Shown: in pieces, positions 1 to 64,000 of the stretch
How the letters are laid out: every line of letters begins with the position of its first letter
Position numbering within the stretch: the first letter of the stretch is position 1
Assembly: GCA_922989275.2 (NCBI GenBank)
Contig: OV277866.1
Span: 58,023,246 to 58,087,245 of the forward strand
Source of the DNA: Gari tellinella
Taxonomy: Eukaryota; Mollusca; Bivalvia; Cardiida; Psammobiidae
Reading direction: 5' to 3'
Length of the DNA: 64,000 bases
Notes under the pieces: generated by a model
Told to the model about the DNA's origin: nothing
The model's database searches: none
The model's input: the letters and a program-made list of their open reading frames with translations, nothing else
Translations under genes and position numbers: made by a program

Positions 1-825
1 AGAGACTGTGACAAAGAAGTTCATGAGGAGATGAACAAAGATGAGAGTAACAAAAGTGGAGAAATGGATGCATCCAAAGAAGTTGAGGACGATTCTGATT
101 CGGAGAGCGAGTTTGGTTATGACCTTGCAGATGGTGCAGGTTGGAGTGGGGACGCCCATTGTCCGGACATCACGCAATCTGAAGAGAGAGTGGACACCAG
201 TGTAGATGCTGATGTTGTTAGTCCAAGTCAGGATAATGTTAGCAAGAATTCAATTTCCTTGGATTCAGAAGAACAACAGACTCCTGAAGAAGGAAATGAG
301 GAAACATTGAAGTCACAGAGTAACGGAAATACAGAGGAACACAGTAGAGTTGAGGACAAGGTTGTTGAATCCAACACAAACGAGACCATTATAGATGAGA
401 ATGAAGCTGAGAATCCTAAAGATCCGCCACAGGACCTTGTTGGAGGTGGAAATGTCGAGGACGAGAGTACAGAAGCACAAGAACTTGAGGAAGTAGTGAC
501 AGAAGGCCATGTGGATACAGTTCCATTTACTAAGGAGCCAGATCCTGTTGTTGTATCTACAGACAATGCTGAAGCGTCTAAGTCACCGATTGCGAAAGCC
601 AGCGAAAATGAAGAAAGAGTCCCGCCAAAACCACCTACACCACTTCCAAGAAGATCCATAAGGGAAAGGAGGAGACCAGCAAGATTCGACGAGTACCATA
701 TGTACCAAGTGTCTAGACCCTATGATAGCAAGTTGGAAGCATTGAATAGTCTTATGGATAGTGGAATTCTCAGTGAAATGGACATTGCTGTAGCCCATAA
801 GATTATAGAAGCAGTTATGAAGTAA
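1..825 (+). CDS. C-terminal end of an LTR-retrotransposon polyprotein (partial)
   Basis: The frame is open from base 1, so the protein begins outside the window; the first Met here is at 31. About 275 residues are visible. Most of it is acidic and of low complexity, rich in Glu, Asp, Ser and Asn. Near the end comes a proline stretch (PPKPPTPLPR) and then a basic RRSIRERRRPARFDEY block. A basic RRSxRxRRxPxRF block of this kind is often seen at the C-terminus of Ty3/gypsy-type Pol proteins in animals. The downstream context supports a retroelement: 480 bp after the stop lies a polypurine tract followed by TGTGTAACC, as expected for a 3' LTR. No RT, RNase H or integrase residue is in view, so the clade is inferred. 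A host gene with an acidic tail is the alternative. Confidence 0.45.
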   Translation, partial: RDCDKEVHEEMNKDESNKSGEMDASKEVEDDSDSESEFGYDLADGAGWSGDAHCPDITQSEERVDTSVDADVVSPSQDNVSKNSISLDSEEQQTPEEGNEETLKSQSNGNTEEHSRVEDKVVESNTNETIIDENEAENPKDPPQDLVGGGNVEDESTEAQELEEVVTEGHVDTVPFTKEPDPVVVSTDNAEASKSPIAKASENEERVPPKPPTPLPRRSIRERRRPARFDEYHMYQVSRPYDSKLEALNSLMDSGILSEMDIAVAHKIIEAVMK

Positions 826-1306
826 TTGCATTTATTTTCTGTATTGTATATTATAAACATTCAGTTGATATTGTTATCTTGTTTTTAACATTGCCCATAC
901 ATTGGTAGATCTAATTTGTGGGGACAAAATTTTTAGCAGGGGGGAACACTTTTATAAATGTTTTTAGTATTGTTTATTTCATTATGTAGGTATGTATGGT
1001 CAGTTGAATTGGTTAGTTGTCAGGTAGTCAGTACCAGTAGATTATTTTTTGTTTTGGTAAAACCATTACTAGTTTGTAGTGCATTAGTGATAATGTACTG
1101 TTTGAGCAGATGTTGATGTAACTGTATTTATACAGATATGTAGAGTTTATTGTATCTAGTAGGTAGATCTAGATGGTTTGTACATTTAGGCAATATTTGA
1201 TGTACCTTAAGTAGTGTAGTATTTGGACTGATTACTGACTGACCGACTGTTTACTTTTTTCTGTTGACTGATTGTGCTTAATGTAGGAATGACGAGACGT
1301 CATTTC

Positions 1307-1320
1307 AGGAGGAGGGGAAG
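1307..1320 (+). other. Polypurine tract of the LTR retrotransposon
   Basis: A 14-base all-purine run (AGGAGGAGGGGAAG) lies directly before TGTGTAACC. A polypurine tract touching the 3' LTR is the plus-strand primer of LTR retrotransposons. Confidence 0.5.
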
Positions 1321-1520
1321 TGTGTAACCAGGTTGACTTTTGGTTCATTTCGGTATTTATTTTACATTGTTGGTATTTAGCGAGTTACTTCCCTTGGTTA
1401 AATCTCGTGAATAGTGTCACATGACTTCTCGCGGCAAATCTAACTAGTATTCTCAATAAAGTCACTTTTTAGTCATTAGTCGAGGTACAAGGACGTCTTC
1501 TATCATTTAGCAAGTAAGTG
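1321..1520 (+). mobile_element. Start of a 3' LTR (right end not resolved)
   Basis: Begins with TGTGTAACC immediately after the polypurine tract and holds an AATAAA at 1455-1460, which would be the element's poly(A) signal. The 5' LTR is outside the window, so the right edge cannot be fixed by comparison. The coordinate given is a minimum. Confidence 0.4.
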
Positions 1521-2374
1521 GGAATAATGGAAAGTATATTCTTAACATGGCATGTCTTGTTTCTTTTAAATACTGTTTGCTTTCGATATTCTTTACGCGC
1601 TTACGGTTTCATGCAATGGGTTTTCGCGTTTGTAGCGAAAAGCGGAATGGTGGCTTTCATCTTCTTTCAGCGCGGTTTTATCTTTCAGGCATGTTAATAA
1701 CCTTTTCACAAGTACTTTGACCATTCACCTTTTAATTTACAGCAGCATTAACATTAGCACCAGTGTGAGAGACGAGGTGGAGTGATTGGTGGAGTTGAGC
1801 TTTGTTGAAACATTTGGTTCCACAAACTGGTAAGCTATGTTGTATATTGTTTTGTACTGTATGGCGTTGTTGTATGTATAATGTGTCTTCAGGAAACCTA
1901 TTCTAGAGGAATATATAGTTATTATGAAGGTTGCAGGTTGTAGGCCACTAGAACCATGATTTATTGTTAACTGCTGTATGTTATATGCCCCTAGCTAAAT
2001 GCTTTCTGTTTTAAGAGACATTTGCCCATGTTATTTTCAGCTCTTAAAGACCATGTAATAGAATGTATATTTAGTGTGCTTTAACGCCTGTATTTTCAGG
2101 ATGTAGACTTCGTTAGACTTGGTTTGACTCGCCTTGGTTTGACTTGTGTTGAGTTGGTTTGGCTAGACACATCTGTATTCTGCCATGTGAGCTATGTCTA
2201 CCGTTTGATGTAAATTACAGAGTGAACAGAGATTGGCTATTGTTATTCCTCACATCCGGTTAGAGCCCCACCCTCAAAACAGGATTCAAGAGTTTTCGAT
2301 TAGTTTATAAACTAGGTTATATTTATATAAACCAATAACCCAAAGGGGTACATTTATAATGTCGAACAATCTAT
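1521..2374. other. No recognisable gene; possibly the rest of the LTR
   Basis: AT-rich sequence with no open frame of note. The first few hundred bases may still belong to the LTR. At 2101-2165 there is a weak run of GACTTGG/TTTGACT-like words, too diverged to call a repeat. Confidence 0.3.
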
Positions 2375-2378
2375 TTAA

Positions 2379-2590
2379 CCCCTTTCTCCATAGTTACACG
2401 TTTTATGCATTTAATATAGTTCCAATCTATACAGCCATGACTCTGTATCAAGAAATAGTGTCCATATCCCAGCAGATGGTAGATTAAAACAGGTTGAAGG
2501 TAAAGAAATATTCTGTTATATTTTCACACTGCTTTAAAAGCTCATCCGTATTTAAACTTCAAAACTAGAAACAAGCTACAATGAAATGGG
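2379..2590. mobile_element. Degenerate TTAA-flanked MITE (CCCATTACC family)
   Basis: TTAA at 2375-2378 and 2591-2594 flank inverted ends of the CCCTTTCTCCAT / ATGAAATGGG type. The interior keeps the family order: a 'gttccaat...cagtcatgaat'-like block, a worn TTAAAACAGGTTGAAGGTAAAG arm and its partner. This is the most numerous family in the window. Confidence 0.55.
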
Positions 2591-2727
2591 TTAAAATCTC
2601 TGATTGTATGAGAGGCTTTATCAAATATTTTGTACATGATTCCCTTAACTTTCAAAATTACTACCGTGACGATATAAACGGAATATTACTATACTTTGCA
2701 TATCTTATGCACCGGATCACTCGAGTT

Positions 2728-2791
2728 GTGTGTGTAACGGCTATATCCAACGAGACCGGAGGTCGAGTTGGATATAGCCTTTACACACATC
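2728..2791. repeat. Inverted repeat
   Basis: Arms around 2729-2752 and 2766-2790 share GGCTATATCCAAC and its complement around a short loop. Probably the core of a small foldback element; no ends are defined. Confidence 0.45.
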
Positions 2792-2961
2792 TCGCGCGTG
2801 GGAATAATATATATGTTTTTACTCAATTGTATACAACCTACATAAAATGTAGTTCTACTGAATTATAGGGTAAACAGGTCAGATCCAGATCGGACACCGA
2901 CGCAGTGTCACTCGGTGTATGATATGTATCCAGACTGGTTGGCAGTCATGTCGATGTTTAA

Positions 2962-3169
2962 CCCATTACTCCATAGCTTGTTCTAGTTTTGAAAATATGA
3001 GACCACTTAAAACAGGTTGAAAGTAAAGCAGAATGCGCCTTAAGCATCTACTAGATACAAGAAAATATTTATTCTGATAAATATTCATAATTTGTATAAT
3101 TTGGAACTATTTTCTTCAGTGGAGGAATAAATTAAAGGTGTAAAAATGCGCAATTATGGGGTAACGGGC
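2962..3169. mobile_element. TTAA MITE, CCCATTACC family
   Basis: The left end has TTAA (2958-2961) then CCCATTACTCCAT; the right end is ATGGGGTAACGGG with the TTAA lost. The hairpin core keeps only its left arm (AGTAAAGCAGAATGCGCC), so the right arm is deleted. Confidence 0.6.
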
Positions 3170-3344
3170 CAATCAGTCAATATGCACGAACTCTTAATTT
3201 GGCAAATTAAAACGGGCGATTATATAAAGAGTCTCGCAACAATTTTTAGCTTTAAAAATAGTAAATTGTAAATATATTTCAAATGCTCATATAAAGTGGT
3301 AAGAATTAGTATAGGATAAGAAATTATGTTTAAAAATGCATTTC

Positions 3345-3425
3345 CAAAAAGAGAGAAGCTCTGGGGTTGGATTCGAACCTGTGACCCTCCATCTTTCAAC
3401 GCAACGGATAAAACGATGGAAACTA
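3345..3425 (-). repeat. tRNA-like fragment (SINE remnant)
   Basis: On the minus strand a good Pol III B box (GGTTCGAATCC) is preceded by a poor anticodon-arm-like stretch, and no clear A box is seen. It looks like a decayed tRNA-derived SINE head, not a working tRNA gene. Confidence 0.3.
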
Positions 3426-4001
3426 TCTAAAAAATGAAGATAAGGATGTTTTTAGACTGATCATATTTTTCTAATGCAAGATAATGCTACACATTTGGTT
3501 TTATTTGAGCATTTTCTTTTATTGTTTGCAAATACACCATCCGGTTGCGAGTCGCTTTAAAGGTGATATTTTTTTGATTTGTTAACAGTTAAGCATGAAA
3601 TAAATATACAATGAAATTTAAAATTAAACAGTGAACACTTTATTTTATTACCAAATCTTAGGAGCTGAATCATGTGAACAACTTACCTTATTAAATATAC
3701 CGGCCATATAAAATCTGTTTTTCGGTCTCTAATCCAGTTGATAACAGATGGGTGGCAGCTTTGGGTAGAATAAAAGTAAGGCATAAAACTCCATTCGGGG
3801 TGTTTCTGTCTTATTTTCATAGCTTACATTTGGAATATAATTATAAATATTTCCCAATAAACGCCTGTGACCCTGTTGAAATAGATCTACGTATGACAGG
3901 GCGTTATTTTTTTTATCACCGTTGGGGTAGACTGACAATATTGAAATGTGAGCCCGAGGTCGATTCCCAGCGATCTCAACATTGAAAATAGACAGGAACG
4001 A

Positions 4002-4140
4002 TTGAAAATAGACAGAAACGAAAAGTAACGTTAAAATAAGTCACCGGGTTGATTCCAAACGTGCTCAATGTTGAAAATAGACAGAAACGACAAGTAACGT
4101 TAAAATAAGTCACCGGGTTGATTCCAAACGTGCTCAATGT
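4002..4140. repeat. Tandem duplication, 69-bp unit x2
   Basis: Two copies of a 69-bp unit starting TTGAAAATAGACAGAAACGA begin at 4002 and 4071, with a third start at 4140 that then diverges. A 20-bp partial unit precedes at 3982. The two copies differ at about one position. Confidence 0.75.
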
Positions 4141-4274
4141 TGAAAATAGAGACCGGGTCTATTCTAAATATTATGAATAGACCCGGGTCGATCAGTAACG
4201 ATGTAAAAGACATAGGATCGGTTTCCAATGAAGGGTCAACGCTAAATGTATCATCGGTTGACTTAATATATTAA

Positions 4275-5525
4275 CCCTTCATGATCAAATTATTCGGGAG
4301 ATTTTTACCCCTTCACCGCTTTATTGTCGTCTGCTTCAGTATTGTTATGGGAAATTGTCAAAGTATATGAAAACACTCTATGATGGTTTTGTATTGAAGA
4401 GCTATTTCAGATGAATGAAAAAATAGGAAAAGTGTACAACTTTTGGCTCTAAGGCCATGTAAAATTTACCACACCCACTCTTTCTTATTTTGTCCTTTTC
4501 AAAAGCCCGCTTCAATAAAATCCATTTCAAATGAAAACAACTATGATAATTTTGTTTGTGTTATTTTTTTCCTGTCTATGGCAGTGCTTCTTCATTTAAA
4601 CACTAATTTAAGAGAAAACGGGCACCAAATGTGAAATTTATAAAGCTCCAAATATCATCGATATGGTACTCTTTTGTAAATTTTGTAAAGGGAGATAACT
4701 CTTTTTACTTTAATAACTCAAAATTTACAACACTGACCTTTCAATTTCATTTTATATTTTGAACTGCCTTAGGACGGGCTTTCATCTGGTAGAATATAAG
4801 AAAAGTTTAATACTAGAACTATTTCATTTTCAATTTTTTTTACTTTTTTTTCATAAAATAAAAAATCTAATAAAGTCATGCCCTATAAAAAGCACATTTT
4901 TGATATTCAAGGATCCATATTGTTCAAACCTGGTGCCTGCCTTGTCTAAATTTGATTCCTATATGTGAAAATACCACCATAGAATGAAATAAATAAAGAA
5001 AACCCAAATTACAATGTTTGTTTTGTTTTGAAATAGAGTTTACTGAAGCTCGTACTTTGAATGGGTAATTTTTTTTTAAAAAATCCAAATTTGACATACA
5101 TTTTTCAAATCGCTGTAGCTAAAAAAAAAAGGACACCATCATATTTTTTTTCTCCATTTTTTCATTCATTAAAACAGCTCTTCTTAAAAAACAATGATAG
5201 AAAAAAAAGTTTAATACTTTGAAAAAATCGCTTATGAGTTTGATACACCCTTAACCCTTTACCTGATAGCTTATTTCTTGTATTGAACATAGATGACTAC
5301 TTAAAGCAGGTTGAAAGTAAAACAGAATGCGCCTTGAGGCGCATTCTGCTTTACTTTCAGCCTGCTTTAAGCTATCAAGTGCTTGAATCTAGAAACTATT
5401 CCCAATAATATATTTTCATGACTGATTGAATTTGAACTTTTTTCTTCAGCGGAGGAATATATCATATTCGCTAAAAGGCGCTTCTATGGGGTAAAGGGTT
5501 AAAGCGTCAAATGAGAGAGAAAGGG
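4275..5525. mobile_element. Second TTAA-flanked family (CCCTTC...GAAAGGG), long copy
   Basis: TTAA lies at 4271-4274 and 5526-5529. The left end (CCCTTCATGATCAAAT, then GATTTTTACCCCTTCACCG) and right end (AGCGTCAAATGAGAGAGAAAGGG) match the short copy at 43851-44066. The interior, 4330-5250, is AT-rich with no convincing ORF. The copy carries a nested MITE at 5255-5498. Non-autonomous. Confidence 0.5.
5255..5498. mobile_element. TTAA MITE, CCCATTACC family (nested)
   Basis: TTAA at 5251-5254 and 5499-5502. Ends are CCCTTTACCTGATAG and CTATGGGGTAAAGGG. The centre is a near-perfect hairpin with GTAAAACAGAATGCGCC and GGCGCATTCTGCTTTAC arms. It is inserted in the longer TTAA element. Confidence 0.75.
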
Positions 5526-5893
5526 TTAATGATGTTCATTGAGAGATTATGTTTAATACCCACTGAGATCCATGACCTCGCATTTGAAACATTTATGATT
5601 TATCCTTCTACAATATGTGAACATGAAATTGTCGTCTGCAACAATTTTCAAATTTGATCTTAAGGCATTTTCTTTCAGTTTATTTCATCATGCAGTGTCA
5701 AATTCGTCATTTAGATCCAGATGAGACCCCCAAAAGACTTGACTTCTCATCTTGATCCCAACTCTTGTCAACAAGTTAAATAGTATAAGTTACGCGAATT
5801 AACCGACTAACACGTTACAGTATTTATACTTACGTTCCGCTCTATATATAAGATCACAATTTCAAATCTGTGTCATCATGATACGACTTTAAC

Positions 5894-6010
5894 CCTTTAC
5901 CCCATAGTCCATTTCTAGTTTTGAAGACAGGTGACTACTTAAAGCATGTTGGCTTTAAGCTATATACCATCTGCTAGGATATAGGAAATATTGCTGATGC
6001 TGCATATTCT
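5894..6010. mobile_element. TTAA MITE, truncated copy
   Basis: Starts TTAACCCTTTACCCCATAG at 5890 and follows the family to 'ccatctgctaggatatagg', but the hairpin core is deleted and the right end is missing. Confidence 0.5.
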
Positions 6011-6220
6011 ACGAAAAGTTTGATCATAATATGTGTTAATGTCGCAGTAAATAACCTCTTGAACTTTTATTTAATGCAACTTATATATTAATTAGAACAT
6101 TTAACAAATACAATATATGTAACAAAACATCGAAACATTTATCTCTACGGTGTAAATCCGATATGAAAATTAAGAAGTTCAACAATATCTCGTGTTGTCT
6201 GAATACACCAGTAACTGGTA

Positions 6221-6479
6221 CAGTGGAGAATACGCCATTCCTTCCCGTTTAAACGAAACGAAACGCAAACGCAAAACACTAAAACGTAGAAAAGTGCAAC
6301 TTTCGGACAATTCTGATAATTCATGTTTATCTTGGTGGCAAACAGTTTGGAGCCTGATCAGACGCCTGGATACCTGGCGTCTGACCTGGCTCCAAACTGT
6401 TTGCAATAGAAATAGGGAATAGAAATAATAGTTTTAGCGTAAACTCGATTATTTGGAAAGAATAACGTTTTCTCCACTG
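6221..6479. mobile_element. TA-flanked MITE, CAGTGGAGAA family
   Basis: TA (6219-6220) then CAGTGGAGAATACG at the left; CGTTTTCTCCACTG then TA (6480-6481) at the right. The centre is a long foldback around CAAACAGTTTGGAGCCTGAT. CAGT...ACTG ends with a TA duplication are typical of mariner/pogo-type elements; the superfamily call is inference. Confidence 0.7.
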
Positions 6480-6549
6480 TACACACCGGTAATACTATAG
6501 GACCATTGAGGGTTTATGTGTCACTACAAATAATTTCCTGTAGAGAGTA

Positions 6550-6785
6550 CAGTGGAGAAAACGTTATTCTTTCCCAATAAACGCGTTTACGCTAAAACTA
6601 TTTTTTCCATTGCAAAGAGTTTGGAGCCAGATCAGACGCCGGGTAACCCGGCGTCTGATCAGGCTCCAAACTGTTTGCCACTCAGATCAACATGAATAAT
6701 AAAAATTGTCCAAACGTTGTTCTTTTCTATGTTTTAGTGCAATGCGTTTGCGTACGTTTGGGAAATAATAACAGATTCTCAACTG
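6550..6785. mobile_element. TA-flanked MITE, CAGTGGAGAA family, second copy
   Basis: TA (6548-6549), CAGTGGAGAAAACGTTATTC at the left and TTCTCAACTG then TA (6786-6787) at the right. The core hairpin, about 6615-6680, pairs GGAGCCAGATCAGACGCCGG with its complement. Confidence 0.7.
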
Positions 6786-6879
6786 TACATTTGTAATACA
6801 AACAGGGAAGACACAGATCACAGAGTCCTCTGATCAGATCTGCTTCGTTTGTAATTGTACAGAACATAGTTTAAAACAC

Positions 6880-7399
6880 TCCAAAATAGTCAAAATTAGG
6901 TTATCCTGAAACTATTCTTTCCATTGCAAAAAGCTTGGAGCATGATCAGACGCAGGGTAACACAGTGCCTGATTAGACTCCAAACTGTTTGCCACTCAAA
7001 TTAACTCATAAATGACGAGTATACTCGTCGCTAGGGTTGAATGTGTTAAAAATAATAGTTAGAATTGTCAACAAGTAGCCATTTACCTATTTAAGTGCAG
7101 TGCGTTTGCGCTTCGTTTAACCCATTACCCCGTTACATAGCCCGTTTCTCGTTTTGATGATATGTTACAGCTTAAAGCAGGTTGAAAGTAAAGCAGAATG
7201 CGCCATAAGGCGCATTCTGCTTTACTTTCAGCCTGCTTAAAATTATCATTTACTAAAATATAGAAAATATTTCTTATGAGTATTTCATGACTATACAAAT
7301 TTGCACTATTTTCTTCAGGAATAAATTAGAGGCGTCAAAAGGCGCATTTATGGGGTAATGGGTTTAACGGAAAAGAATAACGTATTCTCCACTGTACTG
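6880..7399. mobile_element. CAGTGGAGAA-family copy split by a TTAA MITE
   Basis: The core (CTTGGAGCATGATCAGACGC and its inverse, 6930-6985) and the right terminus (AATAACGTATTCTCCACTG, ending at 7395-7396) belong to one worn copy. Its 'cgtttaacg' stretch is interrupted at TTAA by the MITE at 7121-7363. The left terminus is lost. Confidence 0.5.
7121..7363. mobile_element. TTAA MITE, CCCATTACC family (nested)
   Basis: TTAA at 7117-7120 and 7364-7367. Left end CCCATTACCCCG, right end ATGGGGTAATGGG. The core hairpin (7186-7231) is near perfect. Inserted in the CAGTGGAGAA-family copy. Confidence 0.75.
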
Positions 7400-7421
7400 A
7401 GTGTAGTTCGGTATATAGAGG

Positions 7422-7575
7422 TTACAGCGCAAACACACACGGTAGGTCAAACTCACAGGTTCTTGACACATAGATCTAGATCTATTACCAAAAATAATGG
7501 AAGTCTAGTAAAAAAAATAGTTGGTAATAGATCTAGATCTATGTGTCATGTACCTGTGGTCAAACTTGTGTTCAG
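7422..7575. repeat. Long inverted repeat
   Basis: Arms at about 7432-7490 and 7522-7575 share CATAGATCTAGATCTATTACC, a CAGGT block and a GTCAAACT block in inverse order. A foldback element without defined termini. Confidence 0.55.
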
Positions 7576-7603
7576 TGCCACTTCAAATTAGTTTAACCTT
7601 ATA

Positions 7604-7810
7604 CCGTGAAACCTCTCTATACCATAGTTCGGTCTATAAATAAACTACATGTATTTGAAAACAGGTGACAACTTAATGCAGGATAAAAGTAAGACAGAGA
7701 TGTACCTTTTGTTAGCGTTTGTGTAGCTTTTATCCTGCATAAAGTGGTCACCTGTATTTTGTATTCAACATTTTTCCCCAAACTGTGCCCAGTTAACAGA
7801 GGTTTTACTG
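7604..7810. mobile_element. TA-flanked MITE, CAGTAAAACCTCTG family
   Basis: Left TA then CCGTGAAACCTCTCTATAC; right GTTAACAGAGGTTTTACTG then TA (7811-7812). The interior holds inverted ACAGGTGACAACTTAATGCA and GCATAAAGTGGTCACCTGT arms. Pogo/mariner-like by its ends and TA site. Confidence 0.55.
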
Positions 7811-7867
7811 TAGTACTGTATACAGATGGCAGTTGTTGCAAGATTAACTTAAAGTAGATAGTTCTTA

Positions 7868-8238
7868 CAGTACTATACCTTACTACAGCGCTCCCTCTTT
7901 ATAACGACACCCAATGGGAGACAAAAAAAATGGAGGGAGTCGTTATAGGGAGGAAAATTTGCTGATATTTGCAAACAGCTTGAATTCAGATCAGACGCCG
8001 CGTAACGCGGCGTCTGATCTGGATTCAAGCTGTTTGTCACTAATCATTAAGCTTTTTCTTTCAAAATGTCACTAATGCAACTTTTTAGAAAAACAGCAGA
8101 CGAACATTTTAAGCAGACGTTACAGCAGCACTGAAATGATTAGAGATAATGGTCTTGTTTGGGGACAAGCGACAAGGGTCGTTGTAAGGAGGGAATCGTT
8201 GTTGGGAGGGCCGTTGTAGAGAGGGAGCCGTAGTACTG
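7868..8238. mobile_element. TA-type foldback element (CTCCCTCT family)
   Basis: Inverted ends contain GCGCTCCCTCTTTATAACGA and GTTGTAGAGAGGGAGCCG, bounded by CAGTACTA and TAGTACTG. The centre is a strong hairpin, 7979-8033 (CAGATCAGACGCCGCG and its complement). Related to the element at 22207-22822. Confidence 0.5.
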
Positions 8239-8889
8239 TTTACAGTTTTCAGATACCACCAGTACAAGTAGAATAAGTAGGAAGTCGCTGCACCGTCATA
8301 CTTTATCGTTTACAATTCTTCTAGATAACTTTCGGTGGTTTTGTGAAGATACTAAGTTTCAAAGTTAATCGTATGCGTGTAACACAACCTTTTGAAACTT
8401 AATACAATGTATGAGTCCTGTCATGACAAAACCTGCTTTCTCTGTTTCTGAGTTTGGCCTACTGCCCAACACTGTATTTATTATAATACAGCGACATAAA
8501 ACACATTAGATGTTTGTAGGTGCCAAACAGTGTATACTAAGACCAGCTGATGTGTCTTTGACGCGACGGCTTACCGTGATCTACACTGTTTGCGTGTACA
8601 AAATGGGATTGGCTTCTTTAACCTCTCAAACTTTAAAGCCAGAATATTGCTCTCAGACTACCCAAATCATGCACTCTTCTTACATGAAATTTATGGCACC
8701 TTCGTAATCGTAACATATAAAAAGAAATAATGCGTAGTACATTTTGAGGTAGTATTGCTTACAATCCTGTGAAATTTGTGGGAATAGTCGAGTTGAACAA
8801 CGACGAAGTCGAACGAGATTTTTCCGTATAGCTCATTAGCATATTCTTTAGCTATCTTTAGGAAATTAAAGCGCTTTCAGTCAAATAAG
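8239..8889. other. No gene seen
   Basis: A worn foldback is visible at about 8518-8605 (GCCAAACAGTGTA and TACACTGTTTGCG arms). The rest has no coding signal or repeat I can name. Confidence 0.3.
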
Positions 8890-9746
8890 GACAGCTATGG
8901 AAGGCCGGTGCGCCATGCTACTTGCTAGTTGTAAAATGCCAAATGCTGCTGTTTGTGAAATATCGAATGCTATTTGCTAAATGCGAAATGCTATTTTCGA
9001 AATGCTTATTTAAATGCTTATTTAAATGCCAAATGCTTTGGAGGTTTCTTCAAATGGCGGGTTTTCTCTATCATTTGACATTCAGCATATCGCATTTAGC
9101 ATTTAGCAAATCAAATTAAGGCCAAATAAAACATTACCCATGTTTCCTAGGGACACAATCATATATTGATATCTAGATCTATTTAACTTTTCATGGGGTA
9201 TTTTATATAATCATATTTATAATGAAAACATATGAATGCATTTTATTTTGCAGAGCCCTGTGCCATACATAAAATACCTTGAAAAAAATCATTTCAAATC
9301 ATTTATTTAATTGATAGGTCCCATTACGAAAATTTCCTTAAAAATTGAAACTGGTTTGATTGTTAATCTATATTGGTATACCGAACCGGAAAAGTAGTGG
9401 CTTTTATATGATAGGTGGAATTAATAATATTTCGAAATGTGTTGTATGCTTGTCAAATATGTCAATAAAATGTGTTGTCTGCATGTTGAATATGTCAATG
9501 GTTAATTCACTAGCAAATCATATCTGCAAGGAAGGTATTTTATGACAGATTTAGATAAAAAATTCTCTTAGATATTTGCTAATCTTATTCTAAAATCAAT
9601 TTCTAAAACACTAAAATGACTATAAAGCAGCTTTTTAAACAATTAATTGAAGAATAGCTTCTATTACTTGTTGCTCAAAAACAACTGTCACATGCGCCGC
9701 AAAAATGACAGACATTCGCCGATAGGTTTTTCGAAAAATGAAAAAC

Positions 9747-11104
9747 AACAAGAGGGCCTGAAGGCCCTGATATCGCTCACCATTTGTAATGAAGCCTGAT
9801 AGCTTTACCTTTGAATTTCACCCGTTTTATTCTAAATCCATTCAAGTTTGTCGACCTACTGTAGTATAGTAGAGTACATCAAAGGCAGTTAACTAGAGCC
9901 TAAACAATACTGAAATGAAGCCTTTTTCTAGCATTTCAAAGTATATCAAGGGCAGATAACTATTGCCACAATTATTACATTTCAACAATAATTGCACTCC
10001 TTCCAGAACATATAACTACATCCTTTGTGTACAAGTATAATCAAAATCCATTGAAAACTGTAGTTACAAGAGTGTAAACACTGTAAAATATGGCATTTTC
10101 AGCAATTCAAAGGTAGATATCTCTTGATCTATTTGTCCGATTCCAACCATTATCACACTTATTCAAACTCTTATGGTCATATACAATCTGGGCAAGTTTG
10201 AGAGAGCTTGGATAAATATTGTGGCCTCTAGAGCGTAAACACTGTTAAATATATCATTTTCAGCAATTCAAAGGTAGATCACTTTTGACCTATTGATCTG
10301 ATTACAACCATAATTGAAATCATCCGAAGTCTAATGGTAGTATACAATCTGAGTAAGTTTGAGAAAGATTGGATAAAATTTGTGACCTCTAGAGTGTAAA
10401 CATCGTTAAATATGGCATTTTCAGCAATTTAAAGGTAGATAACTCTCGACCTATAAGTCTGATTTCAACCATAATCAAACTCATCTGAACTCTTATAGTC
10501 ATTTACAATCTGAGCAGGTTTGAGATAGATTGGATAAAATTGTGGCCTCTAGAGTGTAAACACTGTTAAATATGGCATTTTCAGCAATTCAAAGGTATAT
10601 TTGTTCGATTTCAACCAAAATCGAACTCATCCGAACTCTTATGGTCAAATACAATCTGGGCCAGTTTTAGAAAGATTGGATAAATACTGTGGCTTCTAGA
10701 GTGTAAACACCATTAAATATGGCATTTTCAGTAATTCAAATGTAGATAACTTTTGATCTATTTGTCCGATTTCAACCAAAAGCGAACTCTCTTGTACTCT
10801 TATGGTCATATACAATCTGGGCAAGTTTTAGAAAGATTGGATAAATACTGTGGCTTCAAGAGTGTAAACACTGTTGAATATGGCATTTTCAGCAGTTCAA
10901 AGGTCGATAACTCATGACCTATTTCTCCGATTTCAACCATAATCGAACTCATCCGAACTCTTATGGCAATATACCATCTGAGCAAGTTTGAGAAAGATTG
11001 GATAAATATTGTGGCCTCTAGAGTGTAAACACTAAAATTGTTTACGACGCACGACGGACATTCAAGGATTGCAAAAGCTCACCCTGAGCTAGCTCAGGTG
11101 AGCT
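9747..11104 (+). mobile_element. Helitron-like (HINE/pearl-type) element, subfamily A, copy 1
   Basis: Begins AACAAGAGGGCCTGAAGG and ends CTCAGGTGAGCT before a run of A. The 5' end has the hairpin AGGGCC-TGAA-GGCCCT; the 3' end has AGCTCACC...GGTGAGCT with an inner GAGCTAGCTC palindrome. The core is six 161-bp repeats. Copy 2 of the host TIR element keeps the uninterrupted site (GAAAAACAAAAACGTTT at 46861). Comparing the two shows a clean insertion with no target duplication, as rolling-circle elements leave. No Rep/helicase is present. Assignment to bivalve pearl-like elements is inference. Confidence 0.7.
10072..11030. repeat. 161-bp tandem repeat core of the Helitron-like element
   Basis: The phrase AGTGTAAAC(A/-)CTGTTAAATATGG recurs at 10071, 10232, 10393, 10553, 10700, 10861 and 11022. 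The steps are 161, 161, 160, 147, 161 and 161 bp; the short step is one deletion. Confidence 0.8.
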
Positions 11105-11381
11105 AAAAACGTTTAGGCTCGGAGGGGAAAACTAGGGTCAGTTTACCGGAAACAGATATATTTTTTTTTGGCCTTAGTACAGCCATTCACATTTGGAATT
11201 TGGGAATAGCATTTTTGCAATTCACATTTAGCGTTTTTGCAATTCGCAAATGGCATTTCGTAAAACGCATTTCGCAATCAGCATTTTACAAATAGCATTT
11301 AGCACCCCTAAAAGAGTTTTGTATTTAATTAGCATTTCGCAATTCGCATTTAGCATGGCGCACCGGCCTTCCATAGACAAC

Positions 11382-12204
11382 TCCTCATTTTTCCCCCGCT
11401 TAATGTGACTCAGACTGGTGAAGAGTCAATTGTGTACATGTATTATCGCCCGCCGTATCGATCACGTGACCTTTCGGCACTTTTAAGCATGATTCTTAAC
11501 GAGGGGTGGGGGCATATGTGATGCATCTTACAACCGATTTCACTTAAGTATGAGTACATAGAAATTGCACATGTATAAGAAAATGCGCATTTTAAACATG
11601 AGTTTGGGCGGTAATATACCTTTAATGGACAATTCCAATGTTCAATTACATGTTGCGTTTTCCGATGCACATAAAGTATACCAAACAGTCAGTGGTATTC
11701 GTTTGCATCTTAAATCTGCGTTAGATGCACGATAAATTGGTGCATTGCAATTTTATGCACATAAATGTTGGTGTTTTACCCACTTTTGGTTTGAAAGTGA
11801 TCGTGTAACGTTTGCGCCGAATGAAAATTGAGCGGCATATCTTAGTAATGGAGCATATGATGATAACTAATTCACCGACTTGACATTTCAAACGTCGAAA
11901 AAAGCAGAAATCTCCTGTTTGGAAGCAAAAAACGAAACTTGACCCTCCTTTCTGCCATTTGTTTTGTGGCCTCGATCAACGCCCGGAATTGGCCTCGCAC
12001 CTAATTCGTAGTCACAAGTAGCTCTCAAAGAGCTGCCTAATAAGTCGACAGGGTGTGATTAGAGTTTGCTTCTTTATTAATACCTGCAATATCTTGAATT
12101 GAGCGTTTTATCCTATCCTGATAGTCTTTTCTTTTTCGAGGTTTACATTATTATTTAATTTAAAAAATCCTGGCCCTCTTGGGTGATTACCCAATTTTAT
12201 ATTC
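11382..12204. other. No gene or repeat recognised
   Basis: Apparently single-copy DNA with higher sequence complexity than its surroundings. No open frame of note and no family seen elsewhere in the window. Confidence 0.3.
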
Positions 12205-12210
12205 AGATAT

Positions 12211-12403
12211 CAGGACTCCAGATAAGGGGAGTATTTCAAGAAACAAAATCTTCATTTTTGCTTTAAACCCTATGGTGTCACTACTCATTAGCATCGTCTT
12301 GATGAGACGATTCAAATGAGTAGTGACACCATAGGATTTGGTGCTAAAATGAGTTGGAAAATGTTGGATTTGTTCAGTTTACCCCCTCTTATCTGGAGCC
12401 CTG
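12211..12403. mobile_element. Foldback MITE, CAGGGCTCCAGATAAG family
   Basis: Ends CAGGACTCCAGATAAGGGG and CTTATCTGGAGCCCTG. A 6-bp duplication AGATAT stands at 12205-12210 and 12404-12409. The centre pairs CCTATGGTGTCACTACTCAT with its complement. CAGGG ends recall hAT elements, but hAT duplications are usually 8 bp. Confidence 0.65.
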
Positions 12404-12459
12404 AGATATACTAAGGAATGATGATAGATATGATCGTAACTCAGTTGTAATTTTACATT

Positions 12460-12770
12460 GTGTTGTTGAATTTACTATATTGTTTGAAGCAAGAAAAAAA
12501 TCTAGCCATGGACATGTTTAAAATCTACTCATTACATTTGCAAAGTAGACCCAGATCACGGAATTATTCAGTGTATAATTCTGTGCCCAGATCAGAGGGC
12601 TCATGTAGGAGCCCTCTGATCAGGGTCTACAATGATTGCTAATATAGATCAGTATTTATTACTACCCTGAATTCCAAGTTGACTGGTTCATGTTTTGGGG
12701 TAACTGAAAAGATACACAAGGGACCATAATAAAAACAAGAATTACTGTAGTGTTGAAAGAGTTAACTATA
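12460..12770. mobile_element. Foldback element with GATCAGAGGGCTC core
   Basis: Inverted core around 12545-12633 (GTAGACCCAGATCA... and its complement, GATCAGAGGGCTCATG). The outer parts resemble those of the copy at 14540-14775, ending in GTTGAAAGAGTTAAC. Confidence 0.45.
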
Positions 12771-13021
12771 AAAGTCAGCTCACATTTTACTGACATAAAT
12801 CTAAAATAAATTAACAATTTCATCCATGGCAAAATTGAACAATAATAAGATGTCAACATACATTTGATTATTTCCCATAACCCTAATTACCCAATCACTC
12901 ATGCTTTCCCTCCAGACTACCAGTTTTATTGTAAACAATAAACTGTGATGACTCAAATTGTCTGCCTCATTCTCCAAGCAATAGATAGACATACCCAGGG
13001 CTCCAGATGAGGGGGGTATTT

Positions 13022-14240
13022 CAACAAGGGCCACTATGGCTCTAAATTGCTCACCTGGTACACCATGGCAAACTTGACCTATAGTGACCTAGATTATGAC
13101 TGGACATGACCCACAATCAACCTTTAGAGTGTAAAAAAGATTTTCCTATGATTTGACCTAGTGACCTAGTTTTTGAACTGACATGACCCATATTCAAACT
13201 GGACCTATATATTAATGAGACTAACATTCTGACCAAGTTTCATCAAGATCCAATGAGTTTAGCCTCTAGAGTGTTAACAAGATTTTTCTATGATATAACC
13301 TTGTGACCTAGTTTTTGACCGGACATGACCCATATTTAAACTTGACCTAGATATAAATGAGACAAACATTGTGATCAAGTTTCATTAAGATCCAATGAGA
13401 TTTGTAGCCTCTAGAGTGTTAACAAGATTTTTCTATGATTTGACCTAGTGACCTAGTTTTTGACCAGACATGACCCATATTCAAACTTGACCTAGATATC
13501 AATGAGACAAACATTTATACCATGTGTCATAAAGATCCAATGAGGTGTGTAGCCTCTAGAGTGTTAACAAGATTTTTCTATGATTTGACCTAGTGACCTA
13601 GTTTTTGACCGGACATGACCCATATTCAAACTTGACCTAGATATCAATGAGACAAACATTCTGAACAAGTTTCATCAAGATCCAATGAGATTTGTAGCCT
13701 CTAGAGTGTTAACAAAGTTTTTCTATGATTTGACCTAGTGACCTAGTTTTTGACCAGACATGACCCATATTCAAACGTGACCTAGATATCAATGAGACAA
13801 ACAATTATACCATGTTTCATAAAGATCCAATGAGGTGTGTAGCCTCTAGAGTGTTAACAAGATTTTTCTATGATTTGACCTAGTGACCTAGTTTTTGACC
13901 CAACATGACCAACATTCGAACTTGGCCTAGATTTCTACTAGACACACATTGTGATCAAGTTTCATGAAGATCCAATGAGATTTGTAGCCGGTAGAGTGTT
14001 AACGAACAATTGTGAACAGACGGACGGACGGACGTTCTCACAGTTGGACATTTGTTGGGTATATTTTTTGTTTAAAAGTACCCAACAGTACACTCAATTA
14101 CCCAACAATAACAATAGGGCAATCACGGAATCAATGGAATCTATTGTTCTCCCTACCCAACAAAGGACCTTTCGTGTGTTCGGACGGACGGACGACGGAC
14201 ATCCAGCCATCCTAAAAGCTCACCTTGGCACTTCGTGAGG
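13022..14240 (+). mobile_element. Helitron-like element with 145-bp core repeats
   Basis: The 5' end is ACAAGGGCCACTATGGCTCT then AAATTGCTCACCTGG: the same plan as the other members, with a palindrome followed by GCTCACC. The 3' end is GGACGGACGACGGACAT then AGCTCACCTTGGCAC; the closing stem is worn. The core is at least six repeats of exactly 145 bp. The inserted ORF-like stretches are not genes. Confidence 0.55.
13126..13995. repeat. 145-bp tandem repeats, invariant period
   Basis: GTGTTAAC recurs at 13271, 13416, 13561, 13706, 13851 and 13996, each step exactly 145 bp; an older first unit starts near 13126. Units contain GATTTGACCTAGTGACCTAG. Confidence 0.8.
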
Positions 14241-14539
14241 AGCTTAGTGATGTAAGTCACATTGACTCTACCACTAGGCCATGGAGGCCCCCACTACTCT
14301 TCGAGATGATTCTAATGAGTAGCAACACCATAGGATTTGGTGGTAAAATGAGTGAGAACGTGTTGAATTTGTTCAATTTCCCCCCGCTTATCTGGAGCCT
14401 ACGAAGTTTACAGCTGTTTGGGTGGGATGAAATCATTTTGCCTGTAGTGAATGACACCAACTTTAGACACAGACCAAACAAAATATTGCACGGCCAAACT
14501 TTTTAAAACTCCTGAATATGATGTTTCTCATACAATCAA

Positions 14540-14775
14540 ACTTGTGTCAACTCTTTTAACACCATAGACCTGTTTAAAATATACTTACTACATTTATAAA
14601 CAGTGTAGACCCAGATCAGAAATCTGGGTCTACACTATTTGCTAATTTAGACCAGTATTTATTAAACTACCCATATTTCCAAGTAGACTCATGGTTCCAT
14701 GTTTTGTTAGCTATAAAGATCCACAAGGGAACCTAAAACCCGCAAGAGTAACGTGTTGGAAGAGTTATTCATCCT
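14540..14775. mobile_element. Foldback element with AGACCCAGATCAG core
   Basis: Core 14599-14640: GTGTAGACCCAGATCAG and its complement around AAATCTG. Flanking parts parallel the copy at 12460-12770. Confidence 0.45.
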
Positions 14776-14812
14776 TGAAGCTTCCAATGGAAATTTCCAG
14801 TTTCCAATATAG

Positions 14813-14962
14813 GGTTAATACACCTTTTTTCGTGCATTAACATCTGAAGAAGCCCACGGGCTGTATTTGAAGCCCGAGGCTTTAGCCGAGGGCTCCAAGA
14901 CAGCACAAGGGCTTCTGCAGATGTTAATGCACGAAAAACAGGTGTATTGACACTATTCTTGC
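14813..14962. repeat. Long foldback (GCATTAACATCTG arms)
   Basis: Outer arms AATACACCT...CGTGCATTAACATCTG and CAGATGTTAATGCACG...AGGTGTATT enclose an inner GCCCGAGGC / GCCGAGGGC stem. A MITE-type hairpin. Confidence 0.55.
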
Positions 14963-15265
14963 ATAAAAATATGTCTATTTCCCCTTCTTGTTGGATTTCA
15001 CCTAACTCCGTTCTCTAATACATTGACAGAATACGCGCACCTAGAGAGGTCAAGTTTGTTTACAAAATGTTCATGTATTTTATATATCAACGGCTAAGAT
15101 ACAGGGCCACATGCACCTGATTTATCAATGTCGGCCATTTTTAAAAGCGACTCGATTCGCATGTGTAATAATAATTTACGCTTGGCACTCAACAGACATC
15201 ATGCTGTTCTTCGTCGGTTAATTCAAGGATTTGAAAATGTTAAATATATCTGGATATGAGGAGAA
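14963..15265. other. Non-repetitive; possible promoter and 5'UTR of the next gene
   Basis: No repeat is recognised. Two short upstream ORFs occur: ATG at 15200 (7 codons) and ATG at 15236, the latter overlapping the start proposed at 15266 in another frame. Confidence 0.25.
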
Positions 15266-16765
15266 ATGTGGTTGGATGTTGGAATAACGTTGAATGAGTT
15301 GGTCTGGTACAACGTGAGACGTATACAGACCGGTCAGCGACGCAACACAGAACGTCAGAGACTTTCTCTAGACCAATTCTATGGAAATACAGGTACACCG
15401 ATTTACAGTTTAGCATGTTTAGGGTAGGACTTTTTTTATAATGCTATATTTATTAATAAATATCAGACACATGAATGGATTACCAGCAGTCGATTGCAGT
15501 TATTTAACTCATTATAACTCCATACTGTAGTCTAGCGGGATCGAGTGTAGATCTAGTCTATTTCTATTTATTACTTCTACGCCATCAATTCTTATGATTA
15601 TGAGAAGGGGCACTTTCTAGGTGCACCATTGGGACTGTACCTGTCGAACACAGGCACAGAGGAGATAACGTTATTCTTTCCCGTTTTTAAACGCAAAGAA
15701 ATGCAAACGCAGTGCACTAACATGGAGAAAATGACATCTTTTTTTATACTTCTGACTGTTTATTTTAATCTGAGTAACAAACAATTGGGAGCCTGATCAG
15801 ACACCGGGTTACTCGGCGTATGATTTGGCTCCAAACCAACGTCTGAACTGGCTCCAAACTGTTTGCAATGGAAACAATAGTTTAAGAGAATAACGTTTTT
15901 TTCCCCACTGTTATCTATGTAGAAACTCAACAAGTCCCTACAGCTCAGTCGTTAGAGTGCTAGAATGTTACGTCAGAGACCCTGGCTCCAAGGTTATAAA
16001 GCTTTTGAGTTGAGTCTGAAATCGTCCTAAAGCGTTCGGTTGGTCAGATTTGAGTTTTTGATGAGCAAAAACTGAAATTTGACTTATCAATGTCTAAGAA
16101 CCATATAAGACTCAACTTAAAAGTTTTAACTTTCTATACGTCTAACTGTCATTGTGCTTGGTAACCATTTTTATACTACAGTTGTCTAGGAATTTAGAAT
16201 AATTTTGAAAATATGTTTTGATAATTGTGTAAGCCATTTAAATATTAGGAGCGTACTAAGAGTCAGTTACTGAAATAGCTGGAACGGAATTTGGGTTGAC
16301 ATGCTATTTTATCAACATTGCCGTTATAGATTCTACATGTGTGTGTCTGTTAGATTTACTTGTAGGTTTTAAATAAAGATTTAAATTTGAATTGTCTCAT
16401 TCAATCATTGCCTTCATTAAAAAATAAAAATAATTCTAAATAAGATGATAAAGATGTATATATGTTTAAACTGTTATTATTTATTTTCATGCATGTTTGT
16501 TGTTTCAGATTCTATCACCAGATGTCACTGGTCATCAGCCTTGGATGTTGGTCTAAATCTTGAGAAGTCTGCAATATTAACCCTGGAGTCATCCTTTCTC
16601 ATTGACTGTGAACAGAATGTGTTTGGTGCTTACTCAACAGAGAACAGTGACAATAACGAGAATGAACCAGATTTAACAAAACAAAGTTTAACTCATGATG
16701 AATTTATGTTTACACAAAGTCATCACCCGGCTGGTCTCAAAATAACAGAAAAAGTCTTAGTTTAA
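15266..16765 (+). CDS. Hypothetical two-exon protein, 127 residues
   Basis: Exon 1 is 15266-15392 (MWLDVGITLNELVWYNVRRI...) and ends ACAG before GTACAC. Exon 2 is 16509-16765, after TTTGTTGTTTCAG. Both splice sites are phase 1 and join as ...QFYGNT-D-SITRCHW..., then run open to TAA. I do not recognise the protein. There is no signal peptide; the N-terminal half is Arg-rich and the C-terminal half is acidic and polar. The start is preceded by an in-frame TGA nine bases upstream and by two small upstream ORFs. The intron holds a SINE tail and a MITE, as host introns here do. An AATAAA lies at about 17291. A 106-residue ORF running straight through the acceptor is the alternative reading. The pairing of exons is inference. 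Confidence 0.45.
15575..15650 (-). repeat. SINE 3' tail, inverted copy
   Basis: Read on the minus strand it matches 38396-38470: GTACAGTCC-AATGGT-CACCT, AGTGCCCCTTCTCATAATCA and ATTGATGGCGTAGAAGTAA. It is the 3' part of the SINE that the LTR array interrupts. Confidence 0.65.
15655..15910. mobile_element. CAGTGGAGAA-family MITE, worn copy
   Basis: Left part GGAGATAACGTTATTCTTTCC, right end AATAACG...CCCCACTG. The core pairs GGAGCCTGATCAGACACCGG with an imperfect, partly duplicated complement. Confidence 0.5.
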
Positions 16766-16904
16766 TGAGGAGCAGCTAACCCAAGACATCTATTACATGT
16801 ACATGTACATACTTTGATTGTACATTAACCTATCACTCAATCAATATGCAGTTTCCCCCTTATCTATTTCTCCACTGAGCAAAATAGTTCAACACTATGG
16901 AATC

Positions 16905-17028
16905 ATGAATGTATGCACTATAAGGAGCCTAAAGCATTTTGAAAGTAAAGCAGAATATACATTAGGTACTTTCTACTTTACTTTCAACATGCTGTAATAA
17001 ACAACCTGGATTAAGGGTAAAGGGTTAA
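16905..17028. mobile_element. TTAA MITE, partial
   Basis: A core hairpin with AGTAAAGCAGAAT and CTACTTTACTTTCAAC arms, then GGGTAAAGGGTTAA. The left half is unrecognisable. Confidence 0.45.
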
Positions 17029-18160
17029 ACAGACACAGTCTGAAAGATCAAAGTACTACATAGCTACAGGTAAAAGGCATGATTTTATCTTAATTTCAAA
17101 TATTCTAAATGTCTATTTTTTCATTTTTAATTCCATTTCTAAAAAATAATTATTTCCTAAATGCATTACTTTGACTACTCAAACTTCTTAGAACATATCT
17201 ATTACATTGTGCTTCAGTATATTTACCAAGTTCATTTATTATCTTGAGCTATGTAATTTTTTAAGTACTTGAAATATGTGTACAAAACCAGGATTTCAAA
17301 TAAAATATATTTCAATAAGCACAATTTTGCATAGATATAAATAATAACAAGAACTTTTGTCTTAATATTTGAGATCCATTTCCATTTTTTTTTTATTAAT
17401 ATCAGTCATTTCCTTCCATATCACAGCTTCCTTTATTCTAATTGCACACCAATTGTATATCTTGCAAGTATCATGCTTCACTACAAACAGTGTACTTACA
17501 AGGAATGCACTTGTCTTCTGCCTCTGTGTAAACTTTGAACAGAACATCCCCTAAAGGAGCCCTCTGATCAAGGTCGCCACACGAAGAATAATTTTCAATG
17601 CATCGGTGGGTGTACATGTATACTTTAAACAGAACGCAATTAAACAAGATGGACAAACTTTTATTTTGATTTTAAATGTACATTTAAATCTCCAGTGGTT
17701 ATTGAATGAGAGATTTCGCCTAACTGTGGCCAACGTATGCAAATAGTCGCTGTCATGGACATTTTACTGAAATGAACTATCTGGTTGAAGACCAATTGGA
17801 GTGTCAGATGGCCGATTTTGTCAATTTCAAAATTGATTGATTTGGGTTTACGGCCGCAAACTGTGACACAAAGGTTGTCATAATAGCGCCGATGTTGTGT
17901 CAATTTCATGTCATCTATAATAGCAAGTCGCTGCCGTCGAAAGTTCGGCATTTTAAAAATATGTACATGTATGTGCACAATTACGGTACAATGTATAAAT
18001 AACTCGTATACGAGAAATGGGATTCAAGCTGTTTGTTATCGCTTTTATTAATGAGTTAACTGCAAGTTTTAATAATAAATCAAAAGTTACTTTGCCTAGT
18101 GTGTTTACTTATATGATGTGTTCTGCTTTGTATCCATCCTAAAGTGGTGAACACGTTATT
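17029..18160. other. Mostly single-copy, no gene seen
   Basis: AT-rich DNA. AATAAA near 17291 may serve the upstream gene. At 17470-17580 there is a trace of the CAGAGGGCTCC-type hairpin. The 105-codon minus-strand frame at 17661-17978 shows no family features. Confidence 0.25.
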
Positions 18161-18179
18161 TCTGACCTTTCATTTTTTC

Positions 18180-18316
18180 AGAGTGGCAAACAGTTTCGAG
18201 CCTGATCAGACACCGGCTTAAGCGTCTGATATGGCTCCAAACAGTTTGCAAAGGAAATAATAGTTTTAGCGTAAACGCGTTTATTGGGAAAGAATAACGT
18301 TTTCTCCACTGTACCT
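18180..18316. mobile_element. CAGTGGAGAA-family MITE, left end missing
   Basis: From the core arm GTGGCAAACAGTTTCGAGCC through AATAACGTTTTCTCCACTG and TA. Confidence 0.55.
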
Positions 18317-18371
18317 AATAATGTCACCTGTCAACAGAATTATTTAGTTGTACAAGTTTGGTTGGACTGTA

Positions 18372-18530
18372 TACTATGGAGAAGACGCTATTATTCCCCA
18401 ATAAACTCGTTTAATGCTAAAACTATATTTGAATATAGTTTTCCATCGTAAACAGTTTGGAAACAGATCAGCCGCCGGATAACTAAATAGTAATGAGTTC
18501 AAAAGGTGCAAACTGAATGGGAAACTGTTT
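18372..18530. mobile_element. CAGTGGAGAA-like MITE, left half
   Basis: Starts TATGGAGAAGACGCTATTATTCC and reaches the first core arm (AACAGTTTGGAAACAGATCA), then is lost. Confidence 0.4.
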
Positions 18531-18769
18531 AGATCCCGACCAGAATGCTCCCCCAGGAGTCTACACCATTTGTTAGCTATTGTCTGTCCAAATACTTAGG
18601 GTTATTACAGTAAAAACCTTTTGCATTTCGCCTTAATGACCGTTATGTGTATTTGGCGCACAGTGATTATTTTGTAATTTCAATAACAATGCATTCACCA
18701 GCATCTTTGTACTGACAGTGTAGGCTGCAGTTTGGCCAGAACGCTGTTCAAACCGTCATTGTTATTGTT

Positions 18770-18905
18770 TATACTGGGCCCCGGAACAATCATAACTATA
18801 GCGGGCATTAACGGCGCGTGTGCACGTGAATCGCCTTGTTAATACACGTTAAAGTACTCGTTAATGCTCCCCCTGGGAACGGCTTTTTATGCAAGAATTT
18901 AGTCT
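18770..18905. repeat. Worn foldback
   Basis: GCATTAACG-type arms at about 18807 and 18865 in inverse order around GTGTGCACGTG. Related in style to the foldback at 14813. Confidence 0.3.
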
Positions 18906-18944
18906 AGTCCATACTGTAGGTTTGCCGTTTGACAATATTTCAAA

Positions 18945-19020
18945 ATGATAAACAGCGGGGACCCTGATAAGAGGTCTGCTGCAGGAATCCTCTGATCAGG
19001 GTCTACATTTTTTGCATAGG
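18945..19020. repeat. Hairpin, GACCCTGATAAGAGG core
   Basis: GGACCCTGATAAGAGG pairs with CCTCTGATCAGGGTC around CTGCAG. The same core motif as at 28959 and 63770. Confidence 0.5.
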
Positions 19021-19067
19021 ACAAGTGTACTCTACACAGGTATGCTGTTTAGGACAAGTATACCTGT

Positions 19068-19310
19068 CACCAAGGTAAAGCACCCACTTACAACATCAGG
19101 GGTTGTGAGTTCGATCCCCTGCCGGACCAAGTCCTTCGGATGAGACTATAAACCGAGGTTTCATGTATGAGTGCTTTACACTTGGCATCTAAAAGAACCA
19201 GAGAACTTTTTCGATATTAAGAATAGGGCAACGTGCCCGGGTTCTCTGTGTCCGCTCCCCTCTCTCTGGGGCGTCCAATTAGCCCAAAGATGGCAGAAAC
19301 AGATGTTAAC
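19068..19310 (+). mobile_element. SINE with tRNA-like head
   Basis: A B box GAGTTCGATCC sits in a tRNA-like context (CATCAGGGGTTGTGAG...CCCCTGCCGGACCA), followed by CGGATGAGACTATAAACCGA, a block shared by many metazoan SINEs. The A box is weak. A low-complexity tail follows. Confidence 0.5.
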
Positions 19311-19481
19311 AAACAAAACCAAAAACCAAACCTGTCACTAAGGTTCAATGGGTTAGTTGTGACTACTCTTTGAAAAGTGTCCATCTGTAAAGACAGGAGA
19401 TATCTCATTGTAGGATACTACAGAAGCAAAAAACTCTTATAGAAGCTTCCTGTGTTAGTTTAATCCTGCATTACGCCTTAA

Positions 19482-19710
19482 CCCAATAGATGCACCTTTT
19501 AGCGCCTTCAATTTATTCCTCCGCTGAAGAAAATAGTTCCAATTTATACAGTCATGAATATAAATCATAAGGAATATTTTATTCATTCTAGCAAGTGATA
19601 GCTTAAAGCAGATTGATTGTAAAGCAGAATGTGTCTAAGGCACATTCTGCTTTACTTTCAAGCTGCTTTAAGTGGTAAACTGTCTTCAAAAGTAAAAACT
19701 GGCTATTAGG
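19482..19710. mobile_element. TTAA MITE, CCCATTACC family, inverted
   Basis: TTAA at 19478-19481 and 19711-19714. Reads right to left relative to most copies (GCGCCTTCAATTTATTCCTC first). Core hairpin 19620-19672. Confidence 0.65.
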
Positions 19711-19765
19711 TTAATCAACAGCCTATTTTATTAAATACAGCTTATTCATTTTGTTTTAGGCGGTA

Positions 19766-21032
19766 CAGTAAAGTTCCGCTTAACGACCGGTCCGAAATTA
19801 AGACCGGTCCGAAATTACGACCACTTTTTAAAAGAACGGAATATATCCCTTCATAGTTTAATGGTCGTATGGTCCGTTATTAAGACCGGTCCGCTATTCC
19901 GTATTACGACCACTAATCCCAGAACAAAAGACCGATTAGTGTTGTTTTAGGGTCCAATATTAAGGGCAGGCGTTCACACTTCGCCGGTCGCGACAAAAGC
20001 CAGTTTGACACTTTTACGACAAACACCGATTACTTTACGGCAGAGGTCAAGGCCGATTAAACAATAGGGATGCTTCAACGAGGGAAATGTTTTGATAGCA
20101 GATAACTAAAAATAATGCGAAAGTATGATGAATACGGCACTTGTTTAATCTCTTGATTGCTCTATTGGTGCATGTATATTTCGTTTATCTCGCATTAGGC
20201 CAAATATAGTTACAGAAAAAACTGTTTGTAGCGCATACATCGGACTCGATGACAGAGGGAGAGATAATTGGGCTAATTAGTAAAATACTTACAAGCGTGT
20301 GATTTACTAATTAAAATGTTAATTTATCACTTTAGACTTTCATCTGATCCGCCCCAATCGAGTTTTATGTTTGATAAATTATTTTTTATTGGTTATCTCG
20401 AAAGATGATTTTTGTAAACAATGAAATAATTGATTGAACTTTGGATAATTAATAATATTAAACCCGACGAATTTCTTCATAAACATGTTGTGTGACAGAT
20501 TAGATCCAGATCAGATATCAAACAATTTGGAATCTGTTCAGGATCTAAACTGTCCAAAATGATATTTCTTTGCCACTGAAACTCATAGACTATGTGCTAA
20601 GGCCCATCTTTATGTGCTAAGATTTTTTTATTGAAACATCGTTTTAATTCAGATCAGACATCAAGTAATTTGGAGTCTGGTCAGGATCCAAATTGAAATG
20701 CCACTTCTTATAGATTATAGTCTATGTGTTACACTGCTAATGCCCCTCTTTATGTGCTAACATTAATAATTTATTCAATTAATGAATCTTCATAACATTT
20801 TTATGACAGTTTTTAGTTTCTGTGTATATGTGTATTTTCAAAAATTAAATTATGGTTGTTTGAAATAGGCTTTTTTGTGCCGATCTATTCAAAATAGGTT
20901 CAATATACCTATCTATCTATATCTGACCAAAAAATCCTCATCGATATCAAGGGTCTCAATAATAAGACCGACTCGATATTAAGACCACTTTTTGACAGTA
21001 CCACAGTTGGTCTTAATAGCGGAACTTTACTG
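19766..21032. mobile_element. TA-flanked TIR element, CAGTAAAGTTCCGC ends
   Basis: TA (19764-19765) then CAGTAAAGTTCCGCTTAA; at the right TTAATAGCGGAACTTTACTG then TA (21033-21034). Subterminal GACCGGTCCGAAATTA is repeated at the left end. No transposase frame. Pogo/mariner-like by ends and TA duplication. Its right end lies 7 bp from the poly(A) signal of DDRGK1. Confidence 0.7.
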
Positions 21033-21040
21033 TATATTGT

Positions 21041-21046
21041 TTTATT
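21041..21046 (-). promoter_or_regulatory. DDRGK1: Poly(A) signal of DDRGK1
   Basis: AATAAA on the minus strand, 35 bp downstream of the stop codon at 21081-21083. It implies a very short 3'UTR that ends at or inside the adjacent TIR element. Confidence 0.6.
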
Positions 21047-21080
21047 GTTTCAGAACATCAACACACACTTCTCCTCTACT

Positions 21081-21338
21081 TCAAGAGGCAACTTCTAGAA
21101 CCTCTGCACTGTCCCCAACTATCAACTTTTTATGCACATCAGCATTGTCTGGGTTAAGGTTTATCAGTCTATTACTTGACTCTGCCAGTTCACTAATTGA
21201 CACTCGCCCTAGCTGGCGTATATATTTGGCTACTGATTCTAGCTCCTCCATAGTTATGTATATGAATTTCCCTCGGTCATCCACAACACCTGTCAGCTTG
21301 CCATCTGTCTGCAGATCTTGTATACGATTTATACAATC
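21081..21338 (-). CDS. DDRGK1: DDRGK1 exon 8 and stop
   Basis: Follows TGTATTTTAG; encodes [10 protein letters not shown]..., [30 protein letters not shown] and a tail of about 25 residues to TGA at 21081-21083. Confidence 0.95.
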
Positions 21339-24271
21339 CTAAAATACAAACAGAGAAAGGGAATTATAACAGAACACTGCATGGGTCCAACACTGGGTCC
21401 AAGGTTATAAAGAGTTTGAGGTCATTCTCAAGCATTTGATTGGTCAGATTTAAGTGTAGGCTCAAATCTAACCAATTAATTGCTAGAGAAAACCCTCAGA
21501 CTCAACTCAAACTCTTTATAACCTTGGACCCAGGGCTCTGGAAACTAAATAGTAAACAAAAAAGTTCAACAGCTTTAATTTCCATGCCCTAATAGAGGCC
21601 AACTCCCCTTATTTTTGTCAAAAATCATCATTGCAATATTTGAGTGGTATTGAAAATTTAAATTACTAAAAGTTTAGCCCTTTACCCAATAGATCTAGCA
21701 TGTTTCTAATTTTGAAGATAGGTGAGCACTTAAACCAGGATGACAGTAAAGCAGAATGCACAGTAAGGCCCATTCTGCTTTACTTTCAGTCTGCTTTAAG
21801 CTACCAATTTTCAGGAAAAATATATTCAAACAGAGGCTCGTCCTTTGAAAAAAGTCTGGCCCACTATGGCCTCTTTTACAGAAAATATGGTAACTTATAC
21901 TTGATAGGGTATAATATAACGAACTACAAATATGTTTATAAAACAGTTACACTGATGCCCCGTTGTATGCTCGACCATAACTACAAATACTTTATGAAGT
22001 CCATAACTGACCTAAGTTTCAAAACCTTAACCTAGGACTAGGTCATAAACCTGTGATGCATATGCTGTATTCATTGAGAAGCATAAGCATGTGAAACTTA
22101 CGTTACCCTTACTCTAGTGTTGAGTCCACAACTGACCTAAAAACTTTACCTTTGTTTGTACAGATATACCTAAGTATGCATGGATATGCAAGCAAGATAA
22201 ACACTACAGTGATCCCTCTCTACAACAAAACCTGATGGGATACAAAGATTGTGTATGTTGTTCGGAGAGAGTTGTTATAAGGAGGGAAATTTAATACCCA
22301 TAGATTGCTGAGTATGACTTAGCTTACATTTGCAAAACAGTTTGAATCCAGATCAGACACCGCTTAACCCTTTACCTCATAGCCTGTTTCTAGTTTTGAA
22401 GACAGGTGACCACTTAAAGCAGGTTGAAAGTAAAGCAGAATGTGCCTTAAGGCATATTCTGCTTTACTTTCAGCCTGCTTTAAGCTAAAATCTGCTAGGC
22501 TATATAAAACATTTGTATTGGTAATTGTTCATGAGGGTATGAACTGGAACTATTTTCTTCAGCGGAGGAATAAATTAAATACACTTAAAGTGGCTTATAT
22601 GGGGGAAAGGGTTAAGATGACGTCTGATCTGGGCTCCAACTGTTTCTTCTGTCAAAATGTTGAAAACATAATTTTGAGAAAAACAGCAAATGACAATTTT
22701 TAGCTCTACAATATTTCAGCAGAGAAACCGTTAGAATTAGTTGTCTTGTTCGGGTAACAGCTGTTAGCATTGTTGTAAGGACAGAATCCTTGTTCCGAGG
22801 GTTGTTGTAGGGAGGGAGAAATGTTTATGCTTGAGACCAGTTAGTGGTTAGATATAATAAACCAAAGATATGAATGTGCCTGAAACACACTATTGTAGTG
22901 TTGTTACCATGTAACTGTCTATCAAATATGTAGCCCCGCCTACTAGCAGACTGATGCCTCTCAAATAGCAGGTTATTATTTATAGGGGTCAGTTCCCATT
23001 AGAGATCGGATACACAGAGTTTGATGTTAATATGTATAGAAATGTTGTTAGCTTCAGACATTAAATAGTTAGTACTGTAAAGAGTCTTTCTTATGCATCA
23101 ACCCACTGACGCACAGATCTTACAACTGTGATGCATTTTAAGTGCATGTATCCTAATAAAACTCCTTTCCATAACCAGGGCTCCAGATAAGGGGAGTATT
23201 TCAAGAAACAAAATCTTTATTTCTGCATTAAACCCTATGGTGTCACTACTCATGAATCGTCTCTTCGAGACGATTCAAATGAGTAGTAACACCATAGGAT
23301 TTGGTGCTGAAATGAGTGAGAAAACATTGAATTTGTTCAGTAAAATCTCTTATCTGGAGCCCTGCATAATAACTGTCATACATACCTGCGTTTTAATTTT
23401 AAAGTGAGCTGCCAAGTCTTCTAACATAACAACTTTCATATCCTGAAAAGCATAAACAATGTTTATAGTATTGCAGAAAGGTAATCACTTAACCCATTAC
23501 CCCATAGCCAATTTCTAGTTTTGAAGATAAATGACCACTTAAAGCAGGCTGCAAGTAAAGCAGAATGTGCCTTAATGTGCATTCTGCTTTATTGTCATCC
23601 TGGTTTAAGTGCTCATATTCCTGACTATATAAAGTGGATCTATTTTCTTCAGTAGAGTAATAAATCAAAGGCATATTTATTGGTTAATGGGTTAAGAAAC
23701 CATAAGAATTCAATACTCAAAAGAATTCATGGAAGAAAGGGTTAACCCATTACCTCATAGCCTATTTCTAGTTTTGATGATAGGTTACGTAAGATAGGTT
23801 ATTACTAAAAGCAGGTTGAAAGTAAAGCAGAATGCGCCATAAGGCACATTCTGCTTTACTTTCAGCCTGCTTAAAGCTATCATTTGCAAGAAGATCGAAC
23901 ATATCTCTTATGAAACATATTTATTACAGTATAAATTGGAACTATTTTCTTCTGTGAAGGAATGAATTAGGGGCGTCAAAAGGCGTATTTATGGAAGAAA
24001 GGGTTAACTCATCCTTACTTACAGCTGTGTTTAAATGTCATGATATCTTCATACTATGAATTGCTATATTACACCGAAATAAACTTTTATTGTCTATACA
24101 GGCATTAAGCCAGATGTTACAACAGATATCCAGATAAGTTTATCCTAATGTGAGTGTCAATCAATAGTGAGTGTATATATGTCATCAATACCATTATAAC
24201 TCTTTCCTCTATGGCCATGAGTGCAAAATTGTCTAAACATTACACATACAGCAGTTATGGTATTTCTGAGT

Positions 24272-24310
<39 letters not shown>

Positions 24311-27300
24311 ATATAGAAGCGCCTTTTAGCGAATATGATTTATTACTCCGCTGAAGATAATAGTTCCAATTTAATCAGTCATGCATACATATTATAAAGA
24401 ATGTTTTCCATATTCTAGCACATGATAGCTTAAAGCAGGCAGAAAGTAAAGCAGAATGCACCCTAAGGCACATTCTGCTTTACTTTCTGTCTGCTTTAAG
24501 TAGTCACCTATCTTCAATACAAGAAATAGGCTATCAGGTAATGAATTAAGGCAAGTGACTTATGTAGGAGCTTTCTGCTTTATTTTTTCATCTTGCTTTA
24601 AGCAACAACCTGTATTTGACTATTTCTGCTTTACTTTCAGTCTGCTTTAAGGTACCATCTGCTAGCATATACAATATAGGAAATATTCCTAATGGTGCAT
24701 ATTCATGACTATAAAGATGATATATTTATTTCGTTGAGGCTTACATTAACCTATTACCCCATAGCCTATTTCTAGATTTGAAAACAAGTTCCTACTTAAA
24801 GCAGGTTGATAGTAAAGCAGAATGTGCCTAAGGGCGCATTCTGCTTTAGTTTCAGCCTGCTTTAAGCAAAAATCTGCTTGTCTAGAATATAGAAAATACT
24901 TCTTATGGTACATATTCATATTTGTGTAAAACCAAACTATTTTCCTCAATGGACGATTAATTTAGAGGCGTAAAAAGGTTAATTGGTATCACCACAAAGT
25001 GGATCATTGTTTGAGTTTATTTACGTGTGTATCACAACATGGAAGAGGCATCATATGATTCTCAGGTGGGAAAGTGTTGTAAAATCATCTAAAGGTACTT
25101 ATATGTAGCAAACGTTTAAACTTGGTCAGCCATTTTCAAGCACCACACCCTTCATCCTAGAGTGCATGAAGCTGTTTTCAACATCAAACCATAATTCTTA
25201 GACTGAATCACCAGTCTCAAACAGTATGGATTTTGATCCAAGTGTTTTTTGCAATTCATCAACACTTTCAACTTCAGCGATGAGTATAATTTACATTAAA
25301 GAACAGTGTACCTGTGAAGAGTACACTTGTCCTATGCAGTATGCATACAGTGTAGATGCTGATCAGAGGGCTCATATAGGATATCTCTATTCAGGGCATG
25401 CACTGTTTGTCATCATGCTACGTATTGTAAAAAATATCCCTAAATAGTCAAAAATGGTCTACACTATCAGATCTGTCCATTTGAACTTTCAGGGATGAAG
25501 GAGTTTAAACATGTGTCATATTCAGTAAATCCTCTCTATTACAAACCACTATAAATGTACTTGTCTTATCTGGAGATTTGTAAAATCTCTTATGTCACAG
25601 ATGTTTAACCCATTACCCCATAGCGTGTTCCTAGTTTTGAAAATAGGTGACCACTTAAAGCAAGTTGAAAGTAAAGCAGAATGCGCCTTAAGGCGCATTC
25701 TGCTTTACTTTCAGCCTGCTCTAAGCTATCATTTGCTAGGATATCGAAAAAGTTTCTTTCCATACATGTTCATGACTGTATAAATTGGAACTATTTTCTT
25801 CATGTAGGCATTAATTAAATGCGCTAAAAGGTGCTTCTATGTGGGAAAGGGTTAATACATACCTTGATGTAGTTAATGAACTCTTGAAGTAGAGACTGCG
25901 ACTGAAATATTAATTGACAAACATCGCTTTATGTTTCAATCTTGATGGTGAACACATGTTATAATTACAATCTCAAACAATCTTACTAAAGCACAGGTGG
26001 TACTTAATGACTGATATGTGGAAATTGTACATGAATTGTACGAAGTTGTACATGTATATAGCCGTGGCAATGTTCCTAGAACTCTGACAAGGCTCCAAGG
26101 TATGCTCAAATTTTACCAATCAAATGTTTGAGAATAATATTAGACTCAACCCAGACGCTTTGAAACCTAGGGACCCATGGTCCCATGGAAATAGCCAGAT
26201 CAGACTCAAACTTATTTGCCACTCAGATTTTGATAATCAAACTTATTTTCAAGAAACTGTCATTTTTCTACATTTTATTTCATTGTGTTTGCATTAATTA
26301 TCGTTTAACCCATTACCCCATAGCCTGTTTCTATAGCAGATACATGTAGTAGCTTAAAGCAGAAGGAAAGTAAAGCAGAATGCCCCTTGACCCTTTACCT
26401 GATAGTCTATTTATAAGATTGAAGATATGTGACTTCTTAAAGCAGGTTGACAGTAAGGCAGAATGGGCCTCAAGTCGCATTCTGCTTTACTTTCAGCCTG
26501 CTTTAAGCTATCATGTGCGTGAATATAGAAAATATTCCCTATAATATATATTCATGACTGATTAAATTAGAACTATTTTCTTCAGCGGAGGAATAAATCA
26601 TATTCGCTAAAAGGCGCTTCTATGGCTAAAAGGTTAATGCGCATTCTGCTTCAAATGCAACCTGCTTTAAGTGATCACCTATCTTCAAAACTAGAGACAG
26701 GCTATGGGGTAATGGGTTAAACTGCGAACAACATTTTCCTAACTGCAACCCTGGATTAACTGTTTCAAAGAGTGTATCATCTGAAAACTTGAATCACTAA
26801 AACCAGACTTCTCTGAAAAGCCAGCAAGTTTCTTGTCCAAAACGCTTGTTTTCTTAAGGCACCAGGAATCATTCAACAAAAAGGTATAGCTTGAACTGCT
26901 TAACGCAGTAATATAGGAATGCAGAAAGCTCCTTTATACACTACAACTGTTCTGCATCAAGCAACAGCATATCTTAAATGAATGATCATTCATATTCATT
27001 TAACCCATTACCCCATAAATATGCCTTTTTATGCCTTTACTTTATTTGTTTAGTTACTAAAGTTCCACTATATATACAGTCATTAATATATACCTAAACA
27101 ATATTTTCTACATGGTAGATTAGATTAAAGCAGGCTAACGGTAAAGCAGAATGCGCCTTAACTCATTCCGGAAAAAATACACATGTCTATACCTCTAAAT
27201 TATTCCTCCATCGAAGAAAATACATGTAGTTCCATTTCAAACAGTCATGAATGTGTATCATGAGAAATATTTTCATTATTCTAGAAGATGGTAACTTAAA

Positions 27301-30300
27301 GTAGGCTGAAAGTTAAGTTCTGTACGATCAATACTTACATCGAGGTCCACGGTTTCCTCCATGCCTTCTTCATCCACTGAGAACATCTCCTTCAATTTCA
27401 GGTACTCTTCATGTTCCTTCTTCTCCTGCTCTTCCTTTCGAAGTTTCTCCTCTTCTTCCTGCAAGACAAACAGTGCAGTGATAATTTTACCTGTGCATCC
27501 CGAGTCCTATACTCATTAAATTTGCCAGGGACTCATTATTTGAAAAGTTGTGAGTACCATGGACCCATAGTTTGTTTTGGGCCTTTATTAACCCATAACT
27601 CCATATTACACAAGTGTATACCTTTAATATTCTTCCACTGAAGAGAATAGTTCCACTTATATAATATGCAACATCAGAAATACTTTCTATTTCCTATCAG
27701 ATAGTAGCTTAAAGCAGGTTGAAAGTAAAGCAGAATGTGCCTTAAGGCACATTCTGCTTTACTTACAACCTGTTTTAAGTTATTGCCTGTCTTCAAAAAT
27801 AGAAATAAGTTGTGGGATATTGGGCTAATTTTTCACCTCAATGACTCAATATTAGTCTCAAGGTCTCAATTGTTTTACAGAATGTGCATCCTGAGGACGC
27901 ATTCATCTAATTTCTAAAATTATCACTGACAGTATATAAATTGTGTTTATTATAACGTGTGTACCCAAGGCTCCAGATAAGAGGTAGTAAACTGCAGAAA
28001 TCAAACATTTTCTCACTTATTATAGCAATAAATCATATGGTGTTACTACTCATTAGAATTGTCTCTTTGAGACCATTCTAATGAGTGGTGACACCATAGG
28101 GTTTAAAACAGAAATAAAGATTTTAATTTTTGAAATACTCCCCTTAACTGGAACCCTGGTTTACGATAGGTGAATGCTTAAAGCATGGTAATAGTAAAAC
28201 AGAAAGCTCCAATAGGAGCTTTCTGTTTAACTGTCACCTTGCTTTAAGCTGTCAAAAAGCCAGAGAGCCAATGTTCACCTTAAAGCTATATACAACAGAC
28301 CTGTAAGAGGCAGAAACATATAAGCCACAATTCGCAGAGATTGAATCTGATGCTTGGTCTGAAACTGTTTCAAACCAGCTGATGTTTTTTTCAACTATAG
28401 AAGAATGGTGGCAATCCTATTTTGAGGGGATAGTATAATGTAGTGCAATGACAGAAATATGCTTAAGATAGGTCACTGCTAAAAGCAGGCTGAAAGTAAA
28501 GACTTTTCTATTTCACTTTCAGTCTTCAATCATCACTATGCTGCAGTCTCCAATAAAGCCAGAGTAAAGTTCCATATCATTCATCTACCAGAAGAAAATG
28601 TTAAAGGAAAACTGCAAAAGGTACATCCCCTGATTAACAACAATGTTCGAAATCAATGTTGGATCTTAGCCTACACCAATTCAATTAACAAATTTCAGTG
28701 ACCCCCTTTTTAAACTAGGAAATCAAATTAAACAAGAACTAACCCGAATGGCTTCCTCAGCTTTGAGTCTTTCTTCTTCCTTCTTTCTCTGAGCATCTAA
28801 TTTCTTCTCTCTTTCTTTCTTTTCTTCTCTATCTTGAAGTTCAATCTGAAATGAAAATGTTATTTATAAAAACTGTTTTCAAGAATTGTTAATGAACCCT
28901 TTCCCCTATAGAAGCATATTAAGTAAATTTACTTGTCTAATTTAGCAAACAGTGCAGGCCCTGATCAGAGGGCTCCTATAGGAGCCCTCTGATCAGGGTA
29001 TACAATGTTTGCAAGTGTAATGAGTATATTTTAAAATGGATCCATGGTTTTGAAAGAGTTAAGGGGTCATAGGAAACCTTTTCTGCATCCCATTCAACCC
29101 TTGTGATGAGTATGTGCACCACTTTACAACACATGTATCTATAGGGAGTACACTTATCCATTGCAAATAGTGTTGACACTTCCTGGGTGTTTTTACACCA
29201 ATTTTACACTGCATTATGTATTTAAGATTATAAACACATCTTTTATTGAGTGGTCTCTTTACCCAATAGCCTGTTTCTAATTTCAAAGACAGATGACTAT
29301 TTAAAGCAGTTTAAAAGAAAGGCAGAATGCACCTTATGGCACATTCTGCTTCACTTTCAGCCTGCTTTAAGCTACAATCTGCTAGGATATAGAAAATATC
29401 TTAATGATACACATTCATGACTATATAAACTGAAACTATCTTCTTGAGTGGAGGCAGGGCTCCAGATAAGAGTAGTTTTTCAAAATCTAAAACCTTTATT
29501 TCTGCATTAAACCTTATGGTGTCACTACTCATCAGAATCGTCTCTTCGAGACGATTCTAATGAGTAGTGACACCATAAGGTTTGGTGCTGAAATGAGTGA
29601 GAAAATGTTGAATTTGTTCAGAAAACTACCCCTTATCTGGAGCCCTGGGAGGAATAAATTCAAGGTGTAAAATGGTGTATTTATGGGGAAATCAGGCATC
29701 ATCTTTTGGCATTATGACTGTACAGTCGAAATTCAATACATCATACTCGGTTATGTCAAACATACCGTAGTTCAAAGTTTAAACGTGGCTAAGCCACGTT
29801 TTAACTTTGAACTACTGTATGTTCGACTTAACCGAACATGAAATAATGTATCGAAATATCGGTTAGTTTGAGTTAAGCGAGTTCGAGATATCGAAGTTCG
29901 ACTGTAGTTGTATGTTTGCTCTCACTTCTCGTTGCCGTTTTTTCTCTGCCTTGTCCTGAAGTTTCCTCATCTTCTTGGCCCCGATTTTCTCGTTTGAGCC
30001 AAAGTCATCAAACATTCCCTCTTCTCCCTCTTGGTCTGATGGAATGGCAGCTTCCTCCTCATCTAAAAGCAAGAAATGCAATCTACTAGATCTAATCTGA
30101 GGCCCGTATTACGAAACATTGTCCGACAAAAACAGTCAAAAGTACAAATTTTAAACAGAACAGAACATATTTTATTTTTGACTCATACAAACAGTATCTC
30201 GTCAATACAAAATAAATAATATTCACAATTGTCACGTAATCCATTAATGGATAAGAAAACAATTAGATCTTCGTATCAGTATACATACAGTATGTGATTA

Positions 30301-33300
30301 TTTTAATTGGAGATAAACTTTATTAATCGCTTTTGTAACACTAAAACACATATTATTTCTGATTTCTCCATCAAACCTTGTCTTGTGACATCTCTTTTGA
30401 TTTGTCTTTTCAAGACATTTAAAAAGACATGCCACATAACATGATTAGACAGAGAAAGAAATAATTATTGAAAATTTTATAATCTGACTTACAACAATAT
30501 TTGTTGTACCACATTTCATTAGACGAGCCGAAGTGCTCTATATGAAGGGTCTACCATCTTAACCTACGTTGTTAACAAACTCATTTTAATTAGAGCTCCA
30601 GATGAGGGTATTTGAAACGTTAAAATCCTTATGCCTCGAACAAACTCTATGATTCTGGTGAAATTAGGAAACTCTATGATGAACCATCACTTTGCAAAGG
30701 GTTTGTGGGTGGCATAACAGAGAAAAGGCTGGAAAAAGTGGTTATTGCATTCTTATTTAACCCATTACCCAAATAAATACCCCTTTTTATGCCTTTAATC
30801 TATTGAATGAATGAATGAATGAATGAAATGAATGACTTTATTTAACGAGGATAGCCCATTTAGTCTAATGACTAATCCTCCATGAGGCCCTCCATTAAAG
30901 TATTACATCCATAGATTTTCTATAGTTTTAACCCTTATCCTGCTATAATATCGACTCCTTTGAAATTGTCGTTTACAAATTTCTTAACATTCAGAATTAT
31001 GCAATTTTTAATTATAGACAAGAGCCGCATGCGGCCCTAGATCGCTCACCTGAGGACTATTGTGTTATATATTACTCAATGCAAAATGAAGTTTGTCATT
31101 GCATGTATGTGGACTGTTGCAGGAAGAAGTAATTCGGAATCTGTTTGTCATTATTACTATTTGAGCAAAAGGGGAAAATATGGCAATGATATAAATAGTG
31201 CTAATAAAGGGTCACTTAAACAATATTCATTCAAAATATTATTGAATTCAGACAATGGTTTCAGAAAAGCAATTGTTTTAAAAAACAAGAGGGCCTGAAG
31301 GCCCTGATATCGCTCACCATTTGTTATGAAGCCCAATAGCTTTACCTTTGAATTTCACCCGTTTTATTCTAAATCCTTTCAAGTTTGTCGACCTACTGTA
31401 GTATAGTAGAGTACATAAAAGGCAAATAACTAGAGCCTAAACAATACTGATCGAAATGAAGCCTTTTTCTAGCATTTCAAAGTATATCAAGGGCAGGTAA
31501 CTATTGCCACAATGATTACATTTCCACAATAAGTGCACTCCTTCAAGAACGTATAGCTACATCCTTTGTGTACAAGTATAATCAAAATCCATTGAAAACT
31601 GTGGTTGCAAGAGTGTAAAGGCTGTATTTTCAGCAATTCAAAGGTAGATAACTCTTGACCTATTGATCCGATTACAATCATAATTAAACTCATCTGAAGT
31701 CTTATGGTAATATACAATCTGAGTAAGTTTAAGAAAGATTGGATAAAATTTGTGGCCTCTAGAGTGTAAATATCGTTAAATATGGAATTTTCAGCAATTC
31801 AAAGGTAGATAACTATCGACCTATAAATCTGATTTCAACCATAATCAAACTCATCTGAACTCTTATAGTCATATACAATCGGAGCAAGTTTGAGATGTTT
31901 TGGATAAAAATTGCGAACTATAGAACGTAAACACTGTTAAATATGGCATTTTCGGCAATTCAAAGGTAGATAACTCTTGATCTATTTGTCCGAATTCATC
32001 CAAAATCAAATTTATCCGAACTCTTATCATCATATACAATCTGGGCAAGTTTTAGAAAGATTGGATAAATACTTTGGCCTCTAGAGTGCAAACCCCGTTA
32101 AATATGGCATTTTCAGCAATTCAAAGGTAGATAACTCTTGATCAATTTACCTTTTCATCCAAAATTGAACTCTTCCGAACTCTTATGGTAATATACAATC
32201 TGGACAAGTTTTAGAAAGATTGGATAAATACTGTGGCCTCTAGAGTGTAAACACTGTTAAATATGGCATTTTCAGCAATTCAAAGGTAGATAACTCATGA
32301 CCTATTTGTCTGATTTCAACCTTAATTGAACTCATCTGAGCTCTTATGGCAATATACCATCTGAGCAAGTTTGAGAAAGATTGGATTAATATTGTGGCCT
32401 CTAGAGTGTAAACACTAAAATTGTTGACAACGGACGACGGACATTCAAGGATTGCAAAAGCTCACCCTGAGCTAGTTCAGGTGAGCTAAAAATCCATTAT
32501 ATTTTTATAAGTCTATGTAAAACTGATAAGCCCCGGGGCAGGGCCATTTTTGACCATGGGGACATGATTTGAACAATTTTGGTAGAGGACCATAAGGCAA
32601 AGCTAGATGCCAAATATAAAAGGTCTGGGGCTTACGGTTTCAGAGAAGAATATTTTTTTAAGGTTTTCCTATATAAGTCTATGTAAAACTGATAAGCCCC
32701 GTAGCAGGGCCATTTTTGACCCTGGGGTCATGATTTGAACAATTTTTGTAGAGGACCACAAAGCACTGGCGGCCATGTTTTTTGACGGATCAAAATTCTT
32801 TGAACAATTTTGAAAGTATATTAATTGAGAAACATTTTGGTGAAAACCAAATTGAAATCGGACCAGTCGTTCTTGAGAAGAAGATCTTTTAAAATATTGT
32901 GCATGGTTGCCATGGCGACAAGACCGATTGCCCCACCCACTTTTTTTTAACAATTTTTAAAGCTCACAACTACAGTATTTATTTGACCAAGTTTGGTTAA
33001 AATTGGGCCATTGGTTTAATAGAAGAAGTTGTTTGAAAGAAATTGTGAACGGACGACACCGACAGTGAGTCACACCAACACCAACCGATCACAATAGCTC
33101 ACCATGAGCACTTTGTGCTCAGGTGGGCTAAAAACCAAAAAACGAGTGTCAAACAGTTTGTATCAAGATGAAACGCTGGATCTGAACCGTTGGCAAATTG
33201 TAATAAAATCGGGATTAGCAGGTAAAGGGTTAAATATGTACAGACGAAATCAGCTCAATAGCAGATTAAAGAAACATATGCTTTTAAAATACTCAAATAT

Positions 33301-36300
33301 TATAAACCCTACATGACGCAGTGAGAGATTTCCACAGCAGAAGAATCATCGAGATATCCAACACTTAAACAGATATTCCAGGGCAGGCTAGAAACCCCTG
33401 AAAACAGCAAAAGCGAAATATATCTAGATCCAGAATGAAAATTAAATACTCAGTCTAAATCTATTACAAACCGAGTTCGAGTGTATAATTATATAGAAGT
33501 TAAAACGCCATTTATTGTAAAGGTAAAAGGTAAAGGTGATAGGTTTGTCAAGTCTGAAATTTATATGTCATATTCTTCCAACTTTTACAATTACCTCCCT
33601 GTTCATCGAGTCACAAGTTGGCCATTTACATACGGTGCTACTGGCAGCCATGACACATTGACTTGTTTCCCTCTCAGGTACCTATTTAAATCACCTGGGT
33701 GAAGTGGAGCAATGTAGGGTTAATTTTTTGCTCAGAAAAATTTCAGTGATCCTGACAGGGCTCGAACCAGGAACCTCTCGCTTCCTAGTCGAGCGTCCTT
33801 ACCACTGGACCACAGACACCTACCTGGACCACCGACACCTACCTTTGTGGCACAACGGGAACCAGACTAAGCCAAGCATGCGATATATTTGTACACAATC
33901 ATGACATCACATAATCGTAGTTATATGACGTCATAATGATGACGCTATGGAATGTAGAAATTTCCCACGGTCGTATGTAGAAATAGTTTGAAATACAGTA
34001 ACACATCTGAAAACCGGACACAAACACCAGCGGTTCCCCGACAGGCTGACGCCCAGAGCAGCACGATGGTATTACAGAAATCTCATATAAGAGCTCTCTG
34101 CAACACCATCATAACGCACAGCGCAATAGTTCTTCCTTAATTCCCTCTTTCACCACAAAGGTGTCCAGATTTCAGACGTTTAACTGTAATATATATCAAT
34201 ACATGTTCGAGCTCCAAATAAGACAAGACGACAGACCACTTTTTAAGTTTTTATGCAAACAGCTCACCAACACATCAGACCCTGAGTGTCTCAGCACTTG
34301 CTGTAGTTATATTGAGCACCATTTTTTTAACACATATTCATGATCATCTACAGAAGAATAAAGTTCCAATACAGTCATGAGCACCATAAAGGCAATAGCT
34401 TAAAGCAGGCGGAAACTAAAGCAGAATTTGCCTTAAAGAAACTCGAAACAATAATAAGGAAACTATTTAGCCTACTGAGCAACCAGACTATTTATATATC
34501 TCATAATCTGTGATCGATTTAAAGTACTTCAGTGTGTAGCTATGGAGAGTACATAATTCGGCTCTAGTTTATGCTTGAGCCTGTTATCAATTTCTATTGC
34601 CTCTTTCGATGCCCATGGTAAAAAACACCTATGCCAATCTGCTTTACTTTTATCCTGCTTTAAGCTACCTGGTGCATATGCATTGTACTCATCGTATAAA
34701 ATGGAACTATATTTTCAAGTGGAGGAATGAATTAATTTCGTAACACTTAAACAGGGTGTATTTTAGTTAAGCTGTGTGTACCTATCACTACATGATTACC
34801 TGAGTCTCCAGCTGCCATCTGCATTCTACTCCTGTTAGGTCGTCTTCTAACATGTCTACCTGGTGGGGCGTTGTCTCTCGCTCTCGGTCCTACAGCCTGC
34901 GCCTCTCTCTGTGCATTGTCACTTGGTTTCTCTACAAAATGAAAATAACAATCAGGGCTCCAGATAAGATTTTACAAGTTTGAGGCCGTGTGTATTGTGT
35001 GATTCATCTTCAATTTGGATAAATAAGGTATCGTTGAAAAAAAAATGTCTTGACTGTAAAATAATTCAGGGCACGACAAATTTCATGAAAAGCTGGTTGC
35101 CCACAGGGCAACCAAAATTATTTTCTGGTTGCCCTGAATTTATCACACAAAAGATGTCCCAAATTAACCCGTTTAATTCAAACCCTTCATAGATGTACCA
35201 GATTAACCTTTTTAATTAAAACCCTTAATTCACAGCTTTTAGAATACTCAAAAGGAAATATGCAACACCTCTCCCTGGATCTCATCAGGCAGGTGAAATT
35301 ATTAGCATTGGATAATACATAGACATAGATAATACAGATCATCATCTCCTGATACTGATAGGCTGTCACATTTTTTTTGGTTTATATTATTCATGTTTTT
35401 TCATTCTTAAATTTGAAATTTAGTTACTATTTCTTAACATCTCTATATATCTATCACACCTTTTCTTTCAACAGCTGTAGCAACTTAGCATTGCAATTTT
35501 AAAAATCTATCTCAGTCTCACCCTTCAAATTTATTAATTGACAGTATCAGGGGATTTCATAGGAGAACTAAGATGTAAGTTTTCTGTGTTCTTACATCCC
35601 GCACGGGGGCAGGGGCTCATGGTTTATTCATATCCACATTTTCTGGAAGTGACTTTCAGTTTGACTGAAGTAACTACACTTAAAAAACAAAATAAAAGTT
35701 CACGTTTTTCTGCCCATATTATTACACTCTCGAGTGATCGGATCCGTTTTTTTATCATTATTATTTGCTTTCCGAAAATTCACCAAACAAGTTTTTTACT
35801 TTACAAACTTCGAGGAAGACAACCCAAGTCCAACATTTCATTTGCGAACAAAACTATGTTAAAGTCCATAACTACTGCACCTACCTTTGAAAGTTATTAT
35901 TAAGACTTGAAAATCGCTGGTAAAACATATTTATTGCCAGCACAATGTTTAATCTTATTGTAACAGTGTTTCATTGTACTTTCATTTTTATAGGAAAATC
36001 CTATATTCATCTAGTCAGGTTCCCGGATGTTTGATTATTTCGGAGTTAATAGGAGACAGGGAACCAGACTAATATTCATCTTTCATATCATTCGGAGCTC
36101 CCCAGGTGTTATCCATAGATATCTTAAATCTATGGTGTTATCGCTGAATTTAATGACTGGTTCACAAAAAGTTAACTAAGTGTACCAGTCTGTGTTTATA
36201 AAATTCTTCTGCGATAAATTTAGAAGTATGCCGAATGTATCCACGAGATTGTTTACACAAAATGACAAGCTCAGCATGGTGTTTGATCAAGCGTGAACTG

Positions 36301-38696
36301 CTAATTGGGGTGTGTTATCGCTAATCCACAAGAATCCTTTGTAACTGTTCTACCCTACAGACAAAGATAAGTGTCCACAGGGGTCTTAATTAATCGGCAA
36401 ATTTGTTGCACACTTTCAATTTTTATGGCTTTAGTCCGATACTTCAGTCCATGTAGATGCAGTACCGCTAGACAGTAGTAGACACAAGGTCTTACTGTTA
36501 CGAAATGCAACTAGTAGATGACTCGCACGGCATTATTCTGACATATTGAAATTTTCCAAAAGTGAAATAATCCGGGCATCTTAAAATGGAATTAAAGGGT
36601 TGCCCGCCGGGCAGCAGTTTGAAAAATATGGTTGCCCAAGCAAAACATTTGGTTGCCCGCCGGGCTCCGAGCACAGGATTTGTCGTGCCCTGATTTAAAT
36701 ATTGCAAAGTTCTTGATGATAAACCCTTTTATTGTGTAGCACCGACGTGTAGTTGGCGATATGTGTTTAGATACCGTTAGTGCCCTTTTCTTTTCTTTAT
36801 AAACCTGTATAGCTCAGTGGTAGAGCGTCTGCTTGCAGTGTGGAAGGTTGCGGGTTCAATCCCTGGCTTGGTCAAACCAAAGACTTGAAAATTGGTAGTA
36901 ATGGCTTCCCTCCTTGGTGCTCAGGAAACCGAGTTAGCATTACCAATGTGACGGAAATGGACGGTATATAAACACTTCTACAGTCTGACTGTGGAAGCCG
37001 GCTTTTATAGCCAGATTGTCTAAGCCTTTGTCTCGGTTGCGAAGTTAAGCAACGTCCTGTGCGGTTAGTACCTGGATGGGTGACCGGCAGGGATTACAGT
37101 CGGCCCGGTACACGTTACAAATTTGGTGGCAGCGGTGGGATATGGGATGACATCACCGTCATCCCCGGATCCATGTCGCATTGTCTCTGCAATTAGGACT
37201 GCCATGTGAGCAGGGTGATTTCGGGGCGAAGTCAAGAGAAAAGGGGGAGAAATGTGACGGAAATGGACGGTATATAAACACTTCTAAAGTCTGACTGTGG
37301 AAGCCGGCTTTTATAGCCAGATTGTCTAAGCGTTTGTCTCGGTTGCGAAGTTAAGCAACGTCCTGTGCGGTTAGTACCTGGATGGGTGATCGGCAGGGAT
37401 TACAGTCGGCCCGGTACACGTTACAAATTTGGTGGCAGAGGTGGGATATGGGATGACATCACCATCATCCCCAGATCCATGTCGCATTGTCTCTGCCCTT
37501 AGGACTGCCATGTGAGCAGGGTGATTTCGGGGCGAAGTCAAGAGAAAAGGGGGAGAAATGTGACGGAAATGGACGGTATATAAACACTTCTACAGTCTGA
37601 CTGTGGAAGCCGGCTTTTATAGCCAGATTGTCTAAGCGTTTGTCTCGGTTGCGAAGTTAAGCAACGTCCTGTGCGGTTAGTACCTGGATGGGTGACCGGC
37701 AGGGATTACAGTCGGCCCGGTACACGTTACAAATTTGGTGGCAGCGGTGGGATATGGGATGACATCACCATCATCCCCGGATCCATGTCGCATTGTCTCT
37801 GCAATTAGGACTGCCATGTGAGCAGGGTGATTTCGGGGCGAAGTCAAGAGAAAAGGGGGAGAAATGTGACGGAAATGGACGGTATATAAACACTTCTACA
37901 GTCTGACTGTGGAAGCCGGCTTTTATAGCCAGATTGTCTAAGCGTTTGTCTCGGTTGCGAAGTTAAGCGACGTCCTGTGCGGTTAGTACCTGGATGGGTG
38001 ACCGGCAGGGATTACAGTCGGCCCGGTACACGTTACAAATTTGGTGGCAGCGGTGGGATATGGGATGACATCACCATCATCCCCGGATCCATGTCGCATT
38101 GTCTCTGCCCTTAGGACTGCCATGTGAGCAGGGTGATTTCGGGGCGAAGTCAAGAGAAAAGGGGGAGAAATGTGACGGAAATGGACGGTATATAAACACT
38201 TCTACAGTCTGACTGTGGAAGCCGGCTTTTATAGCCAGATTGTCTAAGCGTTTGTCTCGGTTGCGAAGTTAAGCAACGTCCTGTGCGGTTAGTACCTGGA
38301 TGGGTGACCGGCAGGGATTACCGTCGGCCCGGTACACGTTACACCATTACGACTGGTTCGTTGGTGTTAAGATAAAGTGACCGGCCGGGTAGGCGGGTAC
38401 AGTCCTAATGGTTCACCTAAAAAAGTGCCCCTTCTCATAATCATCAGAATTGATGGCGTAGAAGTAAAAAAAATAGATAGATAGGTACTAAGATAGATCA
38501 CAGAACAAGCCGATTCTGATTGACCATATGTTTTGACAGAAAATGACGGATATTACCAATGACTGCCATGTGTCACCAGTTAACAAACTTGTATCTTACT
38601 CTTTTCTTTGCCTCCACAGAAAATGCTAATTATTAGCATAGTAACCACAACCACCGCAACTGAAACGAGATAAATTGTTCCTTGATCAACTGCCAT
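21081..38696 (-). CDS. DDRGK1: DDRGK domain-containing protein 1 (UFBP1), complete, 8 coding exons
   Basis: DDRGK1 is an ER-membrane adaptor. With UFL1 it forms the UFM1 ligase that modifies ribosomal protein RPL26 and acts in ER-phagy and the unfolded-protein response. Joined exons: 38600-38696, 34800-34931, 29926-30062, 28744-28845, 27339-27458, 25863-25901, 23386-23442, 21081-21338. All introns are GT-AG and all phases agree. The product is 313 residues; the human protein has 314. Seen: an N-terminal membrane anchor (about 8-26); the family block [10 protein letters not shown] (102-111); a Glu/Lys-rich coiled coil (about 105-185) ending [11 protein letters not shown]; and a C-terminal winged-helix region with the name motif DDRGK at 248-252 followed by FIYIT. 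The start is set at Met 38696 because the family has few residues before the anchor. An in-frame Met at 38771 would add 25. The introns are packed with transposons. Confidence 0.93.
21394..21533. repeat. Foldback (GGGTCCAAGGTTATAAAG arms)
   Basis: Outer arms TGGGTCCAAGGTTATAAAGA and TCTTTATAACCTTGGACCCA, then inner AATCTAACCAAT and ATTGGTCAGATT. In DDRGK1 intron 7. Related arms are at 15975-16150 and 26085-26190. Confidence 0.6.
21675..21806. mobile_element. TTAA MITE, right half missing
   Basis: Starts CCCTTTACCCAATAG and covers the core hairpin (CAGTAAAGCAGAATGC and its complement), then stops at 'gctttaagctacc'. Confidence 0.55.
22207..22822. mobile_element. TA-type foldback, CAGTGATCCCTCTCTAC family, with nested MITE
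   Basis: Left CAGTGATCCCTCTCTACAAC after TA; right GTTGTTGTAGGGAGGGAG. The core hairpin (AATCCAGATCAGACACCG ... GACGTCTGATCTGGG) is split at TTAA by the MITE at 22368-22611. Confidence 0.55.
22368..22611. mobile_element. TTAA MITE nested in a hairpin apex
   Basis: TTAA at 22364-22367 and 22612-22615. Ends CCCTTTACCTCATAG and ATGGGGGAAAGGG, full core hairpin 22425-22483. Confidence 0.75.
23176..23364. mobile_element. CAGGGCTCCAGATAAG foldback MITE
   Basis: Ends CAGGGCTCCAGATAAGGGG and CTTATCTGGAGCCCTG. Flanks CATAAC (23170-23175) and CATAAT (23365-23370) suggest a 6-bp duplication. Core arms CTATGGTGTCACTACTCAT and complement, with TCGTCTCTTCGAGACGA at the tip. Confidence 0.7.
23386..23442 (-). 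CDS. DDRGK1: DDRGK1 exon 7 (19 codons)
   Basis: Follows ATGCTTTTCAG; encodes [19 protein letters not shown], the family's VVxLEDLA helix of the winged-helix region; donor GTATGT. A CAGGG foldback MITE ends 21 bp beyond the exon. Confidence 0.93.
23493..23691. mobile_element. TTAA MITE, CCCATTACC family
   Basis: TTAA at 23489-23492 and 23692-23695; core hairpin intact, about 50 bp deleted from the right arm. Confidence 0.7.
23746..24003. mobile_element. TTAA MITE, CCCATTACC family
   Basis: TTAA at 23742-23745 and 24004-24007; right end is ATGGAAGAAAGGG. Core hairpin 23816-23871. Confidence 0.7.
24276..24545. mobile_element. TTAA MITE with a 35-C run in its end
   Basis: TTAA at 24272-24275, then C35 (24276-24310) where relatives have CCCATTACCCC, then ATAGAAGCGCC. 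Right TTAA at 24546-24549. Inverted relative to most copies. Confidence 0.65.
24549..24735. repeat. Worn MITE fragments
   Basis: Two half-arms (TTTCTGCTTTATTTTTTCATC and TTCTGCTTTACTTTCAGTC), followed by family sequence up to 'ttcatgactata'. Probably a deleted, partly duplicated copy. Confidence 0.4.
24750..24978. mobile_element. TTAA MITE, CCCATTACC family
   Basis: TTAA at 24746-24749 and 24979-24982; left end CTATTACCCCATAG, right end shortened to AGGCGTAAAAAGG. Confidence 0.6.
25609..25851. mobile_element. TTAA MITE abutting the exon 6 donor
   Basis: TTAA at 25605-25608 and 25852-25855. Carries a perfect 46-bp palindrome at 25667-25712 with TTAA at its centre. The right TTAA is one base from the GTATGT donor of DDRGK1 exon 6 (25857-25862). 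Confidence 0.8.
25863..25901 (-). CDS. DDRGK1: DDRGK1 exon 6 (13 codons)
   Basis: Follows AATATTTCAG; encodes [13 protein letters not shown], matching the family's FINYIK helix; donor GTATGT. A TTAA MITE begins one base past that donor hexamer. Confidence 0.92.
26309..26716. mobile_element. TTAA MITE with a second copy inside its hairpin
   Basis: Outer TTAA at 26305-26308 and 26717-26720. The left core arm stops at GCAGAATGCCCC and the right arm resumes at TGCGCATTCTGCTT, on either side of the nested copy. Confidence 0.7.
26391..26633. mobile_element. TTAA MITE nested in the apex of another
   Basis: Flanked by TTGA (26387-26390) and TTAA (26634-26637). Ends CCCTTTACCTGATAG and CTATGGCTAAAAGG; its own hairpin is complete. 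Confidence 0.7.
27004..27315. mobile_element. Two broken TTAA MITEs, one in the other's apex
   Basis: The left copy starts TTAACCCATTACCCC at 27000 and breaks at ATGCGCC-TTAA (27158-27161). A second, inverted copy (CTAAATTATTCCTCCATCGAAG and on) starts there and ends near 27315, just short of exon 5. Confidence 0.5.
27339..27458 (-). CDS. DDRGK1: DDRGK1 exon 5
   Basis: Follows TTGTCTTGCAG and ends CTCGAT before GTAAGT. 40 codons, ending the coiled coil with the conserved [13 protein letters not shown] motif. Confidence 0.93.
27592..27823. mobile_element. TTAA MITE, CCCATTACC family, inverted
   Basis: Left TTAA 27588-27591; the right end TATTGGGCTAA has lost its TTAA by one base. Hairpin 27719-27770 is near perfect. 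Confidence 0.6.
27966..28158. mobile_element. CAGGGCTCCAGATAAG foldback MITE
   Basis: Ends CAAGGCTCCAGATAAGAGG and AACTGGAACCCTG; core TATGGTGTTACTACTCATTAG and its complement. Opposite orientation to the copy at 23176. No clear duplication. Confidence 0.6.
28163..28255. repeat. MITE core hairpin, divergent type
   Basis: GCTTAAAGCATGGTAATAG and CTGTCACCTTGCTTTAAGC outer arms, with AGAAAGCTCC-AATA-GGAGCTTTCT at the tip. Same plan as the main MITE core but a different tip sequence. Confidence 0.5.
28744..28845 (-). CDS. DDRGK1: DDRGK1 exon 4 (coiled coil)
   Basis: Follows TTCATTTCAG and ends ATTCGG before GTTAGT. 34 codons ([20 protein letters not shown] and on), phase 0 on both sides. Confidence 0.9.
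28894..29058. mobile_element. TTAA foldback element with perfect 40-bp palindrome
   Basis: TTAA at 28890-28893 and 29059-29062. At 28959-28998 a perfect palindrome starts CCCTGATCAGAGGGCTCC, flanked by GCAAACAGTG and ACAATGTTTGC. Confidence 0.65.
29250..29690. mobile_element. TTAA MITE split by a CAGGG foldback MITE
   Basis: The family sequence runs from TTTACCCAATAGCC to 'cttgagtggagg', is interrupted at 29455-29647, then resumes 'ggaggaataaatt' and ends ATTTATGGGG. Confidence 0.6.
29455..29647. mobile_element. CAGGGCTCCAGATAAG foldback MITE (nested)
   Basis: CAGGGCTCCAGATAAG at the left and CTTATCTGGAGCCCTG at the right. The host sequence GTGGAGGAATAA is split so that GGAGG is repeated on both sides. 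The core stem of about 60 bp is nearly perfect. Confidence 0.75.
29723..29904. mobile_element. TA-flanked MITE, CAGTCGAA family
   Basis: TA (29721-29722), CAGTCGAAATTC at the left and GAAGTTCGACTG, TA (29905-29906) at the right. The centre pairs GTAGTTCAAAGTTTAAACGTG with its complement at GGCTAAGCC. Ends 22 bp from exon 3 of DDRGK1. Confidence 0.65.
29926..30062 (-). CDS. DDRGK1: DDRGK1 exon 3
   Basis: Follows TTGCTTTTAG and ends CGAGAA before GTGAGA. Encodes an acidic [16 protein letters not shown] stretch, then [20 protein letters not shown], the diagnostic start of the coiled coil. A TA-flanked MITE ends 22 bp beyond the donor. Confidence 0.92.
30103..30530. mobile_element. CCCGTTTCATAAAAC-type MITE, divergent copy
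   Basis: Starts GGCCCGTATTACGAAACATT and ends TTGTTGTACCACATTTCATTAG. The middle has CTTGTGACATCTCTTTTGA and a worn inverse, as in the full copy at 58210-58445. Confidence 0.5.
30592..30690. mobile_element. CAGGGCTCCAGAT foldback, left half
   Basis: AGAGCTCCAGATGAGGGTAT then 'aaatccttatgcctc'; the inverse half is not found. Confidence 0.35.
30757..30797. mobile_element. TTAA MITE end fragment
   Basis: TTAACCCATTACCC followed by 'cctttttatgcctttaat', cut off by the LINE tail. Confidence 0.45.
30798..30915 (-). mobile_element. 3' end of a LINE with (ATTC)n tail
   Basis: On the minus strand: GGGCTATCCTCGTTAAATAA, then AGTCATTCATT and four to five ATTC units. A short microsatellite tail after an AATAAA-like stretch is usual for CR1/L2-type LINEs. 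A very short 5'-truncated copy. Confidence 0.5.
31018..33129 (+). mobile_element. Helitron-like element, subfamily B, carrying a subfamily A insert
   Basis: 5' ACAAGAGCCGCATGCGGCC (perfect 12-bp palindrome 31024-31035) then GATCGCTCACC. 3' AGCTCACCATGAGCACTTTG then TGCTCAGGTGGGCTA. The interior shares TGATAAGCCCCGGGGCAGGG repeats with the copy at 49709-50900. Interrupted at 31284-32487. Confidence 0.6.
31284..32487 (+). mobile_element. Helitron-like element, subfamily A, copy 2 (nested)
   Basis: AACAAGAGGGCCTGAAGG to GTTCAGGTGAGCT, then AAAAA. The core carries the same ~161-bp repeats as 9747-11104. Confidence 0.7.
33540..33825 (-). mobile_element. SINE with tRNA-like head, minus strand
   Basis: The head at 33751-33823 has an A box (TGGTCCAGTGGTAAGGACG) and B box (GGTTCGAGCCC). 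The body continues to lower coordinates past GTGACTCGATGAACAGG. A pseudo-tRNA head of a SINE is more likely than a tRNA gene, because the D-arm and acceptor pairing are poor and a body follows. Confidence 0.5.
34345..34745. mobile_element. TTAA MITE opened at its hairpin
   Basis: Left arm 'ggcggaaactaaagcagaatttgcc' ends at TTAA (34433). The right arm 'ccaatctgctttacttttatcctgctttaag' starts near 34634. About 200 bp of other sequence lies between. Confidence 0.45.
34800..34931 (-). CDS. DDRGK1: DDRGK1 exon 2
   Basis: Follows ATTTTGTAG and ends ACTCAG before GTAATC. Encodes [20 protein letters not shown] and on to MQMAAGDS: the Arg-rich linker after the anchor. This part is poorly conserved in the family, so the call rests on splice phase and position. 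Confidence 0.8.
35067..36692. mobile_element. hAT-like non-autonomous element, CAGGGCACGACAAA ends
   Basis: TIRs CAGGGCACGACAAATTTC and GGATTTGTCGTGCCCTG. Subterminal GGTTGCCC motifs occur several times near both ends, in both directions, as in hAT elements. The flanks give no clean 8-bp duplication. The 121-codon frame inside (35538-35903) shows no transposase features. In DDRGK1 intron 1. Confidence 0.6.
36965..36972 (+). promoter_or_regulatory. TATA box placed as in 5S genes (repeated in each LTR)
   Basis: Aligning the LTR's GAAGTTAAGC to positions 48-57 of a metazoan 5S RNA puts +1 near 36994 and the TATA at about -29 to -22. Many animal 5S genes need a TATA-like box there. It could equally serve Pol II. 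Confidence 0.45.
37036..37110 (+). promoter_or_regulatory. 5S rRNA-like Pol III internal control region
   Basis: Box A AAGTTAAGCAACGTC, the intermediate GGTTAGTAC and box C TGGATGGGTGACCG are in the order and spacing of 5S genes (TFIIIA site). Similarity fades outside the region, so it is not a working rRNA gene. Recurs at +306, +612, +918 and +1224. Confidence 0.8.
37124..37141 (+). other. Primer binding site, tRNA-Leu type
   Basis: TGGTGGCAGCGGTGGGAT is complementary to ATCCCACCGCTGCCACCA, the 3' end of animal tRNA-Leu (AAG/TAG family) with CCA. It sits four bases after the LTR. Confidence 0.75.
37253..37425 (+). repeat. LTR 2 of the TRIM array
   Basis: 173 bp; carries CTAAAGTCTG and TGATCGGC variants. 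The following primer site has AGAGG for AGCGG. Confidence 0.85.
37559..37731 (+). repeat. LTR 3 of the TRIM array
   Basis: 173 bp, closest to the consensus of the five. Confidence 0.85.
37865..38037 (+). repeat. LTR 4 of the TRIM array
   Basis: 173 bp; one change in box A (AAGCGACG for AAGCAACG). Confidence 0.85.
38171..38343 (+). repeat. LTR 5 of the TRIM array (terminal)
   Basis: 173 bp; has ATTACCGTC for ATTACAGTC. The SINE resumes directly after CACGTTACA. Confidence 0.85.
38600..38696 (-). CDS. DDRGK1: DDRGK1 exon 1 (residues 1-32, phase 1 end)
   Basis: Encodes [20 protein letters not shown] and on to CGGKEK: the N-terminal signal anchor. The donor is AAAAGA before GTAAGA. The open frame continues upstream to another Met at 38771. 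Confidence 0.88.
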
Positions 38697-39108
38697 GTTG
38701 ACAATTTTGGCAAATGATTTCACAAGCGGAAACTCTGTTATCTTAGTGATCACCGGCTTTATTCGTTTCATATGTTGCAGGGTACCACCCCAGGCTGAAA
38801 GCTCTCCAGTCGCTAAAATGAACGTTTTATCGCCCTCTTCCCGAACGTACTAACTAAATTCGGCGCATACACAATAACTCACTGATTAGTTGAGGAGATT
38901 GGAAACCAGCTGGTGTGATGACAAATACAGTTGTAAGTGCGTGATTGATGAAATATGCTTTTTGATTAAAAACGTGTTTCTGTATGGTAAAAAATAAAAG
39001 AAATTGACCCTTTTTTGTCAACAATCACTTCTAATGTCTGTGTTACTCAACGTCACTATTTACATTATTCAATACTCTCTCTCTATACTCCCGAACAATC
39101 AATACTGA
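38697..39108 (-). promoter_or_regulatory. DDRGK1: Upstream region of DDRGK1
   Basis: Mostly unique DNA with several CpGs at 38770-38880 and no TATA box near the start. The transcription start cannot be placed. Confidence 0.3.
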
Positions 39109-39142
39109 CATGGAGAAATGACAAATTTGTCATTTCTCCATG
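39109..39142. repeat. Perfect 34-bp palindrome
   Basis: CATGGAGAAATGACAAA followed at once by its exact complement, no loop. About 410 bp upstream of the DDRGK1 start codon. Confidence 0.9.
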
Positions 39143-39146
39143 ATAC

Positions 39147-39172
39147 CATGGAGGAAGTATACTTCCTCCATG
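39147..39172. repeat. Perfect 26-bp palindrome
   Basis: CATGGAGGAAGTA followed by its exact complement. Four bases from the preceding palindrome and sharing its CATGGAG arm start. Confidence 0.9.
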
Positions 39173-39427
39173 ATGATACTGATTATGACTGGGAGACGCT
39201 GTCAGGGTAGGACACTATTAGTCAGTCTATTAGGTGCAAAGTTAAAAGATCATAGATCAAAAATAAGGTGAAAGAAAGTGCAAAATTAGATAAGATTATT
39301 TAAAAATAAAAACATGTAGTTCTACTCAATCCATCTAAGAGATGCCCTGCGTGTGCTAGTGAAAGTGCAAAACCTAACACCCTAAAAACGACTTAAGTAG
39401 CCTACATTATGTACAAGGTTTTGTTCT

Positions 39428-39535
39428 AGTATAAAATATAGCTGATCACTTAAAACAGGTTGGAAGTAAAACAGAAGGCGCATTAATTAAGGCGCATTCT
39501 GCTTTAACTTCAACCTGCTTTACCTTCCACTTCTA
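39428..39535. mobile_element. MITE core with TTAATTAA apex
   Basis: CTTAAAACAGGTTGGAAGTA and AACTTCAACCTGCTTTA arms around GGCGCATTAATTAAGGCGC. The family ends are missing here; a right-end fragment (GGCGTAAAAAGTCATATTC, GGTGTAATGGG) lies at 39779-39812. Confidence 0.45.
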
Positions 39536-40312
39536 CGTGGTTACTCCCTACTATCAATTGCTGATTATTACAGGGAGGTCGGGGACAGTGTTAAAAGAAT
39601 AATAATAAAAAGCGACTGCTTTTTCCTAGTATCATTAACAGTGCAAAACAGTGCAGTAAACAGACAATTTAAAAAACAGTTAAAACAGGTTAAGTGATTA
39701 GGGCTTGAAAGAGCAGAGCTAGCAATGAAGCCCGAGAGGCTGTCACTGACATTGATGTTAAAAGGGAGCTGGTTTCAAAGGCGTAAAAAGTCATATTCAT
39801 GGTGTAATGGGTAAAAATAATGAATGGTTGGAAACTGGACCAACGTTTTTGTCCGGTTTAGAGAGAATTCCGGTATTTAGAGGTTCCGGTTTAGAGGGAT
39901 TTCAGTGTATTTCAAATCTAAAACTCCAAATTATTATGTCAAATAACCTTTTTTGTCCATTTTCAAGAATAGCTCCATGCTGGAGTTCCTTGATTTGACC
40001 GACACAGATCTGAGTCAGTTAGAGCGCGGAATTATAATTCCGTGGTTATAGTCAGGTGGTATATATGGGCGCATGTGTGTGTTTTCATTTATTAAACACC
40101 TACTTGACAAACTGTGTTTGAAAAAATTATTATCAGGATGGAAAAAATAATGATTTAACTGCCCCTATTGCATTCCCATTGCAACAATTTTAGACATTTA
40201 GTCACCTATTTCCCCACCTAGGACTCGTTTCATAAAACTTCGTACGACAAATATTGTCGTAAGTCAGATGATAAAAGTCTCAATAATTATTTATTTCTCC
40301 ATCTAATCGTGT

Positions 40313-43076
40313 ATCTGATCTGATCTGATCTGAATATAGTACGTCGTAAAATCCTATAAAGGCTTTTACACGACGGATGTGAAGAGAAGCCATTTTATTG
40401 GCGATGATCTCGTAGGGCTGTCTTAAAAGCCTCTACGGAATCAGCATGCACTGTGCTGTCTGGCAGTTTGTTCCACTGCATCATAGTGTCTACAAAGAAG
40501 GAATGTCTGTACTGTGGTGTTTTGCTATTTGGGACTGTGAGTCCTCTTGTGTTGTTGCATACCTAGTTTTCAATTATATTATTCGTACTGTAATCTTTAA
40601 ATTTAGTAGCTTTAATGTTTCTTCTTGGTTTTGCCGGTTTGGTAAATGTTTGTGTTGGTAGAGCTGGTACTAGACCTTCTACTACCTTGTACATGAGTAT
40701 TAAACGAAGGCTTAGTCTCCTGTCTTCAAGGGTCTCTAGTTCCAGCCGTTCTCTCATTTTGGTGATAGCCCCTGTCTCTCTGTCTTTGTAGTTCTTTGTT
40801 ATAAATCTGATTGCTCGGTTTTGAATTTTTTCTAGTTTGTCGATGTCCCCTTTGAGGTAAGGATTCCAGATTGTTGCTCCATACTCCATTATTGATCGTA
40901 CTACTGAAATGTATGCTGTTTTTCTGCATTTTTCGGGTACGTTTCTAAGGTTTCTTCTAAGGAATCCAAGTGTGTAATTAGCTTTCTTACATACATTGTT
41001 TATGTGCACATTCCATTTGAGGTCTTTGGATATCTGTATCCCTAGATACGGATTATCTTGTACCTCTTGTAGAAAGTGGTTATTAAGTTGATAGAATTTG
41101 GTTATCTTTTTGTTTATGGAGAGTATGTAGCATTTCTTTGTATTGAATCTCATGCCCCATTTGCGTGCTCATGTTTCTAAGCTATTTAGGTCTGTCTGTA
41201 GTTTTTCTTGGTCTGTACTACTTTTGATTATCCGGTACAGTAGGCAGTCATCTGCAAACAGTCTAACAGATGATTTCACACAGTCTGGGAGGTCATTTAT
41301 GTGACAAAGGAACAGGATTGGGCCAAGAATAGTTCCTTGGGGGACTCCGGAGTCCACTGATGTTTCACCCGACTGATCCCCTTCCACAATGGTTCGCATT
41401 TTACGAGTGGTCAGGAAATTGGTCAGCCAGGTATGAATACTTCCTTGGACTCCGTATTGTCGTAATTTATAAAGTAGTTTGTCGTGAGGTACGGTGTCAA
41501 AGGCCTTAGAGAAATCTAATATTGCGACGTCTGTCTGGTTCCCCTTGTCATGTTCTTGGAGGAAGTCATTTAGTGTAGTTAGGAGTTGTGTCTCACAGGA
41601 GTAGCCTGTTCGGAATCCATGGTTCAGGTTTGTAAGGATTTTGTTGTTTTCGAGGTGTATCATTAGGTGTCTGCATATTATGTGTTCTAAAATTTTACAA
41701 ATAACTGATGTTAATGACACTGGTCTGTAATTTTCAGCAAGATGCTTATCTCCTTTTTTGAAGATACTGGAGACATTTGCTGCTCTCCAGTCACTTGGGA
41801 GCTCACCTGTATCTAGTGAAGCCTGTATAATGATTTTTAGGATTGGAGCTAGGTGGACTGCACGTTCTTTTAGGATACGATTTGGTATGTTGTCAGGACC
41901 TGAAGCTTTAGACGGGTTAACTTTTTCTAGTAATTTTTGTAAATCGTTTTGATCAATTTGGATCGGTTTTACTGTGTCTTTTGATTTCGTTTCCATGTAT
42001 GGTAGTTGTTGGTTTGTGTTTTTTGTGAATACGGACTTAAATTGTTTCAGAAGGATTTCTGCCTTACCTTTACTATCTGATACCAGTGATGTCCCTTCTT
42101 TTAGAGGAGCAATGCCCCCTGCATCTTGCTTTTTAGATTTTACATATTTCCAGAAAGGTTTTGTGTTGTTATTATTTAAGCCTTCAATAATGTTTGAGTT
42201 TATATAGTCTTGCTCAGCCTTTCTCATGTGCCTTTTGCATTCTTTTTGGAAAGCCCTATAGTTTGACCATTTCTTTGTTTTGCGGGCTTGGTTGTAGAGT
42301 CTCTGTTTCTTTTTTATCATTTTATGTTCCTTCTTCCTTATCCAAGGTACCTTATTTTTCGATTTTATTTCTTTACTGGGTATGTTTTTGTTCATTGAGC
42401 CAAAGAGTTGGTTTTTAAAGGTGTCCCATAGTTTTTGAACATTTTCTCCGTTCTTATGTTCGTCTTCAATTCTAGTTTTAGTTTTGGTTAGGTCTTCATT
42501 TATCGAGTTCCAGTCCGCTTTACTGTAGATGTAACATTTTCTGGGTGCTGATTTTTGGTGCTGGACTTTTGTCTCTATATCCGTTATAATGATATCATGG
42601 TCAGATATGCCTGGGACATTTGTGGATGATTTTATTAGTGTTGGGTTTGTTACAAATACCAGATCTAAAAGGTTTCCTTGTCTAGTGGGTGATTCATGGA
42701 TTTGTGTTAGAGAGTTTGCTCCCATGGTGTCAATGCGGCCTTGTTGTATGTCTCTGTCAGGCCCTTTAGCTATTCCTGAGTTCCAGTCTATGTCTGGGCA
42801 GTTAAAGTCTCCTGCTAGTATAATGTCTTTGTTGCAACTTTGTATTTGCTGAAGTGAATTTTCTAGTTCTGTCAAGTGTTTTTGATGCCTATGTGGCATA
42901 TAGAAGGAGCCTATCAGTAAATCTTTATTGTTTTTTGTCTTGATTTTAACCCATTCAATCTCTCCTTCTGTGACAAATGACGGTTGCTCTACTGAGATTA
43001 GGGATTTTTCTACGAGCACAAAAACCCCTCCTCCTAGTGAGCTTCTATCGTTCCTGTAAGTGTTATAGTTGGATGT
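40313..43076 (-). mobile_element. 5'-truncated CR1/jockey-like LINE
   Basis: Lies between the halves of a MITE. Its 3' end is a (CAGAT)n tail (40313-40335); its 5' end is cut within the endonuclease domain, as target-primed reverse transcription often leaves. The ORF 3' part and a 3'UTR of about 80 bp are present. Confidence 0.75.
40395..43076 (-). pseudogene. LINE ORF2 remnant: endonuclease-reverse transcriptase with two in-frame stops
   Basis: One frame of 894 codons runs 43076 to a TAA at 40395-40397, broken only by TGA (41169-41171, where relatives have Trp) and TAG (40563-40565). Domains in order: the C-terminal two-thirds of an APE-type endonuclease (GDFNCPDIDW; ISDHDIIITDIE); a basic linker; reverse transcriptase with NYRPVSL, DFSKAFDTVPH, GVPQGTILGP and the catalytic FADDCLLY; then thumb and C-terminal blocks ending WNKLPDSTVHADSVEAFK. 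The endonuclease N-terminus is missing. CR1/jockey-type by motif order; the exact clade is not resolved. No frameshift, so the copy is fairly young. Not functional as it stands. Confidence 0.85.
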
Positions 43077-43850
43077 ATTGTGACATCTCTTTGGAATCGT
43101 CTTGAAAAGACGGATTTGATAGAGAAATCGGAAATTAAATATATTTTAAAAAGTGTTAACTTACGACAACATTTGAGGTCAAAAGTTTTATGAAACGGGT
43201 CCAGACTCTGCTCTGTTTTGGGCCATTACTGGTGACCGAAAAGCTGATACAGAGTTTAAGCCAAACACAGGTTTAACTATATTTAATGAAAACTTTATTG
43301 GCCATCCTTGTATATATTCAATAATATTAAAGTTACACATATCTAGACCTTTATTGGACCAGCTCGACCTGACCTTGTCAGTCTTACCATCAAGGACAAC
43401 AATATACAGATATGTTCGTAAATTAATCGAAAACATGTTATTTGGGATACATTTAGAAATTTTAGATTCAAAACATATATAAAGTAATATATTCAAATTT
43501 TAATTCACACTAAAAGCTAGGAATGTAAATAATCGGTCCTTTGACTAAACGGATGACCATTTAAATCTTCCGAGCGGTTGACCGGTTAACCGGCCAATAT
43601 TGCTCGACAGTTGCGACAAAGTATCCAGTTTATTGAAATAAGCTGAAACTATTTCAACGCCGGTGTAACATAATGAATTGACCCCCATAGAAAAATGACC
43701 CGCGCTAAAAAAACAAACTAACCCCCAGTCGTAGTACATGTATTTTGAGTGTCCGGTCATAAAATGACACGACGGCACACGAAGAAAACTGACCCCTTAT
43801 ATGAACAACCATAACCCCCTTAAAATAGCGACCTCAAAAACATTCATTAA

Positions 43851-44066
43851 CCCTTTCACTCTCAATTTTTTTCGTAAGATTTTTACCCCTTCACCGTTTC
43901 TTTATCGTTTGCTTAAATTTTGTTATCTCAGTGCAATGTCGTTTCAAAGTTTAAAAAAAATAAGGCAGGTTGACTAAGGAAATTCGAAACGAGTGTCAAA
44001 CAGTTTGGATCCTGGTCAGACTACTACAAATGCGCATTTTTAAAAGCGTCATTGAGAGCGAAAGAG
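43851..44066. mobile_element. TTAA MITE, CCCTTTCACTCTC family
   Basis: TTAA at 43847-43850 and 44067-44070; ends CCCTTTCACTCTCAAT and ATTGAGAGCGAAAGAG. Short form of the family at 4275-5525. Confidence 0.65.
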
Positions 44067-44385
44067 TTAAGAAAATATCCACACCCATACATCCACACCT
44101 AATTGCGCACACACCTAAACCTACATCCACCCATGCACCAACATCAGACTCAACTAAACGTAAAAATGTAAAATATTTATACCACACATGTGGTAACAAT
44201 ATTCAGCTGTATTTCCTATACATGTACTAACATTGCGCATACGCCGTATTTTTCAGCGGAGCTGTCTGGGCCAATGTTGGGTATAACATAAATATAATTT
44301 TTTGCTCTCTTATATTTAGCTTCGAAATATAAATAATTAGTTTTCATTGAAATACATAAAAATATCACTAACTTTCTCATAAAAA

Positions 44386-45077
44386 TACGGAAGCTTATAC
44401 GGACCCCCTTATATATACAATAAATGTGTAAAAATTCCACGCAGTTTTATGATATAAAAATGCTTTACAACAATAATGATATACGTTGGGTACAACATAA
44501 CACGTCAGTTTTAAGTCTCTTATATTTAGCCTTGAAATATAAATAATTCGTTTTTACTGAAATACATTAAAATTAGCTCGAATTTTCTGATAAAAAGGAC
44601 ACTATTTATTTAATATAATTCGTTACTTTCGATCTATTATTTGTTGTGAAGATATATTCAGCAATATAGTTATTAAGTATATGAAATAATTACTTAAGTA
44701 GTATAGAAAAAATAAACTTATTTTGGTAAATATAAAATGTGTTCTTTTTTTAGCCTTTTACATTTATTATAACTTAGAAATATACAAAAATAGACGTTTT
44801 GTAAGATATAAATTCTCTGCTTTTTACCAATTTATATCTTAATTCCATTTATAATTGACAAAAAGTTATTGACATAAATATTATTATCATATAACTGCTC
44901 AGAAAACATTAGCTTTTATATATTGCAGATATATAAAATTGTTAATTTCGATAAAGATAAATATTAATGTTGATATGATTACACATAAAATATCACTTTA
45001 TATATGTCAAAGATATGTAACTCTTTAACTTTTCAAAGATATTATTACATTTAAGGGGGTCCGTATAAGCTTCCGTA
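44386..45077. mobile_element. AT-rich element with 26-bp TIRs
   Basis: TACGGAAGCTTATACGGACC and on at the left, inverse at the right (GGTCCGTATAAGCTTCCGTA). The interior is very AT-rich with no ORF. No duplication seen. Sequence to its left (44270-44385) recurs within it (44485-44597), and 44618-44700 recurs at 45110-45185, so the edges may be part of a larger decayed repeat. Confidence 0.5.
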
Positions 45078-45623
45078 AGGACTATTACTGTTCATTTAAC
45101 ATATCTCAATAATTTCGATCTATTATATGTTGTGAAGATGTATTCAGCAATATTTTCATTAAGTATATGAAATACATGTACATGTAATCACAAAAACTTA
45201 TATCAAATATGTTTTGTAAGATGCAAAATATCTTATATAGCTATAACTTTTTTTTATCTAATACTTATGTATAAATGACTAACTAAATAGAAAAGGTCTT
45301 ATATATATATACATCGATAACTTTCGAACACGAAGTCAACTATCAAATCCTTTTAATTCAAGGCTTAAAATCACATCAATGTACTTGAATAAAATTAACG
45401 CAATCCTTTCATCTATCGCGACATGTAGTGATGTATTTTGTCTGATATAGATACTAAATACATATATTTTATCTCGCCTAAGCTCAAGGTGAAGTATTGT
45501 GATCACCAGCTGTGTCCGTCGTCCGCCGTCATGCGTTGTCCGTCATCGTTAACAATTTCTTAAAATGACATCTCCTCCTATATCAGGAGATTCATCCGAA
45601 CTTTACAGGAATGTTTCTTGGGT

Positions 45624-47187
45624 TATGGAAGACCGGTGCGCCATGATGCTAAATGCTAGTTGAAAAATGCCAAATGCTATTTGCTAAATGCGAATTGCTA
45701 TTTTCGAAATGCTTAATGAAATGCCAAATGCTTTGGAGGTTTCTATGGAAGGCCGGTGCGCCATGCTAAATGCTAAATGCGAATTGCTATATGCGAAATG
45801 CTAAATGCAAATTGCGAAATGCTAATTAAATATAAAACTCTTTTAGGGATGCTAAATGCTAAATGCTATTTGTAAAATGCCGAATGCTAAATGCTGATTG
45901 CGAAATGCGTTTTACGAAATGCCATTTGCGAATTGCAAAAACGCTAAATGCGAATTGCAAAAATGCTATTCCCAAATTCCTAAATGTCAAATGTGAATTG
46001 CTGTACTAAGGCCAAGCAAAAGATATATATGTTTCCGGTAAACCGCTATATAATTATACGACCGAAACAAAACATATTTTATTTAATATTTCACAGATAG
46101 TATTTCGCATTTAGCATTTAGCATTTTACAACTAGCAATTAGCATGGCGCACCGGCCTTCCATAGGTTTCTTCAAATGGCGGTTTTTCTCTATCATTTGA
46201 CATTCAGCATATCGCATTTAGCATTTAGCAAAATCAAATTTAGGCCAAATAAAACATTACCCATGTTTCCTCGGGACACAATCATATATTGATATAGATC
46301 TATTTAACTTTTCTGATGGAGTATTTTATATAATCATATTCATATATGAAAACATGAATGTATTTTATTTTGCAGAGCCCTGTGCCATACATAAAATACC
46401 TTGAAAAAAATCATTTCAAATTGTTTATTTAATTGATAGGTCCCATTACGAAAATTACCTTAACACTTGAAACTGGTATGATTGTTAATCAATATTGGTA
46501 TACCAAACCGGAAAAGTAGTGGCTTTTATATGATAGGTGGAATTAATAATATTTCGAAATGCATTGTATGCTTGTCAAATATGTCAATAAAATGTGTTGT
46601 CTGCATGTTGAATAAGTCAATGGTTAATTAACTAGCAAATCATATCTGCAAGGAAGGTATTTCACGACAGATTTAGATCAAATTTCTCTTAGATATTTGC
46701 TAATCTTATTCTAAAATCAATTTCTAAAACACTAAAATGACTATAAAGCAGCTTTTTAAACAATTAACTGAAGAATAGCTTCTATTACACGTTGCTCAAA
46801 AACAACTGTCACATGCGCCACAAAAATGACAGACATTCGCCGATAGGTTTTTCGAAAAATGAAAAACAAAAACGTTTAGGCTCGGAGGGGAAAACTAGGG
46901 TCGGTTTACAGGAAACAGATATATTTTTGTTTGGCCTTAGTACAGCAATTCACATTTGGCATTTAGGAATTTGGGAATAGCATTTTTGAAATTCGCATTT
47001 AGCGTTTTAGCAATTCGCAAATGGCATTCGTAAAACGCATTTCGCAATCAGCATTTAGCATTCGGCATTTTACAAATAGCATTTAGCACCCCTAAAAGAG
47101 TTTTGTATTTAATTAGCATATAGCAATTCGCATTTAGCATTTCGCATATAGCAATTCGTATTTAGCATGGCGCACCGGCCTTCCATA
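45624..47187. mobile_element. TIR element with 6-bp target duplication, copy 2
   Basis: TATGGAAGACCGGTGCG at the left, its inverse at the right, flanked by perfect TTGGGT (45618-45623 and 47188-47193). Carries a nested 421-bp relative (45744-46164). Otherwise colinear with copy 1, and it holds the unfilled site for the Helitron-like insert of that copy at 46861-46877. Confidence 0.85.
45744..46164. mobile_element. 421-bp deletion derivative of the TATGGAAGG family (nested)
   Basis: Perfect GGTTTC on both sides (45738-45743 and 46165-46170). Copy 1 has one GGTTTC at this point (9050-9055 region), so this is an insertion after the copies diverged. Made almost wholly of the heptad-rich terminal repeats. 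Confidence 0.85.
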
Positions 47188-48158
47188 TTGGGTAAACCTC
47201 TTTCAAATTTGTTCAAACCGCCTTAATGGGCAAGGGCTTAGATATTTGGCACATAGCATCATCTACATGTCAAGATTCTTCAAAGTATGCCCCTTGGTTC
47301 AAAATTGGCACCGCCCCATTGTCAGAGATTTAAAAAGTGTTATATAGTGAAATTTTCAAAAGTCTTCTACAATATGGTCAGAGATTTGTAATTTGGCATG
47401 TGACACTTCTAGACGTCCTTCACCTATAATGTGGAAATACATGTAGTTCCAGTCGGTTGCAAATCTAGGTCACAGGAGCTAAAAAAGATCTTTTCAATGA
47501 AAACTTAAAAAAGTATTTTCTTGTCTAAATCTACAGAGAGCTTAGATACTTGGGGCATAGCATCATTGCATAAATTATGCCCCAGGGGTGAAAAATGGCC
47601 CTACCTTGATGGTCACATTTTTACATAGAGATATAAACTTTTCAAACGTATTCCTCTCTGACATTAATGTGACCAGAGCTTTAATATTCGGCATGGTAAC
47701 ACTTCTAGATGTCCTTTATCAACATTGTTGAAATGATTGAATCCGTTCCTTTACATCACGAAGTACTTATGTGTAAATACTTCGTAGTTGCACATCTAGG
47801 TCACAGGAGCAAACAAACATAATATTTTTTCAATGAAAACTATGAAAATAATCTTCTTGTCTGAAACCCCTGTACACAGAGGTTAGATATTTGGCACAAC
47901 ACATCATCTACAAGTCCTCTATCAAGACTGTTCAAACTGCATAGGTGCAACGGTGTACTGGTGTAAAAATGTCCCCAACAAGGGACAAAAATCATTATCT
48001 CCATTTTATCAGCTTTTCATCGGATTAGCGAAATATGGCCCATGGGTCTCTTGTTAAAACTACCACCACTTATTATGTTTTCTGTTTATAGCTGTGGCGA
48101 GAATTATTTTCAAAAATTAGTGTTGCCGATGTGCGCAAGAATCGTAGGAGGCTTTGCA

Positions 48159-49369
48159 AACAAGAGGACATGAAGGCCCTGATATCGCTCACCATTTGTA
48201 ATGAAGCCTGATAGCTTAATTAACCTTTGAATTTCACCCGTTTTATTCTAAATCCATTCAAGTTTGTCGACCTACTCTTGTTGGTAGAGTACATTAAAGG
48301 CAGATAACTAGAGCCTAAACAATACTGAAATGAAGCATTTCAAAGTATATCAAGGGCAGGTAACTATTGGTACAATGATTAGATTTCAACAATAATTGCA
48401 CTCCTTCGAGAACGTATAGCTAAATACTTTGTGTACAAGTATAATCAAAATCCAATGAAAACTTTAGTTGCAAGAGTGTAAAGGCTGTAAAATATGGCAT
48501 TTTCAGCAATTCAAAGGTAGATAACTCTTGACCTATTTGTCCAATTTCAACCATAATCACCCTTTTTCGAACTCTTATGGTCATATACAATCTGGGCAAG
48601 TTTGAGAGAGCTTGGATAAATATTGTGGCATCTAGAGCGTGAACACTGTTAAATATGTCATTTTCAGCAATCCAAAGGTAGATAACTCTTGACCTATTAA
48701 TCCAATTACAACCATAATTGAACTCATCCGAAATCTTATGGTAATATACAATCTGAGTAAGTTTGAGAAAGATTGGATAAAATGTGTGGCCTCTAGAGTG
48801 TAAACACCCTCAATTATGGCATTTTCAGCAATTCAAAGGTAGATAACTCTCAAACTATTTGTCTGATTTCAACCATAATCAAACTCATCTGAACTCTTAT
48901 AGTCATGCAATCTGAGCAAGTTTGAGATAGATTGAACTTTAGAATGAAAACACTGTTAAATGTGGCATTTTCAGCAGTTCAAAGGTAGATTACTCTTGAT
49001 CTACATTTGTATTTGTCCGATTTCAACCAAAATCGAACTCATCTGAACTCTTATTGTCATATACAATCTGGGCAAGTTTTAGAAAGATTGGATAAATATT
49101 GTGGTCTCTAGAGTGTAAACACTATTTAATATATCATTTTCAGCAATTCAAAGGTAGATAACTCATGACCTATTTGTCCAATTTCAACCATAATCGAACT
49201 CATCCGAACTCTTATGGCAATATACCATATGAGCAAGTTTGAAAAAAATTGGATAAATATTGTAGCCTCTAGAGTGTAAACACTAAAATTGTTGACGACG
49301 CACGACTGACAACGCACGACGGACATTCAAGGATTGCAAAAGCTCACCCTGAGCTAGCCCAGGTGAGCT
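48159..49369 (+). mobile_element. Helitron-like element, subfamily A, copy 3
   Basis: AACAAGAGGACATGAAGGCC to AGCCCAGGTGAGCT, followed by A7. ~161-bp core repeats as in copies 1 and 2. The 5' hairpin has one mismatch. Confidence 0.7.
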
Positions 49370-49493
49370 AAAAAAACAAATGATCTGATTGTTTATTGAA
49401 TCCCTTTGTTTAATGTCACCCATCATTCAAGCCGTATGTGATAGTGACAAACTTCTTAATGGTTGAAACATTAATGAGAATTCAACAATTTAA

Positions 49494-49588
49494 CCCATTA
49501 CCCCATAGATACACTTTTTGGGCCTTTGATTTATTCATTTCCTAAAGAAAATAGCTCCAGTTTATAGTCATGGATATGGGGTAATTGG
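49494..49588. mobile_element. TTAA MITE, 95-bp internal deletion form
   Basis: TTAA at 49490-49493 and 49589-49592; ends CCCATTACCCCATAG and ATATGGGGTAATTGG. The whole core hairpin is missing. Confidence 0.65.
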
Positions 49589-49708
49589 TTAATCCAGAAC
49601 TTTAACATTCAAATATTGTTTTCAGATTAACCGGTTACCTATTTTCTAACCGATATTCAGACATACAAACGATTAACCGGTAATCCGATTAACCAGTACC
49701 ACCCCTTA

Positions 49709-50900
49709 AACAAGAGCCGCATGCGGCCCTAAATTGCTCACCTGAGGAACTATTGTGTTACATGTATACTCAATGCATAATGAAGTTTGTAATTGCATGT
49801 ATGTGGACTGTTGCATGAAACTGAAACAACTCGGAATTAGGTTTTCTTGTAGAAGTCTATGTAAAATTGATAAGCCCCGGGGCGGGGCCATTTTTGACCC
49901 TGGGGGAAAATCTTGGTAGAGGACCATAAGGCAAAGCTAGATGCCAAATATAAAAGGTATGGGCCTTCCGGTTTCAGAGAAGAAGATTTTTAAAGATTTT
50001 ACTACATAAGTCTTTGTAAAACTTATAAGCCCCGGTGCGGGGCCATTTTTGATCCGGGGGTCATTATTTGAACAATCTTGGTAGAGGACCATAAGGCAAA
50101 GCTAGATGCCAAATATAAAAGGTCTGGGTCATAGGGTTTCAGAGAAGAAGAGTTTTAAAGGTTCATTCCTATATAAGTCTATGTAAAACTGATAAGCCCC
50201 GGGGCTGGGCCATTTTTGACCCGGAGGTCATGATTTGAAAAATCTTGGTAGAGGACCATAAGGCAAAGCTAGATGCCAAATATAAAATATCTAGGCCATA
50301 CAGTTTTAGAGAAAAAGAGTTTTAACGGTTTTCCTATGAAAAACTGATAAGCCCCGGGGCGGGGCCATTTTTGACCCGGGGTCATTATTTGAACAATCTT
50401 GCTAAAGGTTCACAACATGATGCTACATGTGAGATTTGGTTGTCCTAGGACTTATAGTTATTGACAAGAAGATGTTTAAAGTTTTGACTTTAGTTGTCAA
50501 TATTACGTAAATACGGAAAATGACCACGCCCTCTGGCGGCCATGTTTTTTGACGGATCAAAATTATTTGAACACTTTTGAAAGAATATTAATTGAGAAAC
50601 ATTTTGGTGAAAACCAAATTGAAATGAGACCAGTCGTTGTTGAGAAGAAGATTTTTTTAGATATTGTGCATAGTTGCCATGGCAACAAGACCGATTGCCC
50701 CACCCACTTTTTTTAAAAAAAATTGAAGCTCACAACTACAGTATGTATCTGACCAAGTTTGGTTTAAATTGGGCCATTGGTTTCAGAGAAGAAGTTATTT
50801 GAAACAAATTGTGAACAGACGTACGACACGGACACGGACACACGACGGACGGCAACCGACCACAATAGCTCACCATGAGCACTTTGTGCTCAGGTGAGCT
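49709..50900 (+). mobile_element. Helitron-like element, subfamily B
   Basis: AACAAGAGCCGCATGCGGCC (palindrome 49716-49727) to TGTGCTCAGGTGAGCT. Core repeats of about 158 bp contain GATAAGCCCCGGGGCGGGGC (near 49869, 50026, 50188 and 50345). The 3' hairpin is AGCTCACC-AT-GAGCAC-TTT-GTGCTC-A-GGTGAGCT. Confidence 0.65.
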
Positions 50901-51000
50901 AAAAACAAGAGCACAAGGACTCCAAGGCGCTCACCAGAGTACAAAGTTCCCAGAATTAACTAGACTTATCACTTAAGGTGATTAATACCCCACTAGCACC
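50901..51000 (+). mobile_element. 5' end of another Helitron-like element, directly adjoining
   Basis: AAAAACAAGAGCACAAGGAC then GGCGCTCACCAGAGT, the family's 5' plan, joined to the 3' end of the previous element. No 3' end is found. Confidence 0.4.
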
Positions 51001-51610
51001 TTGTCACATAAGCAAATGTGTAAGAATAATGTTGATGTGTGAACTCCTTATATTTACATTCACCCTGTAAAGTCTTTATGTAATCCTATTAAAAATACGC
51101 TGTACATCTGCCGATAAACCTACACTTCCCAACTGGTTTTAGCCAGTTCGGATTACCCAGTGCTATTCGTGGACTTCTTCAAATAGACTACATCGGGCAC
51201 ATAACACTAAGCTCCCATTGGTCGACGGTCATATGACACTAGCGGAGAGATACAGACCCATAGGTCGTTGCCATCGCGTTGCTATATGTATAAATGGGTT
51301 AAGAAAACAACCGCGACCTGTATTTATAGAATGTGCTTTGGCAATAGATATTCAAGTTGCACTGTTATTTGTTTGCCTTGTAAGTCTTTTCCATTCACAG
51401 AGAGAAAGTTTACTGGAAAAAATCCTGCATTTTTAATACAGTTACAGTACATGTAGTGGGGACTACTTTCTCACCATATTTAGAAACTGGAATGGCTATT
51501 ACATCGACATTACATCTATCAAACCTCTTTGACCGGTATATGATAAATTCTTATACAGAAAAACAAATCTGGCCAATAAACACATTAAATTGACAAGACA
51601 GAAAATATAA
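51001..51610. other. No gene established
   Basis: CCCATTGGTC (51212) and TATAAAT (51286) stand some 75 bp apart and a GTAAGT follows at 51382. This looks promoter-like, but no coding exon goes with it. Confidence 0.15.
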
Positions 51611-51616
51611 ATATAA

Positions 51617-51726
51617 GGAATAAACAACATCTCTTTGCCGTTCATGAAGGGCGTTTTCGTTAAATTTACCCCCCGAAGCTAATGTAGTCATACCGTCATG
51701 AACGTCAAAAATATGTTGTTTATTCC
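51617..51726. repeat. Foldback, 110 bp
   Basis: Arms GGAATAAACAACAT...GCCGTTCATGA and TCATGAACG...ATGTTGTTTATTCC, imperfect centre. Confidence 0.6.
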
Positions 51727-53937
51727 TATAATGAACTAGAAGGTTCATAAACCTTTTCTATGATTTGACCTACATGTAATAACCTACTTCTTTACCTGGC
51801 ATCAGTCATATTCATAGTTCTATTGTTGAAATTGACAAGTATCGATAAGCCCATATGTATATTCTAGAATTTACAATTGTAATATATAAATTACTATAAG
51901 TATAAAAGATGAATCTAGATGCCGAAATTTTTCGAAAAAAAGATAAAACTATGACCAAGTTTATTTATATCTAAATAGATTAAAGTAATTAGATATAATA
52001 TACTAGATAAATAACATTCCACATGTGCATGTAAAAATTAATTAGCGACACGGATTGCAGCGGCAAAAACTTATTGTGTAATTAACGTTAATCCCTCCTG
52101 CTTAAGGAGGATCATATATGATCACCCTTATTACTGCCAAAGGCCCATTATGCATGAAAATTGTTGCAGAAAGCTGCTATACGTGTTCCCTTATTAATGC
52201 CATCTTGCCTTAAGCAGCCAACTGTCTAAAACACTAATAATAGGAAGACTTTTCAAAGTAAATATGTGTTTAGGTTCTTGCACTTGAGAAGGGTGGATTG
52301 TTAAAAAAAAACCTGTCTTAAAACAAATACGTGAGTATGTTCGCTGACCCTGGTTTTATTAAACTAATCTAAAATAAAAATGGAAATGCGAGATAAATCC
52401 TCTCTATTGTGTCCACAGAAATGAAGGTTTTTTAATCTAGCCACCACCATAAAACGGAAATTGACATGTATTTATTAATTGAGTGTTTTTTAAAATATTC
52501 GAATATGTTATTTAAAATGAATGCAAAAATGATCTAATTAATACAGTAAGAAACAGTTGGTCAAACGTAAAAGTTTGTTATATCTACCGCCAAAGGCAGA
52601 TTACTTTAATTACATGTACATTGTTGTTAATCTGGTGTGAAATGTTGATTGGTAATTACCCGACCTGTTATACCTGTATTGATATTAAACTGTAAAAACA
52701 ACAAACCAATTAATGTAACTACCATAGGCACACGTACAAAGGAATGTCATGCTCAGTGAACATACACCTGACAGTCAGTCACGTGCCATCAGGAACGTAT
52801 ATTAGATATAATCTACGTTCCTGGTGCCATTCAGTTTGAAACTGGATACTGATAACAGGTTTTCTTTGATTCAGGCTTCAAATGTCACCGATTAAAGGTA
52901 GTTATATAAATAGTTTAAAAATGATGAGAACGTAAGAAACTAATTAAATACTTAATCCCATTTAATGTTGGACAAAAGTAATGCAGTGGTAAGCTTAATG
53001 CAAGACCTTTACTATACGTGTGCCGATCAGTGTAAATTAATTCTGGTTATCTATGGTTTAGGTCCTTGGCGGCATTTGCAGAGGATTTTAATTGAGGCAT
53101 GATTGTTATCTGTCTATACCCTTATCACTGCTGCATTTAATTTTGTAAAAAATGCGAACTGTAATTTTATTGCACATCATCATTTATTATAATCTATCTC
53201 ATTATACTATCAAATAATTCCATACAGAGTGTTCTAGAGATATGGACATATTTATATACATAAAGACCCACTTTTATTTGGGAAAAGCAGCCATGAAGTA
53301 AAGATGGATTTGCCTTCTGCTTTACTTTCATTTTGCTTTAGCCTACGTGACATCTTATATAGTAACTAGGAAGCGGGTGTGAAGATCTTCTATCTTTAAT
53401 GTAATAAAGGTTTTTATTACACCTCGCTTTGAGTTACAATGTTAAATTCCCATAGACCTACAGTTAACATTTTGCATGTCTTTTACATCTATACTGTCAC
53501 TCTTTATGATATTCTTTTTGTGACGTCATTCTAAAGGACATTACTTTTTTACTACGTCCGAAAACGTACTGTCAGCCTTGACATGCCAATCGCTATTGGA
53601 TACATTGGAACGTTTTAAAGAGTGGTAACTTATAATCAACTTTTGGCATTTTCTGTACAAGTTGCTTCCTTTTGTCCATTCCTTAACGATTTGCCATAAT
53701 TTCGGAAGAGGATATTTGCCACCTAGACAATGTAAAGACGCTGTTTCTTCAATTTACTTATCATAACGTTCTTCTTTGTTTACTTGTAATATAATTATAA
53801 ACAATGTGACGTCGTAAGACGACGACGTCATTTCCCGCGTTATGTACATGTCCGCGCTAAATTGGTGTTCACAACACATTTTATAAAAGACGAATAAAAC
53901 TATTCCAAAGCCAGGGTTGATAAGCTCGGTGTAATAA
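51727..53937. other. Long stretch with no gene and few repeats
   Basis: AT-rich, mostly single copy here. Seen: a weak inverted pair at 52793-52826 (GGAACGTATATTAGATATAA and its complement); a worn MITE-core-like hairpin at 53275-53345; a hairpin at 53400-53435; and CRE-like TGACGTC words at 53520 and 53806-53831. Confidence 0.3.
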
Positions 53938-53938
53938 A

Positions 53939-54083
53939 ATAAATATTAGATGTCAGTTTGCGTGACATTCAAATTGTCAACCCTCGAAAACAAGAATGTC
54001 ACCCTCGGCTACGCCTCGGGGTGACATGCTGTTTCTCGGGTTGACAATTTGAATGTCACGCAAACTGCCATCTAATATTTATA
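53939..54083. repeat. Long foldback with CCTCGGCTACGCCTCGG tip
   Basis: Arms of about 65 bp (TAAATATTAGATGTCAGTTT, GACATTCAAATTGTCAACCC) pair almost perfectly; the tip is AATGTCACCCTCGG...CGGGGTGACAT. A MITE-type hairpin of a kind common in marine invertebrates. Confidence 0.7.
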
Positions 54084-54599
54084 TAATATGATATGATATG
54101 ATCGGTCTTGAGTATTTATTTCACCTATGAAGTTCTAAAAAGACACAGTTTCGATCCAAATATTTTCTGGCTCCGATTTATTTCCAAACAACGCTTAAAC
54201 GTATTGGAATAAAATGTCATCTATAGTTTCTGGTTGCATTTTATTTCTTCCGCTTGACAAGCATTTTGGAGCCAGATCATATGTGGATCCAAACTATTTG
54301 GTAAAATATTACCAAATTGCCCATAGCGTAAATATAGCCATAAACATTTCCCGTATATCGGGCTCCTAACTGACTAACAAAAAGTTGTCCGTATATATCG
54401 GGATCCAAACAAAATGTAAGTGTCAATTAGATCTACATAACGTGTATATTAACACTACAAAAAAGGTAATTAAAACACCTCTATGTGTGAACAATTATAC
54501 TCATTAAATCAGTATATAAAATTTTTGTACTATATTTCCTTTGGTGACGAATTGACTACCCCTTTTGTACTATAATGCTTTGGTGACGAATTGTCCATC

Positions 54600-57180
54600 A
54601 TCCATATTGATACATTACCTAGATTTTGTCTAGGTGATTATTTTGAGCCTGTTAGTGCATTTGGAGCTAAAAATATGGCCGCTAAAGTGTTCAGAAGCAT
54701 TTTTAAAAGTCCACCTCTAACGGTGGTCGTTTATTTTGCCGTGGCCCTGTCCGTCCGTCCGCCAACATGTTGTTTGTCCGGAAAAATGTCAGGCGGATAT
54801 AAATAAAAATTCACAAAAATGTTATTTGCATGAAGATCTTAAGCTGAATAAAGTTTGGGGCTCATTTGATATTTCGTTACAGAGTCATTTGCCCTTAATG
54901 TTCTCAAATATGCTATAAAAACATCGATTGTTTTGTCTTTTGACAATGCTTTTTATTTCTTATGATTTGGTTGTGCACTAAAATTTGCGTAAGTGTTTTC
55001 TGTCGTTTACTTAGTACAGATAAAAAGAATTGTTTGGTTACTATAATTGGCAAAAATTGCCATCATTGTGTCAAGATTTATCTGCCTTTGATGTACTCGG
55101 ATATGCTAGTAAAAGCTTTATTTCAGTATTGTTTATGCTCTGTGTCTACAATTTTATTTGTAGATATAAAACTATATAATTGTTTGGCGGTGGGCGTATT
55201 ATGTACCGTTTGCGGTGCTCTCGTTTATGATTTGACCTACTGACCTAATTTTTATTCAGACATAATCCATATTCAAAATTGACCTATATTTTGTCAAGGT
55301 GGTCATTCTGAGATAGTTTCATGAACTTATGGCAAAACATTGGGGTCGGGGAGGGGCTAGATTACTATGAAGCTTTTCCTATGATTTTACCCCCCTCCAA
55401 GTAATCAAAATAACTTCATTGCCTAGATTTTATTAAGGTGATACTTCTGAGCAAGTTTTATGAAAGTATAGCGAAAATTATGGCTCCTAAAGTGTTTAGA
55501 CACTTTTTCTATGTTTTGCCCTACAGAACTATACTTTTTAATCTTATGTAACCCATATTCACACAAAGCCTAGCTTTTGTTAAAATAATCATTCTAAGCA
55601 AGTTTTAAGAAGATTGGACTAAAATATGGTCCCTGGAGTGGATAAAAGCATTTTTCTTATTATTTGACTTTCTGACCCAAGACCCAACGTGACCTATATT
55701 CAAGTATGACCTAAACTTGTTCAGGGACATGACACTGTCAAAATCTAATAAAGATATCATCCTGTGTTTTTCTATAGTCAATAACAGTGACCAGTTGACC
55801 AAACTATTATACATTACCATGCATGATCTTTAAACATGCCTGCTTGAATATACCAAGTTTAGTTGAAATCGCAATTCCAGTCTTAATTGAATGGAAACCA
55901 TGTTCTTGACCTGACTGACCCCATAATGCATTCCTAAGCTTTTAAGGTCTTTGCAAGATGTCTACTCTCTATTCAAGTGATTGAGTACACATTGTTTTCT
56001 ATTTCTAGCAAAGGTGATCTTTACCTTACTGGCACAATATGCATGCCCAAGCTAAGTCTCTGTGCAAGATACATAACTAGAAACTTCTATGCAATATAGC
56101 TGGTCATATTAAAGTGGTTGAGTACATATTGTTTTTCTATTTTTAGTTACCATGGCCCCCAACATACAATACCAACTTTGGCAAGATATTTTCATGCAAG
56201 TTTGCTAAATACCAAATTTAGTTTGAATAGTCAATCCATTCTGAAGTAATTGAATGCCATTATGGAAACATTTTTTCTATTCTAAGTAGCCTTGACATTG
56301 ACCCAAGAACCCCAATGTACAATCCCAAGCTGTGTGTTTATGCAAGCTTACCAAATACCAAATTTGGTCAATCCAAACTCAAGTTATTGATTGTAAACTT
56401 CTGCTCAAACTATTTTCCTCTTTTTTAGAAGCAGTGACCTTGATCTATAAGAACCAAATACAATAGAGAGCCATATCTTTAGATCTTAATGCAGGCTTGT
56501 TAAATGCCAAGTTTAGTTAAAATCAGTCAATCCAATCTGATGATATTGAATGGAAACCATAAGTCTATCTTTAGTATCAGTGACATTGACCTGTGGAACC
56601 CCCATAACAATGCTAAGCTAGGTATTCATGTAAGCTGTCGATTGAAAGTTAGGTTATTGATCCGGAATGTCCTGTTTGATGTCCCTGTCCATCTACTTGC
56701 CTGTCATAGGATAAACAGACAGACAGATGTACAAAGTATATACAAACAAGGCCAACACTATATGCACTCCATTACAGAATCAACATACAATGATTGATTG
56801 ATTGAGTTGGGTTTTACGGCACCGCGACACATGAAATGGTCATATGGCGCCGAAAATCAACATACAAGTACATGTATATGGCAAAAGAATATGTGCCATA
56901 TAGTCTAGACATATATGTCCCCTATACTTATATTTTTCTGTATTTTAGATGCAAATGAGATCTCACACAAAATTATATGTCCCTTACACTTATAGTTCAC
57001 ACATATTAACTTAACATATAAATATGTGCCTTATATGCCCTATGTATGTGTCATATTTGTGCCATATATGTGCCATATATTTTGGTGCATCTTGATTTGG
57101 TAAAGGCAGTGCACTACTTTTTGATGACCCAGAGCAATCACAAGAACTCACCATGAGCAATGTCTGGTGAGTAAATGTAG
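54600..57180 (-). mobile_element. Decayed Helitron-like element(s)
   Basis: CGGACGGACGGACAG on the minus strand at 54735-54770 and a 'tgacctatattcaa' vocabulary like the 145-bp repeats recur through the region. A plus-oriented 3'-type end (CAAGAACTCACCATGAGCAA) is near 57140. At least two old elements are overlaid; the edges are approximate. Confidence 0.35.
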
Positions 57181-57296
57181 ATGATCTTCACGCCTAGGTT
57201 TCAATAAACACAAACACAAATTGCCATTTAATTGTTTACTCCCACATAATCACAAAGATGGAAAACAAAATACACCATCAAGAGTTTCAAGCAGAG

Positions 57297-57705
57297 CTCC
57301 AGAATAGAAGAGTCGTTTTATATGCTTAAATTCTTAGGCTTCTACCAAAACACTATGATGCAACAATTCATATGAGTACATTGAGTAGCCACTTCATATG
57401 GTTTGGTTGATCTTTAACCCATTACTCCATAGATACACATTTGATTTATTCCTCCAATGAAGAAAAAGTTCCAATTTATAGTCATGAACATTAATCATAA
57501 GAAATATTTTCTTTATTCTAGCAGGTAATAGCTTAAAGTAGGCTGAAAGTAAAGCAGAATGTGCCTGAAGGCACATTCTGCGTCACTTTCAACCTGCTTT
57601 AAGAGGGTACTTATATTTAGTTTAGAAACAGGCTATTGTGAAATGGGTTAAGGAGAAAACAGTGGCAATGATAGCTTTACTTGCTCTTATCTGGAGCACT
57701 GGTTT
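57297..57705. mobile_element. CAGGGCTCCAGA foldback, worn, with nested TTAA MITE
   Basis: AGAGCTCCAGAATAGAAG at the left and CTCTTATCTGGAGCACTGG at the right. Interrupted by the MITE at 57418-57647. Confidence 0.5.
57418..57647. mobile_element. TTAA MITE, CCCATTACC family, inverted (nested)
   Basis: TTAA at 57414-57417 and 57648-57651; near-perfect core 57544-57598. Confidence 0.7.
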
Positions 57706-57772
57706 GGAATGTAGATTAGTAGCATCCAATTAATAGTTAAAATATCAATGATAAATTAGTCAAGCTATTTAC

Positions 57773-57807
57773 ATTGATTCTGCTCTGCAGCTCCTCTACA
57801 CTTTCTA
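57773..57807 (-). CDS. Weak exon candidate (ESVEELQSRIN)
   Basis: After CACAAAAAAG on the minus strand, before GTAAAT. In one phase it reads L/E-S-V-E-E-L-Q-S-R-I-N, coiled-coil-like. It joins the 58502 exon only if that exon uses a donor eight bases later. Could be chance. Confidence 0.2.
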
Positions 57808-58209
57808 CTTTTTTGTGAAATGTAAAATAGATTATAAAACACATGAACACAAATATAAAGATCCTAGACCTCTTGGTTTTAACAAACACTTTGCTTAAGT
57901 GTGATTTGATGTTGTTTTTAACAGTGCACGTATTTCAATATCATGGCATCCAGCTTACTACAGATGGAGGAAGACCCCAGATGCCCTTTATATACATGTA
58001 CTCTTTCAGGCACAAATTGACAACTAGGTAAAACAACTGACCTTCCACAAGCCAGCTTGAATACTTCCCCAGATGAAATCTGAACTTAAGTGTAGAGGAT
58101 CTAAGTAGGTGAGGATCTAAGATCTAAGTAGGTGAGGATATAAGTGATTTTCAGTAACAGTGACCATAACCACTCATCAAAGGAGGCTCCACTCTGCTTA
58201 GGGTCTGGG

Positions 58210-58445
58210 GCCCGTTTCATAAAACTTTGTATTACAAAGGTTGTTGTAAGCCAGACTATAAAAGTATCAATTGATATTTATTTCTCCATCTAATCATGTC
58301 TTGTGACATCTCTTTGGAATTGTCTTGAAAAGACGATTCAGAAGAGATGTCACAAGACAGGATTAAATAGAGAAATCAACAATTAAATGTATTTTAAAGT
58401 TTTGACTTACAACAACATTTGTCGTACTAAGTTTTATGAAACAGG
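58210..58445. mobile_element. CCCGTTTCATAAAAC MITE, full copy
   Basis: Left GGCCCGTTTCATAAAACTTT, right TAAGTTTTATGAAACAGG, central TTGTGACATCTCTTTGGAAT and its inverse. Reference form for the copies at 30103 and 40223. Confidence 0.65.
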
Positions 58446-58501
58446 CACCTGGAATGTAACTACATGTACACATATTAAAGTACATGACATTGTATACATA
58501 C

Positions 58502-58583
58502 TTCCATTTGATTAAATAGTTCAGTAATGGTAACAAGAGTGCTTAGAGTTGTCCTACACAGAATCTTTTCTGCTGTATTGAGT
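58502..58583 (-). CDS. Orphan exon candidate (27 codons)
   Basis: Acceptor TTTACTAATATAG, donor GTATGT. Phase 2 in, phase 0 out. Reads LNTAEKILCRTTLSTLVTIT then ELFNQME, a plausible helical segment free of repeats. I do not recognise it. No upstream partner exon could be found with confidence. Confidence 0.35.
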
Positions 58584-58672
58584 CTATATTAGTAAAAAAA
58601 AACATTTTAAAACCCTAATTGTACAAAAGATAAAGGTATAATATTTCTGATATTTACACTCCGAGCTTTAAA

Positions 58673-59973
58673 AACAAGAGCCCCATGGGGCATGTTTCGC
58701 TCACCTGAGAATAGCTGAAAAAATGGAGATAATGATTTATGTCCAGGACTGACCTAGATATGCAACAGGCTCTTTCTAAATATGCAATTTCAGTTTACCA
58801 ATTACCCCATAGCCTGTTTCTAGTTTTGATAATAGGTGGCCACCTAAAACAGGTTGAAAGTAAAGCAGAGTGTGCCTTAAGGCACAGTCTGCTTTACTTT
58901 CAAACTGCTTTAAGCTACCATCTACTAGGATATAGAAACTTATTATCTTATCTTACATTTTCATGACTGTATAAAGTGGAATTATTTTCTTCAGTGGGGG
59001 AATAAATTAAAGGCCTAAAAATGCATATTTATGGGGTAATGGGTTAACAAACATCAGTATTTATGGGGGTGTGGGTTGAATTGGATATTATCTCCTGGAC
59101 AAGAAAATATGACAAGACATTCAGATAACTCTAATAAAACCATTATTATTCATATGTATAAATATGGCATAAGACATAATTACATAACTCAGTGGATCAC
59201 TTCCAGATCCTGTTTCTCTAAGTATGAAGCAGACTGAACCATTTCTAAACTTTAGCAGACAACATGCCAGTTCTGTTAGTCAGTCACTGAGGTCAAATAT
59301 TATGCAATAGTTGGGGAGTATGGTAGCATCTAGCAGCTGCTGGGGCTAACCCTTACCAGACTGAAATGATGTCTACTTAAAACCTACTGTATGTGAAAAA
59401 TGTACAAAAAACCAATTTAGAAAATGTTAAGTTGGTTTATGAGTGGCAAATAGTTTGGATCCAGATTAGATGCAGCATTATGTTGCATCTGATCTGGATC
59501 CAAACTGTTTGCAAATATTGGCTATTTGCCTGTAGTATATTAAGGGTATACAGTTCTGCATAAATAAAAAATACCATGAGACCTGCCTAGAGCAGCACTA
59601 AAACTGTGCAGGGTGGGGTCAAGTGAGACCCTAGGGATTTCATTTGAACAAAACTTTAGAGGGATCTACCAGGAGATACTACTGTAAAAATATCAAAGCT
59701 TAGGGCCTAGAACTTTTGACAAGAAGATTGTTTAAAGTTTTTCGCATTTTTTAATAAATTTCAATAAGTATTCCACTTTAAAGTTTCATATTAACAATTT
59801 CTGTAGAAAGCATCCAAGGAACACCGTGAGCAATTCAGTTTTTTCCTCAAACTCTCGGTTTCAGAGGAGATGTCGCTTGAAGTAAATTTGAACGGACGGA
59901 CAGACGGACAGATGGACAGACGGACGACGGGCGATCACAACAGCTCACCATGAGCCTTCGGCTCAGGTGAGCT
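58673..59973 (+). mobile_element. Helitron-like element, subfamily D
   Basis: AACAAGAGCCCCATGGGGC (palindrome 58680-58691) then TTTCGCTCACCTG; 3' AGCTCACCATGAGCCTTCGG then CTCAGGTGAGCT. Contains a TTAA MITE (58797-59043) and a hairpin at 59444-59515. The interior is short, without long tandem repeats. Confidence 0.65.
58797..59043. mobile_element. TTAA MITE (nested)
   Basis: Left end TTTACCAATTACCCCATAG, right end ATGGGGTAATGGG and TTAA (59044-59047). Core hairpin complete. Confidence 0.7.
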
Positions 59974-60060
59974 AAAAAAAAAGGCTTGAGGCTCGAGAAT
60001 CATCCCCCAAACATTGATTTGGCTCCCAGCATATGCAATTCTGGCAATTAAGTAAAAGTG

Positions 60061-60118
60061 TTAAGATATCAGTTTTTGAATTTCATCCTTGATTTCTAAG
60101 CTTGAAACAAGGCCTTCT
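60061..60118 (-). CDS. Weak terminal-exon candidate
   Basis: After TTTCACCATCACAG on the minus strand: one base, then EGLVSSLEIKDEIQKLIS and TAA. Entry phase is the same as for the 58502 exon, so the two could be alternative 3' parts of one gene, or unrelated. No family recognised. Confidence 0.25.
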
Positions 60119-60154
60119 CTGTGATGGTGAAATGTCATTATTAGCTTTTGTTAC

Positions 60155-60389
60155 CAGGGCTGCCATAAGTTGATCATGAGAAATCCTAAGATTTCCCTAT
60201 TTCTATTTATCAAGCGTGATTTTACGCCATAATAAATTTCTGGACACATGGCCAAGTCACTTAAAGGTTGAACATGAAGCAGAATGCACCTTAAGGTGCA
60301 TTCTGCTTTACTTTCAGTCTGCTTTAAGCTACCATCTGCTAGAATAAAAATCCGAAGATTTTGGAAAATCCAGAGAAATGGCAGCCCTG
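60155..60389. mobile_element. MITE with CAGGGCTGCCAT ends and 6-bp duplication
   Basis: CAGGGCTGCCATAAG at the left and ATGGCAGCCCTG at the right; perfect TGTTAC at 60149-60154 and 60390-60395. A main-family MITE core (60240-60345) sits inside. Confidence 0.65.
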
Positions 60390-60579
60390 TGTTACCAATG
60401 GCAAAATACATTTATATTTTCAACATATGTTACGATATTAAGTTCAGAGTTTGCAACAAACTTTTTCAAGCTAACAAAAGTAAATCTCAACACATGAACA
60501 CAAAGGAAAATTTTAAATCTCAAATCCTGAAATCAGGCCTGAATATGCAAACATGCATATGTGTGATTGAATAGTTTAA

Positions 60580-60822
60580 CCCCTTACCCCATAAATACAC
60601 CTTTTTACATCTCCAATTTATTCATCAAATGAAAACAATAGTTCCAATTTATACAGTCATGAATATTTATCATAAGAAATATTTTTTATATTCTAGGTGA
60701 AAATAGCTTAAAGCAGGCTGAAAGTAAAGCAGACTGTGCCTAAGGCACATTCTGCTTTACTTTCAACCTGCTTTAAGTAGTCACCTGCCTTCAAAACTGG
60801 AAACAGGCTATGGGGTAATGGG
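60580..60822. mobile_element. TTAA MITE, CCCATTACC family, inverted
   Basis: TTAA at 60576-60579 and 60823-60826; ends CCCCTTACCCCATA and TATGGGGTAATGGG; core hairpin 60720-60766. Confidence 0.75.
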
Positions 60823-61119
60823 TTAAACCCTTTCCCCCATTATATAAAAGCCCCTGTCAGTGTATTTACTTATTTCAGTCAATGCCTAGATTTTTTCAGA
60901 TCATATGCCTAAAACTGACAACACCAACATTTCAATGTAATATGCCATTTCTGATGCAAAAAATCACTTGCCTGCATCGGAAACCACTTGTCCTGAACTT
61001 CATGCAAGTGGATTAGCACCAAGACTGTATGCCTCAAATAGATGCATTTTCATGCTTCTCGCTTGCCCTGTATAAGAGCTATTGAAAATAAGTCCTGTAT
61101 GCTGACACTCATTTACTGA

Positions 61120-61215
61120 CAGGTGGATGCTTAAAGCAGGCTAAAAGTAAAGCAGAAAGCATCTGAAGACGTTTTCTGTTTTACTTTTAGCCTGCTTTTA
61201 AGCAGTCACATTAAC
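61120..61215. repeat. MITE core hairpin, divergent tip
   Basis: GCTTAAAGCAGGCTAAAAGT and ACTTTTAGCCTGCTTTTAAG arms around GCATCTGAAGACG. Same sub-type as 28163. Confidence 0.5.
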
Positions 61216-61236
61216 CCATAGAGTGATTTTAGTTTA

Positions 61237-63241
61237 AACAAGAGCCGTATACGGCCCTAAATCGCTCACCTGGGACCGTTGATGTAAATGTAACATATCT
61301 TGGAAAGCTGAGAAATTATGACAATATGATTGTGCCAATTGCTGATTGGATGATGCTGAGTACAGAATAGCTAAGCTTAGGGTACTGTAGTTTAAGAGAA
61401 GATTTTTTAAGCTTTTTATTAAAAAAATAAATTATTTTTAGCTCCTGTGACCTAGATATGCAACGGACCGGAACCATTTGAACAATATTGGTAAAGTATA
61501 TCTCTAGAAGTTACACTATGCCAAATATCAAAGCTCTACCTATATTAGTTTCAGAGAAGAAGAGGTTTGAAGATTTCACTTTATAACTCTATGTAAATTT
61601 GTGACCCCCGGGGCGAGGTCATATTTGACCCCAGGGGCATAATTTGAACAATATTGATAGAGGAACTGAAGACGATGCTTTGTGCAAAATATCTAAGCTC
61701 AGGGTACTGTGGTTTCAGAGAAGAAGATTTTTTAAGTTTTTATTGAAAAAATCTATTTTTAGCTCCTGTGACCTAGATATGCAACGGACCAGAAACATTT
61801 GAACAATATTGGTAAAGTACCTCTAAAAGTTACACTATGCCAAATATTAAAGCTCTAGCCAAATTAGTTTCAGAGATTAAGAGGTTTGAAGATTTCATTA
61901 TATAACTCTATTTAAATTTGTGACCCCGGGGCGGGGTCATTTTTGACCCCAGTGACATAATTTGAACAATCTTGATAGAGGACCTGAAGATGATGCTTTG
62001 TGCCAAATATCTTAGCTCAGGGTACTGTGGTTTCAGAGAAGAAGATTTTTTAAGTTTTTATTGAAAAAATCTATTTTCAGCTCCTGGGACATAGATATGC
62101 AACGGACCGGAAACATTTGAACAATATCGGCAAAGTACTTCTAGAAGTTACACCATGCCAAATATCATAGCTCTAGCTATATTAATTTCAGAGAAGAAGA
62201 GGTTTGAAGATTTCACTATATAACTCTATGTAAATTTATGACCCCCGGGGTGGGGTCATTTTTGACCCCAGGGACAAAATTTGAACAATCTTAATAGAGG
62301 ACCTGTAGATGATGCTTTGTGCAAAATATCTAAGCTAAGGGTACTGTGGTTTCAGAGAAGAAGATTTTTTAAGTTTTAATCGAAAAAATCTATTTTTAGC
62401 TCCTGTGACCTAGATATGCAACGGACTGGAAACGTTTGAATAATATTGGTAAAGTACCTCTAGAAGCTACACCATGCCAAATATCAAAGCTCTAGCTATA
62501 TTAGTTTCAGAGAAGAAGAGGTTTGAAGAATTCACTATATAACTCTTTGTAAATTTGTGACCCCGGGGTGGGGCCTTTTTTTACCCCAGGAACATAATTT
62601 GAACAATCTTGATAGAGGACCTATAGATGATGCTTTGTGCAAAATATCTAAGCTCAGGGTACTGTTGTTTCAGAGAAGAAGATTTTTTAAGTTTTAATTG
62701 AAACGATCTATTTTTAGCTCCTGTGACCTAGATATGCAACGGACCGGAAACATTTGAACAATATTGGTAAAGTACCTCTAGAGGTTAAACCATGCCAAAT
62801 ATCAAAGCTCTAGCTATATTAGTTTCAGAGAAGAAGAGGTTTGAAGATTTCACTATATAACTCTTTGTAAATTTGTGACCCCGGGGCGGGGCCATTTTTT
62901 ACCCCAGGGACATAATTTGAACAATATTGATAGAGGACCTATAGATGATGCTTTGTGCAAAATATCTAAGCTCAGGGTACTGTGGTTTCAGAGAAGAAGA
63001 TTTTTGAAGTTTTAATTGAAACGATCTATTTTTAGCTCCTGTGACCTAGATATGCAACGGACCGGAAACATTTGAACAACTTTCAAAGAGGACCATATAA
63101 GGATCATTTCTGCCAAGTTTATTTAAAATCCATCCAGCAGTTTAGGAGAAGATGTCATTTAAAGAAATTGTTGACGACGGACGGACGACGGACATAGCAC
63201 GATCAGAATAGCTCACCTTGGCACTTTGTGCCAGGTGAGCT
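61237..63241 (+). mobile_element. Helitron-like element, subfamily E, with ~319-bp repeats
   Basis: AACAAGAGCCGTATACGGCC (palindrome 61244-61255) then AATCGCTCACCTGG; 3' AGCTCACCTTGGCACTTTG then TGCCAGGTGAGCT. GCAACGGACC recurs at about 61460, 61781, 62099, 62418, 62738 and 63053. Each unit has a GC-rich island GACCCCGGGGCGGGGTC in AT-rich DNA. Confidence 0.7.
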
Positions 63242-63243
63242 AA

Positions 63244-63432
63244 AAATAGGTGATCACTTAAATCACATAAAAGCACATTCTGCTTTACTTTCAGCCTGCT
63301 TTAAGGTACTATCTAGAAGAATAATGAAAATATTTCATATTTTACATATTCATCATTGAATAAAGTGGAACTGTTATCATCATTAGAGGCATTAATTAAA
63401 GGCGTAAACATATGAATTTATGGGGTAATGGG
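63244..63432. mobile_element. TTAA MITE, left end missing
   Basis: Right core arm GCACATTCTGCTTTACTTTC through ATGGGGTAATGGG to TTAA (63433-63436). The left part is reduced to AGGTGATCACTTAAATCAC. Confidence 0.55.
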
Positions 63433-63520
63433 TTAAATACTGAAAACATGCTTTGAGGGAAAGGGTTAAAAGCAACATATTTGTTAGTCTAAGCAATAGC
63501 TTATGTTGGTGTATACATTA

Positions 63521-63985
63521 TGCATTGAATAGTCAAACATGCGTTAAGCGACAATGGAATGAAGATGAATGCAAATGACTGCTAAATGACTTTTGCCCTG
63601 CATTAATGCCACCTGCATTGAATAGTCAAACATGTGGTTAACTCATTCATCCCTGTAACTTTAAATGGAAAGTTCCAATTTCAAAATAAGTCTAGTCCAT
63701 TTTTGAAGTTTTGACTATTTCGGGATGCTTTTAAAAACATATTTCAAAATGACAAACAGTAAAGACCTTAATCAGAAGGCTCCTTAAGGAGCCCTCTGAT
63801 CAGGGTCTATACTGTTTGCATGGGACGAGTGTAATCCTCACAAGTACACTGTTTGTAAATGATGAGTATACTCGTTGGTGTTATTGCTGGGGTTGAATGT
63901 GTTAAAGCGACAATGGAATTACATGTATACTGAATGCAAATGACTGCTCAATGATTTCTGCCCTGCATTAAGCTGCCACCTGTCA
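63521..63985. repeat. 93-bp tandem duplication, second copy carrying a MITE
   Basis: TGCATTGAATAGTCAAACAT starts at 63521 and 63614 (period 93). The second copy is interrupted at its TTAA by the element at 63642-63901; the first is the empty form. Confidence 0.75.
63642..63901. mobile_element. TTAA foldback element, CTCATTCATCCC family
   Basis: TTAA at 63638-63641 and 63902-63905. Ends CTCATTCATCCCTG and GGGGTTGAATGTG. Core GAAGGCTCCTTAAGGAGCC within AAACAGT...ACTGTTT arms. The empty site at 63544-63547 shows exact TTAA duplication. Confidence 0.75.
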
Positions 63986-64000
63986 TAAATACAACACATG

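Follow-up and report, generated by a model that had tools for sequence, protein, structure and literature searches.

Plant Cassandra elements are TRIMs of 565-860 bp that carry 5S boxes, separated by variable linkers, in their LTRs, are described with a short RNA terminal repeat (18 bp in Cassandra) that arises because transcription begins and ends inside the 5S region, and form tandem arrays of the type LTR-(internal-LTR)n (PMC10853983, PMC7215508). Their primer site is TGGTATCAGAGC, and their helper is called unknown (PMC7215508). In animals, a TRIM with a 5S promoter and a primer site for tRNA-Leu, Ajax, was described in the nemerteans Notospermus geniculatus and Lineus longissimus (Kojima 2024, PMC10886601). 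It is 421-434 bp long, generates 5-bp duplications, retains only the box A, intermediate element (IE) and box C part of 5S, and in L. longissimus has 1114 LTRs against 151 internal regions; the available text of that paper names neither a helper family nor composites. The same source describes Helenus, whose promoter derives from tRNA and whose animal families have 4-bp duplications and primer sites matching those of Gypsy elements. In bivalves, the biv-TRIM elements form TDRx_I(x-1) arrays, with TDRs of 202-218 bp, internal regions of 77-80 bp, a GGGGAGA tract and a conserved TGATCCCAAAGGAC motif, and no 5S is reported in the available part of their description (PMC6934838).

The window analysed here is a 64-kb stretch of the Gari tellinella genome containing an array at 36947-38343, which is very probably a tandem copy of a TRIM with LTRs closely matching the host 5S promoter, a predicted Pol III transcript, and likely Gypsy-type copying in trans by way of a shared LTR end and primer site. 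Coordinates and TRF (period 306, 4.6 copies, 98% matches) bore out the arrangement proposed in the sequence-only reading, with five LTRs of 173 bp and four internal regions of 133 bp repeating every 306 bp. The features are as follows.

36809..36868, + strand: tRNA-like head of a SINE; the array sits inside this SINE, whose tail resumes at 38344
36947..37119, + strand: LTR 1 (173 bp)
36965..36972, + strand: TATA box TATATAAA, 29 bases upstream of the predicted start
36994..37006, + strand: predicted R, inferred from the start (equivalent to 5S +1) to TTTT (37003-37006)
37040..37097, + strand: 5S-derived segment (5S 47-104), from alignment to host 5S
37042-37056, ~37060-37065 and ~37073-37090, + strand: box A, IE and box C
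37120..37252, + strand: internal region 1 (133 bp, without an ORF of 120 aa)
37124..37141, + strand: putative tRNA-Leu primer site, 18 nt, every 306 bp, from sequence
37234..37252, + strand: polypurine tract preceding LTR 2, every 306 bp, from sequence
37253..37425, + strand: LTR 2
37559..37731, + strand: LTR 3
37865..38037, + strand: LTR 4
38171..38343, + strand: LTR 5
37426-37558, 37732-37864 and 38038-38170: internal regions 2-4

Every LTR of the array has the form TG...CA, and pairwise differences are 1-3 of 173 positions between LTRs and 1-5 of 133 between internal regions. Each internal region opens with AATT followed by TGGTGGCAGCGGTGGGAT, with a single mismatch in internal region 2, and closes with AAGAGAAAAGGGGGAGAAA, which abuts LTRs 2-5. 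The 18-nt primer-site match was made to what we take to be the 3' end of tRNA-Leu. The unit has the attributes of a TRIM, namely two LTRs, a length of 479 bp (below 1000 bp), no coding capacity, a primer site and a purine tract, and the promoter sequence of a small-RNA gene within its LTR places it among the Pol III-promoter TRIMs (TRIMp3). None of the seven stop-to-stop ORFs of at least 120 aa in the window overlaps the array, no further copy was found elsewhere in the 64 kb, and the flanks of the array agree at three of four bases (CCAA/CCAT).

In the 1.6-Gb genome, where 40 of 1326 first-look candidates were scored, the full 479-bp query was covered at no fewer than 44 places, including 40 beyond the window. 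At the 39 further LTR-internal-LTR loci examined, 4-bp target duplications were exact in 27, matched at 3/4 bases in seven and at two or fewer in five, against 0.55 exact duplications expected from mispaired flanks; exact duplications of 3, 5 or 6 bp were found at none of these loci. C is the first duplication base in 15/27 (p 1.3e-6). LTR-LTR divergence has a median of 1.74% (range 0-6.94%), and at 36 of the 39 loci the element is a single LTR-internal-LTR unit with no additional LTR. Five solo LTRs were found among 30 LTR-end loci, four of them with exact 4-bp duplications, so that the dispersed single copies, solo LTRs and duplications anticipated by the sequence-only reading are all present.

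Within the LTR, bases 94-151 align without gaps to positions 47-104 of the host 5S gene (50/58 identical, box A 15/15), in agreement with the earlier recognition of box A, IE and box C. The box borders are those that we presume from Xenopus 5S. The 5S local alignment score of the LTR is 42.5, compared with a maximum of 13.0 among 200 Markov shuffles; the Rfam 5S model scored one LTR below its cut-off (14.4 bits vs 38, E 1.4) and gave no 5S match at E<=1 over 1.9 kb. Judged by these alignments, the LTR does resemble 5S, but only in part. The TATATAAA TATA box was found in each LTR of 37/39 copies. The arrayed 5S genes of the host have TTTATAA or TATATAA from -30, so that the spacing in the element is one base off, and two 5S genes that stand singly outside the array (L048 and L049) have no TATA box at that place. 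The TTTT at 37003-37006 is the only T4 in the unit; none of the 39 copies has a T4 between its two R sites, which is weak evidence alone, as 58.7% of Markov sequences likewise lack one. The mean minor-variant frequency is 1.5% in the box cores (33 columns), 10.9% in the linkers (23) and 1.1% in the remaining LTR (115), and conservation was not higher in the cores than in the remaining LTR (p 0.17). This linker variation is the pattern described, in the available text, for Cassandra MotIE/MotC (PMC10853983).

A tandem 306-bp array with 5S boxes resembles a 5S-spacer-5S arrangement, and Cassandra arrays look alike (PMC7215508), which could suggest a dispersed 5S rDNA pseudogene satellite or spacer array with LTR likeness by chance. 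That reading is refuted by the target duplications and solo LTRs, and we give it almost no credence: nearly all loci are single units, a primer site and purine tract are present, the clearly shared 5S stretch is only 58 bp, and the genuine 5S array on contig C15 has many genes at ~520-bp spacing. Nor is the element confined to tandem arrays near 5S rDNA, the pattern named beforehand as incompatible with an LTR element, since the 5S array found lies at C15:46.27-46.34 Mb and the full-length places are spread over 15 contigs. The element is thus a dispersed LTR retrotransposon of the TRIM type. Within such a TRIM, the 5S segment could still be a passenger, with Pol II transcription from the TATA box and 5S boxes that are inert or act only as a chromatin mark. 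A TATA box in nearly every copy could serve Pol II, and the box cores are no better conserved than their surroundings, but the TATA box of the host arrayed 5S genes lies at nearly equal distance, AATAAA was absent from the unit, LTR included, and the cores vary little, the linkers strongly; we regard this alternative as improbable.

The statement that no animal counterpart is established does not hold, given Ajax in two nemerteans (PMC10886601). The present element resembles Ajax in its partial 5S in the LTR, TRIM size, animal host and excess of LTRs over internal regions, and its putative primer site would make tRNA-Leu priming a further common point. It could accordingly be a true Ajax member, by vertical descent or by horizontal transfer between ribbon worms and the host, rather than an independent 5S capture; this seems unlikely, though less so than the passenger reading, since Ajax as described is set apart by duplication length (5 bp, here 0/39 loci), element length and host. 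The label Cassandra-like is apt for how the element would work, including 5S boxes with variable linkers, a short terminal repeat and tandem arrays; membership in Cassandra is not supported, because the primer site (TGGTGGCAGCGGTGGGAT here) and host differ, as does length. Helenus shares the 4-bp duplications and differs in promoter source (tRNA, here 5S). The biv-TRIMs share the bivalve host, tandem arrays and GGGGAGA tract, and differ in their repeat and internal lengths (here 173 and 133 bp) and in TGATCCCAAAGGAC, which was absent from both strands of the 479-bp unit.

With the junction itself as search bait, the 5S element was found to share its LTR end, its AATT spacer and its primer site with four families, of which two are coding Gypsy families and two are non-coding. 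The coding families, B and C, encode gag, protease, RT, RNase H and integrase; families A and B match the opening 23 nt of the internal region exactly, and C matches 22 nt. Six composite loci join blocks of the 5S element and non-coding families at the LTR/primer-site boundary, one of them with an exact outer duplication. A genome search for the element's own polypurine tract plus LTR start gave seven places (control, two), and no family stood out. For the autonomous partner sought from the outset, B and C, which have the LTR end and primer site in common with the element, are thus candidates only. From these shared end and primer sequences, larger relatives of Gypsy type are likely to copy the 5S element, a link that goes beyond the literature we found on 5S TRIMs. 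More tentatively, at somewhat less than an even chance, the element, with its transcription by Pol III, and further families dependent on Gypsy may form a module-swapping guild that shares one replication system, through the LTR end, the AATT spacer and the primer site for tRNA-Leu, and swaps internal+LTR cassettes there to yield mosaic arrays, with the 5S promoter as the distinguishing module.

Pol III transcription is predicted from promoter sequence. TFIIIA and Pol III would start at about LTR base 48 and, as neither U5 nor the internal region contains a T4, stop at the single TTTT (LTR 57-60) of the 3' LTR. The resulting terminal repeat, ~10-13 nt compared with 18 in Cassandra, would serve strand transfer; tRNA-Leu would prime the minus strand, with the AAAAGGGGGAGAAA tract as plus-strand primer. 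Integration of the cDNA, with its 4-bp duplications, would fall to the integrase of a Gypsy helper. Such arrays would likely grow by addition of an internal+LTR unit at the shared LTR/primer-site stretch, from a one-LTR circle, template switch or unequal exchange.

After plants and ribbon worms, the element adds a third setting in which LTR elements carry a 5S promoter; its duplications have the 4-bp length seen in animal Helenus, not the 5 bp of Ajax. Such elements could push up counts of 5S genes and strengthen 5S signals in cytogenetic work. Now that there are candidates with coding capacity, as well as composites that include other non-coding families, the entry of a Pol III transcript into a retrotransposon particle becomes testable, and the relatives do the same for the helper question, open for Cassandra. 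If the guild reading is true, the element would be the first 5S-TRIM for which a helper group has been named.

The sequence-only reading had described a TRIM array with 5S promoter elements in its LTRs, and its coordinates and copy counts proved exact: five 173-bp LTRs are separated by four 133-bp internal regions. Each LTR starts with TGTGACGG and ends with CGTTACA, and the internal regions begin with AATT and an 18-nt primer site and end with a purine tract. The array overlaps no window ORF of at least 120 aa (stop-to-stop, n=7) and is inserted in a SINE that occurs without it at a second locus of the genome (L083) and, less complete, at a third (L085). The array is flanked by CCAA and CCAT, alike in 3/4 bases. 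The features of the window are:

36809-36868: tRNA-like head of the SINE that hosts the array
36947-38343: TRIM array
36970-37029: 60-bp quasi-palindrome with two overlapping 31-nt arms, 71% complementary, its centre being the predicted terminal repeat (R) of the LTR
36994-37309: 316-nt stretch of the predicted TRIM RNA, folding better than 100/100 shuffles (z -3.85)
from 38344: tail of the host SINE
10069-11033, 31626-32416 and 48473-49284: 161-bp tandem repeat in three arrays whose units are alike, reminiscent of the bivalve satellite BIV160
24276-24310: C run, 35 long
33746-33819, minus strand: tRNA-Pro (AGG) gene call, possibly a SINE head
40563-43145, minus strand: LINE-type endonuclease/reverse transcriptase in two frames

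The longer LINE frame matches a pearl oyster protein at 69% identity and metagenome proteins at 72%; for the reverse transcriptase, pearl oyster is the closest among named animal matches, with other molluscs lower.

The genome (1.6 Gb, 80 contigs) was searched with one LTR-internal-LTR unit, the best 40 of 1326 candidates being scored, and at least 46 places on 15 contigs were found, 44 of which cover the whole query (four of these in the window). Dispersed copies, which the sequence-only reading had proposed to look for, are present, with an LTR-internal-LTR structure in 39/39 loci examined outside the window. Exact 4-bp target duplications flank 27 of the 39, where mispaired flanks would give 0.55; seven further loci agree in 3/4 bases and five in two or fewer, the last including two arrays (L019, L046) and a copy with a further partial LTR (L031), whose outer flanks lie outside that count and are CCAA/CCAC, AAAG/AGAG and TTAC/TTAC, respectively. 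Two loci (L037 and L047) have common flanks and represent one insertion. The target sites prefer C-T-A-G (C in 15, T in 18, A in 14 and G in 15, each of 27). Divergence between the LTRs of a copy ranges from 0 to 6.94% (median 1.74%, zero in 5/39) among these loci, whose choice by likeness to the window copy favors young copies, and its low values make part of the TRIM insertions look recent.

A second sample was chosen by the LTR end alone, comprising 30 loci on contigs C1-C3 from the first 100 of 166 places listed, and yielded 16 TRIM loci (four of them, L086, L099, L112 and L114, overlapping with those examined earlier), 13 loci of a related family A, and one with just the 20-bp LTR end. 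The 16 consist of nine full copies, five solo LTRs, one broken copy (L090) and one composite (L103). In the 14 measured for duplications, nine are exact, four agree in 3/4 bases and one in none. The solo LTRs, also among the checks proposed by the earlier reading, carry exact duplications in 4/5 cases, their share resting on the 30 loci of C1-C3. Target duplications and solo LTRs rule out the reading of the array as a 5S satellite, and the TRIM is a mobile element. At one locus (L066), two TRIM elements, one of them a three-LTR array, lie in opposite orientation within 1.6 kb.

Genuine host 5S genes were located in an array on contig C15 (46.27-46.34 Mb) and as single genes on C5, C7 and C13 (best 47 of 29773 candidates scored). 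The proposed 5S likeness held on alignment to them: LTR positions 94-151 match 5S positions 47-104 without gaps (50/58 identical), with a score of 42.5 compared with at most 13.0 across 200 shuffles, and box A is identical in 15/15 bases. The TRIM LTR lacks the 5' part of 5S, as does Ajax, the 5S-promoter TRIM of two ribbon worms. Identification of the LTR as an Rfam 5S gene was rejected, its score being below the cut-off, and a search of the LTR for the host 5S upstream region gave no clear match. With LTR position 48 set equal to 5S +1, the LTR motif TATATAAA begins at -29. In the host array, TTTATAA or TATATAA begins at -30 in 40 of 41 upstream stretches and at -36 in the other; the stretches overlap between loci, so that some genes are counted repeatedly. 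Neither motif was found upstream of two single 5S genes (L048, L049).

The only T4 of the TRIM unit lies at LTR 57-60 (+10 to +13) and is present in 37/39 copies in the 5' LTR and 36/39 in the 3' LTR. A transcript starting in the 5' LTR and stopping at the T4 of the 3' LTR would carry a terminal repeat of ~10-13 nt; for Cassandra, the plant 5S TRIM, an 18-nt terminal repeat is reported (PMC10886601). No copy (0/39) has a T4 between the two sites, weak evidence alone given that 58.7% of Markov sequences are likewise T4-free. Among 78 TRIM LTRs, variation is 1.5% in the box cores, with borders chosen here from the usual 5S box positions, 10.9% in the linkers and 1.1% elsewhere. The linkers are more variable than the cores (p 0.03), and the cores are conserved no better than the background (p 0.17 against the rest of the LTR). 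Variable linkers between boxes are common to the TRIM and to Cassandra, as described in a Cassandra study (PMC10853983), and those of the TRIM mark subfamilies.

The earlier supposition that no animal counterpart was established has to be dropped, as Ajax is an animal 5S-promoter TRIM (PMC10886601). A search for animal 5S-TRIMs in mainly open-access literature returned Ajax alone, and none from a mollusc, among the matches listed; a beetle 5S paper treats Cassandra as a plant element (PMC11202950). The TRIM counts as a variant built like Cassandra and Ajax, and it departs from Ajax in one feature, the duplication length.

The genome contains 146 occurrences of the 20-mer that spans the LTR/primer-site junction (reversed control 0), a number rejected as a TRIM copy count since families A, B and C also carry it. 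Two sets of 20 junction loci, both hand-picked from the first 100 places listed and therefore biased in their shares, comprised 7 TRIM (3 composite), 8 A, 2 B and 3 C, and 10 TRIM, 1 composite, 4 A, 1 B and 4 C; the second set was of places whose family the LTR-end listing left unguessable.

LTR families related to the TRIM
Family A: LTR 1029 bp, internal region 583 bp; taken as non-autonomous because of this make-up
Family B (L081): LTRs ~1185 bp, 99.9% identical over 956 bp; gag frame and long pol frame (protease, RT, RNase H, integrase)
Family C (L082): LTRs 289 bp; protease, RT, RNase H, integrase and gag domains in separate frames
Family D: internal region 109 bp, LTR 164 bp; seen just in composites and pieces near TRIM copies

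Leftward from the LTR end, agreement with the TRIM extends over 16 bases in family A, 7 in B and 10 in C; rightward it extends over 23, 23 and 22. Of these bases, 7 on the left and 13 on the right come by construction, the 20-mer having served as bait. Most of the remaining right-side likeness is the primer site, fixed by the tRNA, so that the telling likeness lies in coding content and the longer left match of A. Family A has 4-bp duplications, exact in 3/4 solo LTRs, and the same preference for C as the TRIM: a C directly follows the LTR in 12/12 family A loci (not counting L106, in which the LTR runs on into internal sequence) and 13/16 TRIM loci, under a search pattern that had excluded A there. 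At L085 (2374-7642), a family A element has its 3' LTR broken by a 5.3-kb insert, at whose ends three LTR bases are repeated. The LTRs of families A to D gave no 5S match above shuffles.

As for the autonomous partner with the same ends that the earlier reading proposed to look for, the coding families B and C share the LTR end and primer site, but no helper with the TRIM polypurine tract and LTR start stood out in an exact-pattern search, in which the one place inspected lies in a TRIM array (L073). Exact LTR or junction patterns were found in neither viral nor GTDB contigs (0 each). The family C RT shows 63% and 74% identity to two sequences assigned to bins of Thiodiazotropha, symbionts of lucinid clams; these bins probably carry host DNA. 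The host of the TRIM is likely a bivalve.

Families are joined at the LTR/primer-site boundary in six loci, four found with the junction bait and two (L019, L103) without it.

Composite loci
L136/L137: TRIM LTR, A internal, A LTR, ~10 bases, part A LTR, TRIM internal, TRIM LTR; AAAC at both outer flanks
L076: A LTR, TRIM internal, TRIM LTR, A internal (inverse of L136/L137)
L019, L072: D internal+LTR unit within TRIM; D LTR end mutated in L072
L078: TRIM LTR, then D unit
L103: D LTR, then TRIM internal and LTR

An internal+LTR unit may be added through a one-LTR circle recombining in the shared stretch. Template switching or LTR-LTR recombination would provide alternative routes, and both are proposed for Cassandra arrays in one study (PMC7215508). 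Within one family, the same unit addition would give the window array, LTR-(internal-LTR)4. Composites alone do not make B or C the TRIM helper, for which both are candidates; what they show is that the TRIM has physically exchanged parts with other non-coding families.
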